Assembly: GCF_012184425.1 (NCBI RefSeq)
Contig: NZ_VTOW01000002.1
Location: 1,054,001 to 1,118,000 of the forward strand
Source of the DNA: Candidatus Manganitrophus noduliformans
GTDB lineage: Bacteria > Nitrospirota > Nitrospiria > SBBL01 > Manganitrophaceae
Length of the DNA: 64,000 nucleotides
Direction of reading: 5' to 3'
The position numbers and the translations under genes were made by a program. Positions 1 to 64,000 of the stretch are shown piece after piece. Positions within the stretch are counted from its first letter, which is position 1. The number at the start of each line of letters is the position of its first letter. The notes beneath the pieces were generated by a model, which worked only from the letters and a program-made list of their open reading frames with translations, ran no database searches and had not been told where the DNA came from.

Positions 1-735
1 TTCTCGGCTGGCATAATAACTGTCCGGATCATTGGGCTGAAGAACTCGCAGGCGGTCTTTGATGGTCAAGCCAGGCGTAACAACCAGAAACCCACGGGTG
101 AACTTTCGGCTCTGCGATCGTCGCACCGCATTGACGGTCTGCCACGCGATCAGCATCGCCATAACCGTCGTCTTCCCTGCGCCGGTCGCCAACTTCAACG
201 CCAAGCGCATCAGCTCCGGGTTGGCCTCGTGATTGGCATTTGATAAATGATCGATAAGAAACTTGCCGGTCTTCCCAGCTTGCGGCGCAACCTCGGTGAG
301 CCAGATGGCTGTTTCAACCGCCTCCACTTGGCAGAAGAAGGGACGGATGCTGTTGAATTTGTGATGTCGCCAGTGCTGCAGCAGACGCGCCGTTTCGGGA
401 GTGACATGCCACTGATTCGGATTGGGCAATTTCCGCCATTGGTCTACTTCTTGACGAAGCTGATTGATGGTCCACGTAGGATCATACTGCTGCTCCTCAG
501 TGGAAAGCCCTTTGCCTTCGTCAAAAACCATTTGCGACTGCACCGCCGATCCTTTGCGTTTTTTCGGCTTTGGAATCGGCGTGATGAACTCGGCCTTGCG
601 GCGGTTTTCAATGATTCTTTGCGTTGGCTGCCCTTGGTCATCTAGTTCCCAATGGCGTGTCGGGGCTTCATAAGGAGAATTTAAGATGGGATGTTCGAAG
701 AATGCGTTAGTCTCAGTTCCTGTTCTCGTGGCCAA
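1..735 (-). CDS. DEAD/DEAH-box helicase, BPTD_3080-type restriction protein (N-terminal part, runs off window)
   Basis: The reading frame is open from the left edge to position 735 and gives 245 residues. No ATG begins it. A TTG at 735 is preceded by AGGAG (746-750) with a 10-nt gap, and an in-frame stop lies further upstream at 781-783, so TTG is the likely start. The N-terminus has NSPYEAPTRHW and then FITPIPKPKKRK. FFCQVEAVETAIWL follows, and then a Walker A motif, ATGAGKTT, at about residues 183-190. This order is typical of the large BPTD_3080-type 'restriction endonuclease' proteins related to type III Res subunits, in which an ATP-driven helicase core acts on DNA. The helicase motif II and any nuclease domain lie beyond the window, so activity cannot be judged. 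Confidence in the family is good. It sits beside two decayed defence genes (875-1003 and 1371-1430). Confidence 0.85.
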   Translation of the reverse strand, partial: MATRTGTETNAFFEHPILNSPYEAPTRHWELDDQGQPTQRIIENRRKAEFITPIPKPKKRKGSAVQSQMVFDEGKGLSTEEQQYDPTWTINQLRQEVDQWRKLPNPNQWHVTPETARLLQHWRHHKFNSIRPFFCQVEAVETAIWLTEVAPQAGKTGKFLIDHLSNANHEANPELMRLALKLATGAGKTTVMAMLIAWQTVNAVRRSQSRKFTRGFLVVTPGLTIKDRLRVLQPNDPDSYYASRE

Positions 736-746
736 TGGCGAACAGC

Positions 747-788
747 TCCTGGTATTTCTCTGGGGGATGGAACGAATGGCTTAATATA
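747..788 (-). repeat. Conserved leader element, copy 1
   Basis: This ~42-bp stretch matches 2965-3007 at most positions. Shared blocks include TCCTGGTATTTC, CTGGGGGATG and AACGAATG (plus-strand reading). It covers the -10 box and the 5' untranslated leader of the helicase gene, and the same is true of the other copy. The -35 boxes and coding sequences are unrelated, so this is a transferred or selected leader rather than a duplicated gene. Confidence 0.6.
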
Positions 789-811
789 GATAATCGGAAG
801 GAAAAGTTCAA
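783..811 (-). promoter_or_regulatory. Predicted sigma-70 promoter for the restriction helicase
   Basis: On the minus strand, TTGAAC (806-811) and TATATT (783-788) are separated by 17 bp. The predicted transcript starts at about 776 and reads through a 36-nt leader that is shared with the receiver gene at 2947. Confidence 0.5.
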
Positions 812-874
812 GAAAATAGATCGGCTTCAGGGTAATCCTAGATAAGCAGAGTCAGAGTCTGCTGTCCCCCTTAC

Positions 875-1003
875 TCCCATGGAGGGGCGGTCGTCGGAGG
901 CGCGCTCTTTTTCGTTGAGCAGGTTCAAGTAAAAATCCATTTTGCCGGCATACTCCGGCGCAAACGGCCCCACCTTCGACGCCACCGCCATCAGCGCCCG
1001 GAA
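875..1003 (-). pseudogene. Fragment of a DUF1016/YhcG-type PDDEXK nuclease
   Basis: The minus-strand frame reads about 43 residues resembling the PDDEXK part of DUF1016/YhcG nucleases. It includes EYAGKMDFYLNLLNEKE followed by a DDRPSMG segment, where intact relatives have a (D/E)xPSIGIIL continuation. Here similarity stops after PSMG. The frame drifts into unrelated sequence and stops, and no start or upstream domain is present. It is a decayed remnant of an accessory nuclease. The match rests on recalled family motifs, so a profile search would settle it. The surrounding 780-1100 stretch holds nothing else I can support. Confidence 0.5.
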
Positions 1004-1143
1004 AGGGGCGGATCATTTGGCAGCAGCCTGTTGCCTATTGAAGGAGAGAAATTGGACCGAAATCATCTTAACAGGGATCGGACCGAAGCAGACGCTGAAA
1101 AAAGGGCTGATCTGTGCTAAACTCTCCGTTGCGGAGGTTTACA

Positions 1144-1374
1144 ATGAGATTTTCCAGAATCACAATAGAACCCGACAAGATGGGCGGGGTCCCCTGCATT
1201 CGCGGATTGCGAATCCCGGTCGCCACGGTGGTGGGATTGGTGGCCAGCGGCATGAACGAAGGAGAGATTTTGCGGGACTACCCCGATCTCCAGAAAGAAG
1301 ACATTCAAGAAGCGCTGAAATTCGCTGCAGAGGCCGTTCGAGAGCGTGAGATTCCGATTACCCGAGCTTCATGA
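1144..1374 (+). CDS. DUF433-family antitoxin-like protein
   Basis: The 76-residue protein is a DUF433 (PF04255) protein. It has the N-terminal RITIEPDKMGGVPCIRG block, then LRIPVATVVGLVASGM and the DYPDLQKEDIQEAL segment typical of the family. DUF433 proteins are small helical DNA-binding-type proteins, usually encoded just before a DUF5615 PIN-like protein as a putative toxin-antitoxin pair. I place the start at the ATG at 1144, which is preceded by GGAGG with a short spacer; an in-frame ATG at 1114 has no comparable site. The stop overlaps the ATG of the next frame (ATGA, 1371-1374), the normal layout for this pair. The toxin frame is cut off almost at once, so the antitoxin is probably an orphan. 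Confidence 0.85.
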   Translation: MRFSRITIEPDKMGGVPCIRGLRIPVATVVGLVASGMNEGEILRDYPDLQKEDIQEALKFAAEAVREREIPITRAS

Positions 1375-1430
1375 AATTTCTCATCGACAATGCCCTCTCC
1401 CCCGCAATCGCCACCCTGCCGATCTTATAA
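1371..1430 (+). pseudogene. Truncated DUF5615 PIN-like toxin remnant
   Basis: The frame begins ATG at 1371, overlapping the antitoxin stop by four bases, and reads MKFLIDNALSPAIATLPIL before TAA at 1428. The first dozen residues match the start of DUF5615 PIN-like proteins (MKFLIDNALSP), which carries the first acidic active-site residue. Intact members run to about 110-120 residues. Nothing resembling the rest of the domain follows before the convergent gene that ends at 1482. The toxin is therefore deleted rather than merely frameshifted. Confidence 0.7.
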
Positions 1431-1481
1431 GATCCATCTGATGCTTTGCCAACCCGGATACCACGCCAATGGTACCCCCCC

Positions 1482-2222
1482 TCACTCCCTCGGATAGAAC
1501 TTCTGATGCAGCCCCAAAAGCCGGAATAACTCCTGAACCGGCTGGACGTGATCATCGACGCGCAAATCGATGAACCGATCGTTCAGCCCGGCGAAGCCGC
1601 CGCCGGCGCGCACCACCAGCAACGCGGCCGACTGCCGCCCCCGTTTATCTCCCCCCGCCCGCTCCCCGGCGTGCAGCGCCGCGAGCAGCCGGTCGGCCAG
1701 CTCCCCCGTGGACGTTTCAAATGCTTCGGCCATGGCGGCAAGAACCTTCTCCCCCGCGAGGATATTCCCCTGGCAAACATAGCCCCGCCCGATCCGATGC
1801 CCGGCAAAACCGAACGTCTTCTTCCCCGTAAAGGCCGCCGCCCGCCCGCGGGCATCGACCATCCCGACCTGGCGCTGCTCCCGCTCCGGATCGTCGGCGG
1901 TCAATTGCGCGATCGCCGCTTCCGGCGCAACCCCCTCCTTCAGAAGCGCCAGCCCCCGCGGACCGTAACCGGGATGGGCCCACGCCTGGGTCGCGACCGC
2001 GCCGACCCCGGCCTGCGCCCAGGGAACCACGCCGCCGACGGCGAGGAACTTGGAGGCCACCGCAACCCCAAGGTCGCCGGTCTTCTCGTCGTAGGCGACG
2101 ATGGAGAAGGTCCCGAACGGGCGCGGCGCGATCGCTTCTTCGATTGCGGCGGGGAAAACCGGGGAGGCGCTCAAAGCGAGGGCAACGAAGAGGAAGAGGA
2201 AAAGAAACCGCCGTTTCATCAT
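1482..2222 (-). CDS. DUF1028 domain protein, secreted (Ntn-hydrolase-like)
   Basis: The protein has 246 residues. It begins with a signal peptide (MMKRR, then a Leu/Phe-rich stretch ending ASPVFPA) and continues into a DUF1028 domain (PF06267). FGTFSIVAYDEKTGDLGVAVASKF and GGVVPWAQAGVGAVATQ are hallmark segments, as are GMVDARGRAAAFTG and the QGNILAG block. DUF1028 proteins have an Ntn-hydrolase fold, but their substrate is not established. I chose the ATG pair at 2222/2219 rather than the TTG at 2264 because the signal peptide starts there; no strong Shine-Dalgarno site decides between them. It probably acts in the periplasm or outside the cell. It appears to be a single-gene unit. Confidence 0.85.
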   Translation of the reverse strand: MMKRRFLFLFLFVALALSASPVFPAAIEEAIAPRPFGTFSIVAYDEKTGDLGVAVASKFLAVGGVVPWAQAGVGAVATQAWAHPGYGPRGLALLKEGVAPEAAIAQLTADDPEREQRQVGMVDARGRAAAFTGKKTFGFAGHRIGRGYVCQGNILAGEKVLAAMAEAFETSTGELADRLLAALHAGERAGGDKRGRQSAALLVVRAGGGFAGLNDRFIDLRVDDHVQPVQELFRLLGLHQKFYPRE

Positions 2223-2377
2223 GGGTCGGTTCTCGACAGGAATCGGTCTGAATCTAAGTCGCAAGTGAACGGAAAAATCGACGGCAGTATACGTTTCTCT
2301 CAGGAAGAAATCAATGAGGTGGGGTCACTTAAGAATGAAGAATGGAAGTGACAGATCGGTCGATGATCAGGAAAGCT

Positions 2378-2947
2378 TCAAGCGGTTGCGCGCTTCTTAT
2401 TGAGCAAATGCGTCACCAGCTGATCGACCCGCTCCACCAGGCCGTCCATGCCGGACGACGTTCCTTTGTTGACGTAGCTGGCGGGGGAGAAAACACCGAG
2501 CTGTTTCTTGAGCGCCTCATCGGACTTTCGCGCGGAGAAGAAGAGGATCGGCGATTTGGCGACCTGATACTTCCCTTCAAGCGCCCGCATCATCCGGGCC
2601 GCCGAGATGCCGTCCATCACCGGCATCTCCAGATCGAGAATCACCATGTCGACCGGCTGTTTCGCGGCCAATCGCGCATTGAAGAGGGCGATAAACTCCT
2701 GCCCGTTCCCCGCCGTCATCACCGTGTCGGCCAGCCCCTTGTCGACCAACATCCCCTTTAAGAGATCGTTGACGAAGGCGACATCGTCGACCGTGATGAT
2801 GCATTTGGCGGTCTTGGCCGGAAGCGGCGTCGCCCCCAGGATGAACCCGCAGTAGAGGCAGGTCAGCTCCTCATTGCCGTCGCGCGTGATCCGGTTCCAC
2901 GGAACATCCTCGCCGCAGCAGAGACAATATTTGGTCTCCTCCGCCAT
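2378..2947 (-). CDS. Zinc-ribbon response-regulator receiver protein
   Basis: The 189-residue protein has an N-terminal cysteine-rich segment (C8, C10, C11, then C30 and C33), likely a zinc ribbon. A receiver domain follows at about residues 48-187. Acidic residues sit at VDD (53-55), the phospho-acceptor is probably D105 in MVILDLEMP, and the conserved Lys is K161 in YVNKG. There is no DNA-binding or enzymatic output domain, so it probably signals by protein contact. The start at 2947 is preceded by AAGGAGG. It has its own promoter (3002-3029) and a leader shared with the restriction helicase. No partner histidine kinase lies next to it. Confidence 0.85.
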   Translation of the reverse strand: MAEETKYCLCCGEDVPWNRITRDGNEELTCLYCGFILGATPLPAKTAKCIITVDDVAFVNDLLKGMLVDKGLADTVMTAGNGQEFIALFNARLAAKQPVDMVILDLEMPVMDGISAARMMRALEGKYQVAKSPILFFSARKSDEALKKQLGVFSPASYVNKGTSSGMDGLVERVDQLVTHLLNKKRATA

Positions 2948-2964
2948 GCCGCCTCCTTTTTCAT

Positions 2965-3007
2965 TCCTGGTATTTCACTGGGGGATGAAACGAATGATTT
3001 AAATATA
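2965..3007 (-). repeat. Conserved leader element, copy 2
   Basis: This is the second copy of the element at 747-788. It again covers the -10 box and the early untranslated leader of a minus-strand gene, here the zinc-ribbon receiver protein. Confidence 0.6.
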
Positions 3008-3029
3008 ACAAAGAAGAGGAATCCGTCAA
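3002..3029 (-). promoter_or_regulatory. Predicted sigma-70 promoter for the receiver protein
   Basis: On the minus strand, TTGACG (3024-3029) and TATATT (3002-3007) are separated by 16 bp. The start codon of the receiver gene lies about 55 nt downstream. Confidence 0.5.
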
Positions 3030-3340
3030 TGGAATCTAAATGGGGCTTCGCCCCGAGCCCCGCCTGCTTGAATCCAAAGTCGTTGGGCTCCTCGCCCCAC
3101 CCCCCGCCACGGGGGTTGCGTGCCCAACCCCCTTTGGATTCCCAGGGCAGCGGGGGGAAAGTACCCCCCCAGCTCCCCCCGTTTTACGGTCAGAACTCGC
3201 ACAACGCACGGAAGAGCACCGTGGATTGTGCTTCAAACATGCTGACTTGAAGCGGTAGGTGAAACGTCTGACAGAAGAAACGCAGGATCATCAGGGGCAC
3301 AGGACGCCCATGACGCGCAGGCTCTTCGCTCTTGGGTTTT
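3030..3340 (-). repeat. ~300-bp intergenic repeat, copy A (inverted)
   Basis: In reverse complement this stretch matches 5065-5373 along most of its length, and its second half matches 3470-3728. Shared landmarks in order are GCGTCATGGGCGT, TGCGTTTCTTCTGT, GTCAGCATG, GCGAGTTCTGACCGT, GTTGGGCACGCAACCCCC and a closing TGGGGCGAAGCCCCA-type palindrome. Every block is a short GC-rich hairpin. No transposase or conserved reading frame is present, although spurious ORFs cross it. Confidence 0.75.
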
Positions 3341-3411
3341 GATTTTCTTTTGCATCTGTGGGCCTCTGCGCCCGCAGCGCAAGGGACCCACTGGGGGATG
3401 GGTGGTGCCCA

Positions 3412-3435
3412 CCCCAAAGAGCAGGCTCTTTGGGG
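3412..3435. repeat. Perfect hairpin between repeat copies A and B
   Basis: CCCCAAAGAGC and GCTCTTTGGGG are separated by two bases, giving an 11-bp perfect stem. It lies in the ~130-bp centre between the inverted repeat copies A and B. No T-run follows on either side, so it is not an obvious terminator. Confidence 0.6.
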
Positions 3436-3469
3436 ACCCCGGGTCAGACGAAGAGGCCCACTACAAATC

Positions 3470-3728
3470 AAGACGTTCCACCTACCCTACAAGGTCAGCT
3501 GTCTGAAGCACAATCCGCGCTGTTCTTGCGCGGTTGTGCGAGTTCTGACCGTTGTTTTAAAGGGGGTCCAGGGGTGCAACCCCGGTGCCCTTTGGAAGCC
3601 GAAGGGGGTTGGGCACGCAACCCCCGCGGTGGGGTGTGGGGCGAAGAGCCCCATTCCAATATTCTTGGTTCCTCATTCTCAGATCTAACATCCCTTGGGG
3701 GACTCGGGGCAACGCCCCATTCCAACAG
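3470..3728 (+). repeat. ~300-bp intergenic repeat, copy B
   Basis: This copy matches 5150-5373 and, in reverse complement, copy A. It starts at the GACGTTCCACCTACC block and lacks the leftmost ~100 bp present in A and C. A and B are inverted relative to each other, so 3030-3728 could fold back as one large imperfect hairpin. 2948-3731 holds no gene that I can support. Confidence 0.7.
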
Positions 3729-3731
3729 AAC

Positions 3732-4924
3732 CTACCTTCCCCGCAACGACGGCCGAGGCACACTCGCGGAAGGGGGCTCTTGCGGCGCCTGCGGCAGCCG
3801 CGGCGCAAGCGGGGTCAACGCAGGGGGGGGCGCGCTCGATCGGCCGCGCAAGCGCGGCGCCAGCGGCGTCAACGCGGTCTCTCCGGACGGCGGGGCGAGC
3901 GGCGTCATGGCGGAGGGAGGCATCGACCGGATCGTCGGACGGCCGGTGGAACGAGACCCCCCGCGAAGACTTCGGTCGTGGCGGCGCGGGGGGGGAGGCA
4001 GATGGGGCGGATGGATGATCGGCGGCGGGAGGACGATCACCGGCGGACGGCGGTCATAGAACGGCGGATAAACATCGAACACCCGCCGATCGAAGAAAGG
4101 GTCGTTGAAAAACCGATCGGTGAAGCGCCTCTCGATGTGATGCCGGCGGAAAGCAAACCGATGGCCGTTGAAATGAAGATCGCGGTGGACTTCATGCAGG
4201 ACATAAAACCCACCGCGCCGGGAACCCGACCAGAAAAACCCTCCTCCACCGGAACCCAAACATAATACGAAACGATCCGCGGCGGCGGGGGGCTGATGAG
4301 GACGAGCGGCGGCGCGTCGAGATAGGTCGAGGAGGCCGGACGGTCGGAAAGATCGGCCTCGGAAGCGGCGGGGATCGACACGTTCAGCAACGCCGCCGTC
4401 GTATCGAACGCCAGAAGGGCCTCCTCCGGCGCGATCTGGACGGCGCCCCGCTGCGCGGCGGAGACGGTCAACGTCCTCAGACGGCTCACCAGCGCCGGCG
4501 TCATCGGCGCCGAAAGCTCCCATCGTCCCAGACGCGGGGTCACCCGAATCCGCGTGAGCAGATCGGCCGCCTCCTCCGGGTCGGCATCTTCTTCCAACCC
4601 CAGCTCCCGCACCAGCTGCACGGCGAATGCCCCCTGTGTCACCTCCGCCGCTTCGACCTCGGCCGCGGGAAGAAACTCCTGAGAGGGAGGGGGTTCCGCT
4701 TTGGGTTGCGGCGGCAGGACTTGAGGCGCTTCCGCGGGGGGAGAGGGAGGAAGGTCGGGCCAGACCTCGGGGGTCACCCCCTCCGGCACCTTGTCGCGCC
4801 GGTCGGTCGCATGAAGCACCCCCTCCGCATCCCGCCAGGAGTAAAGCTCCGCCGGCGCCGGGCTCGAAAGCGCCGCGATCAACAGCAGCGATAAAATCGA
4901 ACGGATGAAAAGTGGATAGGTCAT
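3732..4924 (-). pseudogene. DUF4124-domain secreted protein, disrupted by a frameshift
   Basis: Starting at ATG 4924, the first frame gives a signal peptide (ending SSPAPA) and a DUF4124 domain (YSWRDAEGVLHATDRRDKVP). A proline-rich linker and a mixed region follow, up to VWVPVEEGF. In that frame the protein then turns into unlikely sequence and ends at 4037. In the -1 frame the sequence continues sensibly as FFWSGSRRGGFYVLHEVHRD. A Pro/Arg-rich tail with repeated LTPLAP motifs runs to a stop at 3732. The switch falls on a run of five A on the plus strand (4234-4238); a sixth would restore one ~400-residue protein. It is either a recent mutation or a homopolymer error in the assembly. DUF4124 proteins are envelope proteins of unknown role. 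Confidence 0.65.
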
Positions 4925-4992
4925 GGGTTTATTATAGTCTTAGAAAAGGGGGGAATCAATGATCGATCAATGAAGGAATAATGAGGAATAAT

Positions 4993-5031
4993 GTCGTGGG
5001 GCTCTTCGCCCCACACCCCGCCGCGGGGGAT
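4993..5031 (-). repeat. Short truncated copy of the intergenic repeat
   Basis: GTCGTGGGGCTCTTCGCCCC followed by CACCCCGCCGCGGGGG matches the hairpin end of repeat copy A, in the same orientation as A. It is cut off where the family continues into the GTTGCGTGCC block. Confidence 0.55.
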
Positions 5032-5064
5032 TAGCTAATTAGGAATCTGAAAATTAGGAATTAG

Positions 5065-5373
5065 GAATCCGAGAGCAAAGAGCGTGCGCGTCATGGGCGT
5101 ACTGTGCCCCCCATTCTCCTGCGTTTCTTCTGTGAGACGTATTATCGACCGCTTCAGGTCAGCATGTTTGAAGCTCAATCCACGGCGCTCTTACGTGGTT
5201 GAGCGAGTTCTGACCGTGGGGGGAGCAGGGGGGGCTTGCCCCCTCCGCTGCCCTTGGGAATCCAAAGGGGGTTGGGCACGCAACCCCCGTGGCGGGGGGT
5301 GGGGCGAGCAGCCCCACGACTTTGATTTCTCGCAGATGGATCTTGGGGCGAAGCCCCATTCCAATGATCGATT
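5065..5373 (+). repeat. ~300-bp intergenic repeat, copy C
   Basis: This is the most complete direct copy. It runs from GAGCAAAGAGCGTGCGCGTC through GCGAGTTCTGACCGT and GTTGGGCACGCAACCCCC to TGGGGCGAAGCCCCATTCC. It fills the gap between the DUF4124 gene and the 3' end of the ankyrin gene. The whole 4925-5375 gap has no gene that I can support. Confidence 0.75.
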
Positions 5374-5375
5374 AT

Positions 5376-6707
5376 TTAATCGTTTCTTATTTCAAATTCT
5401 TGAATAGAAGGATTTTTAATTCTCTCCAGATTCAACCCCTCCGGCGCCGGCGACCTCTCGGCGCTCATCAGCAGATGAACGATATCCCGATGGCCCCGCT
5501 CCCGGGCGTGAACGAGCGCCGTTTTTCCCATGTCGTCGGCGGCGTCGATTTGGGCGCCGCGCGCGATCAACATGCTGACGATTTCCATATGGCCGTGCGT
5601 CGCCGCCGCGATCAAGGGGGTCTGCCCCTCTTTCCCCCGCGCATGAACGTCGGCCCCCCCCTCCAGGAGCAGCGCCACCGCTTCCGGATCGCCGCCGCTC
5701 GCGGCGATGAAAAGCGCCGACTCCTCCGTCAAGGTCCTGGCGTTGACGTCGGCGCCCCGTTCGATCAGCAGATCGACGACGTTTATTTTGCGCGCCATCG
5801 TCGCTTCGATCAGCGGGGTTTCGCCGCCGAAGACGCGGGCGTCGACAGGCGCCCCCGCGTCGAGCAAAAGGGAGACGATATCGGCATCCCCCGCCTGCGC
5901 CGCCGCCCGAAGCGCCGCGCCGTCGGCGCGCGCGCCCCGCTCCAGCAAAAGGCGGACGACATCGAGATGGCCCCCCTTTGCGGCGGCCGCCAACACTGTT
6001 CCATGAAGATCGACCGACGCATTGGGATTGGCGCCGTGATCGAGAAGAAACCTCACCGCCGCCCCCCGGCCCCGAAGGGCCGCGGCGCCGAGGGGGGTCG
6101 ATCCGCTCGGGGTCCGCGCCTCCGCATCGACGCCGGCGTCGAGCAGAAGACGAAGGACCTCCAGATGGCCCCATTCGGCCGCCGATGCAAACGCGACCGC
6201 CTTTTCTTCATAGAGAACCTCGTCGATTCTTTCGAGGAGCATCCGGAGGGTGTCGGCATAGCCGTTCATCGCGGCGGCGGTCACCGAGGTCATCCCCCTT
6301 TTCTCCTTTTCGCACGCCCTCGCCCCGGCCTTGAGCAGAACCCGCGCGGCGTCGGTCCGGCCGTTGGAAGCGGCCCAGGCCAACGCCGATTGCGTCCGGC
6401 TGCCGGTGCCGCAGAGATCGGCGCCGCTGTCGAGCAGCCGCTCGACCACGGCGACATGTCCGTTTCCGGCCGCCCAGATCAACGCCGTCCGGCCGCTTTT
6501 GTCTTGGACGTTCGGATTCATTCCCGCCTGAAGAAAAAGGTCGACCGCTTCGGCCTCTCCCCGCCGGATCTGTTCGATGAATCCCGCGCTGGAAAAGGAG
6601 ACGTTCGCCTCTTCAAGCTGCCGGCGGATCAACGCCTGATCCTGCCCCGCCGCGAGGAGGGGGAACGCGAGCAGCGCGGCCCAAACAATCGGCCCTCTAA
6701 AAGCCAT
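5376..6707 (-). CDS. Secreted ankyrin-repeat protein
   Basis: The 443-residue protein begins with a signal peptide (MAFRGPIVWAALLAFPLLAAGQD). After that it is almost entirely ankyrin repeats, about eleven to twelve units of the GxTALxxAAxxGHxxVVxxLLxxGAD type. Examples are SGRTALIWAAGNGHVAVV and EGQTPLIAAATHGHMEIV. Ankyrin arrays are protein-binding scaffolds; the signal peptide places this one in the envelope. The ATG at 6707 is preceded by GGAGG with a 5-nt gap, so the longer frame to 6803 is not the gene. The last ~15 residues (after LERIKNP) leave the repeat pattern. No partner gene is evident. Confidence 0.85.
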   Translation of the reverse strand: MAFRGPIVWAALLAFPLLAAGQDQALIRRQLEEANVSFSSAGFIEQIRRGEAEAVDLFLQAGMNPNVQDKSGRTALIWAAGNGHVAVVERLLDSGADLCGTGSRTQSALAWAASNGRTDAARVLLKAGARACEKEKRGMTSVTAAAMNGYADTLRMLLERIDEVLYEEKAVAFASAAEWGHLEVLRLLLDAGVDAEARTPSGSTPLGAAALRGRGAAVRFLLDHGANPNASVDLHGTVLAAAAKGGHLDVVRLLLERGARADGAALRAAAQAGDADIVSLLLDAGAPVDARVFGGETPLIEATMARKINVVDLLIERGADVNARTLTEESALFIAASGGDPEAVALLLEGGADVHARGKEGQTPLIAAATHGHMEIVSMLIARGAQIDAADDMGKTALVHARERGHRDIVHLLMSAERSPAPEGLNLERIKNPSIQEFEIRND

Positions 6708-6919
6708 AGAAACCTCCGGTTCGATGTTTCTCTCAGACAACACGATTTTTTTCCGTTTGTCAATCATGGAATTGATTTTCGGAATTTGAACGATTTCCCC
6801 CATTCCTCATTCGTCATTTCCAATTCCTCATTGAAGCGACGCTCCGTCTTCATTCTCATTGTAATTTGACGATTTTTCATTCGCATGATATCCATGCAGG
6901 GAATACCGGGAGAATTGTG

Positions 6920-8146
6920 ATGAACATTTATCTGGTGCGGCATCCGATTTTCAATCGGATGGAGGAGGTGGTCGGCTACGAGGTGCACTTTCGGGACGGC
7001 CTCGGCGGGACGGTCGGAAGCATCAGCCCCGACCAGGCGGCCTCAAAAGTGGCCGACGCCCTCTATCTGCTCGGAATCAACGAAGTCAGCGGGGGGAAAA
7101 AGGCCTTCGTTCCCCTGACCCGCAACCTCCTGCTGCAGGAGGCGGCGACGGTGCTGCCGGCCGACCAAGCGGCGGTGGAATTGTTGGAAGAGATGGAGGC
7201 CGACGCCGAGGTGCTGACCGCCTGCCGGAACCTGAAGCAAGCGGGGATCCCTCTGGTCCTCGGCGCCTATGCCCTGCAGCCGCAACACGCGAGCCTGCTG
7301 TCGCTGGCCGACATTATCAAAGTCGACGGCGCGCCGGAGAAGGGGGTTCGGGGCCGGTTGACCGGCGCGACGCAGATCCTGTCCGCCAAGCTGGAAAGCC
7401 GCGCCGCGTTTGAAGAAGCGATGACGGCGGGGGCGCATCTTTTCCAAGGGGGGTTTTTCAGCAAGCCGGTGCTGGTGACGGGGAAAGAGATCCCCGGCTT
7501 TAAGCTCAATTACCTTCGGATTCTGGAAGAGATCCAGCGGCCCGAGCTCGATTTCGACAAGCTCGAAAAAATCCTCAAACTTGAAATGTCGCTCGCCTAC
7601 AAGCTCCTTCGCTATATGAATTCGGCCTTCTTCGGCTGGCAGATGGAGATCCAATCGATCAAACATGCCCTCGTCATGCTCGGAGAGACCGGGTTTCGGC
7701 GATGGGCCTCTTTCATTGCGATGGCCGGACTCGCCAAGGACAAGCCGCCCGAGCTGGTCTTTCAATCGACCTTGCGGGGCCGGTTTCTGGAGCTGCTCGC
7801 CCCGACGTTCCGGATGGCCCATCGGTCCGAAGATCTCTTCTTGATGGGAATGCTCTCTCTGATCGACGGGCTGGTGAACCGGCCGATGGCCGAGGTGTTG
7901 CAGGAAATGCCGATTGCGCAGGACATTAAGAATGCCTTGCTCGGGGAGGGGGAAGGCCGGCTGAACGATCTTTACCGGCTCAGCCTCTCTTACCTGGAAG
8001 CGAACTGGGGAGCGTTCGAAGCCCTGGCGCAAAAAGTGGGCATCGACGCGCTGGCGATCCCCGAATGCTACACCGCCGCCCTCGCCTGGGCCACCGAGCA
8101 CTTCCAGGGAATACCGACGCAGGAACAGGAATCAATTAAGAAATAG
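6920..8146 (+). CDS. EAL-HDOD domain signalling protein (YuxH-like)
   Basis: The 408-residue protein starts MNIYLVRHPIFNRMEEVVGYEVHFR, typical of the degenerate EAL half of YuxH-like proteins. The EAL catalytic signature is missing, so it is not expected to hydrolyse c-di-GMP. The C-terminal half is an HDOD domain: KILKLEMSLAYKLLRYMNSAFFG and QSIKHALVMLGETGFRRW are diagnostic. Such proteins act in signalling, often tied to motility or c-di-GMP networks. The start at 6920 has GGGAG upstream; the longer frame from 6866 lacks support. It is transcribed alone, divergently from the ankyrin gene. Confidence 0.85.
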   Translation: MNIYLVRHPIFNRMEEVVGYEVHFRDGLGGTVGSISPDQAASKVADALYLLGINEVSGGKKAFVPLTRNLLLQEAATVLPADQAAVELLEEMEADAEVLTACRNLKQAGIPLVLGAYALQPQHASLLSLADIIKVDGAPEKGVRGRLTGATQILSAKLESRAAFEEAMTAGAHLFQGGFFSKPVLVTGKEIPGFKLNYLRILEEIQRPELDFDKLEKILKLEMSLAYKLLRYMNSAFFGWQMEIQSIKHALVMLGETGFRRWASFIAMAGLAKDKPPELVFQSTLRGRFLELLAPTFRMAHRSEDLFLMGMLSLIDGLVNRPMAEVLQEMPIAQDIKNALLGEGEGRLNDLYRLSLSYLEANWGAFEALAQKVGIDALAIPECYTAALAWATEHFQGIPTQEQESIKK

Positions 8147-8355
8147 CAATCCTGGAATCACTCCTCTCAAGCGTTAGATTCTCATTCCCCATTTCCCTTT
8201 CCCCCTTTTAACTCATCATTGATTTACATCCGCCGCTCTGATATATACGATCTACCGATGAGGAGTAAGAAATAGGAACCCTGTTTCTCATTGCTTTATG
8301 GTCTTGATTCCTCATTGAACGATTCCTCATTCCTAATTTATTTTAAGGAGCCGCC

Positions 8356-8973
8356 ATGTCCGACATCTATCGTGAGGGGCACCGGAAGTTGCAAGCGCAG
8401 TTCGACACCCGCCGGATGGCCGACCGGCTGGACGAAGCGGTCGTGAGGGACCGTTTCGATGAAGAGGATACCGAGTTCATCCGGGGGCTCGATATGTTCT
8501 TCCTGGCGACGGTCGATGACCGCGGGCATCCGACCTGCTCTTACAAAGCGGGAGAGCCGGGGTTCGTCCGGGTGGTCGATCCCCGCACGTTGGCCTTCCC
8601 CAACTACGACGGCAACGGGATGTATCTTTCGATGGGGAACATCGCCGCGACCCGGCAGGTGGGGATGCTTTTTATCGATTTCGAAAACCAAACCCGGATG
8701 CGGGTGCAGGGCGAGGCGACGATCGACGCGAACGATCCGCTGATGGCCGACTATCCCGAAGCGCAGTTCATCGTCCGGGTGAAGGCGCGCGAGGTCTTCC
8801 CGAACTGTCCCCGCTACATCCACCAGATGCACCGGGTGAAGCGCTCCGACTTCGTCCCCAAGGCCGGCTGCGAGACCCCCGTCCCCGGCTGGAAGACAAG
8901 AGAGTGGGTCAGCGACGTCCTCCCGGAGAAAGACCCCGCGCGAGATCCGTCCCGGAAAAAACAGGAGCGGTGA
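8356..8973 (+). CDS. Pyridoxamine 5'-phosphate oxidase-family FMN-binding protein
   Basis: The 205-residue protein has the split-barrel PNPOx-like fold pattern: FFLATVDDRGHPTCSYKAGEPGFVRVVD, then GNGMYLSMGNIA and VGMLFIDFENQTRMRVQGEA. Family members bind FMN or a related cofactor and reduce small substrates. True pyridoxal-phosphate synthesis cannot be inferred, since the C-terminal PdxH block is absent. The start ATG at 8356 has AAGGAG seven bases upstream. It is followed by a separate promoter for the protease gene, so it is probably a single-gene unit. Confidence 0.8.
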   Translation: MSDIYREGHRKLQAQFDTRRMADRLDEAVVRDRFDEEDTEFIRGLDMFFLATVDDRGHPTCSYKAGEPGFVRVVDPRTLAFPNYDGNGMYLSMGNIAATRQVGMLFIDFENQTRMRVQGEATIDANDPLMADYPEAQFIVRVKAREVFPNCPRYIHQMHRVKRSDFVPKAGCETPVPGWKTREWVSDVLPEKDPARDPSRKKQER

Positions 8974-8986
8974 TATCCTCGAAATA

Positions 8987-9016
8987 TTGACTCTTTTAAA
9001 AGAGTTGACGTACACT
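8987..9016 (+). promoter_or_regulatory. Predicted promoter with an embedded 14-bp palindrome
   Basis: TTGACT (8987-8992) and TACACT (9011-9016) are 18 bp apart. The sequence CTCTTTTAAAAGAG (8991-9004) is a perfect palindrome overlapping the -35 and spacer, exactly where a repressor would block polymerase. It drives the subtilase-PrcB pair. Confidence 0.5.
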
Positions 9017-9068
9017 GACGGCCGGAATGATCGGGAGATTTCCGATTCAAACAGGAGAATCCACCCCC

Positions 9069-11663
9069 ATGCAGAGAGACCTTTGCAATCTTCATACGCC
9101 GGCCGGCCGGCGTCTGTTTCCTTTTTCTTATTTCATCGTCAGCTTTTTGATCGGATTGCTGGTCCTCTCCGGTTGTAACGGCGGAGGCGGAGGGAGCAAC
9201 AACAATCCGCCCGTACCGACAACCGGGACCGCCTCCGGCAAGCTAACGGTTCCGCCGGACAATACGGTGGAGGTGGAGCCGAACGACGAGCCCGCTCAGG
9301 CGCAGGCGGTTTCCAATACTATCACGGTCTCGGGAAACGCATCGATAAACGACCCTGGATCGCTCCTTCCGATTCCGAATGAAGATCCGTTGCTCATCCC
9401 CGATCTATTCAGCCTTACCGCCACGGAGCCGGTCCGAATTACTCTCAGCATCGGCGCCAATGATCTCGATGCCAACGATTTGGATTTGGTCCTGATGAAC
9501 TCCATCGGTGAGGTCGTCGACGTCTCCGCCGGATTGGTCTCAACGGAGTTGATCGAAATCACGCCGACTTTGATCCAGGACACCGGGGGAGATTTCCTGA
9601 TCGGGGTCCTTACCTTTGCAGGCCAGAGCGCCTATGTCCTCGACTTTTCCTCCGTGGAGGGATTGTCGGCCGCCGCATCGGAGCCGATTCCGCCTGGAGC
9701 CGAATTCGCTCCCGGCGAGATCCTCGTGAAGCTAAAGGATGATCCATCGGGAGCCCGGCGGAAGAGCGATGGTTTCGCGTTCCGTCATGGCCTGACACCG
9801 AAGCAATCACTTCCCCAGAAAGTCGAGTTAATGCAGGTGACCCCTCCCGCCCCGCGGTTACAAAAGGGGACGGCGGGCTCAAAGTCAAAATTGAAAACCG
9901 AAAAGAGCGAGGCGAATGAGCTAAGGGCCTTGATGATCGATACCATCCGGAGATTGCGCAGTGACCCCGATGTCGTCTACGCCGAACCGAATTTTATCCG
10001 GAAGCCCTTCTTTACCCCCAACGATACGCACTTCGGCAAGCAATGGCATTATGAGTTGATTAACCTTCCCCAGGCATGGGACGTCACTCAGGGGAGCAAT
10101 AATGTCATCGTCGCGGTGCTTGATACCGGCGTATTGTTCAATCATCCCGACTTGAGTGCGCGACTGATCCCCGGCTTTGATTTTGTCGACAATGATCCAA
10201 ACGCGAACGATGACGGCGACGATCCCCGGGGAGAAAGCAGCAGTTTTCATGGAACCCATGTGGCCGGGACCATCGGTGCTGAGACCCACAATAATTCGGG
10301 CGTAGCGGGGGTGACCCGGCAGACGCAAATCATGCCGCTCCGGGTTCTCGGCGAAGGAGGGGGAACCGATGCCGATATTGCGGAGGCGATCCTTCATGCC
10401 GCCGGCGGCGAAGATCCAAATACTCCGAAGCGCGCTCACATTATCAACATGAGCCTCGGCGGCCAAGGCTTTAGCCAAACGATGCAAAATGCCATCACCA
10501 CGGCGAGAAACAAAGGGGTCATCGTGGTGGCGGCGGCCGGCAACGAGAACACCAGCGCGCTTACTTCGCCCGCCGGCCTGGACGGGGTGATTTCGGTTTC
10601 GGCGGTCGATTTCAATGCAACGAAGGCCCCATATTCCAACTTCGGACCGAGGGTGGATGTCGCGGCGCCCGGCGGAAACGCCGCCGCCGACCTGAACGGA
10701 GACGGCTTCGCGGACGGGGTCTTGAGCACGCTCGGGACCGACTCCGGTCAATTCAACTTCCGCTTCCTCCAAGGAACTTCGATGGCGGCCCCGCATGTCG
10801 CGGGGGTAATTGCATTGATGCTCGACGTGAATCCTACTTTGACACCGACTGATATCGACCAGCTCCTCGCCGGGACCCACCTGGGTACCACCCAGCGGAT
10901 TACGAGAGATCTCGGCGCCACCGGCCGGGATGATTTGTATGGCCACGGATTGATCGACGCCGCGCTGGCGGTGCAGGCCGCCGGTGAGTTCCCTGGAGGC
11001 GGGAGTCTCCCCCCTCCGACCGCGCCCATTCTCAGCGTCTCGATCACTTCGCTCGATTTCAGCAATTACATCAATACCCTCCAGATCAATATCACCAATG
11101 CGGGGATTGGAACACTGAACATCACGGAGATCACGACGGCGACCTCCGACGGCGGCTCCTGGCTGACGGTCACCCCGACCTCCGGAACGGCGCCGTTGAC
11201 CGTGAATGCCGCCGTCGATCGGACGGGCCTTGCGGACGGAACCTACACCGCGACGATCACAGTCACCTCGGATGCCCCGCAAAATCCAACCGCGACCATT
11301 AACGTTCAGATGACGGTCGGCGGCGAAACATTGGGGAACGTCGGAACCGTCTTCGTTCTGGTGGTCGACGACAATTTTGATACCGTGTCGGAGACCGCAA
11401 CAAGCCGCGCGCAAAACTATGCCTTCACCCTTCCGGAAACGCCGGCGGGAACCTACACGATCGTGGCCGGGACCGACCGGGACGACGACGGCATTATCTG
11501 CGACCTCGAAGACGCCTGTGGATCCTTCCCGGAGCCGGTCACCGTGACGGCGGGGGAGGATCGGCCCGGCATCGAGATTCTCGTGGGAGACCTTGCTTCG
11601 CCCCAAAGCGCGAAGGCTGCGCCCGGCGGGACTCCAGGCAAAAAATTCAGGCGGCTTCAGTGA
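9069..11663 (+). CDS. Subtilisin-family (S8) serine protease, lipoprotein
   Basis: The 864-residue protein has a lipoprotein signal with lipobox LSGC and a Gly/Asn-rich linker. A bacterial pre-peptidase-like (PPC) domain spans about residues 60-190, and a propeptide-like segment begins APGEILVKLKDD. The S8 catalytic domain has D352 (VLDTG), H394 (HGTHVAG) and S571 (GTSMAAPHVAG). Two Ig-like modules follow; the first resembles a BACON domain (SWLTVTPTSG), and the second contains an acidic DRDDDG loop that may bind calcium. The start at 9069 has AGGAGA upstream. It is probably anchored to the outer membrane facing out. The stop overlaps the GTG of the PrcB-like gene, which suggests coupled translation of a protease complex. 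Confidence 0.9.
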   Translation: MQRDLCNLHTPAGRRLFPFSYFIVSFLIGLLVLSGCNGGGGGSNNNPPVPTTGTASGKLTVPPDNTVEVEPNDEPAQAQAVSNTITVSGNASINDPGSLLPIPNEDPLLIPDLFSLTATEPVRITLSIGANDLDANDLDLVLMNSIGEVVDVSAGLVSTELIEITPTLIQDTGGDFLIGVLTFAGQSAYVLDFSSVEGLSAAASEPIPPGAEFAPGEILVKLKDDPSGARRKSDGFAFRHGLTPKQSLPQKVELMQVTPPAPRLQKGTAGSKSKLKTEKSEANELRALMIDTIRRLRSDPDVVYAEPNFIRKPFFTPNDTHFGKQWHYELINLPQAWDVTQGSNNVIVAVLDTGVLFNHPDLSARLIPGFDFVDNDPNANDDGDDPRGESSSFHGTHVAGTIGAETHNNSGVAGVTRQTQIMPLRVLGEGGGTDADIAEAILHAAGGEDPNTPKRAHIINMSLGGQGFSQTMQNAITTARNKGVIVVAAAGNENTSALTSPAGLDGVISVSAVDFNATKAPYSNFGPRVDVAAPGGNAAADLNGDGFADGVLSTLGTDSGQFNFRFLQGTSMAAPHVAGVIALMLDVNPTLTPTDIDQLLAGTHLGTTQRITRDLGATGRDDLYGHGLIDAALAVQAAGEFPGGGSLPPPTAPILSVSITSLDFSNYINTLQINITNAGIGTLNITEITTATSDGGSWLTVTPTSGTAPLTVNAAVDRTGLADGTYTATITVTSDAPQNPTATINVQMTVGGETLGNVGTVFVLVVDDNFDTVSETATSRAQNYAFTLPETPAGTYTIVAGTDRDDDGIICDLEDACGSFPEPVTVTAGEDRPGIEILVGDLASPQSAKAAPGGTPGKKFRRLQ

Positions 11664-12172
11664 GCAGGAACAGCACCACCCTCGGCCGGGGATTTTTTTG
11701 GCTCCTCTGGGCGGTCGTCTTCGCCGCGGGCGCCTGTGCCGCTTCCAAGGTGAAATACAGCATTATCGACCAAGGGGTCCATTCCGGAAAACAATCCCCC
11801 TCTTTTCAATTCGAGGTCGTCGACCGGGAAGCGCTGTTTGAGACCCTCTTCGCGGAAATCCATTCCGGCCGCCTTCCTCCGCCGTCTCCCCCCAAGATTG
11901 ATTTCGAAAAGTCGCTCGTCGTTTTTGTCTCCACGGAAGAGAAGCCGTCGGCGGGATACCGGATCGTTGTCGATGAAGTGACCCGAGACGATGAGACCTT
12001 GCGTCTGAAAATCAGGGTAGAGGCCCCCCCCGCGGACCGATTCCAGGCGACCGTGATGACCCGGCCGTACGTCCTGATCAAAATCAAAAAAGAGCCCGGG
12101 ATTGAAGAGATCGCCTTGGTCGACGACAAAGGCAATGTGATCCAGAGTCAATCGATCCCCCGCCCTTTCTAA
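11660..12172 (+). CDS. PrcB-family protease complex subunit, secreted
   Basis: The 170-residue protein begins at a GTG that overlaps the protease stop by four bases. It has an N-terminal membrane/signal segment (FFWLLWAVVFAAGACA) and a PrcB C-terminal domain with the hallmark KPSAGYRI block and the final PYVLIKIKK strand. In Treponema denticola, PrcB is a partner of the dentilisin subtilase complex. The tight coupling here to an S8 lipoprotein fits an equivalent partner or stabiliser role. The cysteine in AGAC could serve as a lipobox, although its context is weak. No PrcA-like gene is separate; its role may be met by the long N-terminal part of the protease. Confidence 0.75.
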   Translation: MSRNSTTLGRGFFWLLWAVVFAAGACAASKVKYSIIDQGVHSGKQSPSFQFEVVDREALFETLFAEIHSGRLPPPSPPKIDFEKSLVVFVSTEEKPSAGYRIVVDEVTRDDETLRLKIRVEAPPADRFQATVMTRPYVLIKIKKEPGIEEIALVDDKGNVIQSQSIPRPF

Positions 12173-12447
12173 ACATTTTCCTTGCGCATCTCTCCTCCCA
12201 TATGATACTCTGTGGGCAGTTTCATGAACCACGAGGCGGAATCCGCTTACATTATGATCCCTCCTCAAGAAGCGGGTTCATCCACCCCACCGATGGACTC
12301 TTACACTTCAAACGGTTCTTAAAACCAAGCAGAAAAGAGCCGCCGCGGCGCGCCGCCTCTCTATTTCATCGAGGAGGAACGCCCCGCCGGGATTTTGCTT
12401 CCATGTGGGGACCGTGGTCCCTTATGATTAATCAGGAGAAAAACAGA

Positions 12448-13680
12448 ATGTCATTTGAGAATATGGGGCTCGCCCCCGAAATCGTTCGCGCCGTGAAATC
12501 GAGAGGTTATGAGAACCCCACACCGATTCAGTTGCAGGCCATCCCGATCATTATGATGGGAAAAGACCTCACCGGCTGCGCGCAGACCGGCACCGGGAAA
12601 ACGGCCGGGTTTACCCTTCCGATCCTGCACCGGCTGCGGGAAGGAAAATCGCCCTCGCTTCGGGCGCTGGTGCTGGTGCCGACGCGGGAGCTGGCGGCGC
12701 AGGTCGATGAGAGCATCCGGACCTACGGGCGATTCCTTCGGCTGAAAAATGAGGTGATCTTCGGCGGGGTCGGCATCCGTCCGCAGAAAGATGCACTCCG
12801 GCGGGGGATCGATATCCTCGTCGCCACCCCGGGAAGATTGCTCGATCACATGCGCCAGGGGACGGTCAATTTTAGAAATCTGGAAGTGCTGGTGCTGGAT
12901 GAAGCCGACCGGATGCTCGACATGGGCTTTCTCCCCGACGTCCGGACGATCATCAAGGCCCTTCCGAAACAGCGGCAGACCCTCTTCTTCTCGGCCACCC
13001 TCTCGGGAGAGGTGAAGAAGCTCGCCGATGAGATCTTAAACAATCCCCAACGGATCGAAGTGGCACCGCAGGGAACCCCGGCGGAGGGGATTCGCCAGGT
13101 CGTCTACCCGGTCGATACCGGAAGAAAGCGCGACCTGTTGATTCATCTGATGGAGCTGGAGAAAATGAGCCAGGTGCTCGTCTTCACCCGGACGAAACAC
13201 CGCGCCAACGATATCGCCTCCCATCTCACGAAGAAGGGGAAGAAGGTCGCCGCGCTTCACAGCGACAAAAGCCAGGGGGCCCGAACCCAGGCGCTGGAGC
13301 AATTCCGGCGCGGGGCGATTCAGGTCCTGGTGGCGACCAACATCGCCGCGCGCGGACTGGATGTAAAGGGGATCACCCACGTGGTGAATTATGAGCTGCC
13401 GGAGGCGCCGGAGGATTATGTCCACCGGATCGGTCGGACCGCCCGCGCCCAGGGAACGGGGGATGCGATCTCGCTGATGGCCCCCGCCGAGCGGGGAAGC
13501 CTGCGCGACATCGAACGGCTGATCGGGTCCAAAATCCCTCAGGTCCTGGTGGCCGGATTCGAAGTGAAGGAAAGCCCGGCCGACAAGTCGAAGCCGGCGA
13601 AGAAACCGGTTCAATCTCACCGGAAAAAAGAAAACGGCTGGAAGGAAAACGGCTTCAAGAAACGGACGAAGCGGTGGTAA
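12448..13680 (+). CDS. rhlE: DEAD-box ATP-dependent RNA helicase, RhlE type
   Basis: The 410-residue protein begins MSFENMGLAPEIVRAV and carries the full DEAD-box set: Q motif (PTPIQ), AQTGTGKT, PTRELAAQ, TPGRL, DEAD, SAT, ARGLD and HRIGRTAR. The short basic tail (KKENGWKENGFKKRTKRW) is typical of RhlE-type helicases that remodel RNA structure in ribosome assembly or mRNA decay. The start at 12448 has AGGAG nine bases upstream. The much longer frame from 12202 reads through non-protein-like sequence and is rejected. The 275 bp before it contain nothing that I can assign. Confidence 0.93.
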   Translation: MSFENMGLAPEIVRAVKSRGYENPTPIQLQAIPIIMMGKDLTGCAQTGTGKTAGFTLPILHRLREGKSPSLRALVLVPTRELAAQVDESIRTYGRFLRLKNEVIFGGVGIRPQKDALRRGIDILVATPGRLLDHMRQGTVNFRNLEVLVLDEADRMLDMGFLPDVRTIIKALPKQRQTLFFSATLSGEVKKLADEILNNPQRIEVAPQGTPAEGIRQVVYPVDTGRKRDLLIHLMELEKMSQVLVFTRTKHRANDIASHLTKKGKKVAALHSDKSQGARTQALEQFRRGAIQVLVATNIAARGLDVKGITHVVNYELPEAPEDYVHRIGRTARAQGTGDAISLMAPAERGSLRDIERLIGSKIPQVLVAGFEVKESPADKSKPAKKPVQSHRKKENGWKENGFKKRTKRW

Positions 13681-13723
13681 GCGGCCGCACGGACAAACGA
13701 TCCCGGGGGGCGTAAGATTTAAC

Positions 13724-13752
13724 TTGATTTCCCCGAAAGATCGGGATAGAAT
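13724..13752 (+). promoter_or_regulatory. Predicted promoter of the 58-aa protein gene
   Basis: TTGATT (13724-13729) and TAGAAT (13747-13752) are 17 bp apart. The same TAGAAT -10 recurs before hemE, the TPR gene and the receiver gene at 28743, so it seems common in this genome. Confidence 0.55.
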
Positions 13753-13817
13753 GCGGACTTTTTGAAGGGGCCGGCTCCACGCCGCCTCCGAAATATCAAA
13801 GCAAGGAGACCGGAAGC

Positions 13818-13994
13818 ATGGCAACATTGATTCGGAAGTACAAATTACCGAGCGGCCAGATGAAAGAAGATCGGATCATCGATGAAGAGCGGATCGAGCG
13901 CTACCTCGGGATGTTCGACCGCAATGATTTAAAGCAGATTCAGGCGGGTCAAAAGGTGACGATCGATAAAGACGAGTGGCAGCTCCTCCCCTAA
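13818..13994 (+). CDS. Small 58-residue protein of unknown function
   Basis: The ATG at 13818 has AAGGAG upstream and opens a 58-residue frame beginning MATLIRKYKLPSGQMKED and ending WQLLP. It is charged, soluble, without a signal or membrane segment, and likely alpha/beta. I do not recognise the family. A good promoter upstream (13724-13752) and a strong intrinsic terminator downstream (14112-14146) make it a self-contained transcription unit, so a real gene is very likely despite its size. Nothing nearby indicates its role. Confidence 0.75.
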   Translation: MATLIRKYKLPSGQMKEDRIIDEERIERYLGMFDRNDLKQIQAGQKVTIDKDEWQLLP

Positions 13995-14111
13995 CGCCCT
14001 CTCTCTTTCAATTTCGACTCATTCTCAAACGATCTCCGGCAGCGATGACGAACGACACTCTCTCGAATGGATACGGCAACCGGACGTGGGCCTAGGAGTT
14101 GGGAGAAGCGC

Positions 14112-14146
14112 AACGGCCAGGGCGAAAGCCCTGGCCGTTTTTATTT
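14112..14146 (+). terminator. Intrinsic terminator after the 58-aa gene
   Basis: AACGGCCAGGGC pairs perfectly with GCCCTGGCCGTT around a GAAA tetraloop and is followed by TTTTATTTT. It is a 12-bp stem with a U-rich tail. Confidence 0.9.
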
Positions 14147-14161
14147 TCACAAGGAATTCGG

Positions 14162-14938
14162 TTACCGCGAAATCGACCGGACCCGGTAGTCGACATTGTC
14201 CCGAACCCACTTCCACAACCGCTCCTGTCCCGCCGGATCGACCACCTCCGGCGCCACCTGCTGGCTCCACCCTTTCATCACCTCTCCCTCCACCGCCCAG
14301 AGACGAACCCGCTGCCGCGGGATCTCTTTTCTCCAGTTCTCCCCGACCTTCGGGCTGGCATACGCCAAGCGGATCGTCAGATTCCTCGAAAGGTATTCCA
14401 ACGGCGCGAGATCGATCTTCTCATAGAGCGACCCCGTTTCGCCCGCCCGCATCGGGGCGTCGGGAACGCCGTCGCTGACGAGCATCACGGTGATGGGGGA
14501 GAGGGTCAGGTGGCGCTCCTTCGCGATCCGCGCCACCTGCTGAAAGAAAGGATTGAAGTCGGTAAACGAATCCATCGGGACAAACCAGCTCCGAAGCTGC
14601 TCCTCGATCTCCGGGATGCTCTTTCCGGTAAAATCGTGAATCGGATGAAAGGCCTTCGGCTCCGCGCTGTCCTCTCCGCCGATGGAACCGACGAAGAGCT
14701 CGCGCGGCGGGGCAAGCCCTCCGAGTTCGTTGAGGTGGCCGTAAATATAATACGAAAGGAAGGTCATCGCATCGTCGAAATAGCCCGACTGCTGAAACGA
14801 GCCGCTGACATCAACGCCGATGAACAACGCCTGCCTCGGCTTTCGCTCCGCGACCTGGGTGCTGCAAGCGGCCAGCGCCGCCGTGAGGGCCACCGCCCCC
14901 ACCCAGCCCATTAAGATGGAATGGCGAGTGATTTTCAT
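14162..14938 (-). CDS. VWA-like lipoprotein
   Basis: The 258-residue protein has a lipoprotein signal ending LAAC. A von Willebrand A-like fold follows: FIGVDVSGS supplies a DxSxS MIDAS motif near residues 41-47, and VMLVSDGVPDAP gives the later metal-site strand. The central segment (YYIYGHLNELG) is not typical of any enzyme. VWA domains bind partner proteins through a divalent metal. Its ATG overlaps the stop of the upstream membrane-protein gene by four bases (ATGA, 14935-14938), so the two are almost certainly one functional unit. The partner and process are unknown to me. Confidence 0.75.
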   Translation of the reverse strand: MKITRHSILMGWVGAVALTAALAACSTQVAERKPRQALFIGVDVSGSFQQSGYFDDAMTFLSYYIYGHLNELGGLAPPRELFVGSIGGEDSAEPKAFHPIHDFTGKSIPEIEEQLRSWFVPMDSFTDFNPFFQQVARIAKERHLTLSPITVMLVSDGVPDAPMRAGETGSLYEKIDLAPLEYLSRNLTIRLAYASPKVGENWRKEIPRQRVRLWAVEGEVMKGWSQQVAPEVVDPAGQERLWKWVRDNVDYRVRSISR

Positions 14939-16170
14939 CGTTCGACCCTCTTCGGTTGGAGATGAAGGGTAAAGATCTCCTTGGTGGCCATCACCTCTTT
15001 GAGCCCCTTCAACGGAAGGTTGAAGATCGGCCGCGAGGCGACCAAGATCAGCGCGAAATTGAGCGCCGCCGCCATGACCTGAAGGACCGGGAGGGTCAGA
15101 TACTCCAGCAGCTGATCGCTCTTCTCATGCAGCCAGCCGATCTCCCCCTTGAAATCCTGAACCGGGGCGCGCCACCAAAGCGCGGCTTCCGCCGCCGGCG
15201 GCGTCACCGCGCCGGCCTGCTCCGGGGTGACCATCGGCCGGCGGGAGATGAACGCCAGCAGCGGCGGGGTGCCGAACTGGCCGAAGAGAAACCAAGTCAT
15301 CCCGCGGATGCCGGCCCACCCGAAGACCGCGAGTGAAAGGGTAAAGACAATCCCCAACCGGAATTGCTCTCCGGTCTGCTGAGCGATCCAGGGGGTGACC
15401 GCGTCGACCAGCTCGCGGTAGAGGAACATCACCTCGAAGAACATCACGAAGATCTCCACCAGAACCATCTGGACGATAAATTTATACTCCCGCTTCTTCA
15501 CGGCATCGACGAAGGCTTGGATGCAGGCGAAGCTCCCGAGAATCAGCAGGAGAAGGAAAAAATAGAGGACCGCTCCCATCGCCGGAGGAGCCTCCGCGCC
15601 GACCAGATCGGCCAAAACCTCCGAGACGGTCGGGGTGAGCGTATAGGTGAAGATGACCGCCTCCAGCAGACACCAGAAAATCAGCATCATAAAAGCGATC
15701 CAGGGGACCCCCGGCTGGAAGTAACTCTGTGTCATCTTTCCGGTCATGGTGAAAGGAAGGAGGAGGATCTGCTTGCCGCTTTCGACCAACAATTTGACCG
15801 CCAGCCGGGTCACCGCAAAAATCCACCCCAGGATCACCCCTGTGACGCGGAAGAGCCCGATCCAATAAAGCCAGACCGCCCGCGCGCCGTCCCACCAGGC
15901 CAGCAGCATCATGGAGATAAACTGAAGCCGTCCGGAGCGGAACGGAAGGGTATACAGCGACAGCTGCGTGCACCAGATCGCACCGGTCCAAAGGAGCAGC
16001 GGGAAGAGAAGAAAGACGACCTTTGCCGCGAGGATCCCCTTCGAGGGAGAATCGAAAAAGAAATCGGCCAGCCACCGCTGCATCTCCGGAATCCACGCCA
16101 GAGGACCAAGCAGCATCTCGATAAAATTCTGCCACTCCGGCGGAGCATTCTCGATCAATCGCTCAAACAT
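14935..16170 (-). CDS. Polytopic membrane protein paired with the VWA lipoprotein
   Basis: The 411-residue protein begins MFERLIENAPPEWQNF and has about seven to eight hydrophobic spans, including VVFLLFPLLLWTGAIW, AFMMLIFWCLLEAVIF and LYFFLLLLILGSFACI. Cytoplasmic-type basic loops separate the spans. No transporter signature or catalytic motif is visible and I do not recognise the family. The start at 16170 has AAGGAGG upstream. It is the first gene of a two-gene operon with the VWA lipoprotein, suggesting an envelope complex in which the lipoprotein is the outward-facing partner. The 277 bp upstream (to 16447) hold nothing that I can assign. Confidence 0.7.
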   Translation of the reverse strand: MFERLIENAPPEWQNFIEMLLGPLAWIPEMQRWLADFFFDSPSKGILAAKVVFLLFPLLLWTGAIWCTQLSLYTLPFRSGRLQFISMMLLAWWDGARAVWLYWIGLFRVTGVILGWIFAVTRLAVKLLVESGKQILLLPFTMTGKMTQSYFQPGVPWIAFMMLIFWCLLEAVIFTYTLTPTVSEVLADLVGAEAPPAMGAVLYFFLLLLILGSFACIQAFVDAVKKREYKFIVQMVLVEIFVMFFEVMFLYRELVDAVTPWIAQQTGEQFRLGIVFTLSLAVFGWAGIRGMTWFLFGQFGTPPLLAFISRRPMVTPEQAGAVTPPAAEAALWWRAPVQDFKGEIGWLHEKSDQLLEYLTLPVLQVMAAALNFALILVASRPIFNLPLKGLKEVMATKEIFTLHLQPKRVER

Positions 16171-16447
16171 AATGCCTCCTTGCTTTTTTTGATTGCATGC
16201 GCCCGAGCCCTGAAACGGGCTACGCACAAGATAGCACCGGAAAGAACGCTGTCAAGAAAGATAAAATACCAATGTGGGTTGAATACAGAGAACCTGGAAT
16301 TCATCGGAACGATTCAGATGGGACCGGTCGGAAAGGAACAAAGGCCGATCCATTCTTCAATGATCAGAAGCGTATGAGGTCGAGAGAAAAATGACCAGGA
16401 TGAGGGAATTCTTCGGTAAAGAGGAGAGCGAACGATCTACCTGTCGG

Positions 16448-16987
16448 CTATCGCCGTTTCAGCTTCGATTGATGCGCCATGCAGAAATCGGCGTTCTTTT
16501 GGTCGAGGTCGTTCGGAGCGTGAGATAAGTACATGACGCACTTCGGGTTGCCGCAGTGGTCGAGCTGATAGGTGTGCCCCAGCTCATGGACCGCCTCTTT
16601 CAGGACCCGCGTCCGGAAACGGAGGTCCTCTTCGGGAAGCGCCTCCGATTCCGGATGAAGGGAGGCGAGGGAGACCACGGCGACCCGATCGACCGGGTCG
16701 GCCTCGCCGAGGACCACATCCGATTCCGGGTTGTAGAGATCGGCGTGGACGATTCCGATCCGCCGCTCTGTTTCTTTCAGGTCTACATCCTGCCGCTCCT
16801 CCTCAAGATGACGAAGGAAGAGCGACGAGCGGTATCGGCTCCGATGACGGTCGAACGCCCCCTCCGGGATCGACTCGGGATCGGCGACGCTCACCTCCGT
16901 CCCGAAACGAAAGGCAAGCTCCTCACGCAGGAAATCGAGCAGCGTTTTCGGAATATCGCCGAACGGCACGATCACGATCGAATGCAC
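16448..16987 (-). CDS. amzA: Archaemetzincin-family zinc metalloprotease
   Basis: The ~179-residue protein has the metzincin core HELGHTYQLDHC followed by GNPKCVM, the archaemetzincin-specific cysteine/methionine arrangement. The N-terminal IVIVPFGDIPKTLL segment and central RIGIVHADLYNP strand are also typical. Archaemetzincins bind a catalytic zinc with three histidines and usually a second zinc through four cysteines. Here the last CxxC is FCMAH, with His in place of the fourth Cys. The start is uncertain: a GTG at 16987 has AGGGG upstream, while the TTG at 17005 has no site. It is a cytosolic aminopeptidase-like enzyme of unclear substrate. Confidence 0.85.
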   Translation of the reverse strand: MHSIVIVPFGDIPKTLLDFLREELAFRFGTEVSVADPESIPEGAFDRHRSRYRSSLFLRHLEEERQDVDLKETERRIGIVHADLYNPESDVVLGEADPVDRVAVVSLASLHPESEALPEEDLRFRTRVLKEAVHELGHTYQLDHCGNPKCVMYLSHAPNDLDQKNADFCMAHQSKLKRR

Positions 16988-16999
16988 ATCCACCCCTAA

Positions 17000-17044
17000 G
17001 ATCAAAATGGCAGGCGGGAGGGAGAGGCCCGCCTACCGCCTGCC
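17000..17044 (-). terminator. Probable terminator of the ComA-like gene
   Basis: On the minus strand GGCAGGCGG pairs with CCGCCTGCC (17009-17017 with 17036-17044) across an 18-base loop and is followed by ATTTTGAT. The U-run is short, so efficiency is uncertain. Confidence 0.45.
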
Positions 17045-17057
17045 CTGTTTTATACGC

Positions 17058-17909
17058 TCATGCTGCTTTCGGCTGATAGGTCACGACACGGCCCCAGAGG
17101 CTCTTCGTCCCCCAGATCCCGGACCGGAGCGATTCGAGCTGGACGATCTGGCTGTGATCGACGAAGAGGTTGACGTCCGGGCCGTAATTTTTGATGTACC
17201 AGGCGAAGACTTCCGGGTCGGCCGCTTCGAACATCGGCTTCTCCAGCCCCAACGCCCGGACGATCTTCGCGACGACGTCGGTCCGCCAGGTCGGGACATT
17301 CTCGGTGATCCCTTCCGACTCGATCATGATTTGATACGCCCCGGCGTCGATGAACCGCTGCGCCTGCATAATGGCCCACTCGGGATCGCGGGTCCCCTCC
17401 GCCTGAAGCTCCGCCGAAGCGGTCGCCCCGCCGGCGCCGAACTGAATCCCGACCTCCGGCTTCGCTTTGAGCCCCGCCTTCTGGACCTTCTCGACAAGAC
17501 GGAGAAGATCGTCCGTCGGAACCACGATAAAGCCGCTGGAGATCTCGACGATATCGAACCCGAGCGCCTTGCACTCTTCGATATACCGGTCGACCGCCTG
17601 CGGCCCCTGTGTGAGAACATATTCGATGAAGCCGCCGGTGGAGACGACGACGTTGTGCGAATGGCACAGATCGAGAAGTTCTTTGACGGCCCGCCGGGGC
17701 ATCAGGCTGAAGGAGCCCCCCGCGAACTTGAGCGCATCGACATAGCTCCCCATCGTCTCCAAGACATCTTCAAGGTAGCGCTTCCCCATCGGCGTATAAT
17801 AAGGGCCGCGGATCTCGGTAATGCCGCGCGTGCGCGGCTTTCCTGCGCGTTCGTTCATCCGAATAAACGAGAACGCCCGCTCCTCTTTTTTCGGCTGTGC
17901 TTGAGCCAT
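17058..17909 (-). CDS. Phosphosulfolactate synthase-like (ComA family) protein
   Basis: The 283-residue TIM-barrel protein matches the ComA/PF02679 pattern: KPRTRGITEIRGPYYTPMG near the N-terminus, then LKFAGGSFSLMP, ECKALGFDIVEISSGFI and MIESEGITENVPTWRTD. Archaeal ComA adds sulfite to phosphoenolpyruvate in coenzyme M synthesis. Bacterial and plant homologues (such as HSA32) often lack the rest of that pathway and have other, poorly known roles. No comB or comC is nearby, so coenzyme M synthesis is not supported. The start at 17909 has GGAGGAGA upstream; the longer frame to 18110 overlaps nth and is rejected. It is divergent from nth. Confidence 0.85.
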   Translation of the reverse strand: MAQAQPKKEERAFSFIRMNERAGKPRTRGITEIRGPYYTPMGKRYLEDVLETMGSYVDALKFAGGSFSLMPRRAVKELLDLCHSHNVVVSTGGFIEYVLTQGPQAVDRYIEECKALGFDIVEISSGFIVVPTDDLLRLVEKVQKAGLKAKPEVGIQFGAGGATASAELQAEGTRDPEWAIMQAQRFIDAGAYQIMIESEGITENVPTWRTDVVAKIVRALGLEKPMFEAADPEVFAWYIKNYGPDVNLFVDHSQIVQLESLRSGIWGTKSLWGRVVTYQPKAA

Positions 17910-18048
17910 CTTCTTCTCCTCCGCAAAATGAAAACCTCTTTTCATTCTGCCATAGAAAGAGCGGGCGCTACAATCGGGGCGACCATCTCTCATTCCTCGT
18001 CTTTTTTCTCCTGGCGAATTCCGTTTAAGATGAACTAGAATAACCCTC

Positions 18049-18696
18049 ATGAAAAACCGATCCGACAAAACGGCTCCGACGGAGCGGCGACGAAAGGCGA
18101 AAGCAATCATCGCCGCGCTGAAGCGGCTCTATCCCGAGGCGAAGACGGTGCTCCGCTACGGCAGCCCTTGGGAGCTTTACGTCGCGGTGGTCCTCTCCGC
18201 GCAGACGACCGACAAAAAGGTCAACGAGGTGACCGAGCGGCTTTTCAAAAAATACCGGACCCTTGATGATTACGTCAATGCCGATCCGGAGGAGTTCAAC
18301 CGGGAGATCCGGCAGATCGGATTCCACCGGAACAAAACGAAGAGCATCCTGGGAGCGGCAAAAAAAGTGAAAGAGCAGTTCGCCGGGGAGGTCCCGCGGA
18401 CGATGGAAGCGCTCCGAACCCTTCCCGGCGTCGGCCGCAAGACGGCCAATGTGATCCAGGCGGAGGCCTTCGGCATCGCAGAGGGGATCGCGGTCGACAC
18501 CCACGTCAAGCGTCTCGCCCGGCGCTGGGGGCTGACGAACGAGACCGATCCCGACAAGATCGAGCGGGACCTGATGGCGATTCTGCCCAGGGAAGATTGG
18601 CTCCATTTCAATTTTCGCGTCGTCGATTATGGACGGGACTATTGCCCCGCGCGGCCTCACCCGCATGAAGCCTGCCCGCTGAGCCGGTTTGGTTAG
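18049..18696 (+). CDS. nth: Endonuclease III with a degenerate iron-sulfur site
   Basis: The 215-residue protein has the endonuclease III helix-hairpin-helix core. LPGVGRKTANV contains the catalytic Lys (K131) and VDTHV the catalytic Asp (D150); LSAQTTDKKVNE is also diagnostic. It removes oxidised pyrimidines from DNA and nicks abasic sites. Standard Nth binds a 4Fe-4S cluster with the spacing C-x6-C-x2-C-x5-C. Here C199 and C209 fit the first and third positions, but the second is His206 and the fourth is the final Gly215. The cluster is probably absent or altered. The start ATG at 18049 has only a weak ribosome site. Confidence 0.93.
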   Translation: MKNRSDKTAPTERRRKAKAIIAALKRLYPEAKTVLRYGSPWELYVAVVLSAQTTDKKVNEVTERLFKKYRTLDDYVNADPEEFNREIRQIGFHRNKTKSILGAAKKVKEQFAGEVPRTMEALRTLPGVGRKTANVIQAEAFGIAEGIAVDTHVKRLARRWGLTNETDPDKIERDLMAILPREDWLHFNFRVVDYGRDYCPARPHPHEACPLSRFG

Positions 18697-18838
18697 GAGC
18701 CGATGCGTGGCGGAACGCCTCCGGCCCGCTGCATGAGAGGACGGCGACCCATCCGGAAATACCCTCCATGAAAATACCTGTCTTCAATAACACTTCCAAA
18801 TAATCTGCGATCGCTGTGAAAAATTTTGTTTTTAATGG

Positions 18839-18867
18839 ATGACAATTTCCTTTTTGTATCTTATAAT
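18839..18867 (+). promoter_or_regulatory. Predicted promoter of the TonB receptor-yfiR pair
   Basis: ATGACA (18839-18844) and a perfect TATAAT (18862-18867) are 17 bp apart in an AT-rich stretch. The start codon is 75 bp downstream. The 18697-18838 sequence otherwise shows no feature. Confidence 0.6.
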
Positions 18868-18941
18868 TTCAAACTTATAATCTGCGTCATTAGCATTGCA
18901 GCTGCAACTTTCACCCTCCACCTGCAAGGAGCTTCCAGAGA

Positions 18942-20996
18942 ATGACCATCCGAAGGGGGATCGTTCTTCACCACGCCCGGCGCATCCTGGCGGAGGCGCT
19001 TTTTCTCACGGTGGTTCTGCTCCTGATCGAAAACCGGCCCCTCGCCTGGGGTCAAGAAGTCTCCCACGCCACAAAACCCCAAGACGCTCTCACGGAGCTC
19101 AGCCTGGAAGAGCTGATGAACGTGGAGATCGTCACCTACTCCAAAAGTCCGATCAAATGGTTCAATACCCCGGCGGCGATCTTTGTGATCACGCAGGAGG
19201 ACATCCGCCGGTCCGGCGTCACCAGCGTTCCGGAGGCGCTGCGGATGGCCCCCGGCGTTCAGGTCGCCCGGATCAATGCAAATCAGTGGGCGATCGGGAT
19301 CCGGGGATTCACCAGCCGTCTCTCCAGATCGATCCTTGTATTGATCGACGGGCGGAGCGTCTACAATCCCCTCTTTGCCGGCGTTTACTGGGAAGTGCAA
19401 GATCTGCTGCTGGAAGACATCGAACGGATCGAAGTGATCCGCGGGCCGGGCGGGGTCATCTGGGGGGCAAACGCGGTCAACGGGGTGATCAACATTATCA
19501 CCAAACATTCAAAAGAGACCCAGGGGGGATTGGTCACGCTCGGAGCCGGGACGGAAGAGCGCGGCTTCGGCGGGGTTCGCTACGGTGGAAGGTCCGGCGA
19601 GGACCTCCATTACCGGGTCTACGCAAAATACTTCGATCGGGATGCCGGCTTTCATCCGGACGGGGTCGATTTCGACGATTGGCGGATGGGCCGGGCGGGG
19701 TTTCGCACCGATCTCGATCTAACGGACCGCGACGCCTTCACCCTCCAAGGAGATTTTTACACCGGGGAGGCGGGGCAGCGGACCACGTTCGGAACCTACA
19801 CCCCCCCTTTCTCGCAAACGGTCTTAAGAGACGCCGATCTTTCCGGCGGGAATCTTTTGTTCCGCTGGGGCCGCGTCCGAAGCGAGCGGTCCGACTGGAC
19901 GTTGAAGGCCTATTATGATTATACGAACCGGGAAGAGGCGAATTTCGAGGAAGAGCGGCACACCCTCGATTTTGATTTTCAGCACCGCCTCCGCTTTACC
20001 CAAAGCCGGGAGCTGATTTGGGGGGCCGGCTACCGGCTTAACTCGGACGATACAAGCGGCGTCGAGACGGTGGAATTTATCCCCGCGGACCGGACCGATG
20101 CGATCTATAGCGCCTTCGTCCAGTACCAGATCGGTTTTATCGATGACCGGGTGGTCCTGACCCTCGGCTCCAAGTTCGAGCACAACGACTACAGCGGGTT
20201 CGAGCTCCAGCCGAGTGGAAGAGCGCTTTGGAAGCCGACCGAAACACAGGTGGTCTGGGGCGCCGTGACCCGGGCCGTCCGGACCCCCACCCGGCTGGAG
20301 CATGATTTGGCGCTCTCCGGCGTGCTGGATCCGGCCACGAATACGTTCGGCCGCATCCTCCCGAACGAGTCGTTTGAATCGGAGACGATGATCGCCTATG
20401 AACTCGGATACCGGGTTCAACCACAGCCCCGGCTCTCTTTCACATCGACCACGTTCTATAACAAGTACGCGAACCTTTCGACCCTGGAGATGGGGGCCCC
20501 GTCATTCACCGAGGCGGCCCCTCCCGGCCCCGACAGGGTGATCGTTCCGTTTTTCCTCACCAATCAGATGGACGGACATACCTACGGCGTGGAGCTGATG
20601 ACCGACTGGCAGGCGAAGGAGTGGTGGCGGGTCAACTTCATCTACTCGTTCCTTCAAATCCACCTGAACGCGCAAGCCGGTTTTCCGACCCGGGAAAGCA
20701 GCGAAACGGGAACGGAAGAGTCGAGCCCCCATCATCAGGCGGGACTCCGCTCGATGATCGATCTGCCGGGGAACCTGGAGCTCGATTGGTTTCTCCGGTA
20801 TGTCGACCGCCTTCCCGCCCAGGTAGTGAAGCGATATTATAACCTCGATCTTCGGCTCGGCTGGCATCCCACGGAGAAAGTGGAACTCTCGGTCGTCGGC
20901 CAGAACCTGCTCGGTCGGCAGCATGCGGAATTTGCCCGGGGGGTGGTCGAGGTGGAACGCGGCGTCTATGCAAAGGTGATCGTTCAATGGGAATGA
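18942..20996 (+). CDS. TonB-dependent outer-membrane receptor
   Basis: The 684-residue protein has a signal peptide ending PLAWGQ. A TonB box-like/LTELSLEELMNVEI segment follows, then a plug domain (PAAIFVITQEDIRRSG, PEALRMAPGVQVARI, RIEVIRGPGGVIWGANAVNGVINIIT) and a C-terminal beta barrel ending in aromatic VIVQWE. The substrate is not evident. The LSLEELMNVEI start is common in receptors encoded next to YfiR-type proteins. The ATG at 18942 has AAGGAG upstream. Its stop overlaps the yfiR-like start by ten bases, so the two are co-translated. A histidine kinase on the other strand converges on them. Confidence 0.9.
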   Translation: MTIRRGIVLHHARRILAEALFLTVVLLLIENRPLAWGQEVSHATKPQDALTELSLEELMNVEIVTYSKSPIKWFNTPAAIFVITQEDIRRSGVTSVPEALRMAPGVQVARINANQWAIGIRGFTSRLSRSILVLIDGRSVYNPLFAGVYWEVQDLLLEDIERIEVIRGPGGVIWGANAVNGVINIITKHSKETQGGLVTLGAGTEERGFGGVRYGGRSGEDLHYRVYAKYFDRDAGFHPDGVDFDDWRMGRAGFRTDLDLTDRDAFTLQGDFYTGEAGQRTTFGTYTPPFSQTVLRDADLSGGNLLFRWGRVRSERSDWTLKAYYDYTNREEANFEEERHTLDFDFQHRLRFTQSRELIWGAGYRLNSDDTSGVETVEFIPADRTDAIYSAFVQYQIGFIDDRVVLTLGSKFEHNDYSGFELQPSGRALWKPTETQVVWGAVTRAVRTPTRLEHDLALSGVLDPATNTFGRILPNESFESETMIAYELGYRVQPQPRLSFTSTTFYNKYANLSTLEMGAPSFTEAAPPGPDRVIVPFFLTNQMDGHTYGVELMTDWQAKEWWRVNFIYSFLQIHLNAQAGFPTRESSETGTEESSPHHQAGLRSMIDLPGNLELDWFLRYVDRLPAQVVKRYYNLDLRLGWHPTEKVELSVVGQNLLGRQHAEFARGVVEVERGVYAKVIVQWE

Positions 20997-21634
20997 AGCG
21001 CCAATCGCTCCTTCAGAGACTTTCTATCTTTTTCCTGCTGATCGCGATCGGTGTCGCCTTTCTGCCTTTGGAGGCCAAACCGCAAACAGCGACGGAATAT
21101 CAGGTCAAGGCGGCGTTTCTTTTCAACTTTGCCAAATTCGTCGATTGGCCGGCGGAAGCGATCTCGAATGATCCGGCCTTCGTGATCGGAATTCTGGGAG
21201 ACGATCCATTTGGGAGACTGATCGATGAAGCGGTTGCGGGAAAAACCGTTCAAGACAAGCCGATTCTTGTAAAACGGTTTTCGAAGATCGAGGAGGCGGC
21301 CGGGGCCCATATTCTTTTTATCAGCGATTCGGAGGCGGGAAATGCCTCCCGGATCGTGAAGCAGTTGAGCCGGGCGCCGGTCTTGACCGTCAGCGATATC
21401 GACCATTTCGCCGAACGGGGGGGGATGGTCCAATTGGAGACGGAGCAGAACCGGGTTCGCTTCGCGATCAACGTCGCCGCGGTGGAGCGGGCCGGATTGA
21501 AACCGAGCTCTCAGCTATTGAAATTGGCCCGAATCGTGCCGGAGGGAGGAGCCTACCGGGAAGTCCCATTTGATGTCGGCACTTCGGATCATCCACTCGT
21601 TGCCGGGTTTCGATTAACGAATAGCGATTTATGA
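20987..21634 (+). CDS. YfiR family periplasmic regulator (DUF4154)
   Basis: The 215-residue protein has a signal sequence (IFFLLIAIGVAFLPLEA) and a DUF4154/YfiR domain, with EYQVKAAFLFNFAKFVDWP, VIGILGDDPFG and RFAINVAAVERAGL blocks. In Pseudomonas, YfiR binds the CHASE8 periplasmic domain of the diguanylate cyclase YfiN and keeps it inactive. No diguanylate cyclase is present here, but the convergent neighbour (21664-23883) is a histidine kinase with a CHASE8-like sensor domain, a likely partner. The start overlaps the end of the TonB-receptor gene. Conserved cysteines of Pseudomonas YfiR are not present. Confidence 0.85.
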   Translation: MGMKRQSLLQRLSIFFLLIAIGVAFLPLEAKPQTATEYQVKAAFLFNFAKFVDWPAEAISNDPAFVIGILGDDPFGRLIDEAVAGKTVQDKPILVKRFSKIEEAAGAHILFISDSEAGNASRIVKQLSRAPVLTVSDIDHFAERGGMVQLETEQNRVRFAINVAAVERAGLKPSSQLLKLARIVPEGGAYREVPFDVGTSDHPLVAGFRLTNSDL

Positions 21635-21663
21635 ATAACGTCTTTGGTTCCGGCGATGCCGGA

Positions 21664-23883
21664 CTAGGAGGCGCTCTCTTTCACCCGTTCGAGCCGATAG
21701 GGGAGGTAAACGGTAAAGGTCGATCCTTTTTCATATTCGCTCTCGACACGAATCTCCCCTTGTAACAGATCGATCAGTTTTTTAACGATCGCCAACCCCA
21801 ACCCCACCCCCCCGAACTCCCTGGTCGCGCTCGCATCGACCTGATGAAACGCATCGAATATTTTCGGAAGCTCTTCTGGTTTGATGCCGATTCCGGTGTC
21901 TTGGATTGAAAACGCAATTCCCCCTCTCTCCGGCCGGTCTTTCACCGAGATCGTCACCCCTCCCTTTTTCGTGAATTTCACGGCATTCGACAGGAAATTG
22001 ATGGTGATCTGTTTGATTTTCTCCGCGTCGGATTGAATGACCGGAAAGGTCTCCGGGGGATGAAACCGGGCAAAAAGCGATTTTTTCTCAAAGAGCGGCT
22101 GCATTCCGGACAGAATGCCCTCAATGAGGGCGGGGATGTCGACCGGTCCGAGACGAATCGCCATTTTTCCCGATTCGATCCGGGAGAGATCGAGCACGTC
22201 ATTCACCAGATTTAAAAGGTCATTTGCGTTTCGGACCACCCCTTCCAAGGGGGCTTTTTGATCCTGGCCGACGGCGCCGTAGGTCTCGTCCAGCAGCAGC
22301 GAGCTATAGCCGATAATGGCATTGATCGGCGTTCTCAGCTCATGGGAGACGTTCGAAACAAAGTCCGATTTGATCCGGCTCGCCTCCAGCGCTTGGATCG
22401 TCTTCTGCTTCAGCTCTTCTTCCGCTTCCCGCTGCTGCGTGATATCTTCCGCGATTCCGGCCATCCGGTAAACCCGGCCGGATCGATCGTGAATCGGGAA
22501 GCTGCGGTCTCGAATCCAACGGCTCGACCCATCGGGACGGACGACACGGTAGACGATATCGGTCCCCTCTCCCCGGGCTTGCCGCTCCAGTGAAGCCTTC
22601 ATTCGGGGCTGATCTTCCGGGTGAATGGCGTCTACAAAAGATTTCGGCTGCCGATAGAGGCTCTCGCAACTTCTCCCCCAGATTTTTTCATAGGCGGGAC
22701 TGATATAAAGCATCTCCTGTTTGAACGTATCGGACATCCAGAAGACTTGATGAATGTTCTCCGCGAGTTGGCGGAATCGGTTTTCAGACTCTTTTAATTG
22801 GACCTCGGCCTCTTTCCGCTCGGTGATGTCCGTGATCGTTCCGATGTAGCCCATCACCGCGCCCGATTCGTTGCGCAGCGCAATAGCGCTGCCGTAAAGC
22901 CAGGTCACCTTTCCTTGCGGCGTTTGGAAGCGGTACTCGGAGGCAAACTCGCGCCCGGCCTTCGCGGCGTCGTACCATTCGTTAAAAACCCGCTCCTTGT
23001 CCTCGGGGTGCAACGCGCGCATCCAGCCTTCCCCTTTTGCCTCTTCCGGCGTCATCCCCGCCATGTCGCACCAGCGCTCGTTGACAAAAAGACAGTTCCC
23101 CTTGGGGTCGGTCTGAAAAATACCGACCGGCGCATGGCTGGTCAGGGTCCGAAACCGCAGCTCGCTCGCCCCCAGGGCCGCATCCCGGGTCTGGATCTCA
23201 TCGAGCATCTCATTGAATCCCTGCACCAGGAGGCCCAACTCGTCCCGGCCGTGCTTCTGCGCCCGGATCGTATAGTCTTTCCGGATGGAGATCGCTTTCG
23301 CCGTTTTGGCCAAATGTGAAATCGGCTCGGAAACGACCCGCTGAAACCGGGAGGCGAGCAACAGGGCGACGAAGGAGGCGGCCACGATCAAGCCCGCGGT
23401 CACCGCGGTGTATTGTCTGAGCGCCGAATAGAGATCTTCCAGATCGGATTGGATGTAAACCGTGCCGACCCGATCCTCTCCTAAGAAGATGGGACGAAAA
23501 ACGACCAGCGCGTTTCTCTCAAAACGGGAAAGGGCCGGTTCAACGGGGGGAGGCTGAAATCCTTCCGGCGCGGGATCCCTGACGTAGGTGGAAAAAACCC
23601 GGCCTTCTTTGGTGTAAATGGCGGCGGCAATGACGCGCGGGTAGGCCGCCAAGGCCGCCAACGTCTCTTCCCCGGCCTTGGGGTCGTTGAAGGTCAGCGC
23701 CGCCGTGCTGTTGGTGCCGATGACGGCCGCCAACGTGGAGAGATTATACGTCAAGCTCTGCCGTACTTTGAGGATCTGGTAGCTGATCGAAGCGATGCCG
23801 GCCAGCATCAAGACGATGCTGCTGGTCATCAGCGTCAGGAACATCAGCTTGGATTTAATGGACCGATCTTGAAACCGAAGCAT
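21664..23883 (-). CDS. PAS-domain sensor histidine kinase with CHASE8-like input
   Basis: The 739-residue protein has a transmembrane span near the N-terminus, then a CHASE8-like periplasmic domain (LAAVIGTNSTAALTFNDP, AAIYTKEGRVFSTY). A second span is followed by HAMP (PISHLAKTAKAIS), two PAS-PAC units (YIGTITDITERKEAE and MAGIAEDITQQREAE mark their ends), HisKA (SHELRTP, H514) and HATPase_c (NAVKFTKKGG, DTGIGI, GVGLGLAIVKKL). The start at 23883 has GGAG five bases upstream; a longer frame to 23967 lacks one. It has no receiver domain, and no cognate regulator is adjacent. It ends 29 bp from the yfiR-like gene, with which it converges. Confidence 0.9.
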   Translation of the reverse strand: MLRFQDRSIKSKLMFLTLMTSSIVLMLAGIASISYQILKVRQSLTYNLSTLAAVIGTNSTAALTFNDPKAGEETLAALAAYPRVIAAAIYTKEGRVFSTYVRDPAPEGFQPPPVEPALSRFERNALVVFRPIFLGEDRVGTVYIQSDLEDLYSALRQYTAVTAGLIVAASFVALLLASRFQRVVSEPISHLAKTAKAISIRKDYTIRAQKHGRDELGLLVQGFNEMLDEIQTRDAALGASELRFRTLTSHAPVGIFQTDPKGNCLFVNERWCDMAGMTPEEAKGEGWMRALHPEDKERVFNEWYDAAKAGREFASEYRFQTPQGKVTWLYGSAIALRNESGAVMGYIGTITDITERKEAEVQLKESENRFRQLAENIHQVFWMSDTFKQEMLYISPAYEKIWGRSCESLYRQPKSFVDAIHPEDQPRMKASLERQARGEGTDIVYRVVRPDGSSRWIRDRSFPIHDRSGRVYRMAGIAEDITQQREAEEELKQKTIQALEASRIKSDFVSNVSHELRTPINAIIGYSSLLLDETYGAVGQDQKAPLEGVVRNANDLLNLVNDVLDLSRIESGKMAIRLGPVDIPALIEGILSGMQPLFEKKSLFARFHPPETFPVIQSDAEKIKQITINFLSNAVKFTKKGGVTISVKDRPERGGIAFSIQDTGIGIKPEELPKIFDAFHQVDASATREFGGVGLGLAIVKKLIDLLQGEIRVESEYEKGSTFTVYLPYRLERVKESAS

Positions 23884-24084
23884 TCGACTCCGAAAAATGC
23901 TCTTTAATCTCAGTCGTTTCGGGGCGCCTTCTGCGTCACACGCCGGCCGGTTTTCCACGCATCGCAAAAAACGGAGCAGCCGCTCCTTTTTCGACGACGC
24001 ATTTTGTCCAGAATAAGAAGATACCTGACTCTTCGAGGGTATTCAAGACCCTCTCGATTCCACCGGGAAAGTGAAATTAAGGGG

Positions 24085-24114
24085 ATGACAATGAATATCC
24101 AGTTATTGTATAAT
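24085..24114 (+). promoter_or_regulatory. Predicted promoter of the DUF6982 gene
   Basis: ATGACA (24085-24090) and TATAAT (24109-24114) are 18 bp apart. This places transcription start near 24121 and argues for the ATG at 24190 over the in-frame ATG at 24091. 23884-24084 contains nothing else that I can support. Confidence 0.5.
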
Positions 24115-24189
24115 TCTCTTCCCCTGATCGGCGGGATGATCGCAGCGGTCATTTTCACAGTAGACGTAAAATCTCAGAGAGGGATGGCA

Positions 24190-24576
24190 ATGCAAAACAG
24201 GATCGTTCTCCATTTTCAAAACGGAGAGGTCGTCAAGGGAAGCACCGGCGACTTCTCCCCGGAAAAACCTTGGTTCCACCTTACCAAAAAAAGCTCGGGA
24301 GAAACAATCAAAATTGACCCCTCGCGATTGAAGGGAATTTTCTTCGTGAAGTGCTTCGACGGAAATCCGACCTATAAAGAGCGGATCGATGTGGAGCGGC
24401 CGGGGCTGGGTCGAAGAGTGATGGTCTGCTTCAAAGACGGGGAGAATCTCTTCGGCTACACCACGGGCGTCTCTCCCGGAAGAAAGGGATTCTTTCTCTT
24501 TTTCTCGGATCCGGAAAACAACAACGAGAAAGTCTTCGTCCTCACCGCCGCTACGGATGATGTGCTGTTAGGATAG
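24190..24576 (+). CDS. DUF6982-type domain protein
   Basis: The 128-residue protein consists of one domain with RIVLHFQNGEVVKGSTGDFSP, DPSRLKGIFFVKCFDG, GRRVMVCFKDGENLFGYTTG and a final GFFLFFSDPENNNEKVFV block. This matches my memory of DUF6982, a small beta-rich domain often seen in Nitrospirota and related phyla and linked to surface sensing or pili. The function is not established. The start is chosen at 24190 (AGAGAGGG upstream). Starting at 24091 would add a hydrophobic 33-residue leader, but that region contains the promoter. A single-gene unit, it is followed by a tRNA gene on the other strand. Confidence 0.65.
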   Translation: MQNRIVLHFQNGEVVKGSTGDFSPEKPWFHLTKKSSGETIKIDPSRLKGIFFVKCFDGNPTYKERIDVERPGLGRRVMVCFKDGENLFGYTTGVSPGRKGFFLFFSDPENNNEKVFVLTAATDDVLLG

Positions 24577-24603
24577 ACCGGCTCTGAGAAGAGGAAAGAA
24601 GGA

Positions 24604-24679
24604 TGGTAGCGGCGGAGGGCCTCGAACCCCCGACACGCGGATTATGATTCCGCTGCTCTACCAACTGAGCTACGCCGCC
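24604..24679 (-). tRNA. tRNA with anticodon CAT (Met, elongator or Ile2)
   Basis: The minus strand folds as a complete 76-nt cloverleaf: acceptor GGCGGCG with CGCCGCT (a G-U closing pair), D-arm GCTCAGTTGGTAGAGC, anticodon stem GCGGA/TCCGC around ATCATAA, T-arm GGGGGTTCGAGGCCCTC, then A and an encoded CCA. The anticodon is CAT. Initiator tRNA is unlikely, as the three G-C anticodon-stem pairs are absent. Elongator Met and lysidine-modified Ile2 cannot be separated by eye. Confidence 0.95.
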
Positions 24680-24757
24680 ATGATTTGATCCAGGAAAGAC
24701 AACGGGTTTGGTTATATCATTTTTCGCTTTGTGCGTCAATCGAGAAGCATCTTAAAT

Positions 24758-24786
24758 GTAGAGACGTCCCGCCGGGACGTCTCTAC
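24758..24786. repeat. Palindromic REP-like hairpin
   Basis: GTAGAGACGTCCC and GGGACGTCTCTAC form a perfect 13-bp stem with a 3-base loop, downstream of trpS. Similar palindromes occur in intergenic regions of many bacteria. No U-run follows on the minus strand, so termination is possible but not shown. Confidence 0.7.
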
Positions 24787-24810
24787 AGGTCCGCATTCCG
24801 CAATCGATCT

Positions 24811-25842
<1,032 letters not shown>

Positions 25843-26640
25843 TTACCCGTTCGACCGGACCCTCAAACCGTTGGCGACAGGCCAGGCCCCTTGAACCCCT
25901 TCCCAGACGATCTCCGCCAGCAGCGGGTGGATGCCGAAGGGGTCGGCCATCCGGATGGAGAGGGCGGGATCGATCTCCCGGAATTTCTCCACTCTCAAAC
26001 GAATCCCCTGCAACACTCTCCCGGTAAAAAGAACGCAAGGGAAGACAACGATCGACGTGATCCCCATCCCAAGACAACGGGCAAAGGCGTCCGGCATCGA
26101 CGGCCAGGCCATCTCAGCGAAGCAGGGAAGAAAATGGACTTGAGGGAGCATCGGCCTTAACTTCGCCGCGAAGTGCTCGACCGCTTCGATCCCCCTGGAA
26201 TCGCTGCTCCCGTTCGCCACCAGAAGAAGGGCGGTCCGGTCCTCCTCCGCGGGAAGGGGACCGATCCGGATCTTCGCCAACTCCAGCAGTTTCGGGTGCC
26301 GGTGCATCGCCTCCCCGAAGTGGATCGGGACCGCTCGATGCCGCGTCCCCGCCTCGGATAAAAAGCGCGGTAAATCACTGGAAACATGGCGGCCGGGAAA
26401 AAGGAAAAGCGGGTAGACCCAGATCCGTGCCGCCCCCTCGGCCGCGGCGCGATCGATCGCCTCCGGGATCGACGGGGCGGTCAGCTCTAAGTAGCCGGGG
26501 GAAACCCGCGGAAAACCGCTCCATTCCTTGAAGAAAGCGACAAAGCGCTCGAACTCCTCGACCGCCGCCGGATCGCGGCTTCCATGTCCCAGCAGAAGAA
26601 TCGTGTCGGTCCGGGCATCCGGTTTGGCTCCCCCCATCAT
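25843..26640 (-). CDS. cbiX: Sirohydrochlorin chelatase, two-domain CbiX
   Basis: The 265-residue protein has two CbiX-type domains in tandem. The first contains the signature ILLLGHGSRDPAAV with the metal-binding His and WVYPLFLFPGRH. The second contains ALLLVANGSSDSRG and VVFPCVLFTGRV. It is expected to insert cobalt or another divalent metal (iron, nickel) into sirohydrochlorin or a related tetrapyrrole. The second domain has lost the GHGS histidine (ANGSS), so only one half may be catalytic. The ATG overlaps the stop of the TrpD2-like gene (ATGA, 26637-26640) and has AAGGAG upstream. Cobalamin salvage genes lie elsewhere in the window. Confidence 0.85.
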   Translation of the reverse strand: MMGGAKPDARTDTILLLGHGSRDPAAVEEFERFVAFFKEWSGFPRVSPGYLELTAPSIPEAIDRAAAEGAARIWVYPLFLFPGRHVSSDLPRFLSEAGTRHRAVPIHFGEAMHRHPKLLELAKIRIGPLPAEEDRTALLLVANGSSDSRGIEAVEHFAAKLRPMLPQVHFLPCFAEMAWPSMPDAFARCLGMGITSIVVFPCVLFTGRVLQGIRLRVEKFREIDPALSIRMADPFGIHPLLAEIVWEGVQGAWPVANGLRVRSNG

Positions 26641-27662
26641 GCCGCCGCACTCTCCTTTAGCTTGCGAAGCCCCGCGCCCTCGTTGAGAACCTGCTCCGCC
26701 CGCTTCCACCCGTCCACAAGGGTCGGCGCCTCCCCCACCGCGAGAAGGCCGGCCGCGGCGGTCAGCAGCACCCACTCCCGCACCGGTCCGATCTTTTCGC
26801 CGGCGAGAATCTTTTCAACCAGACCGGCTTGCTCCTCCGGCTCCCCTCCCGGAATATCGCTCCGTTTGGCCCAGGAGAGGCCGAACTCCGCGGCGGCGAT
26901 CGAGAGCGGCGCCGCCTCCCCGTTTACTGCGAGAAACCCCTTTGTCTCCGAGGTGATCGACGGCTCCGGCCCTCCCTCGACCCCTCGGACGATCAAGGTG
27001 CGGCGGCTTCCAAGCCGCTTCAATACCTCCAGGGTCTTCTCGAAATAAGGGGGATGGGAGATCCCGATGAGGTGCCGGCCGGAATCGGCCGGATCGACCA
27101 TCCTGCAGACGGCGTTGAAGAGGGTCCGAACGCCGAGCTCGGTCCGCAGCAATTGGAAACGGTGGAGGGGGGGATTGAACTTGGCCACATCGAGATAGAG
27201 AAAGCCCTGCCGCTCTAAGATGGTCGATCCCTCCTGCGGGGTGAAATCGACGCAGATCCCGAGCGAGCGCAACACATCGGCCGCCCCCAGCCGTCCCGGG
27301 GCGCCGGAAAAGCCATGCAGCAGGACCGGCCGTCCGGACGCCGCGATCAAAAATGCCGCCGGGATGATCGCATGGAAAAAAAATTTCTTCCCCGCATAAA
27401 CCGGGATATCGAGCGGGACCACTCCCCGCTTGAGCATCAACGGCTTATTGTAATCCCGGCAGACCTCGGTAAAGGCGCGCATCTCCTCATTCGTCTCATT
27501 CTTCACCCGCATCGCGATCAGAAGGCCCCCCGCCTGGGCCGGCGTCGCCTCTCCGGAGAGAAGCAGCTGCGCCGCCTCGCGCGCCTCTTCATAAGTCAGG
27601 TCTTGGGCCGCCTTCTCCCCCGCTCCGACTTTATGAACCAAATATTGCATCCGTCCCAGCAT
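26637..27662 (-). CDS. TrpD2-like anthranilate phosphoribosyltransferase-family protein
   Basis: The 341-residue protein begins MLGRMQYLVHKVGAGEKAAQDLT and has the nucleoside phosphorylase/TrpD fold pattern: EAREAAQLLLSGEATPAQAGGLLIAMRVK, then PVLLHGFSGAPGRLGAADVLRSLG. The usual GTGGD motif of TrpD is changed, as in the TrpD2/YbiB branch, which binds nucleic acids and lacks anthranilate activity. No trp biosynthesis genes are nearby. It is translationally coupled to cbiX by an ATGA overlap. The start is uncertain: ATG 27662 or ATG 27650, neither with a strong ribosome site. The longer frame to 28046 is rejected because it overlaps the divergent hydrolase. Confidence 0.75.
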   Translation of the reverse strand: MLGRMQYLVHKVGAGEKAAQDLTYEEAREAAQLLLSGEATPAQAGGLLIAMRVKNETNEEMRAFTEVCRDYNKPLMLKRGVVPLDIPVYAGKKFFFHAIIPAAFLIAASGRPVLLHGFSGAPGRLGAADVLRSLGICVDFTPQEGSTILERQGFLYLDVAKFNPPLHRFQLLRTELGVRTLFNAVCRMVDPADSGRHLIGISHPPYFEKTLEVLKRLGSRRTLIVRGVEGGPEPSITSETKGFLAVNGEAAPLSIAAAEFGLSWAKRSDIPGGEPEEQAGLVEKILAGEKIGPVREWVLLTAAAGLLAVGEAPTLVDGWKRAEQVLNEGAGLRKLKESAAA

Positions 27663-27746
27663 AATGCCCGTATTATGGAGAGAGATGAAAAGGGTGTCAA
27701 GGGAGAAACCCGTTAAAACACGGGAGGAGGGCGGGGGAGAAGTTGC

Positions 27747-27775
27747 TTGCAAGCGATCCGGCAAAAAGGTATCCT
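27747..27775 (+). promoter_or_regulatory. Possible promoter of the alpha/beta hydrolase
   Basis: TTGCAA (27747-27752) and TATCCT (27770-27775) are 17 bp apart, 29 bp before the start codon. Confidence 0.35.
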
Positions 27776-27803
27776 GTTTCTCAATGATATGAACGGAGGG
27801 CGC

Positions 27804-28565
27804 ATGGAGAAAAAACTCGAACTGAATCTGACCGATCAGCAGAAAACCTCGGTCGTTCTGGCGACTCCCGAGGGATCGACCTCCCGGGCCGTCCTCCTCT
27901 GCCACGGTTTTATGTCGAGCAAGGAGAGCGAGACCAACCGAACCCTCACCCCCCGCCTTCTCTCCAAGCGGATCGCGGCCTGCCGGTTCGATTTCTTCGG
28001 CCACGGCGAGAGCGACGGCCCTTTCTCGCGCCTGACGCTGACCCAATGCCTGGAGCAGACGGAGGGGATGATCCGCTGGTTAAACGAAAACGGATATACG
28101 GAGGTCGGCCTGGTCGGATCGAGCTTCGGCGGATTGGTCGCCATCCATGCCGCCGCGAAACACCCGGCGCTCTTCGCCGTCGCCCTCAAATGCCCCGTCT
28201 CCGACTACCCGCCGATCTGGCGGGCGCAGCTGGGAGAAACCGGGATGAGCCATTGGAAGGAGAGCGGCCTCCTCGCGATCGCCACCCCGCATGGAAAGGC
28301 CCGGCTCGACTATGCCTTCTATGAGGATCAATTGAAATACGACACCTACCGGGCGGCCGCGCAGATCAAACCTCCCACGCTGATCGTTCATGGCGAGGCC
28401 GACGAATATGTCCCGTTCGACCAGAGCCTCCGCCTCTTCGACACCCTTCGCCTTCCGAACGACCAGAGAGAGATGGAGGCGATCCCCGGCGCCAACCATG
28501 AGTTTTCCAAACCGGAAGATTTCGAGCGGATGATCACCCGGATCGAGAAGTGGATCACGAAATAG
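27804..28565 (+). CDS. Alpha/beta hydrolase
   Basis: The 253-residue protein is an alpha/beta hydrolase of the FrsA/YqkD-like cytosolic type. It has a GFMSSKES oxyanion segment and the nucleophile elbow GSSFGG (Ser near residue 105). The acidic residue lies in GEADEYVP and the catalytic His in GANHEFSK. RFDFFGHGESDGPF is typical of serine aminopeptidase_S33/esterase members. The substrate cannot be predicted. There is no signal peptide. The start at 27804 has GGAGG close upstream; the longer frame from 27747 covers the promoter region. Confidence 0.85.
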   Translation: MEKKLELNLTDQQKTSVVLATPEGSTSRAVLLCHGFMSSKESETNRTLTPRLLSKRIAACRFDFFGHGESDGPFSRLTLTQCLEQTEGMIRWLNENGYTEVGLVGSSFGGLVAIHAAAKHPALFAVALKCPVSDYPPIWRAQLGETGMSHWKESGLLAIATPHGKARLDYAFYEDQLKYDTYRAAAQIKPPTLIVHGEADEYVPFDQSLRLFDTLRLPNDQREMEAIPGANHEFSKPEDFERMITRIEKWITK

Positions 28566-28616
28566 CCGCGTTTCAGGCGGGCATCCCCTCCAACCCTCGT
28601 AGTTACTTTTCCCCCT

Positions 28617-28645
28617 TGTAGTCTCAATGGGCCTGGTGTAGAATC
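28617..28645 (+). promoter_or_regulatory. Predicted promoter of the receiver protein at 28743
   Basis: TTGTAG (28617-28622) and TAGAAT (28640-28645) are 17 bp apart. The leader to the start codon is about 90 nt and shows no clear structure. Confidence 0.5.
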
Positions 28646-28742
28646 CGCTGCACAAACTCGAAAAAATGTTGCTTATGACGCTGCCTCCCTGATCTCCCGG
28701 ACAGCCTCACCCTTATGCCTTGCGCCTTATGAAGGAGGAGAA

Positions 28743-29234
28743 ATGCCGCACAAAGTCCTTGCGGTGGATGACAATATCGATACAATCCTCATTCTCTCCG
28801 CGGTGCTTGAAAGAGAGGGGTACGAGGTGATCACCGCAAAGGATGGTTTAGAGGCGGTAGAAAAGGTCGAGCGTGATCTCCCCGCACTGGTTCTGCTCGA
28901 TCTGATGATGCCGAAGATGAACGGCTTTGAAGTCTGCCGGGCGATCCGCGGAAATCCAAAAACCAGCCACATTCCGATTCTGATGCTCACGGCGAAAACC
29001 GACCCTTTTTCCCGGGAGCAGGGGCTCGCCCTCGGCGCCAACGAGTACCTCACCAAGCCGCTGAACCCGAAGGAGATTCTCACGAAAGTCAGAGAACACC
29101 TCCTCCCGACCGAACCGCCCCCTCCCCCTCCGGGAGCGCTCACCGTCTCTTTGACGGGAGTGATCGCGCTGATTGGGGAATTGATCCGCACATGGGCCGC
29201 CTTTCTCGCACCCCGCTCCTCGCCGGCGAAATAA
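28743..29234 (+). CDS. Response-regulator receiver protein with hydrophobic C-terminus
   Basis: The 163-residue protein is a canonical receiver domain: acidic pair D9-D10, phospho-acceptor D53 in LVLLDLMMP, and Lys105 in YLTKPLNP. After a proline stretch, the last ~30 residues (from GALTVSLTG on) are hydrophobic enough to form a membrane anchor or amphipathic helix. No DNA-binding domain is present. The start has GGAGGAG upstream. No histidine kinase is adjacent. Membrane-tethered single-domain receivers are uncommon, so its output is not predictable. Confidence 0.88.
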   Translation: MPHKVLAVDDNIDTILILSAVLEREGYEVITAKDGLEAVEKVERDLPALVLLDLMMPKMNGFEVCRAIRGNPKTSHIPILMLTAKTDPFSREQGLALGANEYLTKPLNPKEILTKVREHLLPTEPPPPPPGALTVSLTGVIALIGELIRTWAAFLAPRSSPAK

Positions 29235-29274
29235 AGCGTTGACATTCGGCTCGCTTTTTGATTAGCTTTGCGTC

Positions 29275-29586
29275 ATGTATTCAAGCATCCTCAAAAAGGA
29301 TCAGACCCTCCGCCTGCTGACCCTCGGTCTGGTTCTTTATCTTTTCCTCTTCTCCGGCTTCGCCCTCTTTCACGCCTATTCCGAAGACGAGTTGGTCGAC
29401 CCGCACGGTTGCGCGATCGGCCTCTGGGTCCAGAACAGCCAGGCGTCGGTTCCGTTCCTCGCCGCGCTGGCCCTCTTTCTCATCCACCTCACCGGGAACC
29501 CGCTTCCGAGGCTCTTCCTCCCGGTCGAGCGGATTTCTCTCCAAAAACCGACCCGCGCCCCGCCGCACCACGCTTCTCTCCTCTAA
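29275..29586 (+). CDS. Small membrane protein at head of metal-uptake island
   Basis: The 103-residue protein has two hydrophobic spans (LLTLGLVLYLFLFSGFALF and FLAALALFLIHL) flanking a short external loop, HAYSEDELVDPHGCAIG. The loop is rich in potential metal ligands (His, Asp, Glu, Cys). I do not recognise a named family, but small His/Cys membrane proteins of this kind commonly sit in zinc or copper loci. It is the first gene of a same-strand run that includes an outer-membrane barrel, ZnuA and ZnuB, so a role in metal handling is inferred from context. TTGACA at 29239-29244 could be a -35 box, but no convincing -10 follows. Confidence 0.65.
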   Translation: MYSSILKKDQTLRLLTLGLVLYLFLFSGFALFHAYSEDELVDPHGCAIGLWVQNSQASVPFLAALALFLIHLTGNPLPRLFLPVERISLQKPTRAPPHHASLL

Positions 29587-29674
29587 CTCCATTCATTTGA
29601 ACAGGATCGCGCCGGAGGTCCCATATCGGGCGGGATCTTGCGCGACGATTTCCACCCATCGACATGGAGGAAGC

Positions 29675-30844
29675 ATGATGCGTTCTATTCTGTTCGCCCT
29701 GATACTATTCGGGGCGATCCTTGGGATCGCCCTGCCGGCGCGAAGCGCCCAGACGTTCAATCCGGAGATTTCACTCGACGGCCTTTTCTCCGCCGCCACC
29801 TTTTCCGATCCGGACCATCTGCAATTCGGCGCCCACGATCCGAACAAACGAGGGTTCACCCTCCAGAATCTCGAATTGACCCTCGCCGGCAATGTCGACC
29901 CTTACTTTCGGGGCGAAGCCCACCTGATTTTCGGTCTCGAAGATGGCGAATCATTTATCGAAGTGGAAGAAGCCTTCCTAACCACTCTTTCTCTTCCCTA
30001 CGGCCTTCAGATCATGGGGGGACAATTCTTCACCCGGTTCGGCCGGCAAAACCCGCTCCATCCGCATGCCTGGGACTTTGCCGATCAGAACATCATCAAC
30101 ACGCTGATGTTCGGCGGCGATGGTTTAAGGAGCCCGGGCATACAGCTCTCCGCTCTGCTGCCGCTCCCTTTTTATCTGGAGTTGATCGGAAGCGCCCAGA
30201 ATGCCGAAGGAGAAACGGCAACCAGCTTTCTCTTCGCTCCCGGGGAGACCTTCGCCGGCCGGCCGATTCTCGAGCGCGATGTGCACGATGAAGGGGACCT
30301 TCTTTATCTGAGCCGGATCAAAACCTCGCTCGATCTCTCGGAGAGCGTGACCCTTGTCGCGGGGACCTCCCATCTCTTCGGCCCCAACGGAACGGGGGAG
30401 AATACTTCGACACGGATTCACGGGGTCGATCTCTTTGTGAAATGGAAGCCGCTCACCGCCGATCACGGCTGGCCGTTTGTCACCTTTCAGGGAGAGGCGA
30501 TGCGCCGCAGCTACGAAGCGGGAGAGGCCACCCTGGACGACGGGACCGTGTTGTCCGGGGAGAAATTCAAGACCGACGGCTTCTACATCCAGTCGCTCTA
30601 TGGTTTTAAGCGCCGCTGGGTCGCCGGGATCCGATACGAACAGGCCGACGCCACCGATCCGGTCGATCCCGCTTCCGGAGAGCGATGGCGCGCCTCGTCG
30701 AACCTGACCTTCTACCCTTCCGAGTTCTCCAAGATCCGCCTTCAGTACAACTATGACAAATCGGACGATCGGGACGACCCGATTCACGCCGTTTTCATTC
30801 AGTACGAATTCCTCATCGGCGCTCACGGCGCCCATACGTTTTGA
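29675..30844 (+). CDS. Outer-membrane beta-barrel protein of the metal-uptake island
   Basis: The 389-residue protein has a signal peptide (cleavage near ARSAQ) and alternating strand patterns. ISLDGLFSAATF and GFTLQNLELTLAGNVDPYF occur early, and the final strand is IHAVFIQYEFLIGAHGAHTF. There is no TonB plug, so it looks like a porin-type barrel. The same architecture is often annotated as a zinc-regulated outer-membrane protein next to znuA. GGAGG lies 4 and 7 bases before the two adjacent ATGs at 29675 and 29678; the second has the better spacing. It ends 12 bp before znuA, in one operon. The His-rich C-terminus (AHGAHTF) may face metal. Confidence 0.75.
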   Translation: MMRSILFALILFGAILGIALPARSAQTFNPEISLDGLFSAATFSDPDHLQFGAHDPNKRGFTLQNLELTLAGNVDPYFRGEAHLIFGLEDGESFIEVEEAFLTTLSLPYGLQIMGGQFFTRFGRQNPLHPHAWDFADQNIINTLMFGGDGLRSPGIQLSALLPLPFYLELIGSAQNAEGETATSFLFAPGETFAGRPILERDVHDEGDLLYLSRIKTSLDLSESVTLVAGTSHLFGPNGTGENTSTRIHGVDLFVKWKPLTADHGWPFVTFQGEAMRRSYEAGEATLDDGTVLSGEKFKTDGFYIQSLYGFKRRWVAGIRYEQADATDPVDPASGERWRASSNLTFYPSEFSKIRLQYNYDKSDDRDDPIHAVFIQYEFLIGAHGAHTF

Positions 30845-30855
30845 AGGAGGCGGAT

Positions 30856-31767
30856 ATGAGACCGATCTATCTTATCGCATCTTTTCTTTTGATTCTCCAG
30901 ATCGCCCGACCGGTCGAGGCCGCTCCGGTCAATGTGGTCACCACCACCGAAGACCTCGCCGCAATTGCAAAAGAGGTCGGCGGCGAGCGGGTGGAAGTGG
31001 AATCCCTTGCAAAGGGGGTCCAAGACCCCCACTTCATCGAGGCGAAACCGAGCTTCATGTTGAAACTCGCCCGGGCCGACCTCTTCGTCCAAGTCGGCCT
31101 GGAATTGGAGCAGGCGTGGGTCGGTCCCTTGCTGCTCGGCGCACGGAATGGAAAGATCCGGAGCGGGGCGCCCGGTTTTGTCGATGCTTCAAGAGGAATC
31201 ACGGCGCTGGAGGTTCCGACGGAGCCGATCGACCGGTCCGCCGGAGACGTCCACCTCCAGGGGAATCCGCACATCTGGCTTGATCCGATGAATGGAAAAC
31301 AGATTGCGAGGAACATCGCCGAAGGGTTGAAACGGGTCGACCCGAAGGGAGCGGCGGAGTACGACAGGAACCTCGCCGGCTTCTCAACCCGGATCGACGC
31401 GGCCCTTTCCCGGTGGCAGGAGAAAATGAAACCGTTCGAGGGGGCGAAGGTGATCACCTATCACAACAGCTGGCCCTATTTCCTGAAACGGTTCGGGCTG
31501 GTGGCCGCCGGATATATCGAGCCGAAACCGGGGATACCCTCCTCCACCTCCCACATGAGGGAGTTGATCGCGCTGATCCCGCGGGAGCAGGTGAAGGGGA
31601 TCCTCATGGAGCCGTATTTCAGCGATCAGGCGCCGAAGTTCCTGGCGGAGAAGACGGGAGCGAAGGTTGTACCGCTTCCACCCTCGGTATCGGCTTCGGC
31701 CGGCGTCAACGACTATTTCGAGCTCTTCGATCATTTGACGAACCGCTTGGCGGAGGCATTGCGGTAG
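30856..31767 (+). CDS. znuA: Zinc/manganese ABC transporter substrate-binding protein
   Basis: The 303-residue protein has a signal peptide (ending ARPVEA) and the cluster A-I (ZnuA/TroA) fold. VVTTTEDLAAIAKEVGGERVEVESL is followed by metal-ligand positions in DPHF, GNPHIWLDP and YHNSWPYF and a late acidic ligand in EPYFSDQ. It lacks the long His-rich loop of classic ZnuA, so zinc and manganese cannot be told apart on this basis; the His-rich neighbours favour zinc. The start at 30856 has GGAGG upstream. It precedes a permease gene; no ATPase gene is in this run. Confidence 0.88.
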   Translation: MRPIYLIASFLLILQIARPVEAAPVNVVTTTEDLAAIAKEVGGERVEVESLAKGVQDPHFIEAKPSFMLKLARADLFVQVGLELEQAWVGPLLLGARNGKIRSGAPGFVDASRGITALEVPTEPIDRSAGDVHLQGNPHIWLDPMNGKQIARNIAEGLKRVDPKGAAEYDRNLAGFSTRIDAALSRWQEKMKPFEGAKVITYHNSWPYFLKRFGLVAAGYIEPKPGIPSSTSHMRELIALIPREQVKGILMEPYFSDQAPKFLAEKTGAKVVPLPPSVSASAGVNDYFELFDHLTNRLAEALR

Positions 31768-31791
31768 GGGCGTGTTGCGATACGCCCCTAC
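31764..31791. repeat. Palindromic REP-like hairpin between znuA and znuB
   Basis: GTAGGGGCGT and ACGCCCCTAC form a 10-bp perfect stem (12 with a wobble) around TGCG-type loop bases. It begins at the znuA stop codon. Such a hairpin could protect the upstream mRNA end or attenuate the permease. Confidence 0.7.
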
Positions 31792-31829
31792 GAGAACAGA
31801 GACGATCAAAATATCGATACGAGGATCTG

Positions 31830-32714
31830 ATGCTGTCTTTTCTTTTTTGGCCCTTCATCGCCTGTCTGATTCTGACCGGGATTCACACCTATCTCGGCCT
31901 CCATGTGATCCGGCGGGGGGTGATCTTCGTCGATCTGGCGCTGGCGCAGATGGCGGCGCTCGGCGCGACCGCAGCCCTTCTCTTCGGCCGCGACCTGCAT
32001 GATCCGGCCGCCTACTGGGCCTCCCTCGGGATGACGCTGATCGGCGCCGCCTTCTTCTCCCTCTCCCGATCGCGCGATGAAAAGATCCCCCAAGAGGCGA
32101 TCATCGGGATCGTCTATGTCGTCTCGGCCGCCGCCGCCGTCATCGTCCTTGACCGCGCCCCGGGCGGAGCGGAGCACATCCGCGGACTGCTGGTCGGAAA
32201 TATCCTCACGGTCACCCCCGCGCAGATCACGAAGACGGCGATTCTTTACACGGCGGTCGGCCTCTTCCACTGGTTCTTCCGAAAAGTCTTTCTACTCATC
32301 TCGTTCAACCCCGAGGAGGCCCTCCGCAGGGGATACCGTTTCCGCGCCTGGGATTTTCTCTTCTACGCGGCTTTCGGCGTGGTGGTGACAAGTTCGGTCT
32401 CGCTGGCCGGGGTTCTCCTCGTCTTCGCATTCCTCATCGTCCCGGCATTGGCCTCGCTGCTTCTGACGGACGGAATTGTGCCTAGATTATGGATCGGTTG
32501 GGGATTTGGAACGGCGGCCAGCCTCCTGGGGCTGGCCGCCTCGGTGACGTTCGACCTCCCGACAGGGGCCTCGATCGTCTGCGCCTTCGGGCTGCTCCTC
32601 CTTCTTCCGATCCTCGGAAGATCCCTTTTTCGGATGATCCGGCCCGGAATCCGAGCAACACGGCCCCGCGGCAACCCCCTAAAGGGGGAAAAGCTTGACA
32701 ACAAGTTTGAATAG
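31830..32714 (+). CDS. znuB: Metal ABC transporter permease (ZnuB family)
   Basis: The 294-residue protein has eight or so hydrophobic spans and ABC-3 family landmarks: LGLHVIRRGVIFVDLALAQMAALG near the N-terminus and FNPEEALRRGYRFRAWDFLFYAAFGVVV in the middle, then VSLAGVLLVFAFLIVPALAS. It forms the membrane channel for the ZnuA-bound metal. The start ATG at 31830 has GAGG upstream; the ORF extends upstream through znuA in another frame and is not used. The partner ATPase (ZnuC) is not in the window beside it; the only ABC ATPase here (47591-48397) is in the B12 operon. Confidence 0.85.
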   Translation: MLSFLFWPFIACLILTGIHTYLGLHVIRRGVIFVDLALAQMAALGATAALLFGRDLHDPAAYWASLGMTLIGAAFFSLSRSRDEKIPQEAIIGIVYVVSAAAAVIVLDRAPGGAEHIRGLLVGNILTVTPAQITKTAILYTAVGLFHWFFRKVFLLISFNPEEALRRGYRFRAWDFLFYAAFGVVVTSSVSLAGVLLVFAFLIVPALASLLLTDGIVPRLWIGWGFGTAASLLGLAASVTFDLPTGASIVCAFGLLLLLPILGRSLFRMIRPGIRATRPRGNPLKGEKLDNKFE

Positions 32715-33033
32715 CGCTATGAATAGAGGCATGTTCCGCTTAAGCTACAAAAAGATTATTCTCCTCTCCTTCCCTGTCATCTATTTTGCAGCGCTCATTC
32801 TAGGAACCCTTTGCGCGTTCGACTCCCCCACCGAGCAGAGCCATCACCATGGCCGGACGGTCTCGCACAGCGCCTCTTGTCTCCTCGCCTGCGCAGCCAC
32901 CGTCACCGACCGGACGCAAATAGTTCCCCTGACACTCTCTCTGTTACTCATCGGAACGGTTCTGACCTTTCGGAAAACGCTCCCCCATCAATCCCTTCTA
33001 CGGCGGCTTCACAGCCGGGCCCCGCCCCTCTGA
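32695..33033 (+). CDS. Small membrane protein with a His-rich loop
   Basis: The 112-residue protein has two hydrophobic spans (IILLSFPVIYFAALILG and PLTLSLLLIGTVLTF). They are joined by SPTEQSHHHGRTVSHSASC, a segment with several histidines and nearby cysteines. It starts at TTG 32695 with AAAGGGGG upstream and overlaps the permease stop by 20 bases; ATGs at 32719 and 32731 are alternatives without good sites. It belongs to the metal-uptake run. The loop fits metal binding at the membrane surface. No named family is recognised. Confidence 0.55.
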   Translation: MTTSLNSAMNRGMFRLSYKKIILLSFPVIYFAALILGTLCAFDSPTEQSHHHGRTVSHSASCLLACAATVTDRTQIVPLTLSLLLIGTVLTFRKTLPHQSLLRRLHSRAPPL

Positions 33034-33147
33034 ACCTTATTTAACATTCCCTGAATGAGCCCGCTCCCGAATGGGGCCATTCTCTTGGTTCACCCGCGAT
33101 CCGCCTGGAAAGGCGATGTCTCGCACGCTCCTTTACTTGTGAACACC

Positions 33148-33465
33148 ATGTCTAGAATGTGGATTAAAAAGACCGCCCTTCTCTTTACGCTGGTCTATCT
33201 TTTCTCGACCGGCCTGATCATGGTTCGCGCCGAGGGGCATGCCCTCAGCCATGAGGAGCATACGGAGGATCATGCCAAGCAGCATGCCTCTTTCATCTGC
33301 ACCTGGATGTGCGCCGCCTCGACCTTCGTCCACACATCGGGGCAGACCCTCGATGGGCAATCGACCCCTTCTTTTGAAATCCCGACCGTCCAACCGGAAG
33401 AACCTCCCCGGCCGCAACCCCTCTCCACCGGGACCATTCGACCTCCTCCTTTTTCCCTTTCCTAA
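33148..33465 (+). CDS. Small secreted or membrane His-rich protein
   Basis: The 105-residue protein starts MSRMWIKKTALLFTLVYLFSTGL, a signal or anchor helix. A strongly metal-binding segment (HALSHEEHTEDHAKQH) follows, then FICTWMCAAST, and a proline-rich tail. The shape resembles the other small proteins in this island. There is no clear ribosome site at the ATG 33148 or at ATG 33157; an upstream in-frame start at 33055 would add a less plausible leader. It is probably a periplasmic metal buffer or delivery protein; this is inferred from composition and position only. Confidence 0.55.
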   Translation: MSRMWIKKTALLFTLVYLFSTGLIMVRAEGHALSHEEHTEDHAKQHASFICTWMCAASTFVHTSGQTLDGQSTPSFEIPTVQPEEPPRPQPLSTGTIRPPPFSLS

Positions 33466-33583
33466 ACTATTTCGTTCTTCGTCAAATCATTCATTCGGAC
33501 GCGCCGCAGAAGTGACCGCCTGCACATCGGTGTTCGGCGTGGTCTCACTCGGCGCGATCCGAAATCACTGAAAAGGAGTCTTC

Positions 33584-34579
33584 ATGCGTCGGATCGTTCT
33601 ATGGAACATCAGTTTACTCATCTTACTCGTCGCTCTGATCGTGATGCTGAGCGAGAAGGTCGCCCTCGCGAGCTGCGGATCGGCAAACTGCTTCCTTGTC
33701 ACCGGCACCCAAGAGGGGATCGCCACCCCCGGCCAGATTGTCGTCGATCTCTCCTATCGTTGGATCCCGATGGATCAGATCCTCCGGGGGAACGACAAAG
33801 CTTCCGAGGCGCTGGTTCCCCGGATCGATTTCGAAAACGGGGTGATCGTCCCGAACGGTCACAGCGAGATCCGGACCAACAATGAGCTGATGCAGCTCGA
33901 TCTCGGATTCGGGGTCAGCGAGCGGTTTACCCTCACTGCATCGGTCCCCTTCTTTAATCTACGGACCCATGAGCATGCCCATGTCCCCGGCGACTTCAGC
34001 CGGTCGGACGGGAGCTCCGGTTTCGGCGATATCCGCCTGATCGGGAAATATGCCCTCCTGGTCAGGACCAAGAATCTGATGGTGGTTGGCTTGGGAGTAA
34101 AGACCCCGACGGGGGAATATAAACTCCTCGATCACGACGGCGCGATCAACGAGCCGACGATCCAGCCCGGCACCGGCTCTTGGGACGGCATCGCTTCTTT
34201 TTATTATGCCTACCAGATCATCCCGCACGAATTCGACACCTTCTTCTCCACATCCTATCAGGTCAACACAGAGAATCCGCTCGATTATCGCTTCGGCCAC
34301 ACCCTCCTTGTGAATGCGGGGGGCTCCTATCGCCTCATGGAAAAGGCGCTGGTTAGCCTTCAGGTGAATCTTCGCCAGTCTCCGCATGATGAATTCAAGG
34401 GAGAGAAAGTCCCGAGCACCGGCGGGAGATGGGTCTATTTGACGCCGGGGGTGACGCTTCAGGCGACCCCTAACACGGCGCTCTATACCCATGTCCAACT
34501 GCCGATCTATCAAGAGGTCAACGAGGTGAACATCGCCCCTCGCTACGGCTTCATCTTCGGGGTCTCCCATGTTTTCTAA
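33584..34579 (+). CDS. Outer-membrane transporter-like beta-barrel protein (MetA-pathway type)
   Basis: The 331-residue protein has a signal peptide ending ALAS and a repeated strand pattern. The strand VSERFTLTASVPFFNLRTHEH and SGFGDIRLIGKYALL match the PF13557-type 'phenol MetA degradation' barrels, as does VGLGVKTPTGEYKLLDHDG. That family is often annotated only as 'transporter'. It contains a His cluster (THEHAHVPGD) between strands. The start at 33584 has AAAGGAG upstream. In this island it may carry metal or a chelate across the outer membrane, or may be a structural sensor; neither is proven. Confidence 0.75.
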   Translation: MRRIVLWNISLLILLVALIVMLSEKVALASCGSANCFLVTGTQEGIATPGQIVVDLSYRWIPMDQILRGNDKASEALVPRIDFENGVIVPNGHSEIRTNNELMQLDLGFGVSERFTLTASVPFFNLRTHEHAHVPGDFSRSDGSSGFGDIRLIGKYALLVRTKNLMVVGLGVKTPTGEYKLLDHDGAINEPTIQPGTGSWDGIASFYYAYQIIPHEFDTFFSTSYQVNTENPLDYRFGHTLLVNAGGSYRLMEKALVSLQVNLRQSPHDEFKGEKVPSTGGRWVYLTPGVTLQATPNTALYTHVQLPIYQEVNEVNIAPRYGFIFGVSHVF

Positions 34580-34604
34580 ATCTTATCGGATTGGAGGAAG
34601 TGCC

Positions 34605-36035
34605 ATGAAGTCCATCAATCAAGTCACTTGGTTTAAATCATTGATCGCCGTTCTCACCCTTTTTGCGGTTGCCGGATGCGGCAGCCAGTCGAGTCCTCCT
34701 TCCAGTCTCTCGCAAAGTGCAGGGGCACCTGCCGGGGTGGAAGCCCGGATCTTCGTCGGAAACACGAACGGGACAGTCTCCGTCATCGAGCACGGCGTTG
34801 CAGGAAACACGCTGGTCGAGCCGATCGATCTCTTTTCCAGCGTAGGGGATATGACCTCGTCGAGAAAGAACCACATCTTCATCAACCTGGGGGGCACGAA
34901 CCAGGTCGCGGCGCTCGATCCGGTGGGCGAGGCAGCCACGTTTAGGAAATTCATCCCGGTCGGCCAGCGGCCGGTCCACATCAATCGCGACCCGGAAGGA
35001 AGCCGGATCTGGGTCCAGAATGATTCAGACCCGGCGACCGGGATCGACACCGTCACCGCCGCCTGTAACACGGCCCAGACCGGATCGGTCTCCGTGATCC
35101 AAAACCATGGCACCGCCGGGCACGATGACGAAGAGGAAGAGGTGAACGCCGGCGAGGTGCTTGCCACAATCTGCGTTGGAAAGGGGCATCACAAAGCCGC
35201 CTTCAGCACACCGACGGCGACCGACGGTTCCATTCCCCTCCGGGCCTTCATCAGCAACATTATCGACGGAACGATCTCCGTCATCGACAATGATCCTGGA
35301 ACGGAAGCCTCACCAAACTCCAACTATCTCACCGTGATCGATACGATCGATCTTTGCGATCCGGCGCAGGAAACAGGGGGAACCTGTGACGCCGATCTCA
35401 CCACGCCGAATGAGGCCGGTCCACACGGGATGGTGTTTTCCAATGTCAGCGGAAAAATCTACAACAACAATGAAGATTATGGAACCGTCAACATCATCAA
35501 CCCGGCCACCCCCGCAATTGAGACGACGCTGGACATTGGATTTGCAGGCGCGACTCACGTCACCCCTGATGGCCGCTTCGTTATCGTCCGAGGCTTCGAT
35601 TCGTCCACGGTGACGGGCAAACTGACAGTCATCGATGTAACCAACCCCAACGGCGCCGCAACGCACGATCTTGTGAATATTAATCCAGGTGCGATTGAAT
35701 TTACGTCGGATGGGACAAAGATGTATGTCGCCGGGTCGGGAAGTACGCAGAGGCCGACCCAAAGAAGGGATGTCGTCCTGGCCTATGACATTTCCGCTCT
35801 GCCGACCCTGCCTGCTCCGGTCGAGATTACTGTCGGAACAACCACGGCAGGAAGGTCGATCGCGATTTTAGAGGAAGGTGGAGAAGCAACACATGTCTTC
35901 GCGACCAACCGCACCGAGGGAACGGTGTCGGTGATCGATGCAACTACCGATACGGTGGTCGATACCGTTCAAGTCGGCGGAACACCGACCAGTCTTCTGG
36001 TCTTTTCACTGGAAGGGGATCTTTCTCATGAATAG
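34605..36035 (+). CDS. YVTN/YncE-type beta-propeller lipoprotein
   Basis: The 476-residue protein has a lipobox (AGCG) and a repeated beta-propeller pattern: IFVGNTNGTVSVIEH, AFISNIIDGTISVIDN and VFATNRTEGTVSVIDATTDTVVDTVQVGG. It carries a metal-ligand-rich insertion (NHGTAGHDDEEEEV, then VGKGHHKAAF). In some zinc ABC systems (AztABCD) a beta-propeller protein, AztD, is a zinc chaperone that hands metal to the substrate-binding protein. Its presence in a znuA-znuB island with a His/Asp/Glu loop suggests a similar role, but homology to AztD is not shown. The start has GGAGG upstream. Confidence 0.75.
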   Translation: MKSINQVTWFKSLIAVLTLFAVAGCGSQSSPPSSLSQSAGAPAGVEARIFVGNTNGTVSVIEHGVAGNTLVEPIDLFSSVGDMTSSRKNHIFINLGGTNQVAALDPVGEAATFRKFIPVGQRPVHINRDPEGSRIWVQNDSDPATGIDTVTAACNTAQTGSVSVIQNHGTAGHDDEEEEVNAGEVLATICVGKGHHKAAFSTPTATDGSIPLRAFISNIIDGTISVIDNDPGTEASPNSNYLTVIDTIDLCDPAQETGGTCDADLTTPNEAGPHGMVFSNVSGKIYNNNEDYGTVNIINPATPAIETTLDIGFAGATHVTPDGRFVIVRGFDSSTVTGKLTVIDVTNPNGAATHDLVNINPGAIEFTSDGTKMYVAGSGSTQRPTQRRDVVLAYDISALPTLPAPVEITVGTTTAGRSIAILEEGGEATHVFATNRTEGTVSVIDATTDTVVDTVQVGGTPTSLLVFSLEGDLSHE

Positions 36036-36044
36036 AGGTTTCAA

Positions 36045-36614
36045 ATGAAAGACATAAATCAAAAAACAAAAAAGGGAGGGGCTCCCGCCCCTCCCCGTTT
36101 CTCTCTCCGAGGAATCGGCCTATTCGCGATCCTGGTCCTCTCTTGGGGAATCTTCACCGGCATGGGGTCGAAGCCGCCGCAGGTCGGCGGCCCGGCCCCT
36201 TCCATTCAAGCCGAAACGCTCAAGGGGAAAACCGTCTCGCTGAACGACTATCGCGGCAAGGTGGTGCTGCTGACCTTCTGGGCCACCTGGTGCGAGCCGT
36301 GCAAGAAAGAAATGCCGGAGATCCAGGCCGCTTATGAGAAATACAAGGAGGACGGCCTGGTGGTTCTCGCGGTGAATTTCGGGGAGAAACTCGACACGGC
36401 AAGCTCCTTCGCGCACCATGGAAAGCTGACCTTCCCCATCCTCCTCGACCGGAGGGCGAACATCGCCGAGCGCTTCGGCGTCGTCAGCCTGCCGGTGACC
36501 TTCTTTATCGATCAAGACGGAATTATTCGAGAACGGGTCGTGGGGGGGATATTGACGGAGCCGAGCATCGAGGAAACCTTTAAAAGGTTACTGAAAAACC
36601 AGAGCTCGGGTTGA
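36045..36614 (+). CDS. TlpA-family thiol-disulfide oxidoreductase
   Basis: The 189-residue protein has an N-terminal membrane anchor (GLFAILVLSWGIFTG) and a periplasmic thioredoxin fold with the active site WATWCEPCKKEMPEI. The cis-proline loop is VSLPVTFFID. TlpA/ResA-like proteins reduce disulfides in apoproteins before metal or heme insertion. It follows the propeller gene by nine bases and has AGAGG upstream, so it is in the same operon. In context it may keep metal-binding cysteines in the small proteins reduced. Confidence 0.88.
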   Translation: MKDINQKTKKGGAPAPPRFSLRGIGLFAILVLSWGIFTGMGSKPPQVGGPAPSIQAETLKGKTVSLNDYRGKVVLLTFWATWCEPCKKEMPEIQAAYEKYKEDGLVVLAVNFGEKLDTASSFAHHGKLTFPILLDRRANIAERFGVVSLPVTFFIDQDGIIRERVVGGILTEPSIEETFKRLLKNQSSG

Positions 36615-36675
36615 GCGCTCCGCCGCCTACCCTTCACCTCGAGAGTACTGATTCGGAGTAGCCCAACAGGGTGAA

Positions 36676-36705
36676 TTGATCCCTTCTATTCGAAGCGCCT
36701 AGAAT
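36676..36705 (+). promoter_or_regulatory. Predicted promoter of the TPR protein
   Basis: TTGATC (36676-36681) and TAGAAT (36700-36705) are 18 bp apart, 36 bp before the start codon. Confidence 0.5.
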
Positions 36706-36740
36706 ACAATCTTTAGGGTTAGAATAAGAGGGAGGAAGCG

Positions 36741-37097
36741 ATGAAAAAATGGATTGGATTTTTAGCGGCACTCCTGCTGGCAGTGGTGACCGGAGTGGTG
36801 ACCGGACCGGTTTTCGCCGATCATATCGAGCCGGTGCAGCCGAAAGGAATTGCAGATGAGGAAGCGAAAAAACACTTTAAGAAAGGGGTCGAGGCTTTTA
36901 GGGAAGACAAGTTCGATGAAGCGGTAATCCACTTCCAAGCGGCCGAGCAAGAGGACCCCACCATACCGGAAACCCACGTCAACCTGGCGATGGCGCTGGC
37001 GGCAGAGGGCCAAACAGACCGGGCGGAGAAACATTTCGATCAAGCCTCTAATTTGATCGCACAGGCGGAGTCGCCTGAAATGATCCCGCAAGGGTAG
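36741..37097 (+). CDS. Secreted TPR-repeat protein
   Basis: The 118-residue protein has a signal peptide (ending GPVFA) and two tetratricopeptide-like repeats, AKKHFKKGVEAFREDKFDEAVIHFQ and ETHVNLAMALAAEGQTDRAEKHF, given here in outline. TPRs bind other proteins. It has its own promoter and GGAGG before the start, so it is a small periplasmic adaptor. Nothing in its surroundings tells which partner it binds. Confidence 0.82.
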   Translation: MKKWIGFLAALLLAVVTGVVTGPVFADHIEPVQPKGIADEEAKKHFKKGVEAFREDKFDEAVIHFQAAEQEDPTIPETHVNLAMALAAEGQTDRAEKHFDQASNLIAQAESPEMIPQG

Positions 37098-37136
37098 CCG
37101 AGCGCTTAAAGTAGACGACCGCCCAGATGAAAATTT

Positions 37137-37185
37137 GCCCCCACCCGACCTCTTCCACCAAGGGGGAGGAAACAGGCTGGGGGCT
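37137..37185. repeat. GC-rich hairpin repeat between convergent genes
   Basis: GCCCCCA (37137-37143) pairs with TGGGGGC near 37176-37182, with an inner CCACC/GGGGG part. TTTTCTTT follows on the plus strand and a short T-run on the minus strand. It could end both convergent genes. Its CCCCCTTGGTGG-type core resembles a widespread intergenic repeat, so this may be a REP rather than a dedicated terminator. Confidence 0.4.
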
Positions 37186-37194
37186 TTTCTTTAT

Positions 37195-38619
37195 TCATTT
37201 TATAGAAGAAACCGAACGAACGATCTTCTCCGCCGTTTCCATCCCCTGATGAATGCAATCCGGAAGGCCGACCCCCCGATAAGCGGCCCCGATAAGGTAG
37301 AGGCCGCGGTGCTTCGCCGCCTCTTTTTCGACCCCCTCTACCCAATCGAGATGCCCGACGTGGTACTGCGGGTTCGCCTTGATCCAGCAAAAATGGCGGG
37401 CCACCACCGGCTCGGCCTTAATCTTCAGGATCGACCGGAGCTCTTCCCGGACGATCGAAACGAGCGACGCATCGTCCAGACCGACGACCTCTTCCTGATG
37501 CGCCCCCCCCAGAAAAGACCGGATCAAGACATGCCCTTCGGGCGCCCGGCCGGGGAATTTGGTGGAGGTCCAGGTCGCCGCCATGATCTTTCGCTTCTCC
37601 CGACGGGGGATCACAAAACCGAAGCCGTTGAGCGGATGGGGAACGTCGGCTTTCCGGAACCCCAACGAGACGGTCGCCGTCGAGACATATTCATTCTCCC
37701 GGAGCCGCTTCGCCAGCGGCGCGTCCCACCCTTCAATCCAATCGGCCGCCGTATGGGTCTTGGTGGTCATGACGACCGCGTCGGCGAGGAGCCGCTCGCC
37801 GTCGAGGGAGACTTCGAAGCGGCCCTCCATCGGCCGAACCCCGATCACCTTCCGGCCGGAGAGCAACGTCACCTGATCCAACCTCGATCGGATCGCTTCG
37901 ATTAAACCGGCCAGCCCATCCCGGAGCGAAACGAAGAGACTCCATTCACTCTTCCGGGGCGGCTTTTTAGCGGCATCCCACCGGCGCATCCACATCCCCC
38001 AGACGAGACTCCCATGTTCCCGCTCCATTTGCGCGAATTGCGGAAAGGTCGCCATCATGCTCAACTTCTCGGCGTCCCCCGCGTAGATCCCGGCGAGGAT
38101 CGGCTCGGCGAATTGCTCGACCGCCGCCTGTCCCAGTCTTCGGCGGACGAACGACGCGATGCTCTCATCGGTGGCGGTCTCTTTCCGAGGGATCAGCAGA
38201 TCGAGCCCCATCCGCGCCTTTCCGGAGAGCGAGACCAGCGGGGAGAAAAGAAACGGCATCACCCGCCCCGGCACCATCAAGTTGAACCCCTCCGGGATTG
38301 AGCAGAGTTGCCCCTTCGAGAGGATATAAATCGACTTCTCCACCGGGTTGGTCTGAATCAGCCGGTCGGTCAGCCCCAGCCGCTTGCAGAGGTCCAGCGC
38401 CCACGGCTTCTGGGTGATGAACGAATCGGGCCCCCCTTCGATCACAAACCCGTCGACCCGCTCCGTCACCACCTTCCCGCCGAAACGGGAATCCGACTCG
38501 ATCAGCGTGCAATCGATCGCGAGTCCGTTCTCCTTCATTTTTTCTTGGAGGAAATAAGCGGTCGAAAGCCCGGTGATGCCGCCGCCGATGATGACGACCT
38601 TCTTTTTCTCAGTTCCCAT
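37195..38619 (-). CDS. hemG: Protoporphyrinogen oxidase (HemG/HemY, FAD type)
   Basis: The 474-residue flavoprotein begins MGTEKKKVVIIGGGITGLSTAYFLQ, a dinucleotide-binding motif for FAD. RFGGKVVTERVDGFVIEGGPDSF and YIGAAYRGVGLPDCIHQGMETAEKI (quoted in outline) mark the C-terminal FAD contact. It oxidises protoporphyrinogen IX to protoporphyrin IX in heme synthesis, using oxygen in the classic HemY reaction. The start at 38619 has AAGGG upstream; the ORF begins slightly earlier at 38634. hemE and hemH are nearby on the same strand but separated by the permease and an accessory region. Symbols hemG and hemY are both in use. Confidence 0.92.
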   Translation of the reverse strand: MGTEKKKVVIIGGGITGLSTAYFLQEKMKENGLAIDCTLIESDSRFGGKVVTERVDGFVIEGGPDSFITQKPWALDLCKRLGLTDRLIQTNPVEKSIYILSKGQLCSIPEGFNLMVPGRVMPFLFSPLVSLSGKARMGLDLLIPRKETATDESIASFVRRRLGQAAVEQFAEPILAGIYAGDAEKLSMMATFPQFAQMEREHGSLVWGMWMRRWDAAKKPPRKSEWSLFVSLRDGLAGLIEAIRSRLDQVTLLSGRKVIGVRPMEGRFEVSLDGERLLADAVVMTTKTHTAADWIEGWDAPLAKRLRENEYVSTATVSLGFRKADVPHPLNGFGFVIPRREKRKIMAATWTSTKFPGRAPEGHVLIRSFLGGAHQEEVVGLDDASLVSIVREELRSILKIKAEPVVARHFCWIKANPQYHVGHLDWVEGVEKEAAKHRGLYLIGAAYRGVGLPDCIHQGMETAEKIVRSVSSIK

Positions 38620-38706
38620 TTTATTTCCCTTCAATGCCCCGCCATTTTATGGGAAACGGCGGAAAGTTTCAACAGAGGGTGTGGGCTGATGTCCGCTCCA
38701 AATGGG

Positions 38707-38735
38707 TTGTGCTCCCGACGCTAACTGTGTATACT
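38707..38735 (+). promoter_or_regulatory. Predicted promoter of the NCS2-type permease
   Basis: TTGTGC (38707-38712) and TATACT (38730-38735) are 17 bp apart, upstream of the start codons at 38756 and 38771. Confidence 0.45.
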
Positions 38736-38755
38736 CCCGCCGTCACGATATCGCC

Positions 38756-40312
38756 ATGACCGGGATCAACATGAACGTAAAAAACAGGCTCCAATCTCTT
38801 CTGATCCGCCCCGGCGACCTCAACGCCTTCTTCGGCCTCGTCGTCGACAACATGACCCAGCTGGTGATCATGGCGGCGATTCTGGTCGGCATCTTTCAGT
38901 TTCCGCGCGAGATCGTCTACGGCCGGATGATCCCCGGATCGGCGATCGGCGTCTTCGTCGGTGATTTAGCTTACACGATCATGGCGATCCGCCTCGCCCG
39001 CCGGACCGGCCGCTCGGACATCACCGCGATGCCGCTCGGCATCGACACCCCTTCGCTTTTCGCTTTCACCTTCGGCGTTATCGGCCCCGCCTATGTGGCG
39101 ACGAACGACGCGGCGCTCGCCTGGAAGATCTCGACGGCGGTGATCATCCTGGTCGGGCTGGTCAAAACGGCGGGAGCGTTCCTCGGCCCGATGATCCAGC
39201 GGGCCGTCCCCCGCGCCGGCCTGCTCGGGCCGATCGCCGCGGTGGCGCTGCTGTTGATCGCCTTTCTCCCGCTGCTGAAGATCATTCAAATGCCGCTGGT
39301 CGGCTTCTTTTCACTCATCGTGATTCTCACCTGCATCGTCGGGAAAATTCCTTTTCCCTTTCGGATCCCCGCCGCCTTCGCGGCGGTCGTCTTGGGAATT
39401 CTCCTCTCCCACCTGCTTGGTCTTTTCGGACTGGGACACGAAGCGGCGCTTCACGAAACGGCCGCCGGAGCGCTCCCTCTGCCGACGCTGGCCTTCCTGG
39501 AAGGGCTTCCACATGTGCTGGCGTATCTGCCGATCGCGCTTCCCTTCGCCATCATTGTCATCATCGGCGGGATCGACGTGACCGAGAGCGCCGCGGCGGC
39601 GGGGGATGAATACGATACCCGGTCGATCTTGTTGACGAGCGGGCTCTCGACGGTGGCGAGCGGCCTCTGCGGCGGCGTGGTGCAAACGACCCCCTACATC
39701 GGCCATCCGGCTTACAAGGAGATGGGGGGCGGAGCGGGATATACCTTGGCGACGGCGCTTTTTATCGGGCTCGCCGGAATCTTCGGATTCCTCGGGAATG
39801 TGGTCGATCTGCTGCCGGAGGCGGCGGTGGCGCCGATCCTGGTCTTCATCGGCCTGGAGATCACCGCGCAGGCCTTCGCCGCCACCCCGAAGGAACATTA
39901 CAAAGCGGTCGCCTTCGCCTTCCTCCCGGTAATCGCCGCCGTCATCTTGATCCAGATGAACAGCCTCCTGGGGAACCTCGGAAAAAGTTCCTCCGACCTC
40001 CAGGGGGAGACGGCCCTCACCTACCAGGCGATGTTGTTCCTCTCGAACGGCTTCATCGTCTCCTCGCTTCTCTGGGGTGGAGCGCTGGCGGAGATCATTG
40101 ACCGGCGGCTTCGACGCGCGGCGCTTTTTTTCGGCGCGGCCGGGGCGCTGGCCCTCTTCGGCGTGATTCATTCCCCGTTTGAAGATGGACGGCTCTTTTT
40201 CCCGTGGGGGATCGAAACGATCTACCCGTTCCGGATCGCCGCGGCGTATGGGCTGATGGCGGCGTTTCTTGTCGGGATGGCCTTCCAAAGAAACCAAGAT
40301 AAATCCAGATAA
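38756..40312 (+). CDS. NCS2/AzgA-like permease (nucleobase or anion transporter)
   Basis: The 518-residue protein has about 12-14 hydrophobic spans and NCS2-superfamily features. It starts GDLNAFFGLVVDNMTQLV; later QTTPYIGHPAYKEMGGGAGYT and the DVTESAAAAGDEYDTRS segment correspond to substrate-site loops of xanthine/uracil permeases. The sequence is a divergent member, and the substrate (purine, uracil or other) cannot be named. The start could be ATG 38756 or ATG 38771; neither has a strong ribosome site. It is transcribed from its own promoter, divergently from hemG, and precedes an accessory insertion. Confidence 0.82.
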   Translation: MTGINMNVKNRLQSLLIRPGDLNAFFGLVVDNMTQLVIMAAILVGIFQFPREIVYGRMIPGSAIGVFVGDLAYTIMAIRLARRTGRSDITAMPLGIDTPSLFAFTFGVIGPAYVATNDAALAWKISTAVIILVGLVKTAGAFLGPMIQRAVPRAGLLGPIAAVALLLIAFLPLLKIIQMPLVGFFSLIVILTCIVGKIPFPFRIPAAFAAVVLGILLSHLLGLFGLGHEAALHETAAGALPLPTLAFLEGLPHVLAYLPIALPFAIIVIIGGIDVTESAAAAGDEYDTRSILLTSGLSTVASGLCGGVVQTTPYIGHPAYKEMGGGAGYTLATALFIGLAGIFGFLGNVVDLLPEAAVAPILVFIGLEITAQAFAATPKEHYKAVAFAFLPVIAAVILIQMNSLLGNLGKSSSDLQGETALTYQAMLFLSNGFIVSSLLWGGALAEIIDRRLRRAALFFGAAGALALFGVIHSPFEDGRLFFPWGIETIYPFRIAAAYGLMAAFLVGMAFQRNQDKSR

Positions 40313-40394
40313 ATTCAGCAATGTCTTGCTATCCAGACTGAAAAACTCACCATCTTTATTTCATACAGTCCATTACTTTCTCCCAAATAAGTTA

Positions 40395-40423
40395 TTGACT
40401 TCATTAAAAAATAAGCATATACA
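40395..40423 (+). promoter_or_regulatory. Predicted promoter of the left accessory gene pair
   Basis: TTGACT (40395-40400) and TATACA (40418-40423) are 17 bp apart, in AT-rich sequence that contrasts with the rest of the window. The start codon is 40 bp downstream. The SIR2 gene promoter at 44824 has the same -10. Confidence 0.6.
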
Positions 40424-40462
40424 ACAGATGGAAATCTGAAATTTATTAACAACACTTAGTCT

Positions 40463-41356
40463 ATGCATATGACTGAAGGGTCGACACAATCTCCGGTTAG
40501 CCAACCGGTCTCCGTAAAAGAATTTTTTGAGAGAGTTCCTCCTGGGCGTATCACTCCCATTAAGGATTTGGCCGGCAGAATATCCGTGAGTGGGACACTT
40601 GCCCCTTCTTACCAGTTTTTGTTACCTGAACTCGAACTTCACTGCGAGACAAAATCCTGTAATGGCATTCGATTTTTTGAGCCTCTGGAAAGAGGCTATC
40701 TGCAACCTGGCGAAATAAAGGAATACTTCGTCAGTTATAAATGCCGAAATTGCAAGAAAACAATAAAAACATATGCGGTATGGGCCTCTCTAAACGAAGA
40801 TAGGGTCCAGGGAAATCTATTTAAATTTGGAGAGAATCCACCTTTCGGTCCACCGACACCAGCAAAAGTAATCACAATATTGGGCGCGGAGAAAGAATAT
40901 TACTTAAAAGGGCGTCGCGCAGAAAATCAGGGGCTCGGCATTGCCGCATTCGCGTACTATCGCCGTGTTGTAGAAAATCAGAAAAACAAAATTCTCGACG
41001 AGATCATCCGTGTCTCAGAAAAAATTGGTGCTTCTAAGGAAATCTTGGGTGATCTCAATGCTGCGAAGAAGGAAACACAATTCAATAGGGTAGTTGCGGC
41101 ACTCAGACACGGTATTCCTCCAGCCCTACTCATAAACGGCCATAACCCTCTGACCTTGCTTCACTCTGCACTCAGTGAAGGTCTGCATGCCCAAACTGAT
41201 GAGGAATGTTTAGAGTTAGCCACAAGTATTAGGATAGTACTAACTGAGTTGGTGGATCGTCTTGCAAACGCATTGAAGGAGGAAGCCGAGCTCAAATCTG
41301 CCGTGAGCAGACTTCTTAAAACAAACATCGAAAGAACCAAGGAGAAAGACTCCTAG
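40463..41356 (+). CDS. Zinc-ribbon protein of unknown function, accessory
   Basis: The 297-residue protein has a treble-clef or ribbon-like zinc site made by C61, C66, C94 and C97 (CETKSC and CRNC). A helical C-terminal half follows, with GLGIAAFAYYRRVVENQK and a final LHSALSEGLHAQTDEECLELA segment. This two-part plan (zinc ribbon then helical bundle) resembles DUF4145-like proteins of the HEPN superfamily, but I cannot confirm the family. Base use is clearly AT-richer than in neighbouring genes, and no Shine-Dalgarno site precedes either ATG (40463 or 40469). It is likely horizontally acquired and accompanies the gene at 41453. Confidence 0.7.
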   Translation: MHMTEGSTQSPVSQPVSVKEFFERVPPGRITPIKDLAGRISVSGTLAPSYQFLLPELELHCETKSCNGIRFFEPLERGYLQPGEIKEYFVSYKCRNCKKTIKTYAVWASLNEDRVQGNLFKFGENPPFGPPTPAKVITILGAEKEYYLKGRRAENQGLGIAAFAYYRRVVENQKNKILDEIIRVSEKIGASKEILGDLNAAKKETQFNRVVAALRHGIPPALLINGHNPLTLLHSALSEGLHAQTDEECLELATSIRIVLTELVDRLANALKEEAELKSAVSRLLKTNIERTKEKDS

Positions 41357-41452
41357 ACACCATTACTTCTGATGGAATGAAACTGCCACACTACTAAACC
41401 TGACCATTAAGTTCAAAACACTGTTGCTCTTCTATCATTATCGATATCTACT

Positions 41453-42448
41453 ATGCCGCAACTAGTCGCACACTTTGACGTTGAGTCATTACCGGGCCAA
41501 TGCCTTATTGCTTTGCCAAATAAAGAGATCATTGTTCATTCTGCAATCAACGGGTTTGACGTAGAAATTCAACTAATCGTCAATGAAAGTTGGCGGGCAA
41601 AACACAAAAGCGATAACGAATGGACTCGTCGAATTGAACGTTTATTGGTCAGAGTATCGCGAAACGAAGTAGAATTTCCACCTCCGGTATATCCAAACGA
41701 CAAAGGACACCTCGACTACACTATTCAAAGTGAATATTTTTGTCAGAGGATAGAAGCCTTTGGTCATGTAGCCCGGGAAGCAACGAATCGAATGATTCGT
41801 TTTTTCCGGTTCTTATTAAGGACACCCTCGTTACAGGAATTCCCAGCTAACCATCAATATTTTAGCAATGCGAAGTGGACAGACGAGAACAATAAGATTG
41901 TCGGCAAAGCCGGAGTCACTATAGTCTCAGAGAAGGTGCCTGGCCTGTACGGTGAACTCGGAGTCAAGAAGTTAAACCTTGAAACACTAGGGGCATTGGA
42001 AGATTTTATAGGTCACCCTATATCTCTCCCACTCACCCAACAGTTACTCTCAGATGCCCAAAGCGCCTGGTTCGAGGGCAATCTCCGTCGTGCGATCCTA
42101 GAATTAGCAATTGCCTGTGAGATTGCAGTGAAGCGTCAGTTTTTTGCAAATGATTCCCCGGCCGGAGCTGCTTTTGACTATCTCGAAGACAAAGCACAAG
42201 TGAACGTCCGAGTTTTAGAACTTATGGATCGAGTGACTTTAGAAGCTTTTGGAAAAAGTTTTAAAACTGAATACCCAAACGATTATAAGAATATCGACTA
42301 CCTTTTTAGATGCCGCAACAAAGTCGCTCACCGCGGTAAGTTAATCTTCCGCAATGATAGCAACCAAGAAATTACCGTAAATGGAAAAACAGTCTCAGAT
42401 TGGTGGGGTTCCGCCATAATCTTAATGGAGTGGCTATCCGCTCTTTAA
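41453..42448 (+). CDS. HEPN-like protein (RNKVAH motif), accessory
   Basis: The 331-residue protein has an uncharacterised beta-rich N-terminal part. Its helical C-terminal part, from about residue 195, carries AWFEGNLRRAILELAIACEIAVK and then FRCRNKVAHRGK. R288 and H293 form an Rx4H motif, the active-site signature of HEPN ribonucleases. HEPN proteins are common in toxin-antitoxin and phage-defence loci. No Shine-Dalgarno site precedes the ATG, and codon use is AT-rich, which marks it as foreign. It is 96 bp downstream of the zinc-ribbon gene on the same strand. RNase activity is only inferred from the motif. Confidence 0.7.
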   Translation: MPQLVAHFDVESLPGQCLIALPNKEIIVHSAINGFDVEIQLIVNESWRAKHKSDNEWTRRIERLLVRVSRNEVEFPPPVYPNDKGHLDYTIQSEYFCQRIEAFGHVAREATNRMIRFFRFLLRTPSLQEFPANHQYFSNAKWTDENNKIVGKAGVTIVSEKVPGLYGELGVKKLNLETLGALEDFIGHPISLPLTQQLLSDAQSAWFEGNLRRAILELAIACEIAVKRQFFANDSPAGAAFDYLEDKAQVNVRVLELMDRVTLEAFGKSFKTEYPNDYKNIDYLFRCRNKVAHRGKLIFRNDSNQEITVNGKTVSDWWGSAIILMEWLSAL

Positions 42449-42483
42449 TATAGCCCGCTAAAAATTCCGAGAAAAGTAGACCT

Positions 42484-43443
42484 TTATACTGGCAAATGCG
42501 CGTGGACGACGGCGGCGAGCGCCTGAATGAAGAGCGGCGAGGCGTTGAGCGATTCGGTCCGGCGGAGCGCGATTCCTTTGGATTCCGCCGTTTGTTTGTA
42601 GAGGATGTCGATGTCGTAGAGGATCTCGACATGGTCGCAGACGAATCCGACCGGAACGATGAGGAGATGTTTTTCGCCTTTGGCGGCCAGCTCGTTGAGG
42701 ACCTCATCCACCTCCGGTCCCAGCCATTTCCCCGGCGACATTCCGCGGCTCTGATAGGCAAAGCGGGAATTCACCTTCCCCAGCCGCTTCACCACGCCGG
42801 CGACGGTCACCTCCAACTCCTTCGGATAAGGATCTCCTTCCGCGAGGACCCGCTCTGGAAGAGAGTGGGCCGTGAAAAGGATCGGGATCGTCGATCGGAT
42901 TTCTTCCGGATAGGCGACGAGCGCCTCCTTCACTTTTTTCGCGAAAGCATCGAGGAGAAGCGGTTGGTTGTGCCAGCTCTCCACCGCCGTCATCGGCAGG
43001 TCGCTCCCGGCGTCGGCGAGCGCCGTCTGGAGCGCCTGGATATAGGCGCCGACGCTCAGCTTGGAGTAGTGCGGGGCCAGGCTGATGGCGATGAGCTGTT
43101 GCGACTGATCCTCATTGATCTGCTTGACCGCCTCTTTGATAAAGGGGGTCCAATGCCGCATCCCGATGTAGACGCGGAATCGGGACGATTTTTTGTTCAG
43201 CTCGGCTTCGAGGGCGGCGGCCTGCTGCTGCGTGATCTCCAGGAGCGGCGACTTCCCGCCGATCAGCCGATAACGCTCCCGGACCTGCGAGACGATCTCG
43301 GGCGAGGGGACCCGATCCTTCATGATGTGGCGGAGAAACGGCTCGACGTCGTCGAGCGAATCGGGCCCGCCGTGGGCCATCAAGAGGACCGCCACCTGCT
43401 CCGATGGAACCTTCTTCATCGGGTTTCCGTTCCGGGTGATCAT
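42484..43443 (-). CDS. hemH: Ferrochelatase
   Basis: The 319-residue protein is a HemH of normal length. VAVLLMAHGGPDSLDDVEPFL opens the protein, SLAPHYSKLSVGAYI contains a conserved block, and FTAHSLPERV carries the catalytic His. YQSRGMSPGKWLGPE and PVGFVCDHVEILYDID include the Glu/Asp residues of the metal path. It inserts ferrous iron into protoporphyrin IX to make heme. Its ATG at 43443 overlaps the hemE stop by four bases; a second ATG at 43419 is possible. It completes the hemE-hemH-hemG set of late heme synthesis in this window. Confidence 0.95.
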   Translation of the reverse strand: MITRNGNPMKKVPSEQVAVLLMAHGGPDSLDDVEPFLRHIMKDRVPSPEIVSQVRERYRLIGGKSPLLEITQQQAAALEAELNKKSSRFRVYIGMRHWTPFIKEAVKQINEDQSQQLIAISLAPHYSKLSVGAYIQALQTALADAGSDLPMTAVESWHNQPLLLDAFAKKVKEALVAYPEEIRSTIPILFTAHSLPERVLAEGDPYPKELEVTVAGVVKRLGKVNSRFAYQSRGMSPGKWLGPEVDEVLNELAAKGEKHLLIVPVGFVCDHVEILYDIDILYKQTAESKGIALRRTESLNASPLFIQALAAVVHAHLPV

Positions 43444-44462
43444 CTCGCGCTCTTTCGGTGGACCCGCTCGATCACCGCGTCGACGCTCTCAAGGGGTGTT
43501 TCGGGAAGGATGCCGTGGCCGAGATTGAAGATGTGGCCGGGGCGGCCGGCGGCGCGGCGAAGGATTTCATCCACCTGCTTTTCGATTTCGGCCCGCGGCG
43601 CGAAGAGGACGACCGGATCGAGATTTCCTTGAACGGCGACATCGTACCCCAGCCGCTTCCATCCCTCATCCAGGTTGACCCGCCAGTCGAGGCCGATCAC
43701 ATCCCCCCCCGCCTCTTTCTGCAGCTCCAGCAGCGTCGCAGTCCCGGTCCCGAAGTGGATCAGCGGCACCCCCGCGCTCCGAAGCGCGGTGAAGAGCGCC
43801 TTCATGTGGGGAAAGACAAAGCGCCGGTAGTCGTCGGGCGAGAGGGCCCCGATCCAGCTGTCAAAAACCTGAAGCGTCTGCGCCCCCGCTTTGACTTGGG
43901 CGAGCAGGTAATCGGAGAGAACGCGGACCAGCTTCGTCATCAAGAGATCCCAGACCTCCGGCGCGCCGTACATCATCCGCTTGGTATCGAGATAATTCCG
44001 GGAATGTCCCCCTTCGATCATGTAGCTCGCGAGGGTGAACGGGGCGCCGGCGAAGCCGATGAGCGGCACCTTCAGCTCTCGCCGAACCTGCCGGATCGCC
44101 TCCATCACGTAGCCGAGGCTCTCTTCCGGCTCGACCGGCCGGAGCGCTTCGACCCCTTTTTTATCTTTCACCGGATTGTGGATGGCCGGTCCTTCTCCCT
44201 TGACGAATTCAAGCTGCAGCCCCATCGGCTCCAGCGGCAGGAGGATGTCTGCGAAGATGATCGACGCGTCGAGCTCGAACCGTTTGATCGGCTGAAGGGT
44301 CACCTCGGCGGCCAGCTCCGGCGTTTTGCAGACGGTCAGGAGCGAATGCTTCGCCCGGACTTCGCGAAATTCTTTCATGTAGCGTCCCGCCTGGCGCATC
44401 AGCCAGACCGGCGTGCAATCAACCGGCTCCCGCCGGCAGGCTTTTAAGAATCGATCGTTCGT
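43440..44462 (-). CDS. hemE: Uroporphyrinogen decarboxylase, with apparent ACG start
   Basis: The ~340-residue protein has the HemE signatures TPVWLMRQAGRYMKEFREVR and GFAGAPFTLASYMIEGG. It also has QVFDSWIGALSP and GNLDPVVLFAP. It decarboxylates uroporphyrinogen III to coproporphyrinogen III. The protein family starts with (M)NDRFLKACRREPVD. Here that Met position is an ACG codon at 44460-44462, six bases after AAAAGGGAG. The only conventional in-frame start is a TTG at 44558, which would translate a simple-sequence leader. Either hemE uses ACG, or its start has been damaged. It overlaps hemH and is probably in one operon with it. Confidence 0.9.
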   Translation of the reverse strand, partial: TNDRFLKACRREPVDCTPVWLMRQAGRYMKEFREVRAKHSLLTVCKTPELAAEVTLQPIKRFELDASIIFADILLPLEPMGLQLEFVKGEGPAIHNPVKDKKGVEALRPVEPEESLGYVMEAIRQVRRELKVPLIGFAGAPFTLASYMIEGGHSRNYLDTKRMMYGAPEVWDLLMTKLVRVLSDYLLAQVKAGAQTLQVFDSWIGALSPDDYRRFVFPHMKALFTALRSAGVPLIHFGTGTATLLELQKEAGGDVIGLDWRVNLDEGWKRLGYDVAVQGNLDPVVLFAPRAEIEKQVDEILRRAAGRPGHIFNLGHGILPETPLESVDAVIERVHRKSAR

Positions 44463-44474
44463 GGGAGACTCCCT

Positions 44475-44575
44475 TTTGATTACGGATTGGCGATTTCGGA
44501 TTGCAGCCTGAAACAGGCGAAATTTATTATTTTTTAATTCGCAATCCGCATTCCGCAATCCGAAATTTCTTCAAA
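44475..44575. repeat. Degenerate heptad-type intergenic repeat in the hemE leader
   Basis: Imperfect units of the form ATTCGCA/ATCCGCA/TTCCGCA and ATTACGG/ATTGGCG recur in both orientations around a central AT-rich part. Similar low-complexity runs occur in other gaps of the window (6790-6860, 8280-8340, 56090-56130). They fall in the untranslated leader of hemE. Confidence 0.5.
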
Positions 44576-44585
44576 TTACCGCTGG

Positions 44586-44614
44586 ATTCTAACATCCTGG
44601 GGGGGAGGAGTCAA
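44586..44614 (-). promoter_or_regulatory. Predicted promoter of hemE-hemH
   Basis: On the minus strand TTGACT (44609-44614) and TAGAAT (44586-44591) are 17 bp apart. Transcription would begin near 44579, leaving a ~117-nt leader before the ACG at 44462. Confidence 0.6.
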
Positions 44615-44823
44615 TCGCGGGGTGAACGCCTGGTGAGAATTTGGAGCGGGATGAAAACCGCCGGACAAGATATGTTTTCAATCTTTGGACATTCATTAGA
44701 AAAAGAAATCGACATCCGATCGGGCAGGTCATCAAGATTGGAGGCACGACGTCATCTTCATGGCCGCACCGAAGAGCCAGGCGTCTTAAAAGTGTCCTCT
44801 TCTCCCCTCCCTAAATTAAGCCA

Positions 44824-44852
44824 TTGACATTACGGGTGCCTTAGATTATACA
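44824..44852 (+). promoter_or_regulatory. Predicted promoter of the SIR2-like gene
   Basis: A perfect TTGACA (44824-44829) and TATACA (44847-44852) are 17 bp apart. A small hairpin (AGACGC with GCGTCT, 44871-44890) lies in the leader just before the start codon and may influence translation. The 44615-44823 interval holds nothing else that I can support. Confidence 0.65.
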
Positions 44853-44897
44853 GAAAAGCCATAGGTAGAAAAAGACGCTTTTTAGGGCGTCTAATAC

Positions 44898-45923
44898 ATG
44901 TTAGCTTACAGAATGATTCCACCCGAGTACACCGAAGAGTACGAAATCAAACACGTGTCCTTTGGCAGGCCCCATGTGGTCTTGCTGGGCGCCGGAGCCA
45001 GTTATGCAGCGTTCCCCAATGGCGACAAGAACGGGCGCAAGCTTCCTTTGTTGAAGGACTTCGTAGAGGTCATCGGTTTAGAACATTTGATGTCGGAAGC
45101 TAACATCCAACTACCATTTGATGACTTCGAAGCAATTTATTCGAGGATTGCTTTAGACCCCGATCTGACTTCTGTAAAAGGCCGCATCGATACTGCGGTC
45201 TACACATACTTCGAAAGCTTGGAACTGCCGGAAGGACCGACCCTCTATGATCATCTGATACTGTCTCTGCGCCGTAAGGACGTGATTGCGACATTCAACT
45301 GGGATCCATTTCTTTGGAATGCGTGCCACAGAAACCGTTCAACTGCAAGTCCGCCGTCGATCCTATTTCTACACGGCTCGGTAGCGATCGGTCGCTGTGA
45401 CAATTGCAAGATTGTGCTTTCAAGAAGTCAGGTCCACTGTAAATGCGGGCGCGCGATCGAGCCGGTACCTATCTTATTTCCAGTAACGAAAAAGAATTAC
45501 AACTCTGACGCAGCAATTGCAGCGCACTGGCGGAACCTTCAGCGAGCATTGAAAGAATGCTGGGCATTCACGATTTTTGGTTACAGCGCCCCGAAGACTG
45601 ACGTAGAGGCGGTAGCTTTATTAAAGGAAGGTTGGGGTAGGGTAAATGATCGGAATCTTGAAGAAATCGAGATTATCGACATCAAGAACGAAGATTCGCT
45701 TCGCGCATCATGGGATCAGTTCATTCACACGCACCATTACACAGTCAAGCGCAGCTATTTTGAATCGTGGCTTGCTGAGCACCCCCGCCGGAGTTGCGAA
45801 GCAATCTGGGCACAAAATATGGATTGCATGTTCATTCAGCCTTTCACTCCTCCACGGAATTCGTCATTTGAGCAACTGCATGCTTGGTTCAAACCGAGGA
45901 TTGATGCGGAATCTGCAGGCTAA
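44898..45923 (+). CDS. SIR2-like NAD-binding protein, likely defence gene
   Basis: The 341-residue protein has a SIR2-like Rossmann pattern: HVVLLGAGASYAAFP (G31-S35) as the NAD-binding loop, ATFNWDPFL with N134 and D136, and FLHGSV with H159. A zinc ribbon made by C167, C170, C181 and C183 precedes a final FTIFGYSAPKTD strand. This fits SIR2-like_2 proteins, many of which are NAD-depleting effectors in phage defence rather than deacetylases. Its helix content beyond residue 240 is not assigned. It is AT-richer than its neighbours, with a strong own promoter. The next gene (46025) is a HEPN-like protein, a plausible partner. Confidence 0.8.
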   Translation: MLAYRMIPPEYTEEYEIKHVSFGRPHVVLLGAGASYAAFPNGDKNGRKLPLLKDFVEVIGLEHLMSEANIQLPFDDFEAIYSRIALDPDLTSVKGRIDTAVYTYFESLELPEGPTLYDHLILSLRRKDVIATFNWDPFLWNACHRNRSTASPPSILFLHGSVAIGRCDNCKIVLSRSQVHCKCGRAIEPVPILFPVTKKNYNSDAAIAAHWRNLQRALKECWAFTIFGYSAPKTDVEAVALLKEGWGRVNDRNLEEIEIIDIKNEDSLRASWDQFIHTHHYTVKRSYFESWLAEHPRRSCEAIWAQNMDCMFIQPFTPPRNSSFEQLHAWFKPRIDAESAG

Positions 45924-45928
45924 CTATG

Positions 45929-45950
45929 TGGTACGTGTCTGGTACGTGTC
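45929..45950 (+). repeat. Tandem 11-bp direct repeat
   Basis: TGGTACGTGTC occurs twice in tandem, directly after the SIR2-like gene. It lies in the 101-bp gap before the HEPN-like gene and may be a binding site or a scar of insertion. Confidence 0.6.
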
Positions 45951-46024
45951 AGTCTTAACTTTTTGACTTATGCACATAGGTGTTAAGAGGGGTGTTATTT
46001 TGATTAACCACAGAGAAACAAAAA

Positions 46025-46657
46025 ATGACTGATGACATAGAATCGTCAGCTGAACAATTAGAAAAAGCAAGCTTAGAGAACAAAAGACTTTGGAATGCGA
46101 CAGCAGCAATTACTTTCGCATGGGCTAACATTGAAAACTCCATGATCATGCTCCTCGAAAAAATCTTAAATGAGAACCGCACTAGCTCTGTTAGCTATGC
46201 GTCTGCAATCTATTTTGCACCTTCCAATATAGAAACGCGATTCAAAATCGTGGACAGGGCTTTAGAGGAGTTCATTTATCATCATGGGTTAGTAGGTTTA
46301 GCTGATGAATGGAAGGCATGTCTAAAAACATTAGACAATCTTAAACGTACCCGCAACAAAGTTGCTCACGGTCATATCAGCAGTATACACAAAAATGGGA
46401 AAACTTATTATCGTTTAACTTCACCCCTTTTTAATATGCAGGAGGCCCGTGCCACATATAAGAATAAACAGATTCCCGGCCTGAGCGCTAATGATTTAGA
46501 AAATTCCTTAAAGGCTACCTTTGAGATAAATCAAAGAATTCGTGAATTCACGAAATTGGTAGAATTCATTCAAATGGGGGATCTCCCTTCATACGGGAGA
46601 AAACTCGCTGAACTGAGGGCCAGCCGTGAAAAATCAACCGATAACAGGACAGTCTAA
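46025..46657 (+). CDS. HEPN-like protein (RNKVAH motif), SIR2 neighbour
   Basis: The 210-residue, mainly helical protein has ATAAITFAWANIENSMIMLLEKIL followed by LKTLDNLKRTRNKVAHGH. R110 and H115 give the Rx4H ribonuclease motif of HEPN domains. It has no signal peptide. The shape matches small HEPN toxins or the 'MAE_28990/MAE_18760-like' HEPN group, but I cannot assign a family. The ATG has no Shine-Dalgarno site and base use is AT-rich, as for the SIR2 gene. The gap between them has no good promoter, so the pair may be one transcript. The motif is identical to that of the gene at 41453. Confidence 0.7.
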   Translation: MTDDIESSAEQLEKASLENKRLWNATAAITFAWANIENSMIMLLEKILNENRTSSVSYASAIYFAPSNIETRFKIVDRALEEFIYHHGLVGLADEWKACLKTLDNLKRTRNKVAHGHISSIHKNGKTYYRLTSPLFNMQEARATYKNKQIPGLSANDLENSLKATFEINQRIREFTKLVEFIQMGDLPSYGRKLAELRASREKSTDNRTV

Positions 46658-46701
46658 ATCCTCCTCAACCTGTCTCGACCACCCCTACGTGGGAAACCCC
46701 T

Positions 46702-47586
46702 CTAAGGATCATCAAGAGCGAAGATCACCGGAATGCGGACGGAGGAAGTTACCGGCGTCTCTCCGCGCCGCGCCGGGAGAAAGGTCCACTTCATCACCGC
46801 CTCGACCGCCGAGCGGTCGAGATCGTCATGCCCGGAAGATTGCTCGATGAGCGCCTCGCCGACTCTCCCGGTCGAGAGAACCGTTACCCGGAGGAGGGCC
46901 GTTCCTTCCCTCCCCTTGGCCCGCGCGCTCTCAGGATAACGCGGCTTCGGATTGGATCGCCCGGCGCTTGGAATCATAAAACGGGGACCGATCTGCCCTC
47001 CTCCCGCCCCCCCGATCCCCCCGGGGAGCGCATCACTGACCGTCGGCTGGGGCGCGCCTCCATCTGAGGAGCCTGACTCTTTCTCCCATTCTCCCACCCC
47101 CCCCGCTGAGTCGTTGCCGGAACGGTTCCCTCCTGTAACAAGTCTGAAGGTCGGCTCCGGTTCGAACCGCTCTTCGGACAAGGGTTCCACAATCTCCTCC
47201 ATGGGAGGAAGGTCCGGATCGGAAAAAGCATCCGGTTCCTCCGGAAAGACCGTTTCCGGCTCCTCCTGATTGGAAGGAGGAGAGACTTGCGCTTCAGCCT
47301 CCTCGACAGAAGAAGGCGCGGGGGACGGCGGGGCCCCCTCCGCGATGGAGGCGAGGGCTTCTTCGGATTGCATCGGGAAAGCAGGCCGCGGTGGGATAAG
47401 ATCGGACGAGCCGGTGGCGTCTCCCATGATCGAGGCGGACGATTCTATCCGGCCAAGCGAGACCAATTCGACAACCAAACCCTCTATTTCACTTCCGCGG
47501 CGATTCTCTCCCGAAAAGAGAGCGAAGAGCAGAACCATGTGAAACAGGAGGGAAAGGACCAATGCAAGGCGAATCTTTGACTTCAT
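46702..47586 (-). CDS. tonB: TonB-family energy transducer
   Basis: The 294-residue protein has an N-terminal membrane anchor (LALVLSLLFHMVLLFALF), a long Pro/Glu-rich periplasmic linker and a TonB C-terminal domain. The domain shows PKPRYPESARAKGREGTALLRVTVL, then EQSSGHDDLDRSAVEAVMKW. It couples the inner-membrane proton gradient (through ExbB-ExbD, not in this window) to outer-membrane receptors. It is the last gene of the B12 operon, five bases after btuD, with GGGGAGA upstream. This suggests a TonB dedicated to BtuB. Confidence 0.88.
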   Translation of the reverse strand: MKSKIRLALVLSLLFHMVLLFALFSGENRRGSEIEGLVVELVSLGRIESSASIMGDATGSSDLIPPRPAFPMQSEEALASIAEGAPPSPAPSSVEEAEAQVSPPSNQEEPETVFPEEPDAFSDPDLPPMEEIVEPLSEERFEPEPTFRLVTGGNRSGNDSAGGVGEWEKESGSSDGGAPQPTVSDALPGGIGGAGGGQIGPRFMIPSAGRSNPKPRYPESARAKGREGTALLRVTVLSTGRVGEALIEQSSGHDDLDRSAVEAVMKWTFLPARRGETPVTSSVRIPVIFALDDP

Positions 47587-47590
47587 CTTT

Positions 47591-48397
47591 TCATCTCCCC
47601 GGCGGCGCGATCGAAAGGGGGGTCACCACCGGATAGTGAAGCGTCGGATGAATCGTGATCTCCGCCTCGATGCCGTAGACCCGCCGCAGATTCTGCTCCG
47701 TCAGGACCGCCCGCGGCGCACCGTCCGCAATCACCTCCCCCTGATGAAGCAAGATCAAGCGCCGGCAATAACGCGCCGCCAGATGAAGATCGTGCAGCGC
47801 CATCACGACGGAGATCCCTTTCTCGACGAGAGAAGCGACCAGCTCGATGACGCCGAGCTGATGCTGCGGGTCGAGGTTCGCCGTCGGCTCATCGAGCAGA
47901 AGGGTGCTCGCCTCCTGCGCCAGGGTCCGGGCCAGCAGCACCCGCTGCAGTTCTCCCCCGGATAATTCCGTCACCGGCCGGTCGGCCAAAGCGCTCGTCG
48001 CCGTCCGCCGCATCGCCTCTTGGGCGATTTCATAATCTCTGGAAGACTCCCGCTCGAAGCGCCCGAGATGCGCATACCGCCCCATCAGAACCACCTCCCG
48101 GCAGGCAAAGGCGGAATCGAGCGATGGGCTCTGGGGAAGATAGGCGACCCGCTGCGCGAGCGCCCGATGGCTCCACTCACTGAGGTCTTTCCCGTCGAGG
48201 AGGATCGCGCCGTCGGTCGGTGTCAGGAGCTTCATCAGCAGCTTCAGGAGGCTCGACTTCCCCGCGCCGTTCGGACCGATCAGGCCGATCAGCTCCCGGC
48301 CCCCGATCTTGAGATCAATCCGATGCAAGATCGGCCTTCCTCTCCTCGAAAGGGAAACCTTTTGGATATCGATCCCCCCCGTCTCAGCGCCCGCCAT
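47591..48397 (-). CDS. btuD: Cobalamin ABC transporter ATP-binding protein
   Basis: The 268-residue protein is an ABC ATPase: Walker A GPNGAGKSS, signature LSGGELQR, Walker B LLLDEPTANLD and switch His in VVMALHDLHLAARY. The FepC/BtuD type is recognised by the length and the SPSLDSAFACREVVLMGRYAHL segment. It powers corrinoid uptake with BtuC. ATG 48397 lies seven bases after AAAGGG; GTG 48400 is an alternative. It overlaps btuC by 14 bases. The neighbours support a B12 rather than iron-siderophore substrate. Confidence 0.92.
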   Translation of the reverse strand: MAGAETGGIDIQKVSLSRRGRPILHRIDLKIGGRELIGLIGPNGAGKSSLLKLLMKLLTPTDGAILLDGKDLSEWSHRALAQRVAYLPQSPSLDSAFACREVVLMGRYAHLGRFERESSRDYEIAQEAMRRTATSALADRPVTELSGGELQRVLLARTLAQEASTLLLDEPTANLDPQHQLGVIELVASLVEKGISVVMALHDLHLAARYCRRLILLHQGEVIADGAPRAVLTEQNLRRVYGIEAEITIHPTLHYPVVTPLSIAPPGR

Positions 48398-49460
48398 CAC
48401 GAATCCCTTTATGAAGAAGGTAGAGAAAAAAGGGAACGCCGACCAGCGAAGTAATCGTCCCCAAGCGAAGCTCCTCCGGCGAGATCACAACCCGCGCCAA
48501 GAGATCGGCGCCGACCAGGAAGACGCCTCCCGCTAAGAATGAGGCCGGTAGCAAGATCCGGTGATCGGGACCGATGATCAGCCGAACGACATGCGGAATG
48601 ATGAGGCCGACGAACGCGATCGTCCCGGTGAAAGCGACCGCCGCGCCGGTCACAAGCGAGGAGAGCAGCAGCAGGAAGCGCTGGACCGATTTGACCCGCA
48701 TCCCAAGCGCCGCCGCCCCCTCTTCCCCCTCCAAGGCAAGGAGGTTCAGATCGCGCGCGAAGAAGAGAAGGCCCGCGCTCCCCAGCAGGATCGGAACAAA
48801 CGCCACCTTCAGATGAATCCACCCCCGCGCGTCGAGGCCCCCCATCAACCAAAAGAGGATCTCGCCGACCACGGCGACCGAGGTGAGCCTCGAAAGGATC
48901 AGGGACATCATCGACACCATGAAGATCCCGACCGCCATCCCGGAGAGGAGAAAGGTGGTCACCGGCGTCTTCCCGTCCCGTGTCGCAATCCGGTAGACCA
49001 GGAGAACCGTGCCGAAGGCGCCGGCGAAGGCGAAGGCCGGCAGGATGAGATGATGATGAAAAGCGAGTCCCGACCCCAGCGCAATCACCGCGCCGAGGGC
49101 CGCCCCGCCGGAGAGGCCGATGACCCCCGGATCGGCCATCGGGTTGCGGAAGAGCCCCTGCATCGCCGCCCCCGAAACCGCCAGCCCCCCGCCGATCAAT
49201 GCGGCCAAGAGAACACGCGGAAGCCGGACGGTGAGGATGATGATTTCCTGTGACGCCTCCCACCCCGCGAGATGGATGAAAGGGAGTTGATTCAGTATCA
49301 ATCGAGCAACCACCGGAAGCGGTACCGCCACCGATCCGACCGCCGTCGCCACGACGATCATTCCGGCCAGCAGAAGAAGGAGCATGGAGAGCAAGCCGGC
49401 CTTCGGCCAGAAGGAGGGGAGCGTGCACCGCAGGGGAAGGGTCAACGGAGACGGCCTCAT
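48384..49460 (-). CDS. btuC: Cobalamin ABC transporter permease
   Basis: The 358-residue protein has about ten hydrophobic spans and FecCD/BtuC family landmarks: LRLPRVLLAALIGGGLAVSGAAMQGLFRNPMADPGVIGLSGGA, cited in outline, and AFTGTIAFVGLIIPHVVRLIIGPDHR. It forms the inner-membrane path with BtuD. The ATG overlaps the btuF stop (ATGA, 49457-49460). The longer frame to 49505 lies inside btuF and is not used. Confidence 0.92.
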   Translation of the reverse strand: MRPSPLTLPLRCTLPSFWPKAGLLSMLLLLLAGMIVVATAVGSVAVPLPVVARLILNQLPFIHLAGWEASQEIIILTVRLPRVLLAALIGGGLAVSGAAMQGLFRNPMADPGVIGLSGGAALGAVIALGSGLAFHHHLILPAFAFAGAFGTVLLVYRIATRDGKTPVTTFLLSGMAVGIFMVSMMSLILSRLTSVAVVGEILFWLMGGLDARGWIHLKVAFVPILLGSAGLLFFARDLNLLALEGEEGAAALGMRVKSVQRFLLLLSSLVTGAAVAFTGTIAFVGLIIPHVVRLIIGPDHRILLPASFLAGGVFLVGADLLARVVISPEELRLGTITSLVGVPFFLYLLHKGIRDGGR

Positions 49461-50377
49461 CGGGATCGCGCCCCTTCTTTTCCCAGCGCCGCCGAATCGA
49501 ACCACTCCGGATGGATGATCCGCGTCATCTGCTCGATTCCATCGACAATGTAGTGGGAGACGGTCGAGAGATGTTTTTCCGGAATCGCGTAGACCCGCCG
49601 GTTGCGGACGGCGGAGAGATGCCCCAGCTCCGGATGGGCCATCAATTTTTCATAAAAATCGGGCTCCTCCGGGTTCCAGTCGCTCACGATCACGATCTCC
49701 GGATCGAGCTGAATCAACCGCTCGACCGACAACTTCTGGTGTCCCACCAACCCGACCTCCGCCGCTTGATTCCGCGCGCCAATCAACGCGGCGATCTCAT
49801 CGAAGGTGGTCTCTTTCCCGGCCACGACGCCGGTCGGGGTGTAGAAGAGGACCCGCGGTTTCCGCGGGGCGGCCGCCGCCCGCGCGGCGATCCGATCCAA
49901 ACGCCGATCCATCTCGGCGACAATCTCTTCCGCCCGCCGCGATTCGCCGACCACCCGGCCGACGGTCCGGATATTTTGTTTGATCCCCTCAATAGAAGAA
50001 AAGAGCTCCAGCTTGACCACCGGAAGCCGCGCTTCGGTCAACTGCTTTACGACATCCATCGAGGTGTAGGTCGCGACGAAGACCAGGTCGGGCTGCAACG
50101 CCACCACCTGTTCCATGTTCGCCCGGATTTTGTTCGGCACACCTTTCGCCGCTTCGGCCACATGGGAGATCCCCGGATCGGCCGCCAGATAGGTTACCGC
50201 CGCGATCCGCTTCGGATCGACCAGTGAGAAAAGGATCTCATCGGTACCGAGCGTCAGCGAGACGATCCGCTGCGGTTTCCTGGGGGGAACGGTCTCCTCT
50301 GCCGCAACCCCCGGTGAGTGATCGGCGAAAAGAAAAAAGAGCGCCAGAATCCAAAGGATGGGCCGGACGCTCCTCAT
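49457..50377 (-). CDS. btuF: Cobalamin-binding periplasmic protein
   Basis: The 306-residue protein has a signal peptide (ending SPGVAA) and the cluster A-II binding fold. KPQRIVSLTLGTDEILFSLVD and RIAAVTYLAADPGISHVAE form the first lobe, with QPDLVFVATYT, and IPEKHLSTVSHYIVDGIEQM near the end. It delivers corrinoids to BtuCD. Position among btuB, btuC, btuD and B12 enzymes makes corrinoid binding more likely than iron-siderophore. The ATG at 50377 overlaps the preceding stop by four bases. Confidence 0.9.
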   Translation of the reverse strand: MRSVRPILWILALFFLFADHSPGVAAEETVPPRKPQRIVSLTLGTDEILFSLVDPKRIAAVTYLAADPGISHVAEAAKGVPNKIRANMEQVVALQPDLVFVATYTSMDVVKQLTEARLPVVKLELFSSIEGIKQNIRTVGRVVGESRRAEEIVAEMDRRLDRIAARAAAAPRKPRVLFYTPTGVVAGKETTFDEIAALIGARNQAAEVGLVGHQKLSVERLIQLDPEIVIVSDWNPEEPDFYEKLMAHPELGHLSAVRNRRVYAIPEKHLSTVSHYIVDGIEQMTRIIHPEWFDSAALGKEGARSR

Positions 50378-51054
50378 CGGACCGCCTCCGCCGCCGGTAA
50401 GAGATCGGCGAAGACAAACCCGTCCCGCGTGACGACCTCACCGACCGTGACGGAGATTGGATGGCGGAACATCGGCCCCGCGACCGCAAAGCTATGAAAT
50501 TCTCCTCGCTCCCCGCACGGATCGACCTCTTTCGGGAGGTCATCCAGAAAGGATGCGTTGAACGTTCGCCCGGCGAAGGTCGGCGCCAGATGCCGCGGAT
50601 CGATGCAGGTGATGACGGCAGACAGACCGCCGGCGATCATCTCTTGGGCAAGCCGGTCTGTCGGGATCTGCCAGAGGGGGAAGAGCGGTGTGATCCCGGT
50701 GCCGGAAAGCTGCTGCTCCCGGTACGCCCGGATGTCTTCGAGGAAGAGATCTCCGAAAGCCATCTGCGTCACCCCCTCTTGCTTCGCTTCTTCAATGAGC
50801 CGGCGCATCGCCGCTTCATACGCCTCGTTGCTGCAAGGAGAAGGGATCGGCACGACGTGAAGCGGAACCCCCGCCGCCTCGGCCTGCGCTTGCAACAAGC
50901 TCAACCGGACCGCGTGCATCGCCACCCGTTGATGTCGCTCATTCACCGTCGTGACCAACCCGGTCACCTCGATATCGGGCTCCTGCCTAAGACGATAGAG
51001 CGACCAGGCGCTGTCTTTGCCGCTGCTCCAGGAAAGCCAGGTTTTTTTCTTCAT
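50374..51054 (-). CDS. DUF71/COG2102 ATP-binding protein of the B12 operon
   Basis: The 226-residue protein has an adenine nucleotide alpha-hydrolase fold with the P-loop-like SWSSGKDSAWSLYRL. GVTQMAFGDLFLEDIRAYRE and CGERGEFHSFAVAGPMF are typical of diphthine-ammonia-ligase-like proteins. Bacteria do not make diphthamide. Comparative genomics has predicted that bacterial DUF71 proteins function in B12 salvage, and this one lies within such an operon, between the adenosyltransferase and btuF. The exact reaction, probably an ATP-dependent amidation or ligation, is not known. Confidence 0.85.
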   Translation of the reverse strand: MKKKTWLSWSSGKDSAWSLYRLRQEPDIEVTGLVTTVNERHQRVAMHAVRLSLLQAQAEAAGVPLHVVPIPSPCSNEAYEAAMRRLIEEAKQEGVTQMAFGDLFLEDIRAYREQQLSGTGITPLFPLWQIPTDRLAQEMIAGGLSAVITCIDPRHLAPTFAGRTFNASFLDDLPKEVDPCGERGEFHSFAVAGPMFRHPISVTVGEVVTRDGFVFADLLPAAEAVR

Positions 51055-51072
51055 ATAAATTTCCTTTTTCGC

Positions 51073-51636
51073 TCACGCCCGGCTGTCCCACAACAGATCG
51101 GCGATCCCCCGCTTTTTGTTCTCATACCGCGCCATGACGAAGAGAGCGTCGGAGAGGCGATTGAGATACGGGACCGTGAAGGGGCCGACCGGCTCCGCCC
51201 GCCGGAGGGCGATCACTTCCCGCTCCGCCCGGCGGCAGACCGTCCGGGCGACATGAAGCTGCGCCGCGCCGGGCGCGCCGCCCGGAAGAACGAAATTCTC
51301 AAGCGGGGTGAGCGCTTCCGAAAGACGGTCCATCAACTGCTCAAGGGCGTCGATGTGGCGCTGCTCGATCTTCGGCACGTTCATCTTCACCTTATCTTCC
51401 TCCGGAATGCAGAGGTCGGAGCCGAGGTGGAAGAGATCGTTCTGGATCCCGGACAAGGCTTTCATCAATACCGTGTCGAGCCCCGCCGCCATGGCGACGC
51501 CGATGTGGGAATTGAGCTCGTCGACCGTGCCATACGATGAAATCCGCGCGGAGTCCTTCGGAACCCGCCGCTTGCTGCCGAGCCCAGTGCTTCCATCATC
51601 TCCGGTTCGCGTATAGACTTTTGTGATCCGCGGCAT
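51073..51636 (-). CDS. PduO-type cob(I)alamin adenosyltransferase
   Basis: The 187-residue protein has the PduO/ATR signature [14 protein letters not shown] and [26 protein letters not shown] and [17 protein letters not shown] follow in the C-terminal part. It transfers the adenosyl group of ATP to cob(I)alamin or cobinamide to make the active coenzyme. The start ATG at 51636 lies seven bases after AAGGAG; TTG 51639 is less likely. It is 18 bp upstream of the DUF71 gene. An 83-bp inverted repeat separates it from cobS, so it may be expressed from the long operon or on its own. Confidence 0.93.
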
Positions 51637-51675
51637 CAATGAACTCCTTTCATCATTCCTTGAAAAGCTCTCTGT

Positions 51676-51758
51676 CCGTCATTCCCGAAATGTTTAATCG
51701 GGAATCCAGTTTATTTAAATCAATGGCTTCTGGATTCCCGCTTTCGCGGGAATGACGG
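51676..51758. repeat. 83-bp inverted repeat (CCGTCATTCCCG family)
   Basis: CCGTCATTCCCG with CGGGAATCCAG on the left mirrors CTGGATTCCCG with CGGGAATGACGG on the right, each side also having its own small hairpin. Palindromes with this core are found in intergenic DNA of many bacteria. Here it sits between cobS and the adenosyltransferase gene, inside the B12 operon. Confidence 0.8.
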
Positions 51759-51763
51759 CTAAT

Positions 51764-52495
51764 CTAAACTGCGCTGATGAAGAGGAGCACCCCCACTTCC
51801 ACCATCTCGGAGAGCGCCCCCAGCGTATCCCCCGTCCAGCCGCCGATCCTTGATTCCAGAAACCGATTGAACAGCCAGACCGACAAAAAGACGAGCGATG
51901 CTGCGATCAATCCGATTCCCTTTGAGATCAGAAAAGTGCCTGCAAGGGTGATCACGGTCGCGCCGGCGCAAGGGAGCCAGTGGATCTGTCCGATGAACGG
52001 CTGCGCCGTTCCGCTCTCTCGGGCATACCTCCCGATAAAACTCGCCAGGACCATCGCCCATCGGCTGAGAAGCCCCATGAGGAGGAAAGCGCTCAGCCAC
52101 CCCCGACGGATCATCTCACCAAAGAGAGCATATTTCAAGATCAAGACCACCCCCAATCCGATGACGCCGAACGCGCCGATATGTGGGTCCTTCATCACCG
52201 AGAGAATTCGCTCTCGGCCCCCGCCCGCGGCCAGGCCGTCGCAGAGGTCGGCCAATCCATCGAGATGGAGTCCCCCGGTCAAAAGGGCCAAGGCCAGCAG
52301 GAGGAGCGCCGCCAATGGCGCCGGAGCCAGAACCGGTTCGAGCAGACGGACCATCCCCAGCAAAAAAGCGCCGATCGCCAATCCCACCACCGGGAAGAAG
52401 AGGACGGAGCGACCGAGGTCGCGCTCGGTGGCGATCATTGAATGATGGCATGGGACGATGGTGAGGGTGCCGATCGCGGTGAAGAAGCTTCTCAT
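51764..52495 (-). CDS. cobS: Adenosylcobinamide-GDP ribazoletransferase
   Basis: The 243-residue membrane protein has the CobS pattern: [14 protein letters not shown] at the N-terminus and [22 protein letters not shown] with the conserved acidic residues. [19 protein letters not shown] follows. It joins alpha-ribazole to adenosylcobinamide-GDP to form cobalamin. Its ATG overlaps the cobT stop by four bases. About six hydrophobic spans are visible. Confidence 0.94.
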
Positions 52496-53556
52496 CGTTC
52501 CCGCTCCGGACTGGAGACGCCCGCCTCATCAAAAGTCGCCATCTCGGTGAGAATGCGGACGGCGCTCTCCACCAGGCCCATTCCCAATGCCGCGCCGCTC
52601 CCTTCACCCAACCGCATGTTGAGATCCAAGAGCGGATCGAGCCCCAGTTTGTCCAATGCGATCCGGTGGCCCGACTCCGCCGAGCGATGGGCGGCGACTA
52701 AATATTCCTTAACCTCCGGTGCAAGCGCCACCGCGACTAAGGCTGCGGCGGTTGATATAAATCCATCAACCACAACCGGAATCCGGTGCGCCGCCGCCCC
52801 GAGGAGAAGACCGACGATCCCGGCAATCTCATACCCGCCGACCTTGGCCAGCACGTCGATCGGATCGTCCGGATTCGGCCGATTGACCCGGAGTGCATCC
52901 TGAATAACGGTCCGCTTCAAACGGAGGGTCGGCTCGTCGATTCCCGTTCCCCGTCCGGTCACCGCTTCCACCGGCGAGCCGGTCAAGAGCGCCGTGACGG
53001 CGCTGCTGGGGGTGGTGTTGCCGATCCCCATCTCGCCGGTCCCCAAGAGATTCGTGCCGCGGCGGGCCTCTTCTTCCGCCAGTTCGCATCCGACGGCGAT
53101 CGCCGACAGCGCCTGTCTGCGCGACATAGCGCGCCCGAGTCTCATGTTCCGGGTTCCCCGATCGATCTTTCGATCGATCAATCCCGGCAATTTCCCGAAG
53201 GGGTGGTCGACCCCCATGTCGATCACACGGACGTCGGCCCCCGCCTGCCTCGCGAGGACGCAGATTGCCGCTCCCCCGTGAAGGAAGTTGTAAACCATCT
53301 GAGCCGTGACCGCCTGGGGATAGACGCTGACCTTCTCCTCCACCACCCCGTGATCGCCGGCGAAGACGCAAATGACTTTCTTCAACGGCGGTGAAGGAAT
53401 CTTTCCGGTCACCTGGATATACCAGGTTGCCAACTCCTCCAACCGGCCGAGGCTGCCGGGGGGCTTTGTTAGACTGTTGAGACGCTTCTGAGCAAGAATG
53501 CGTCCCGATTCTTCCAACGGTTTAATCCGGCCGATGACCAACTGCAACCTTTTCAT
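52492..53556 (-). CDS. cobT: Nicotinate-nucleotide-dimethylbenzimidazole phosphoribosyltransferase
   Basis: The 354-residue protein has the CobT signatures [32 protein letters not shown] and [14 protein letters not shown]. The GEGSGAALG near the C-terminus has the catalytic Glu. It makes alpha-ribazole phosphate from dimethylbenzimidazole and NaMN, preparing the lower ligand of B12. ATG 53556 has AAAGGA upstream; GTG 53559 is adjacent. It overlaps the cobU 3' end by 35 bases and cobS by four. Confidence 0.95.
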
Positions 53557-54106
53557 CACGCTTCCTTTTAATCGGGACGGCGATTCCCGCCATCATCCAG
53601 TAAACCTCATCGGCCTCGGCGGCCCACCGCTGGTGGAGAAGGCCGGAGAGATCCCGGAAGAGCCGGGAGAGGGAATGATCGGTGGGGACCACTCCCAATC
53701 CGACCTCGTTCGATACGGCAACGATCGAGAGATTGACCGATCGGGCCACGCTGACCAACCGGTCGATCTCGCTCAGAATCTTCTCCTCATCTTCCCCCAC
53801 CGTCGTCAAGAGGTTGGAAAGCCAAAGGGTAAGGCAGTCGATGACCGCCACACCTTTTCCTTGCATTGACTGGAGCAGATCGGCAAGATGTATCGGCTCC
53901 TCCATTGTCTTCCAAACCTCCGGCCGATCGCGACGATGCCGCTCGATCCGCCGCGCCATCTCCGCATCGGACGGTCGCGCCGTGGCGATGAAGATCTTCT
54001 CCTCACCCAAGGTTTCCCCTCGCTCCAATGCAAACCGGCTCTTGCCGGAGCGCGCGCCGCCGAGGATGAGGATCAGACGACTTTTGCTGAGATCTTTTCG
54101 CTCCAT
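53522..54106 (-). CDS. cobU: Adenosylcobinamide kinase/guanylyltransferase
   Basis: The 194-residue protein begins with a P-loop, [14 protein letters not shown], and has the active-site [18 protein letters not shown] with the guanylylated His. [13 protein letters not shown] and [13 protein letters not shown] follow. It phosphorylates adenosylcobinamide and attaches GMP. It lies immediately after btuB with no gap and overlaps cobT by 35 bases, so translation of this block is coupled. Confidence 0.95.
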
Positions 54107-54107
54107 G

Positions 54108-55967
54108 CTAGAATGTTACCTTTACGCCGCCATAGCCGGAGAACCCCGCCGTCCCATAGCCGGTCACCTCTTCGTACTCCCGATCAAAGAGGTTCTCGAC
54201 TCGTGCAAAGAGCGCAACGTTCCGGTGGAGGGCGTAAGTCCCGGAGAGGTCGACGACGGTGTAGTCGTCCATTTCAACATTGCCTACGTCAAATCGCTTC
54301 CCAACATAGCGGACCTGGAGAACCAAACGAAGGGGATTGGCCGGTTGGATGGAGAGGCTTCCACTCGCCTGATGACGGGGTCGCCGTACCAGCTCGTCCC
54401 CTGTCCCTTCATCCTTTGTATTCATAAAGGTGTAGCTTGCCGAAAGGGCGGCCTGTTCCAATGGTCTCGCCGAGACCTCGAATTCCCACCCGGTGATCTT
54501 CGCCCTCGCCACATTCTCCGGTCTTCCCACAAAGGTATCCGGGTTAAAAACAAAGACGATCAGGTCTTCAATCCGATTCTGGAAATAGGTTACACCCACC
54601 TGCACTTGCTCGCTCCAGAGCGACTGTTCGACCCCCGCTTCAAAACTCTCGCTCTTCTCCGGTTCAAGATTGGGATTGCCAAAATTAGGAAAGAAGAGAT
54701 CATTAAGCGTCGGACCGTGAAATCCGGTTCCGTACGCCGCTCGAAGCTTTGTGGCCGTCGACTCCATGAGATAAGCGGTCTCGACTTTGTAAGTCGTTTC
54801 GCCTCCATATCGGTTATTGCCGTCATAACGGAGACCGAAGTTCAAAATAAAAGGCAACTGGCGAAGTTGATAGAAACCATAACCGGCATGATTGACCGTG
54901 GTTTCGTCAACGCCATCGCCAAACTTGCCGTTCTGCGACTCATACTCGTAGCCGACGGTCAAGAGGTTGCGGCGGCCGAGGCGGAGGTCATGCCGCCAAT
55001 CCAACCATTTTCTTGAGGTGTCGATTTCAGAACCATCGAATGTTGTATCATCCTCGTTGAAGCCGACCCTCAGATGCTGATCCCATTCCTCAATGACGGC
55101 GGTCTTCATGCCGAGCGTAGTGACCCATTGCCGATGATCCAGGACCAGATTCCGAACGTCGACCGGGCAGAAAAAAGTGTCCGGATCACAACCGTCCAGC
55201 TCGCTCTCCGAGTTGGTATAACGCCCCGTCCATTCAAGCCGCGTCTTCTCTGAAAGATCGGTCCCTAGCCGCGCGGAAAAAGCAGTATTCTCATATCCGT
55301 CGTCCTCGCGATTTCCAGCGAGTTCATTCGCCCGGGAGAATCCTCGGGTGTCAAACCGCGACGCCGAGAGGGAGTAATCGACCCGCTCTGTTGACCCGTT
55401 TAACCCCGCCGCCTCCCGAAAAGTACGATACGCTCCTGCCTCCAGCGAGAGAAAGCCTGACGGAGGGCCCTCTCCTTTTTTTGTAAAGATCTGAATGACC
55501 CCGCCGAGGGCGTCCGATCCGTATAGTGTACTCTGCGGACCGCGGATCACCTCAATCCGTTCGATATTCTCCACGGTAAGATCCGCAAAATCGAACGCAC
55601 CCGTGGTGGGGCTATTGACCGGAACGCCATCGATCAGGACAAGCGTATGATTGGACTCCGTTCCGCGCAAAAACACCGAGCTTGTCGCTCCTGGCCCGCC
55701 CTGCTGTACCACCGTCAGACCCGGCACTTCACGCAGTGCTTCCTCGACGGTGGTGAGATGTTTCTCTTCGATCGTCTTTTCGTCGATGAGGGTAACGGAA
55801 GCGGCGGTCTCTTTCAACGGAACCTCCGTTTGGGTGGCCGTGACAAAAACCGGCGGAAAGGTGGGAATCTCTTCAGGGGATGTTTCTTCTGCGCCGGATA
55901 CATTGGTGGTGACTGCAATCAGAACGAGAAATGAGCAAAACGCAATACGCCATTGGAACGGGGTCAT
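54108..55967 (-). CDS. btuB: TonB-dependent cobalamin receptor
   Basis: The 619-residue protein has a signal peptide, a TonB box region (PPVFVTATQTEVPL) and a plug with ALREVPGLTVVQQGG and RIEVIRGPQSTLYGSDALGGVIQIFT. It ends in a barrel closing with GYGGVKVTF. BtuB imports corrinoids across the outer membrane. It is the first gene after tandem cobalamin riboswitches, and the whole operon downstream is for B12 use, which makes the substrate assignment strong. The ATG at 55967 has GGGAGAGG upstream. Confidence 0.93.
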   Translation of the reverse strand: MTPFQWRIAFCSFLVLIAVTTNVSGAEETSPEEIPTFPPVFVTATQTEVPLKETAASVTLIDEKTIEEKHLTTVEEALREVPGLTVVQQGGPGATSSVFLRGTESNHTLVLIDGVPVNSPTTGAFDFADLTVENIERIEVIRGPQSTLYGSDALGGVIQIFTKKGEGPPSGFLSLEAGAYRTFREAAGLNGSTERVDYSLSASRFDTRGFSRANELAGNREDDGYENTAFSARLGTDLSEKTRLEWTGRYTNSESELDGCDPDTFFCPVDVRNLVLDHRQWVTTLGMKTAVIEEWDQHLRVGFNEDDTTFDGSEIDTSRKWLDWRHDLRLGRRNLLTVGYEYESQNGKFGDGVDETTVNHAGYGFYQLRQLPFILNFGLRYDGNNRYGGETTYKVETAYLMESTATKLRAAYGTGFHGPTLNDLFFPNFGNPNLEPEKSESFEAGVEQSLWSEQVQVGVTYFQNRIEDLIVFVFNPDTFVGRPENVARAKITGWEFEVSARPLEQAALSASYTFMNTKDEGTGDELVRRPRHQASGSLSIQPANPLRLVLQVRYVGKRFDVGNVEMDDYTVVDLSGTYALHRNVALFARVENLFDREYEEVTGYGTAGFSGYGGVKVTF

Positions 55968-55999
55968 CTATCCTCTCCCTTCGAAAGGTAAAATGTGAT

Positions 56000-56215
56000 C
56001 CTGAAAGGCCCGGTCTCCTGGCTGAGGGCAACCTACTCCCACGCCTTCCCAGGGAGGAAATCGTTACTCGTTATTAGTTAAACGTTAAGCGTAAAAGAAT
56101 TTACGATTCACGATTCACGAATAACGAAACCCCAGTGGCCGTTGTGGTTTCGTTCCCGTCACAGTTGCGGGGCAGCAGCGGTTTTGCACCGCTTTCCCGA
56201 TCAACCCTTCAGGTT
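56000..56215 (-). promoter_or_regulatory. Cobalamin riboswitch 2 (proximal to btuB)
   Basis: On the minus strand the P1 halves CCTGAAGG and CCTTTCAGG enclose GCGGTGCAAAACCGC, GCTGCCCCGCAACTGT and GGCGTGGGAGTAGG. The B12 box AGCCAGGAGACC follows. These are the conserved blocks of the AdoCbl/Cbl riboswitch. It ends about 30 nt before the btuB start codon and close to its ribosome site, with no clear terminator, which suggests control of translation initiation. Confidence 0.9.
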
Positions 56216-56235
56216 ATTTGATTTAAATTCTGTCC

Positions 56236-56271
56236 AAAAAAAATCCCCGCCTTTCGAATGGAAAGGAGGGG
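56236..56271 (-). terminator. Intrinsic terminator between the two riboswitches
   Basis: On the minus strand CCCCTCCTTTC pairs with GAAAGGCGGGG (one mismatch) around CATTC, followed by eight consecutive T. It lies after riboswitch 1 and before riboswitch 2, so it can act as the transcription-off arm of the first. Confidence 0.88.
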
Positions 56272-56331
56272 ATGGAATGAGTCCGCCCCCCGTCTTGACC
56301 ATCGAAGACAGGCAGTGCTTTCCATTCAGGC

Positions 56332-56503
56332 AGGTCTTCTGGCTCTGGGACGATCTTACTCCCGACCCCTTCCCCCCCGGATATTTTATACGGAGAGTGG
56401 TGTTGGTCGGTTTCGCGTCCCATAACAGCGGCGGGTCCGCTCCCGATTTACACGGGATTCCCTTTTCAATCCCGACATGACGTCGGGATCACCTGAACGG
56501 GTT
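56332..56503 (-). promoter_or_regulatory. Cobalamin riboswitch 1 (distal)
   Basis: On the minus strand TTCAGG and CCTGAA form the outer stem. The core has GATTGAAAAGGGAATCCCG, GACCCGCCGCTGTTA, GGGGTCGGGAGTAAG and the B12 box AGCCAGAAGACCTGCC. The first 15-20 nt of the transcript lead straight into it. A strong terminator follows at 56236-56271. Confidence 0.92.
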
Positions 56504-56520
56504 CTTTATCGAACGGGTAA

Positions 56521-56549
56521 TCTATACCAGGGGGGCGGAACGAAATCAA
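56521..56549 (-). promoter_or_regulatory. Predicted promoter of the B12 regulon
   Basis: On the minus strand TTGATT (56544-56549) and TATAGA (56521-56526) are 17 bp apart. Transcription would start near 56514, just before riboswitch 1. Confidence 0.6.
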
Positions 56550-56569
56550 CAAAAAAATTGATCGGGGGC

Positions 56570-57019
56570 TTAGTCGTGGACGGAGAGGACAAATTCCTGA
56601 TTAATATAGACAACGAATTCCGGCTGGATGAGGGTGAAAAAACGGACCGGCTGATTCAGATAATCCTTCATCCGGCAGAATCCTTCGGGAAGGTTGACAA
56701 AAACATCCCCCTCGATCTCATTGCCCCGGATCATCTTCAAAGAGACGGAATTCTTTTTTCCCAACGTCATGAGGTCGTCTTTTTCCAGCTGCGCCGGGAC
56801 CTTCGCCACGACGATATGAGACCGATTGATCAGGAGGGTTCCCCCTTTCGTCCTCACGGGGATGAACTTTTTCTCCTCGTGCAAAAGATCCCCGACCTTT
56901 TGAAGCCCCGCATGGTGCGCCTCATAGAGCCGGAGAAAAACTTCCCCTTCGACCTCGCTCCCGTCGGAGAGTTCGAACAAAACCGGACGGTTCTCTTTTT
57001 CGATCTTTCGCTCATCCAC
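56570..57019 (-). CDS. DUF6812-type protein coupled to pilT
   Basis: The 149-residue protein has two similar halves: EVEGEVFLRLYEAHHAGLQK with FIPVRTKGGTLLINRSHIV, then EIEGDVFVNLPEGFCRMKDYLN with FFTLIQPEFVVYINQE. This matches the DUF6812 pattern as I recall it. A GTG at 57019 lies ten bases after AAGGAG and overlaps the pilT stop, which suggests coupled translation; the longer frame to 57103 is inside pilT. Pairing with a PilT ATPase suggests a role in type IV pilus function, but this is only inference. Confidence 0.65.
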   Translation of the reverse strand: MDERKIEKENRPVLFELSDGSEVEGEVFLRLYEAHHAGLQKVGDLLHEEKKFIPVRTKGGTLLINRSHIVVAKVPAQLEKDDLMTLGKKNSVSLKMIRGNEIEGDVFVNLPEGFCRMKDYLNQPVRFFTLIQPEFVVYINQEFVLSVHD

Positions 57020-58100
57020 GGGGTGCCGCTCCTTGAGGGGCCGCTCCCTGCCCCGACAAAGGGAAGAGGGCTTTGTTCGTGGCAAATTTATGCGCCTCTT
57101 CAATCGATACCTTCTTCGAGGCCACCAGCGCCTGGAGGGCCTGATCCATCAGCTGCATCCCTTCGGCCTTTCCGGTCTGGATGACCGATGGGATCTGGAA
57201 CGTCTTTGCTTCCCGGATCAGGTTGGAGGTGGCGGTGTTCACGAGCAAAATCTCCAGCGCCGCGCATCGCTTGCCGTCGACCGTCTTCAAAAGATTTTGA
57301 GCGACCACCCCTTTGAGCGATTCCGCCAACATCGCCCGGATCTGCTCCTGCTGGTTGGTCGGAAAGACGTTGATGATCCGGTCGACCGTCTTGGCTGCGC
57401 TGCTCGTATGCAGCGTTCCGAAGACGAGGTGGCCGGTCTCGGCCGCCGTAATCGCCAGCTCGATCGTCTCCAGGTCGCGCATCTCCCCGACGAGGATAAT
57501 ATCCGGATCTTCCCGAAGGGCCGCTTTCAGCGCGGCGGCAAACGATTTTGTATCGCGTCCGACCTCCCGCTGATTGATCAGACACCCCTGGCTGGTATGG
57601 ACGAACTCGATCGGATCTTCCACCGTGAGGATATGCTCTTTTTTGGTCCGATTGATATAGTCGATGATCGCCGCGAGAGTCGTCGACTTTCCGCTTCCGG
57701 TCGCGCCGGTCACCAAGACCAGCCCTTTCTTGAATTGGGCGAATTTTAAAACGGTGGCGGGAAGCCCCAGCTGCTCGACTGTCAAGATTTGGGTGGGAAT
57801 CATCCGGAAGACGGCGCTCATCCCGAGCCGGCCCAGGAAAATATTGGCCCGGAAGCGGGCCTGCAACTCCGGAACTTCGTAGGCGAAATCGATATCGTGC
57901 GTCGTTTCGAACTTCTCTTTATGGAGATCGCTCATGATTTCATAGAGAAGTTTCTGGTTTCCTTCATGTGTCAGTTTCTCGGGTGTGACCGGAACCAAGT
58001 CTCCCGCCGCCCGCATCATCGGGGGATTCTGCGGCGAGAGATGTAGATCAGACCCTTTTTTCTCTCTTAACGCTTTAAAGAGGACGTCGATTTGAGGCAT
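57012..58100 (-). CDS. pilT: PilT/PilU-type twitching-motility ATPase
   Basis: The 362-residue protein has the PilT set: KGSDLHLSPQNPP, the P-loop GATGSGKSTTLAAIIDYIN, the Asp box ILTVEDPIEFVH, and the AIRAMLAESLKGVVAQNLL-type motif (here beginning QIRAML), with the Walker B strand DPDIILVGEMRDLETIELA. It powers pilus retraction. The motif order and tail resemble PilU as much as PilT. The start has no strong ribosome site by eye. No other pil genes are in the window; its partner is the DUF6812 protein. Confidence 0.9.
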   Translation of the reverse strand: MPQIDVLFKALREKKGSDLHLSPQNPPMMRAAGDLVPVTPEKLTHEGNQKLLYEIMSDLHKEKFETTHDIDFAYEVPELQARFRANIFLGRLGMSAVFRMIPTQILTVEQLGLPATVLKFAQFKKGLVLVTGATGSGKSTTLAAIIDYINRTKKEHILTVEDPIEFVHTSQGCLINQREVGRDTKSFAAALKAALREDPDIILVGEMRDLETIELAITAAETGHLVFGTLHTSSAAKTVDRIINVFPTNQQEQIRAMLAESLKGVVAQNLLKTVDGKRCAALEILLVNTATSNLIREAKTFQIPSVIQTGKAEGMQLMDQALQALVASKKVSIEEAHKFATNKALFPLSGQGAAPQGAAPRG

Positions 58101-58201
58101 GTGGACTCCGAATCATTGAGAAGCACGGAAGGAAGTTTACCATAGGATAAAAAATCTGTAAGTCGATGAGAACAATGGATGGATTTGGCCTAGGGAGGGA
58201 A

Positions 58202-58235
58202 TCAAAAACAGGGAGGGCGGGTTTGAAACCCGCCC
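58202..58235 (-). terminator. Terminator or REP hairpin after the E2 gene
   Basis: On the minus strand GGGCGGGTTT and AAACCCGCCC form a near-perfect stem, followed by TCCCTGTTTTTG. It directly follows the E2 stop codon. Confidence 0.6.
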
Positions 58236-59468
58236 CTACTTGCCTTCGATGAGCATCAAATCGGGATCTTCCAAATGTTGAATGACCGTGTTCATGAACC
58301 GGGCCGCCTCGGCGCCGTAGATCACACGATGATCAAAGGTGAGGGAGAGCGGCAGGATCTTCCGGATCACCATCTCACCCGACCGGGCGACCACTTTGTC
58401 CTCGATTTTGCCGAGGCCGAGTATACCGACCTCGGGATAGTTGATGATCGGCGTGCCGTAAATGCCGCCGATCACACCATAGTTGGTGAGGGTGAAGGTC
58501 CCCCCCTTCAAATCGGAAAGATCGATCATTCTGGAGAAGGCCTTCTCTGTGAGGACCGAGATCTCTTTCGAAAGATCGAGCACGCTTTTTTCATCGGCTC
58601 GTTTGATGACGAAGACCATCAATCCTTCCGGCGTGTCGACCGCAATCCCAATGTTGTAATACTTTTTTAAAATGATCTCTTCTTTCTCTTCGTCCAAGGT
58701 CGCATTCAAGTAGGGATATTCTTTAAGGCCGGCGACCACCGCCTTGATGATGAAGGGGAGATAGGTCAGTTTAAAGCCGCGCGCTTCAGCCAGGTTTTTC
58801 TTCTTGGAGCGGACATTTTCGAGCGCGGTCACATCGGCGTCGTCGGTGAAGGTGACCGCGGCGACCTTCTGGGACGACTCGCTCACCCGCCGCGCGGCGC
58901 TTCGCCGAACCCCCCGAAATGCAATTCGCTCCACCGGACCGAGCGGTCCCGTTTCAGCATGGGGTTGAATCGGCGCGGCTTCCTTTCGGGGCTGCGCGGC
59001 CTGTTCAACGTCCTCCCGCGTGAGACGCCCGTTGGGGCCGGTTCCCCGCACCTTCGAGAGATCGACCCCCAGCTCCTTCGCCCGCGCCCGGACCGAGGGA
59101 ATCGCCCGCACTTTAAACTCTTCTTCCTCTTGCCCCAGTCGCCCGACGACCGAGCCGGCATCTTTTCGGGTCTCTTCTTTTTTTATTTCCGCGGTCGGTT
59201 TTTTCTCCGTCGTCTTCGCGGCGGAAGCTTCCTCCGTCTCCACCGCCACCAGGACCGATCCGACCTGGATCACCTCTCCCGGCTTGCCGCGCAGCTCGAT
59301 CACCTTCCCGGTATAAGGCGAGGGAAGGGTCACGACCGCTTTGTCGGTCTCCACCTCCACCAGCGGCTGGTCCTCTTTGACAGATTCGCCCTGAGAGACA
59401 AGCCACTTGACCAGTTCTCCCTCGGCAATCCCTTCGCCGACGTCGGGGAATTTAAATTCTTTTCTCAT
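58236..59468 (-). CDS. 2-oxoacid dehydrogenase E2 (dihydrolipoamide acyltransferase)
   Basis: The 410-residue protein has one lipoyl domain (ETDKAVV, lipoyl Lys K43) and an Ala/Lys/Glu-rich linker. An E3/E1-binding domain (IPSVRARAKELGVDLSKV) and a catalytic acyltransferase domain follow. It accepts the acyl group from E1 and passes it to CoA. In the catalytic motif DHRxxDG, the Asp is Tyr here (H380, Y384 in DHRVIYG). GAC to TAC is one base change. Whether it is pyruvate- or branched-chain-type cannot be decided. The start at 59468 has AGGG upstream. Confidence 0.9.
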   Translation of the reverse strand: MRKEFKFPDVGEGIAEGELVKWLVSQGESVKEDQPLVEVETDKAVVTLPSPYTGKVIELRGKPGEVIQVGSVLVAVETEEASAAKTTEKKPTAEIKKEETRKDAGSVVGRLGQEEEEFKVRAIPSVRARAKELGVDLSKVRGTGPNGRLTREDVEQAAQPRKEAAPIQPHAETGPLGPVERIAFRGVRRSAARRVSESSQKVAAVTFTDDADVTALENVRSKKKNLAEARGFKLTYLPFIIKAVVAGLKEYPYLNATLDEEKEEIILKKYYNIGIAVDTPEGLMVFVIKRADEKSVLDLSKEISVLTEKAFSRMIDLSDLKGGTFTLTNYGVIGGIYGTPIINYPEVGILGLGKIEDKVVARSGEMVIRKILPLSLTFDHRVIYGAEAARFMNTVIQHLEDPDLMLIEGK

Positions 59469-59508
59469 CGATTCATCCCTGATTTGTTTTCGGTAATTAC
59501 GAGCAACG

Positions 59509-60486
59509 TCAGAATCCGACGGCCTGTTCGGCCGCTTCAACGATCTGATCGACATCGGGAAGATAATACTTCTCATTCTTTGGAAGGGGAATCGGCGTGT
59601 CGAACCCGGTCACACGCGCCACGGGGGCTTCGAGTGAGAGAAGCGCCTCCTCACAGAGACGGGCGGCAATCTCCGCGCCGAGCCCGCAGGTTTTTGGGGC
59701 TTCATGAATGATGACGGCGCGTCCGGTCTTCTCGACCGATCGAATGATCGTCGCCGAATCGAGCGGCGAGAGGGTCCTCAGATCGATCACCTCCGCCTCC
59801 ACCCCTTTTTCCGCCATCCGATCGGCCGCCTTCAACGTCGGATGGAGCATCGCCCCCCAGGTGATGAGGGTCAGATCTTTCCCCTCCGTCAACAGCCGCG
59901 CCTCGCCGAGCGGGATCGCATTGTCTCCTTCAGGGACCTCTTCCTTGATGGCCCGGTAGATTTTGGCCGGCTCCAGGAAAATCACCGGATCGGGGTCGCG
60001 GATCGCGGAGAGCATCAGCCCCTTCGCCTCCGCGGGGGTCGAGGGGACGACGACTTTTAGGCCGGGAGTATGGACGAAGAAAGCCTCGGTGCTCTCCGAG
60101 TGATGCTCCGGCGCATGAATGCCGCCGCCGTAGGGGGTCCGGACGACGATCGGGCAGGTGTAGCGGCCGCGGGTCCGGGTCCGAAGACGCGCCGCGTGAG
60201 AAATCAGTTGCTCCATCGCCGCATAGAGAAACCCCATGAATTGGATCTCGACCACAGGAGTAAGACCATACGCGGCCATTCCGATGGCGACGCCGACGAT
60301 TCCCGATTCGGAAAGCGGGGTGTCGACGACCCGTCGCTCGCCAAACTGGTCGATCAACCCTTCGGTCACCCGGAAGACACCGCCGTCCTTCCCGATATCC
60401 TCCCCCATTAAGATGAGATCGGGATTCCGCTCCATCTCATGACGGAGGGCCTGATTGATCGCTTGAACGACATTCAGCTTGCTCAC
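59509..60486 (-). CDS. 2-oxoacid dehydrogenase E1 component, beta subunit
   Basis: The 325-residue protein has the E1beta signatures LMGEDIGKDGGVFRVTEGL, TPLSESGIVGVAIGMA and PYGGGIHAPEHHSES. VYSLRTLSPLD-type sequence (VIDLRTLSPLD) follows. With E1alpha it decarboxylates a 2-oxoacid using thiamine diphosphate. GTG 60486 overlaps the E1alpha stop and has AAGGAG upstream. The long set with one lipoyl domain on E2 is compatible with pyruvate or branched-chain oxoacids. Confidence 0.93.
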   Translation of the reverse strand: MSKLNVVQAINQALRHEMERNPDLILMGEDIGKDGGVFRVTEGLIDQFGERRVVDTPLSESGIVGVAIGMAAYGLTPVVEIQFMGFLYAAMEQLISHAARLRTRTRGRYTCPIVVRTPYGGGIHAPEHHSESTEAFFVHTPGLKVVVPSTPAEAKGLMLSAIRDPDPVIFLEPAKIYRAIKEEVPEGDNAIPLGEARLLTEGKDLTLITWGAMLHPTLKAADRMAEKGVEAEVIDLRTLSPLDSATIIRSVEKTGRAVIIHEAPKTCGLGAEIAARLCEEALLSLEAPVARVTGFDTPIPLPKNEKYYLPDVDQIVEAAEQAVGF

Positions 60487-61571
60487 TCTTTCTCCTTCTT
60501 CTGCTGAAGGCGCTTGCGAAGAATCTCCTTCTGACGGATCAGGTCGGGGGTCGGGGTCGCGTAGAGAAGATCGAACATCGTCTGCGGATCTTGCGGGGGA
60601 ACCGCTTCGAATTCATGCACCGCGGCGGCGACCCGCTCTTGCATCTGCCGGCGGAGGACCTGCTCATCGGCTTCCGACCAACGGTACTCCCGCTCAAGAA
60701 ATGCGCGAAGCCGAACGATCGGATCCTTTTTTCTCCAAGTCGCCACCTCTTCCACCTTTCGGTAGCGGGAGGCGTCATCGGCGGTGGTGTGATCGCTCAA
60801 GCGATAGGTATAACACTCGATCAACGTCGGGCCCTCTCCGCGCCGCGCCTTCTCCAGGGCGTTCTTGGCGGCGGTGTAGACGGCGAAGACATCATTGCCG
60901 TCGACCTGAATCCCTTCGAACCCATAGGCGATCGCCTTCTGCGCCAAGGTCGCCGCAGCGGTCTGGCGGGAGAGCGGAACCGAAATGGCCCAGTGATTGT
61001 TCTGGCAGATGAAAACGATCGGAAGGCGAAAGACGCCGGCAAAGTTGAGCCCTTCGTGGAAATCTCCTTTCGAAGTCGCTCCGTCTCCGAAAAAGGCCGC
61101 GACCGCGACCGGATCTCCCTTGAATTGCGCCGCCCAGGCGGCGCCGACCGCGTGCGGAATGTGGGTTCCCACCGGGATGGCGATCGGGAAGTCGTGTTGA
61201 TCTTCCGGGATGGCGCTTCCGCGCTCATCGCCCGACCAGTACTGGTAGATCATCCTCATCGGGAGGCCCCGGAGAATGGAAACACCCGGCTCGCGAAAGG
61301 CGGGGAAGATCCAATCGGAGGGACGAAGCGCCGCGGCGCTCCCGACCTGCGCCGCCTCCTGGCCTTGGACGGAGGCGTACGTGCCGAGTCGTCCCTCGCG
61401 CTGAAGGTTCAGCGCCTTCTCATCGAAGGTGCGAATCAGCACCATCGATTCGTAAAACCCTTTGATCTCTTTTTCGTCCAGACCCGGCCAGAGGGCGCGA
61501 TCGACCCGCCCGGCCTCGTCCAATATCTGAAGAAATTCGACTTTAAATTCGTGAACGACTTTCTTCGGCAT
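60483..61571 (-). CDS. 2-oxoacid dehydrogenase E1 component, alpha subunit
   Basis: The 362-residue protein has the TPP motif GDGATSKGDFHEGLNFAG followed by FICQNNHWAIS. IRTFDEKALNLQREGRLGTYASVQGQEA and YRLSDHTTADDASRYR are also typical. It binds thiamine diphosphate and starts oxidative decarboxylation. It heads the E1alpha-E1beta-E2 operon. GGGAG lies upstream of ATG 61571. The E3 gene (lipoamide dehydrogenase) is not in the window. Confidence 0.93.
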   Translation of the reverse strand: MPKKVVHEFKVEFLQILDEAGRVDRALWPGLDEKEIKGFYESMVLIRTFDEKALNLQREGRLGTYASVQGQEAAQVGSAAALRPSDWIFPAFREPGVSILRGLPMRMIYQYWSGDERGSAIPEDQHDFPIAIPVGTHIPHAVGAAWAAQFKGDPVAVAAFFGDGATSKGDFHEGLNFAGVFRLPIVFICQNNHWAISVPLSRQTAAATLAQKAIAYGFEGIQVDGNDVFAVYTAAKNALEKARRGEGPTLIECYTYRLSDHTTADDASRYRKVEEVATWRKKDPIVRLRAFLEREYRWSEADEQVLRRQMQERVAAAVHEFEAVPPQDPQTMFDLLYATPTPDLIRQKEILRKRLQQKKEKE

Positions 61572-61594
61572 CGGTCTCCCTCAATTTCGTTTTT

Positions 61595-61603
61595 ATTATA
61601 ACA
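61595..61603 (-). promoter_or_regulatory. Extended -10 promoter of the 2-oxoacid dehydrogenase operon
   Basis: TGTTATAAT on the minus strand (TATAAT 61595-61600) is an extended -10; no clear -35 is present. It mirrors the one on the plus strand at 61663. Confidence 0.45.
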
Positions 61604-61662
61604 TATCCATTCGAGCGATTGCTCCGGTTGGGGTCGGGCGGGCTGTTTGTCAAAGAGTGATG

Positions 61663-61671
61663 TGTTATAAT
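61663..61671 (+). promoter_or_regulatory. Extended -10 promoter of the thiolase operon
   Basis: TGTTATAAT (TATAAT at 61666-61671) is an extended -10 without a clear -35, 29 bp before the thiolase start. The two divergent promoters share the same sequence. Confidence 0.45.
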
Positions 61672-61699
61672 GAGCCTTAGGAAAAAGAGGAACGATTTC

Positions 61700-62917
61700 A
61701 TGGCTCAAAAAGTGATCATCACCGGCGCCGTTCGCACGCCGATCGGCGCTTTTCAAGGGGCGCTCAGCCCCCTCACGGCGCCGCAACTCGGAAGCCGCGC
61801 CATCGCCGAGGCGATCTCGCGCGCGGGTCTCCAGCCCGATCAAATCGATGAGGTTCTGATGGGCAACGTCCTCTCCGCCGGATTGGGCCAGGCCCCCGCC
61901 CGACAAGCCGCCCTCGGGGCCGGTCTTCCCGATTCGGTCCCTTGCACGACGATCAACAAGGTCTGCGGCTCGGGTCTCAAAGCGGTGATGATCGGGGCAC
62001 AGGCGATCGCCCTCGGTGATGCGAGCGTCGTGGTGGCCGGGGGGATGGAGAGCATGACGAACGCCCCCTATCTTTTGGAGCGGGCCCGATCGGGCTACCG
62101 TCTCGGTCACGGCACCCTGACCGACAGCATTATCAAAGACGGCCTTTGGGACGTCTACAACAACTTTCACATGGGATCGGCCGCGGAGCAATGCGCGGAG
62201 GAGTATCATCTGAGTCGGGAGATGTTGGACGACTTCGCCCTGGAGAGTTATCACCGGGCGCAAGAGGCGCAACAGCGGGGCGAGTTCAAAAGAGAGGTGG
62301 TTCCTCTCGAGATCGCGGGAAGAAAGGGACCGGCGGTCCTTTCGGAAGACGAGGAGCCGAAGCGGGTCGACTTCGACAAATTTCGCAAGCTCAAGCCGGC
62401 CTTTGAGAAAGAGGGCCGGATCACGGCGGGAAACGCCTCCTCCCTCAGCGATGGGGCCGCCGCCGTGGTGCTGATGTCGGCGGAGCAAGCGCAGCGCCTC
62501 GGAGCCCGACCCCGCGCCGAAATCATCGGGTACACCACCACGGCGACCGCACCGGCCCGATTTACCGTGGCCCCCGCCGCCGCCATCACCGCGCTGCTGA
62601 AGAAAGTCCGGCTGACCCCGTCCGACATCGATCTTTTCGAGATCAATGAGGCGTTCGCCGCCTCTTCGATCGCGGTGATGCGGGATTTGGGGATCGATTC
62701 GAAGAAGATCAATCGGCGCGGCGGGGCGATCGCGTTGGGACATCCGATCGGCGCCAGCGGCGCCCGCATTCTCACCACCCTGATCCACCTCTTGGAAGAC
62801 CTCGATCTTTCCCGCGGGGTCGCCTCTCTCTGCATCGGCGGAGGGGAAGCGGTCGCCTTGTTGATCGAGCGAACGTCCAAGACCGAATCAAAAAAATCAA
62901 ATCAGAAAGGACTGTGA
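61700..62917 (+). CDS. Acetyl-CoA acetyltransferase (thiolase)
   Basis: The 405-residue protein has a catalytic Cys89 in NKVCGSGLKAV, His348 in GHPIGASGAR and Cys378 in SLCIGGGEAV, the full thiolase set. It condenses two acetyl-CoA or cleaves acetoacetyl-CoA, or acts on longer 3-ketoacyl-CoA. The start at 61700 has GAGG upstream; the ORF begins at 61670 without support. It is followed nine bases later by a 3-hydroxyacyl-CoA dehydrogenase, and then an acyl-CoA dehydrogenase. Confidence 0.95.
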   Translation: MAQKVIITGAVRTPIGAFQGALSPLTAPQLGSRAIAEAISRAGLQPDQIDEVLMGNVLSAGLGQAPARQAALGAGLPDSVPCTTINKVCGSGLKAVMIGAQAIALGDASVVVAGGMESMTNAPYLLERARSGYRLGHGTLTDSIIKDGLWDVYNNFHMGSAAEQCAEEYHLSREMLDDFALESYHRAQEAQQRGEFKREVVPLEIAGRKGPAVLSEDEEPKRVDFDKFRKLKPAFEKEGRITAGNASSLSDGAAAVVLMSAEQAQRLGARPRAEIIGYTTTATAPARFTVAPAAAITALLKKVRLTPSDIDLFEINEAFAASSIAVMRDLGIDSKKINRRGGAIALGHPIGASGARILTTLIHLLEDLDLSRGVASLCIGGGEAVALLIERTSKTESKKSNQKGL

Positions 62918-62926
62918 GGTAGACCG

Positions 62927-63796
62927 ATGGAAATCAGCATCATCGGCGTGGTCGGCGCGGGACAGATGGGAAGCGGCATCACCCAGGTTGTCTCCACCGG
63001 CGGATACCACGTGCTTCTTTACGACCTTGACGCGAAAGTGTTGGAGGCCGCCGTCGAACGAATTACGGAGGGACTCAACACGGCGGTCAAGCGGGGGAAA
63101 TTGACGGAGTGGGTTCGGGAAAAAACGCTCAAGAACATCAAGCTGACAACCCGGCTGGAAGATCTCGCCCACTGCCATATGCTCATCGAGGCGGCCCCCG
63201 AGCGGGAAGAGATCAAAATGGAAACGTTCGAGCTCCTCGATTCGATTTGTCCGAAGGAGGTCGTCTTCGCTACGAACACCTCCTCGATCTCGATCACCCG
63301 GCTCGCTTCCGTGACACAGCGGGCCGATAAATTCATCGGCATTCATTTCATGAACCCGGCCGCGATCATTGAATTGGTCGAGATCGTCCGGGGGTGGCAG
63401 ACCTCTGATGAAACGTTCCTTCAAGCAAAACATTTCGTCGAGAAATTGGGAAAGACGGTCGTCGTCTCGAAAGATTTTCCCGGTTTCATCATCAACCGAA
63501 TTCTGATGCCGATGATCAACGAAGCGATCTTCGCCGTCATGGAAGGGGTCGGAACGCCGCAGGAGATCGACATGGCGATGACGATGGGGGTCCGCCATCC
63601 GATGGGCCCGCTCGCGCTCGCCGATCTGATCGGTCTCGACACCTGCCTCGATATCATGGAAGTCCTCTTCACCGAATTCGGCGACAGCAAATACCGCCCA
63701 GCCCCCCTCTTGCGCAAATATGTGGAGGCCGGCCTCCTTGGGAAAAAAACCGGACGCGGCTTCTACTATTATAAAACGCAGGGATCGACCCCGTGA
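62927..63796 (+). CDS. 3-hydroxybutyryl-CoA dehydrogenase
   Basis: The 289-residue protein has an N-terminal NAD-binding motif, GVVGAGQMGSGI, and the catalytic block FIGIHFMNPAAIIELVEIV. GFIINRILMPMINEA and GPLALADLIGLDTCLDIM follow. It is of the short FadB-like (Hbd/PaaH) type and interconverts 3-hydroxybutyryl-CoA and acetoacetyl-CoA. GAGG lies upstream. With the thiolase and acyl-CoA dehydrogenase it forms a beta-oxidation or butyryl-CoA-type module; no crotonase is seen in the window. Confidence 0.95.
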   Translation: MEISIIGVVGAGQMGSGITQVVSTGGYHVLLYDLDAKVLEAAVERITEGLNTAVKRGKLTEWVREKTLKNIKLTTRLEDLAHCHMLIEAAPEREEIKMETFELLDSICPKEVVFATNTSSISITRLASVTQRADKFIGIHFMNPAAIIELVEIVRGWQTSDETFLQAKHFVEKLGKTVVVSKDFPGFIINRILMPMINEAIFAVMEGVGTPQEIDMAMTMGVRHPMGPLALADLIGLDTCLDIMEVLFTEFGDSKYRPAPLLRKYVEAGLLGKKTGRGFYYYKTQGSTP

Positions 63797-64000
63797 ATTT
63801 GCATTTCACCGAAGAGCAACAGATGGTCTTGGAAACGGTTCGGGGCTTCGCCGAAAAAGAGGTGAAGCCGGTCGCTTCCAAGATGGATGCCGCCTCCGAG
63901 TTTCCGCACGCGCTGGTCAAAGGGCTGGGTGAGATGGGATTGATGGGAGCCTTTATCCCGGCCGAATACGGCGGCTCCGGGATGGATCTGTTGACCTACA
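63793..64000 (+). CDS. Acyl-CoA dehydrogenase (N-terminal part, runs off window)
   Basis: A GTG at 63793 overlaps the preceding stop by four bases and opens a frame beginning (M)NLHFTEEQQMVLETVR. It continues as EVKPVASKMDAAS and LGEMGLMGAFIPAEYGGSGMDLL, typical of the N-terminal helical domain of acyl-CoA dehydrogenases. The FAD-binding and catalytic Glu regions lie beyond the window. It is the third gene of the thiolase operon. Confidence 0.9.
   Translation, partial: MNLHFTEEQQMVLETVRGFAEKEVKPVASKMDAASEFPHALVKGLGEMGLMGAFIPAEYGGSGMDLLTY

Follow-up and report, generated by a model that had tools for sequence, protein, structure and literature searches.

Two cobalamin riboswitches of different lineages precede btuB in Candidatus Manganitrophus noduliformans and are predicted to act on transcription and on translation

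Introduction

Multi-aptamer leaders make up less than 1% of the UTRs that carry riboswitches of the AdoCbl class (Barrick and Breaker 2007, PMC2258182), and this agrees with a statement in the preliminary description of the DNA analysed here, that most cobalamin riboswitches are single. According to the main text of a survey of tandem riboswitches (Sherlock et al. 2022, PMC9481103), 26 AdoCbl doublets were found and classed as pseudo-cooperative. Bi-mechanism tandems were defined there from the SAM-II/SAM-V arrangement, and the authors did not sort all tandems by mechanism. In this arrangement, as that text presents it, the first switch has an intrinsic terminator, the second acts on ribosome access, and both read one ligand; SAM-II doublets of the same terminator-then-ribosome-access design also exist (PMC9481103).

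The locus described here resembles each of these systems in part, as far as they are portrayed in the main text of the survey. Like the AdoCbl doublets, it places two cobalamin riboswitches with an expression platform apiece in front of a single gene; those doublets, however, were classed as pseudo-cooperative and not as bi-mechanism, whereas here a translational mode is predicted for the second switch and the copies belong to separate lineages. With the SAM-II/SAM-V tandem it shares the predicted order of mechanisms and probably the single ligand, but two aptamer classes for SAM are used there and one class (RF00174) here. The tandem TPP riboswitches of Bacillus anthracis tenA likewise are two same-ligand switches in a row, yet both are described as using transcription termination (PMC12121620, PMC9481103). 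A same-class cobalamin tandem with two mechanisms does not appear in the main text of PMC9481103, to which the comparison was confined, and some of the 26 AdoCbl doublets may be of the transcription-then-translation type. AdoCbl doublets and bi-mechanism tandems each being known from that text, the novelty would lie in their combination and is modest; further new points are the separate ancestry of the copies, their recurrence in relatives and the uneven presence of an antiterminator. A literature search on Manganitrophus and riboswitches found only a guanidine riboswitch screen.

We propose that the btuB leader is a homotypic bi-mechanism tandem, in which two OFF-type cobalamin riboswitches serve one promoter, and we put the probability of this reading at about 0.78. 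It would provide a natural, conserved example of an mRNA that probably reads one ligand twice, through two mechanisms and with members of two lineages, not with the products of copying.

Results and discussion

Two aptamers in the btuB leader

The window, that is, the whole stretch of 64,000 nucleotides analysed, contains the following genes and elements.

54108..55967, minus strand: btuB, TonB-dependent outer-membrane receptor, 619 aa (Pfam PF00593, 8.1e-48; PF07715, 4e-33)
49457..54106, minus strand: rest of the B12 operon, namely cobU, cobT, cobS, ATP:cob(I)alamin adenosyltransferase, Diphthami_syn_2 ATPase and BtuF-like binding protein (Pfam)
56312..56511, minus strand: cobalamin riboswitch aptamer 1, terminator-type lineage (RF00174, 110.1 bits, E 1.1e-26)
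55991..56223, minus strand: cobalamin riboswitch aptamer 2, Shine-Dalgarno-type lineage (RF00174, 90.2 bits, E 5.3e-21)
56056..56129, minus strand: palindromic repeat of about 73 nt in the terminal loop of aptamer 2, between GCCACTG and GGGAAGG (insert position in the RF00174 alignment)

Two cobalamin riboswitches on the minus strand had been recognized in the preliminary description, and the search with RF00174 that was proposed there bears this out: both copies, and not a single one, score above the gathering score of 31.5 bits, and both matches span the full model (1-189). The span assigned to the pair, 55997-56549, was nearly right, except that the match of aptamer 2 reaches 55991 and that 56549 is the first base of a -35-like box. 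The aptamers are arranged head-to-tail 5' of btuB, and the genomic setting fits membership in RF00174, as both precede B12 genes (TonB receptor, CobU, CobT, CobS, adenosyltransferase); the reading frames of the operon lie on the same strand and adjoin or overlap. Aptamer 1 shares 95% identity with its counterpart in G003, a member of the genus. No other match occurs in the window, and the genome (22 contigs, 5.17 Mb) has four, the remaining two lying 5' of an aminotransferase-family gene (terminator type) and of an OprB-family porin (Shine-Dalgarno type).

Drawn from a shared family, the two aptamers would be expected to bind the same ligand. They could instead sense different ligands (e.g. 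AdoCbl versus MeCbl or other corrinoids) and form a two-input gate, for which one may cite their origin from separate lineages, their identity of about 70%, and the differing corrinoid selectivity of cobalamin riboswitches (PMC9600662). RF00174 is nevertheless the best family within its Rfam clan for both, and no specificity-determining change was identified, which makes such a gate improbable.

The 73-nt repeat in aptamer 2 is dispersed, with 8 more partial matches in the genome at 72-86% identity. The corresponding loop has no insert in G001, G003 and G005, and G002 and G004 carry a different insert in the same loop; this peripheral terminal loop looks like a tolerated insertion site.

One conserved predicted promoter upstream of both aptamers

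56521..56549, minus strand: predicted promoter, TTGATT (56549-56544), 17 nt, TATAGA (56526-56521), with extended -10 TG (conservation)

The predicted promoter occurs once in the genome. Its form TTGATT-17-TATAGA/TATACA with the extended TG is found in all six members of the genus, and G009 and G014, from another family of the order, have TTGATT-17-TAGAAG/TATAAG with TG, the -35 element and the spacing being as in the genus. The conserved promoter is located only upstream of aptamer 1. A second promoter between the copies, starting an mRNA with aptamer 2 only, would uncouple the two switches into separate transcripts; the linker is AT-rich, and weak promoter-like matches are present in some species, e.g. 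7 of 12 hexamer positions plus TG in G009. But in the window only 12 nt lie between the T-run and the aptamer 2 match, and this short linker differs between species, contains extra repeat-like sequence in G001 and G004, and yields best scores of 5-8, with no conserved candidate in the genus and order loci compared; conservation of the upstream promoter, by contrast, extends to all eight of these loci. We therefore rejected a linker promoter as a candidate and consider separate transcripts very unlikely.

Terminator and candidate antiterminator of the first switch

56318..56327, minus strand: P1 3' strand GAATGGAAAG, candidate antiterminator, perfectly complementary to CTTTCCATTC (56265-56256) of the terminator; repeat I8
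56292..56309, minus strand: P13-like hairpin GTCTTCGATGGTCAAGAC between aptamer 1 and the terminator, found after terminator-type aptamers of the genus and the order
56236..56273, minus strand: intrinsic terminator, hairpin ATCCCCTCCTTTC-CATTC-GAAAGGCGGGGAT followed by a T8 run (-18.5 kcal/mol, z -4.3)

The first copy had been described as followed by a strong terminator with eight T residues, and the energetics are in keeping with this: none of 200 shuffled sequences was as stable as the stem (56273-56243), which runs into the T8 run at 56243-56236. Each of the nine tandems analysed in detail has a terminator 3' of copy 1. A simple consensus scan of the window for terminators and promoters picked up neither element, the terminator being missed because of a mismatch in its stem. 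P13-like hairpins lie 3' of both aptamers; the one formed by GTCTTCGATGGTCAAGAC is weak when taken alone (z -1.8), and the name P13/L13 is given by analogy.

In folds that exclude tertiary contacts and co-transcriptional kinetics, the probability of the window terminator was 0.00 with the P1 strand free and 0.64 with the strand held, as when ligand locks P1, and none of 300 shuffled P1 strands lowered it as far. Holding the strand raised the terminator probability in the same direction in G001, G002, G003, G004 and G009; G003 behaved like the window, the fraction of equally effective shuffled strands was clear in G004 (0.007), and it was borderline in G001, G002 and G009 (0.05-0.10). The antiterminator also forms in G005, yet the terminator barely recovers there with the strand held (0.00 to 0.06). 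No antiterminator effect was predicted in G014, whose terminator probability was 1.00 in both states, and in G020 the effect of the P1 strand was predicted to run in the opposite direction. According to these models, the window and two relatives have a convincing classical antiterminator, four relatives a partial one and two none, so that the design is uneven among relatives.

The hairpin over the Shine-Dalgarno sequence

55972..55988, minus strand: hairpin CCTTTC-GAAGG-GAGAGG burying the Shine-Dalgarno sequence, candidate P13 of switch 2 (z -3.2)
55972..55979, minus strand: btuB Shine-Dalgarno sequence GGGAGAGG, 4 nt before the ATG at 55967

That the second copy ends near the btuB ribosome site was a further claim of the earlier reading, and indeed only 23 nt separate the 3' end of aptamer 2 from the ATG, with the hairpin between them; no terminator was seen directly 3' of this aptamer. 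Over nine distinct versions of the hairpin from the class, 51 of 54 cells were paired; shuffling the columns gave a mean of 44, and 0 of 10,000 shuffles were as good. The nine sequences are related, which makes the shuffle control generous, and their register was fixed manually. Both-sided, compensatory changes, e.g. from U-A to C-G, occur in five of the six pairs.

The same region is involved in an inverted repeat (I3), in which 55971-55988 and 56250-56267 are complementary over 18 nt at 89%. It could be imagined that the 5' arm and loop of the first terminator pair with the btuB Shine-Dalgarno sequence and silence readthrough RNA directly. This complementarity is, however, lost in G004, G009 and G014, by inspection of the leaders, and both segments are partly self-complementary CCTTTC/GAAAGG strings; such cross-talk was rejected as not conserved, and we find it hardly credible.

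Conservation of the tandem in relatives

A comparison with related genomes, suggested earlier as a check, was run with a tandem defined as two cobalamin riboswitches within 300 nt. Nine of the 58 genomes searched contain one: all six of the genus, G009 and G014, and G020 from another family of the class. A further tandem, in G189 (Nitrospira-family; family f6, which holds most of the class), was among the matches listed in a scan of the phylum. In every tandem of these genomes a terminator-type switch precedes a Shine-Dalgarno-type one, an order that is partly forced, because a Shine-Dalgarno switch must adjoin its gene. The genes behind the tandems encode TonB receptors in G009, G014 and G189 and an OprB porin in G020. 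In two other genomes of the phylum, the matches listed also included two cobalamin riboswitches on the same strand, separated by about 1 kb (L118, G213:C1:523677-525357; L119, G216:C67:35082-36324).

One layer might nonetheless do all the work, with the terminator switch exerting all control and aptamer 2 being a decaying relic, or the reverse. Aptamer 2 carries the 73-nt repeat and scores lower (90.2 versus 110.1 bits), and in G013 and G017, of the same order, a btuB-like gene stands behind a single terminator-type switch, so one layer can suffice; these loci share with ours the terminator-type aptamer before the btuB-like gene, but have no second aptamer and only one layer. Against decay, the cores of both copies have stayed intact throughout the genus and in a second family of the order, second copies from different families share 81-83% identity, the insert sits in a peripheral loop, and the Shine-Dalgarno hairpin has undergone compensatory change. 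Control by one layer is accordingly an unlikely account. Direct comparison of the one-switch (G013, G017) with the two-switch (genus, G009, G014) btuB-like genes would make the benefit of the translational layer measurable.

Proposed action of the two switches

The earlier proposal of transcriptional control by the first switch and translational control by the second, from a single promoter, is supported as a prediction by the terminator, the Shine-Dalgarno hairpin, the sole conserved promoter and the conservation of the arrangement. As in a bi-mechanism tandem, two complete riboswitches stand in one 5' leader (one predicted promoter, 88 nt spacing). The first expression platform is an intrinsic terminator, with a mutually exclusive antiterminator predicted in the window, and the second, the Shine-Dalgarno hairpin with its compensatory changes, would control ribosome access, its ligand dependence being a prediction.

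With little adenosylcobalamin (or another corrinoid) present, P1 of aptamer 1 would leave its 3' strand free to pair with the terminator (GAATGGAAAG with CTTTCCATTC), and RNA polymerase would read through; the mRNA so made would lack a stabilized hairpin over the btuB Shine-Dalgarno sequence, and btuB would be translated. When corrinoid is plentiful, aptamer 1 would hold P1, the terminator would form, and the whole btuB-cobUTS operon would be turned off, while in mRNAs already made aptamer 2 would stabilize the Shine-Dalgarno hairpin and stop BtuB synthesis. The first layer could thus reach all genes of the operon, and the second btuB and any genes translationally coupled to it. Ligand binding, the direction of switching, the operation of both layers in the cell and the shape of the dose-response are what we infer from these elements.

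Separate ancestry of the two copies

The two aptamers of the window are about 70% identical to each other, whereas the identity of each copy to the corresponding copy of the other family is 80-83%. In a tree of 63 aptamers, built with the expression platforms left out of the alignment, aptamer 1 falls in a clade of terminator-type aptamers (support 98-100), where first copies group with those of other operons, and aptamer 2 among translation-type aptamers, in a clade with support of 90-96 where second copies group with Shine-Dalgarno-type ones; the finer branching is uncertain, because the alignment has just 163 usable columns. Constraining the genus copies to group together was rejected (AU p 1.4e-5), and with the identities above this disposes of local duplication of one riboswitch in the genus. 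The same constraint was rejected for the G189 pair (p 8e-11). It was not rejected for the G020 pair (p 0.24), and for this reason G020 is not counted as an independent assembly.

Platform type changes only twice on the tree over 58 labelled aptamers, five without a clear platform having been left out; the labels were assigned by hand, since an automatic rule mislabelled several (GAGGATG taken as Shine-Dalgarno plus start) and gave six changes. Each copy therefore keeps the mechanism of its lineage. The separate lineages, the rejected constraint and the two platform changes together indicate that two riboswitch lineages already in existence were most likely combined in the btuB tandem, and the G189 tandem most likely arose separately in the same way, as judged from these sequence comparisons. 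We incline, by a small measure, to the broader view that two long-separated lineages, one acting by termination and the other by Shine-Dalgarno masking, were joined more than once within the class, giving tandems with the same order of transcriptional and translational control in front of different outer-membrane genes, so that tandems can arise by recruitment of a mechanistically different relative and not by duplication. The tree also suggests that aptamer and type of expression platform are passed on together over long spans; this would make aptamer phylogeny an aid in predicting mechanism.

Neighbouring genes and a related porin locus

At another locus (L043, 1545-4331; G000:C8:75044-75220), the cobalamin riboswitch is single and of the Shine-Dalgarno type, and the genes behind it encode an OprB-family porin and a YNCE-like beta-propeller protein, possibly an outer-membrane uptake system for B12 or cobalt; the gene behind the tandem of G020 is of the same family as this porin.

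BtuB of the window is just 68-71% identical to that of the five other genus members, and neighbouring proteins are more alike (PilT up to 97.5% and CobU up to 91% identity to G003 or G005). BtuB of the other members also splits into groups. Fast change of the window BtuB, or its replacement by recombination, is possible.

Within the B12 operon, the Diphthami_syn_2-family ATPase gene (50374-51054) lies between the adenosyltransferase and BtuF-like genes. Upstream of the leader, at 56570-57103, there is a gene with a DUF6812 domain, whose listed frame and the 3' end of a pilT-like gene overlap.
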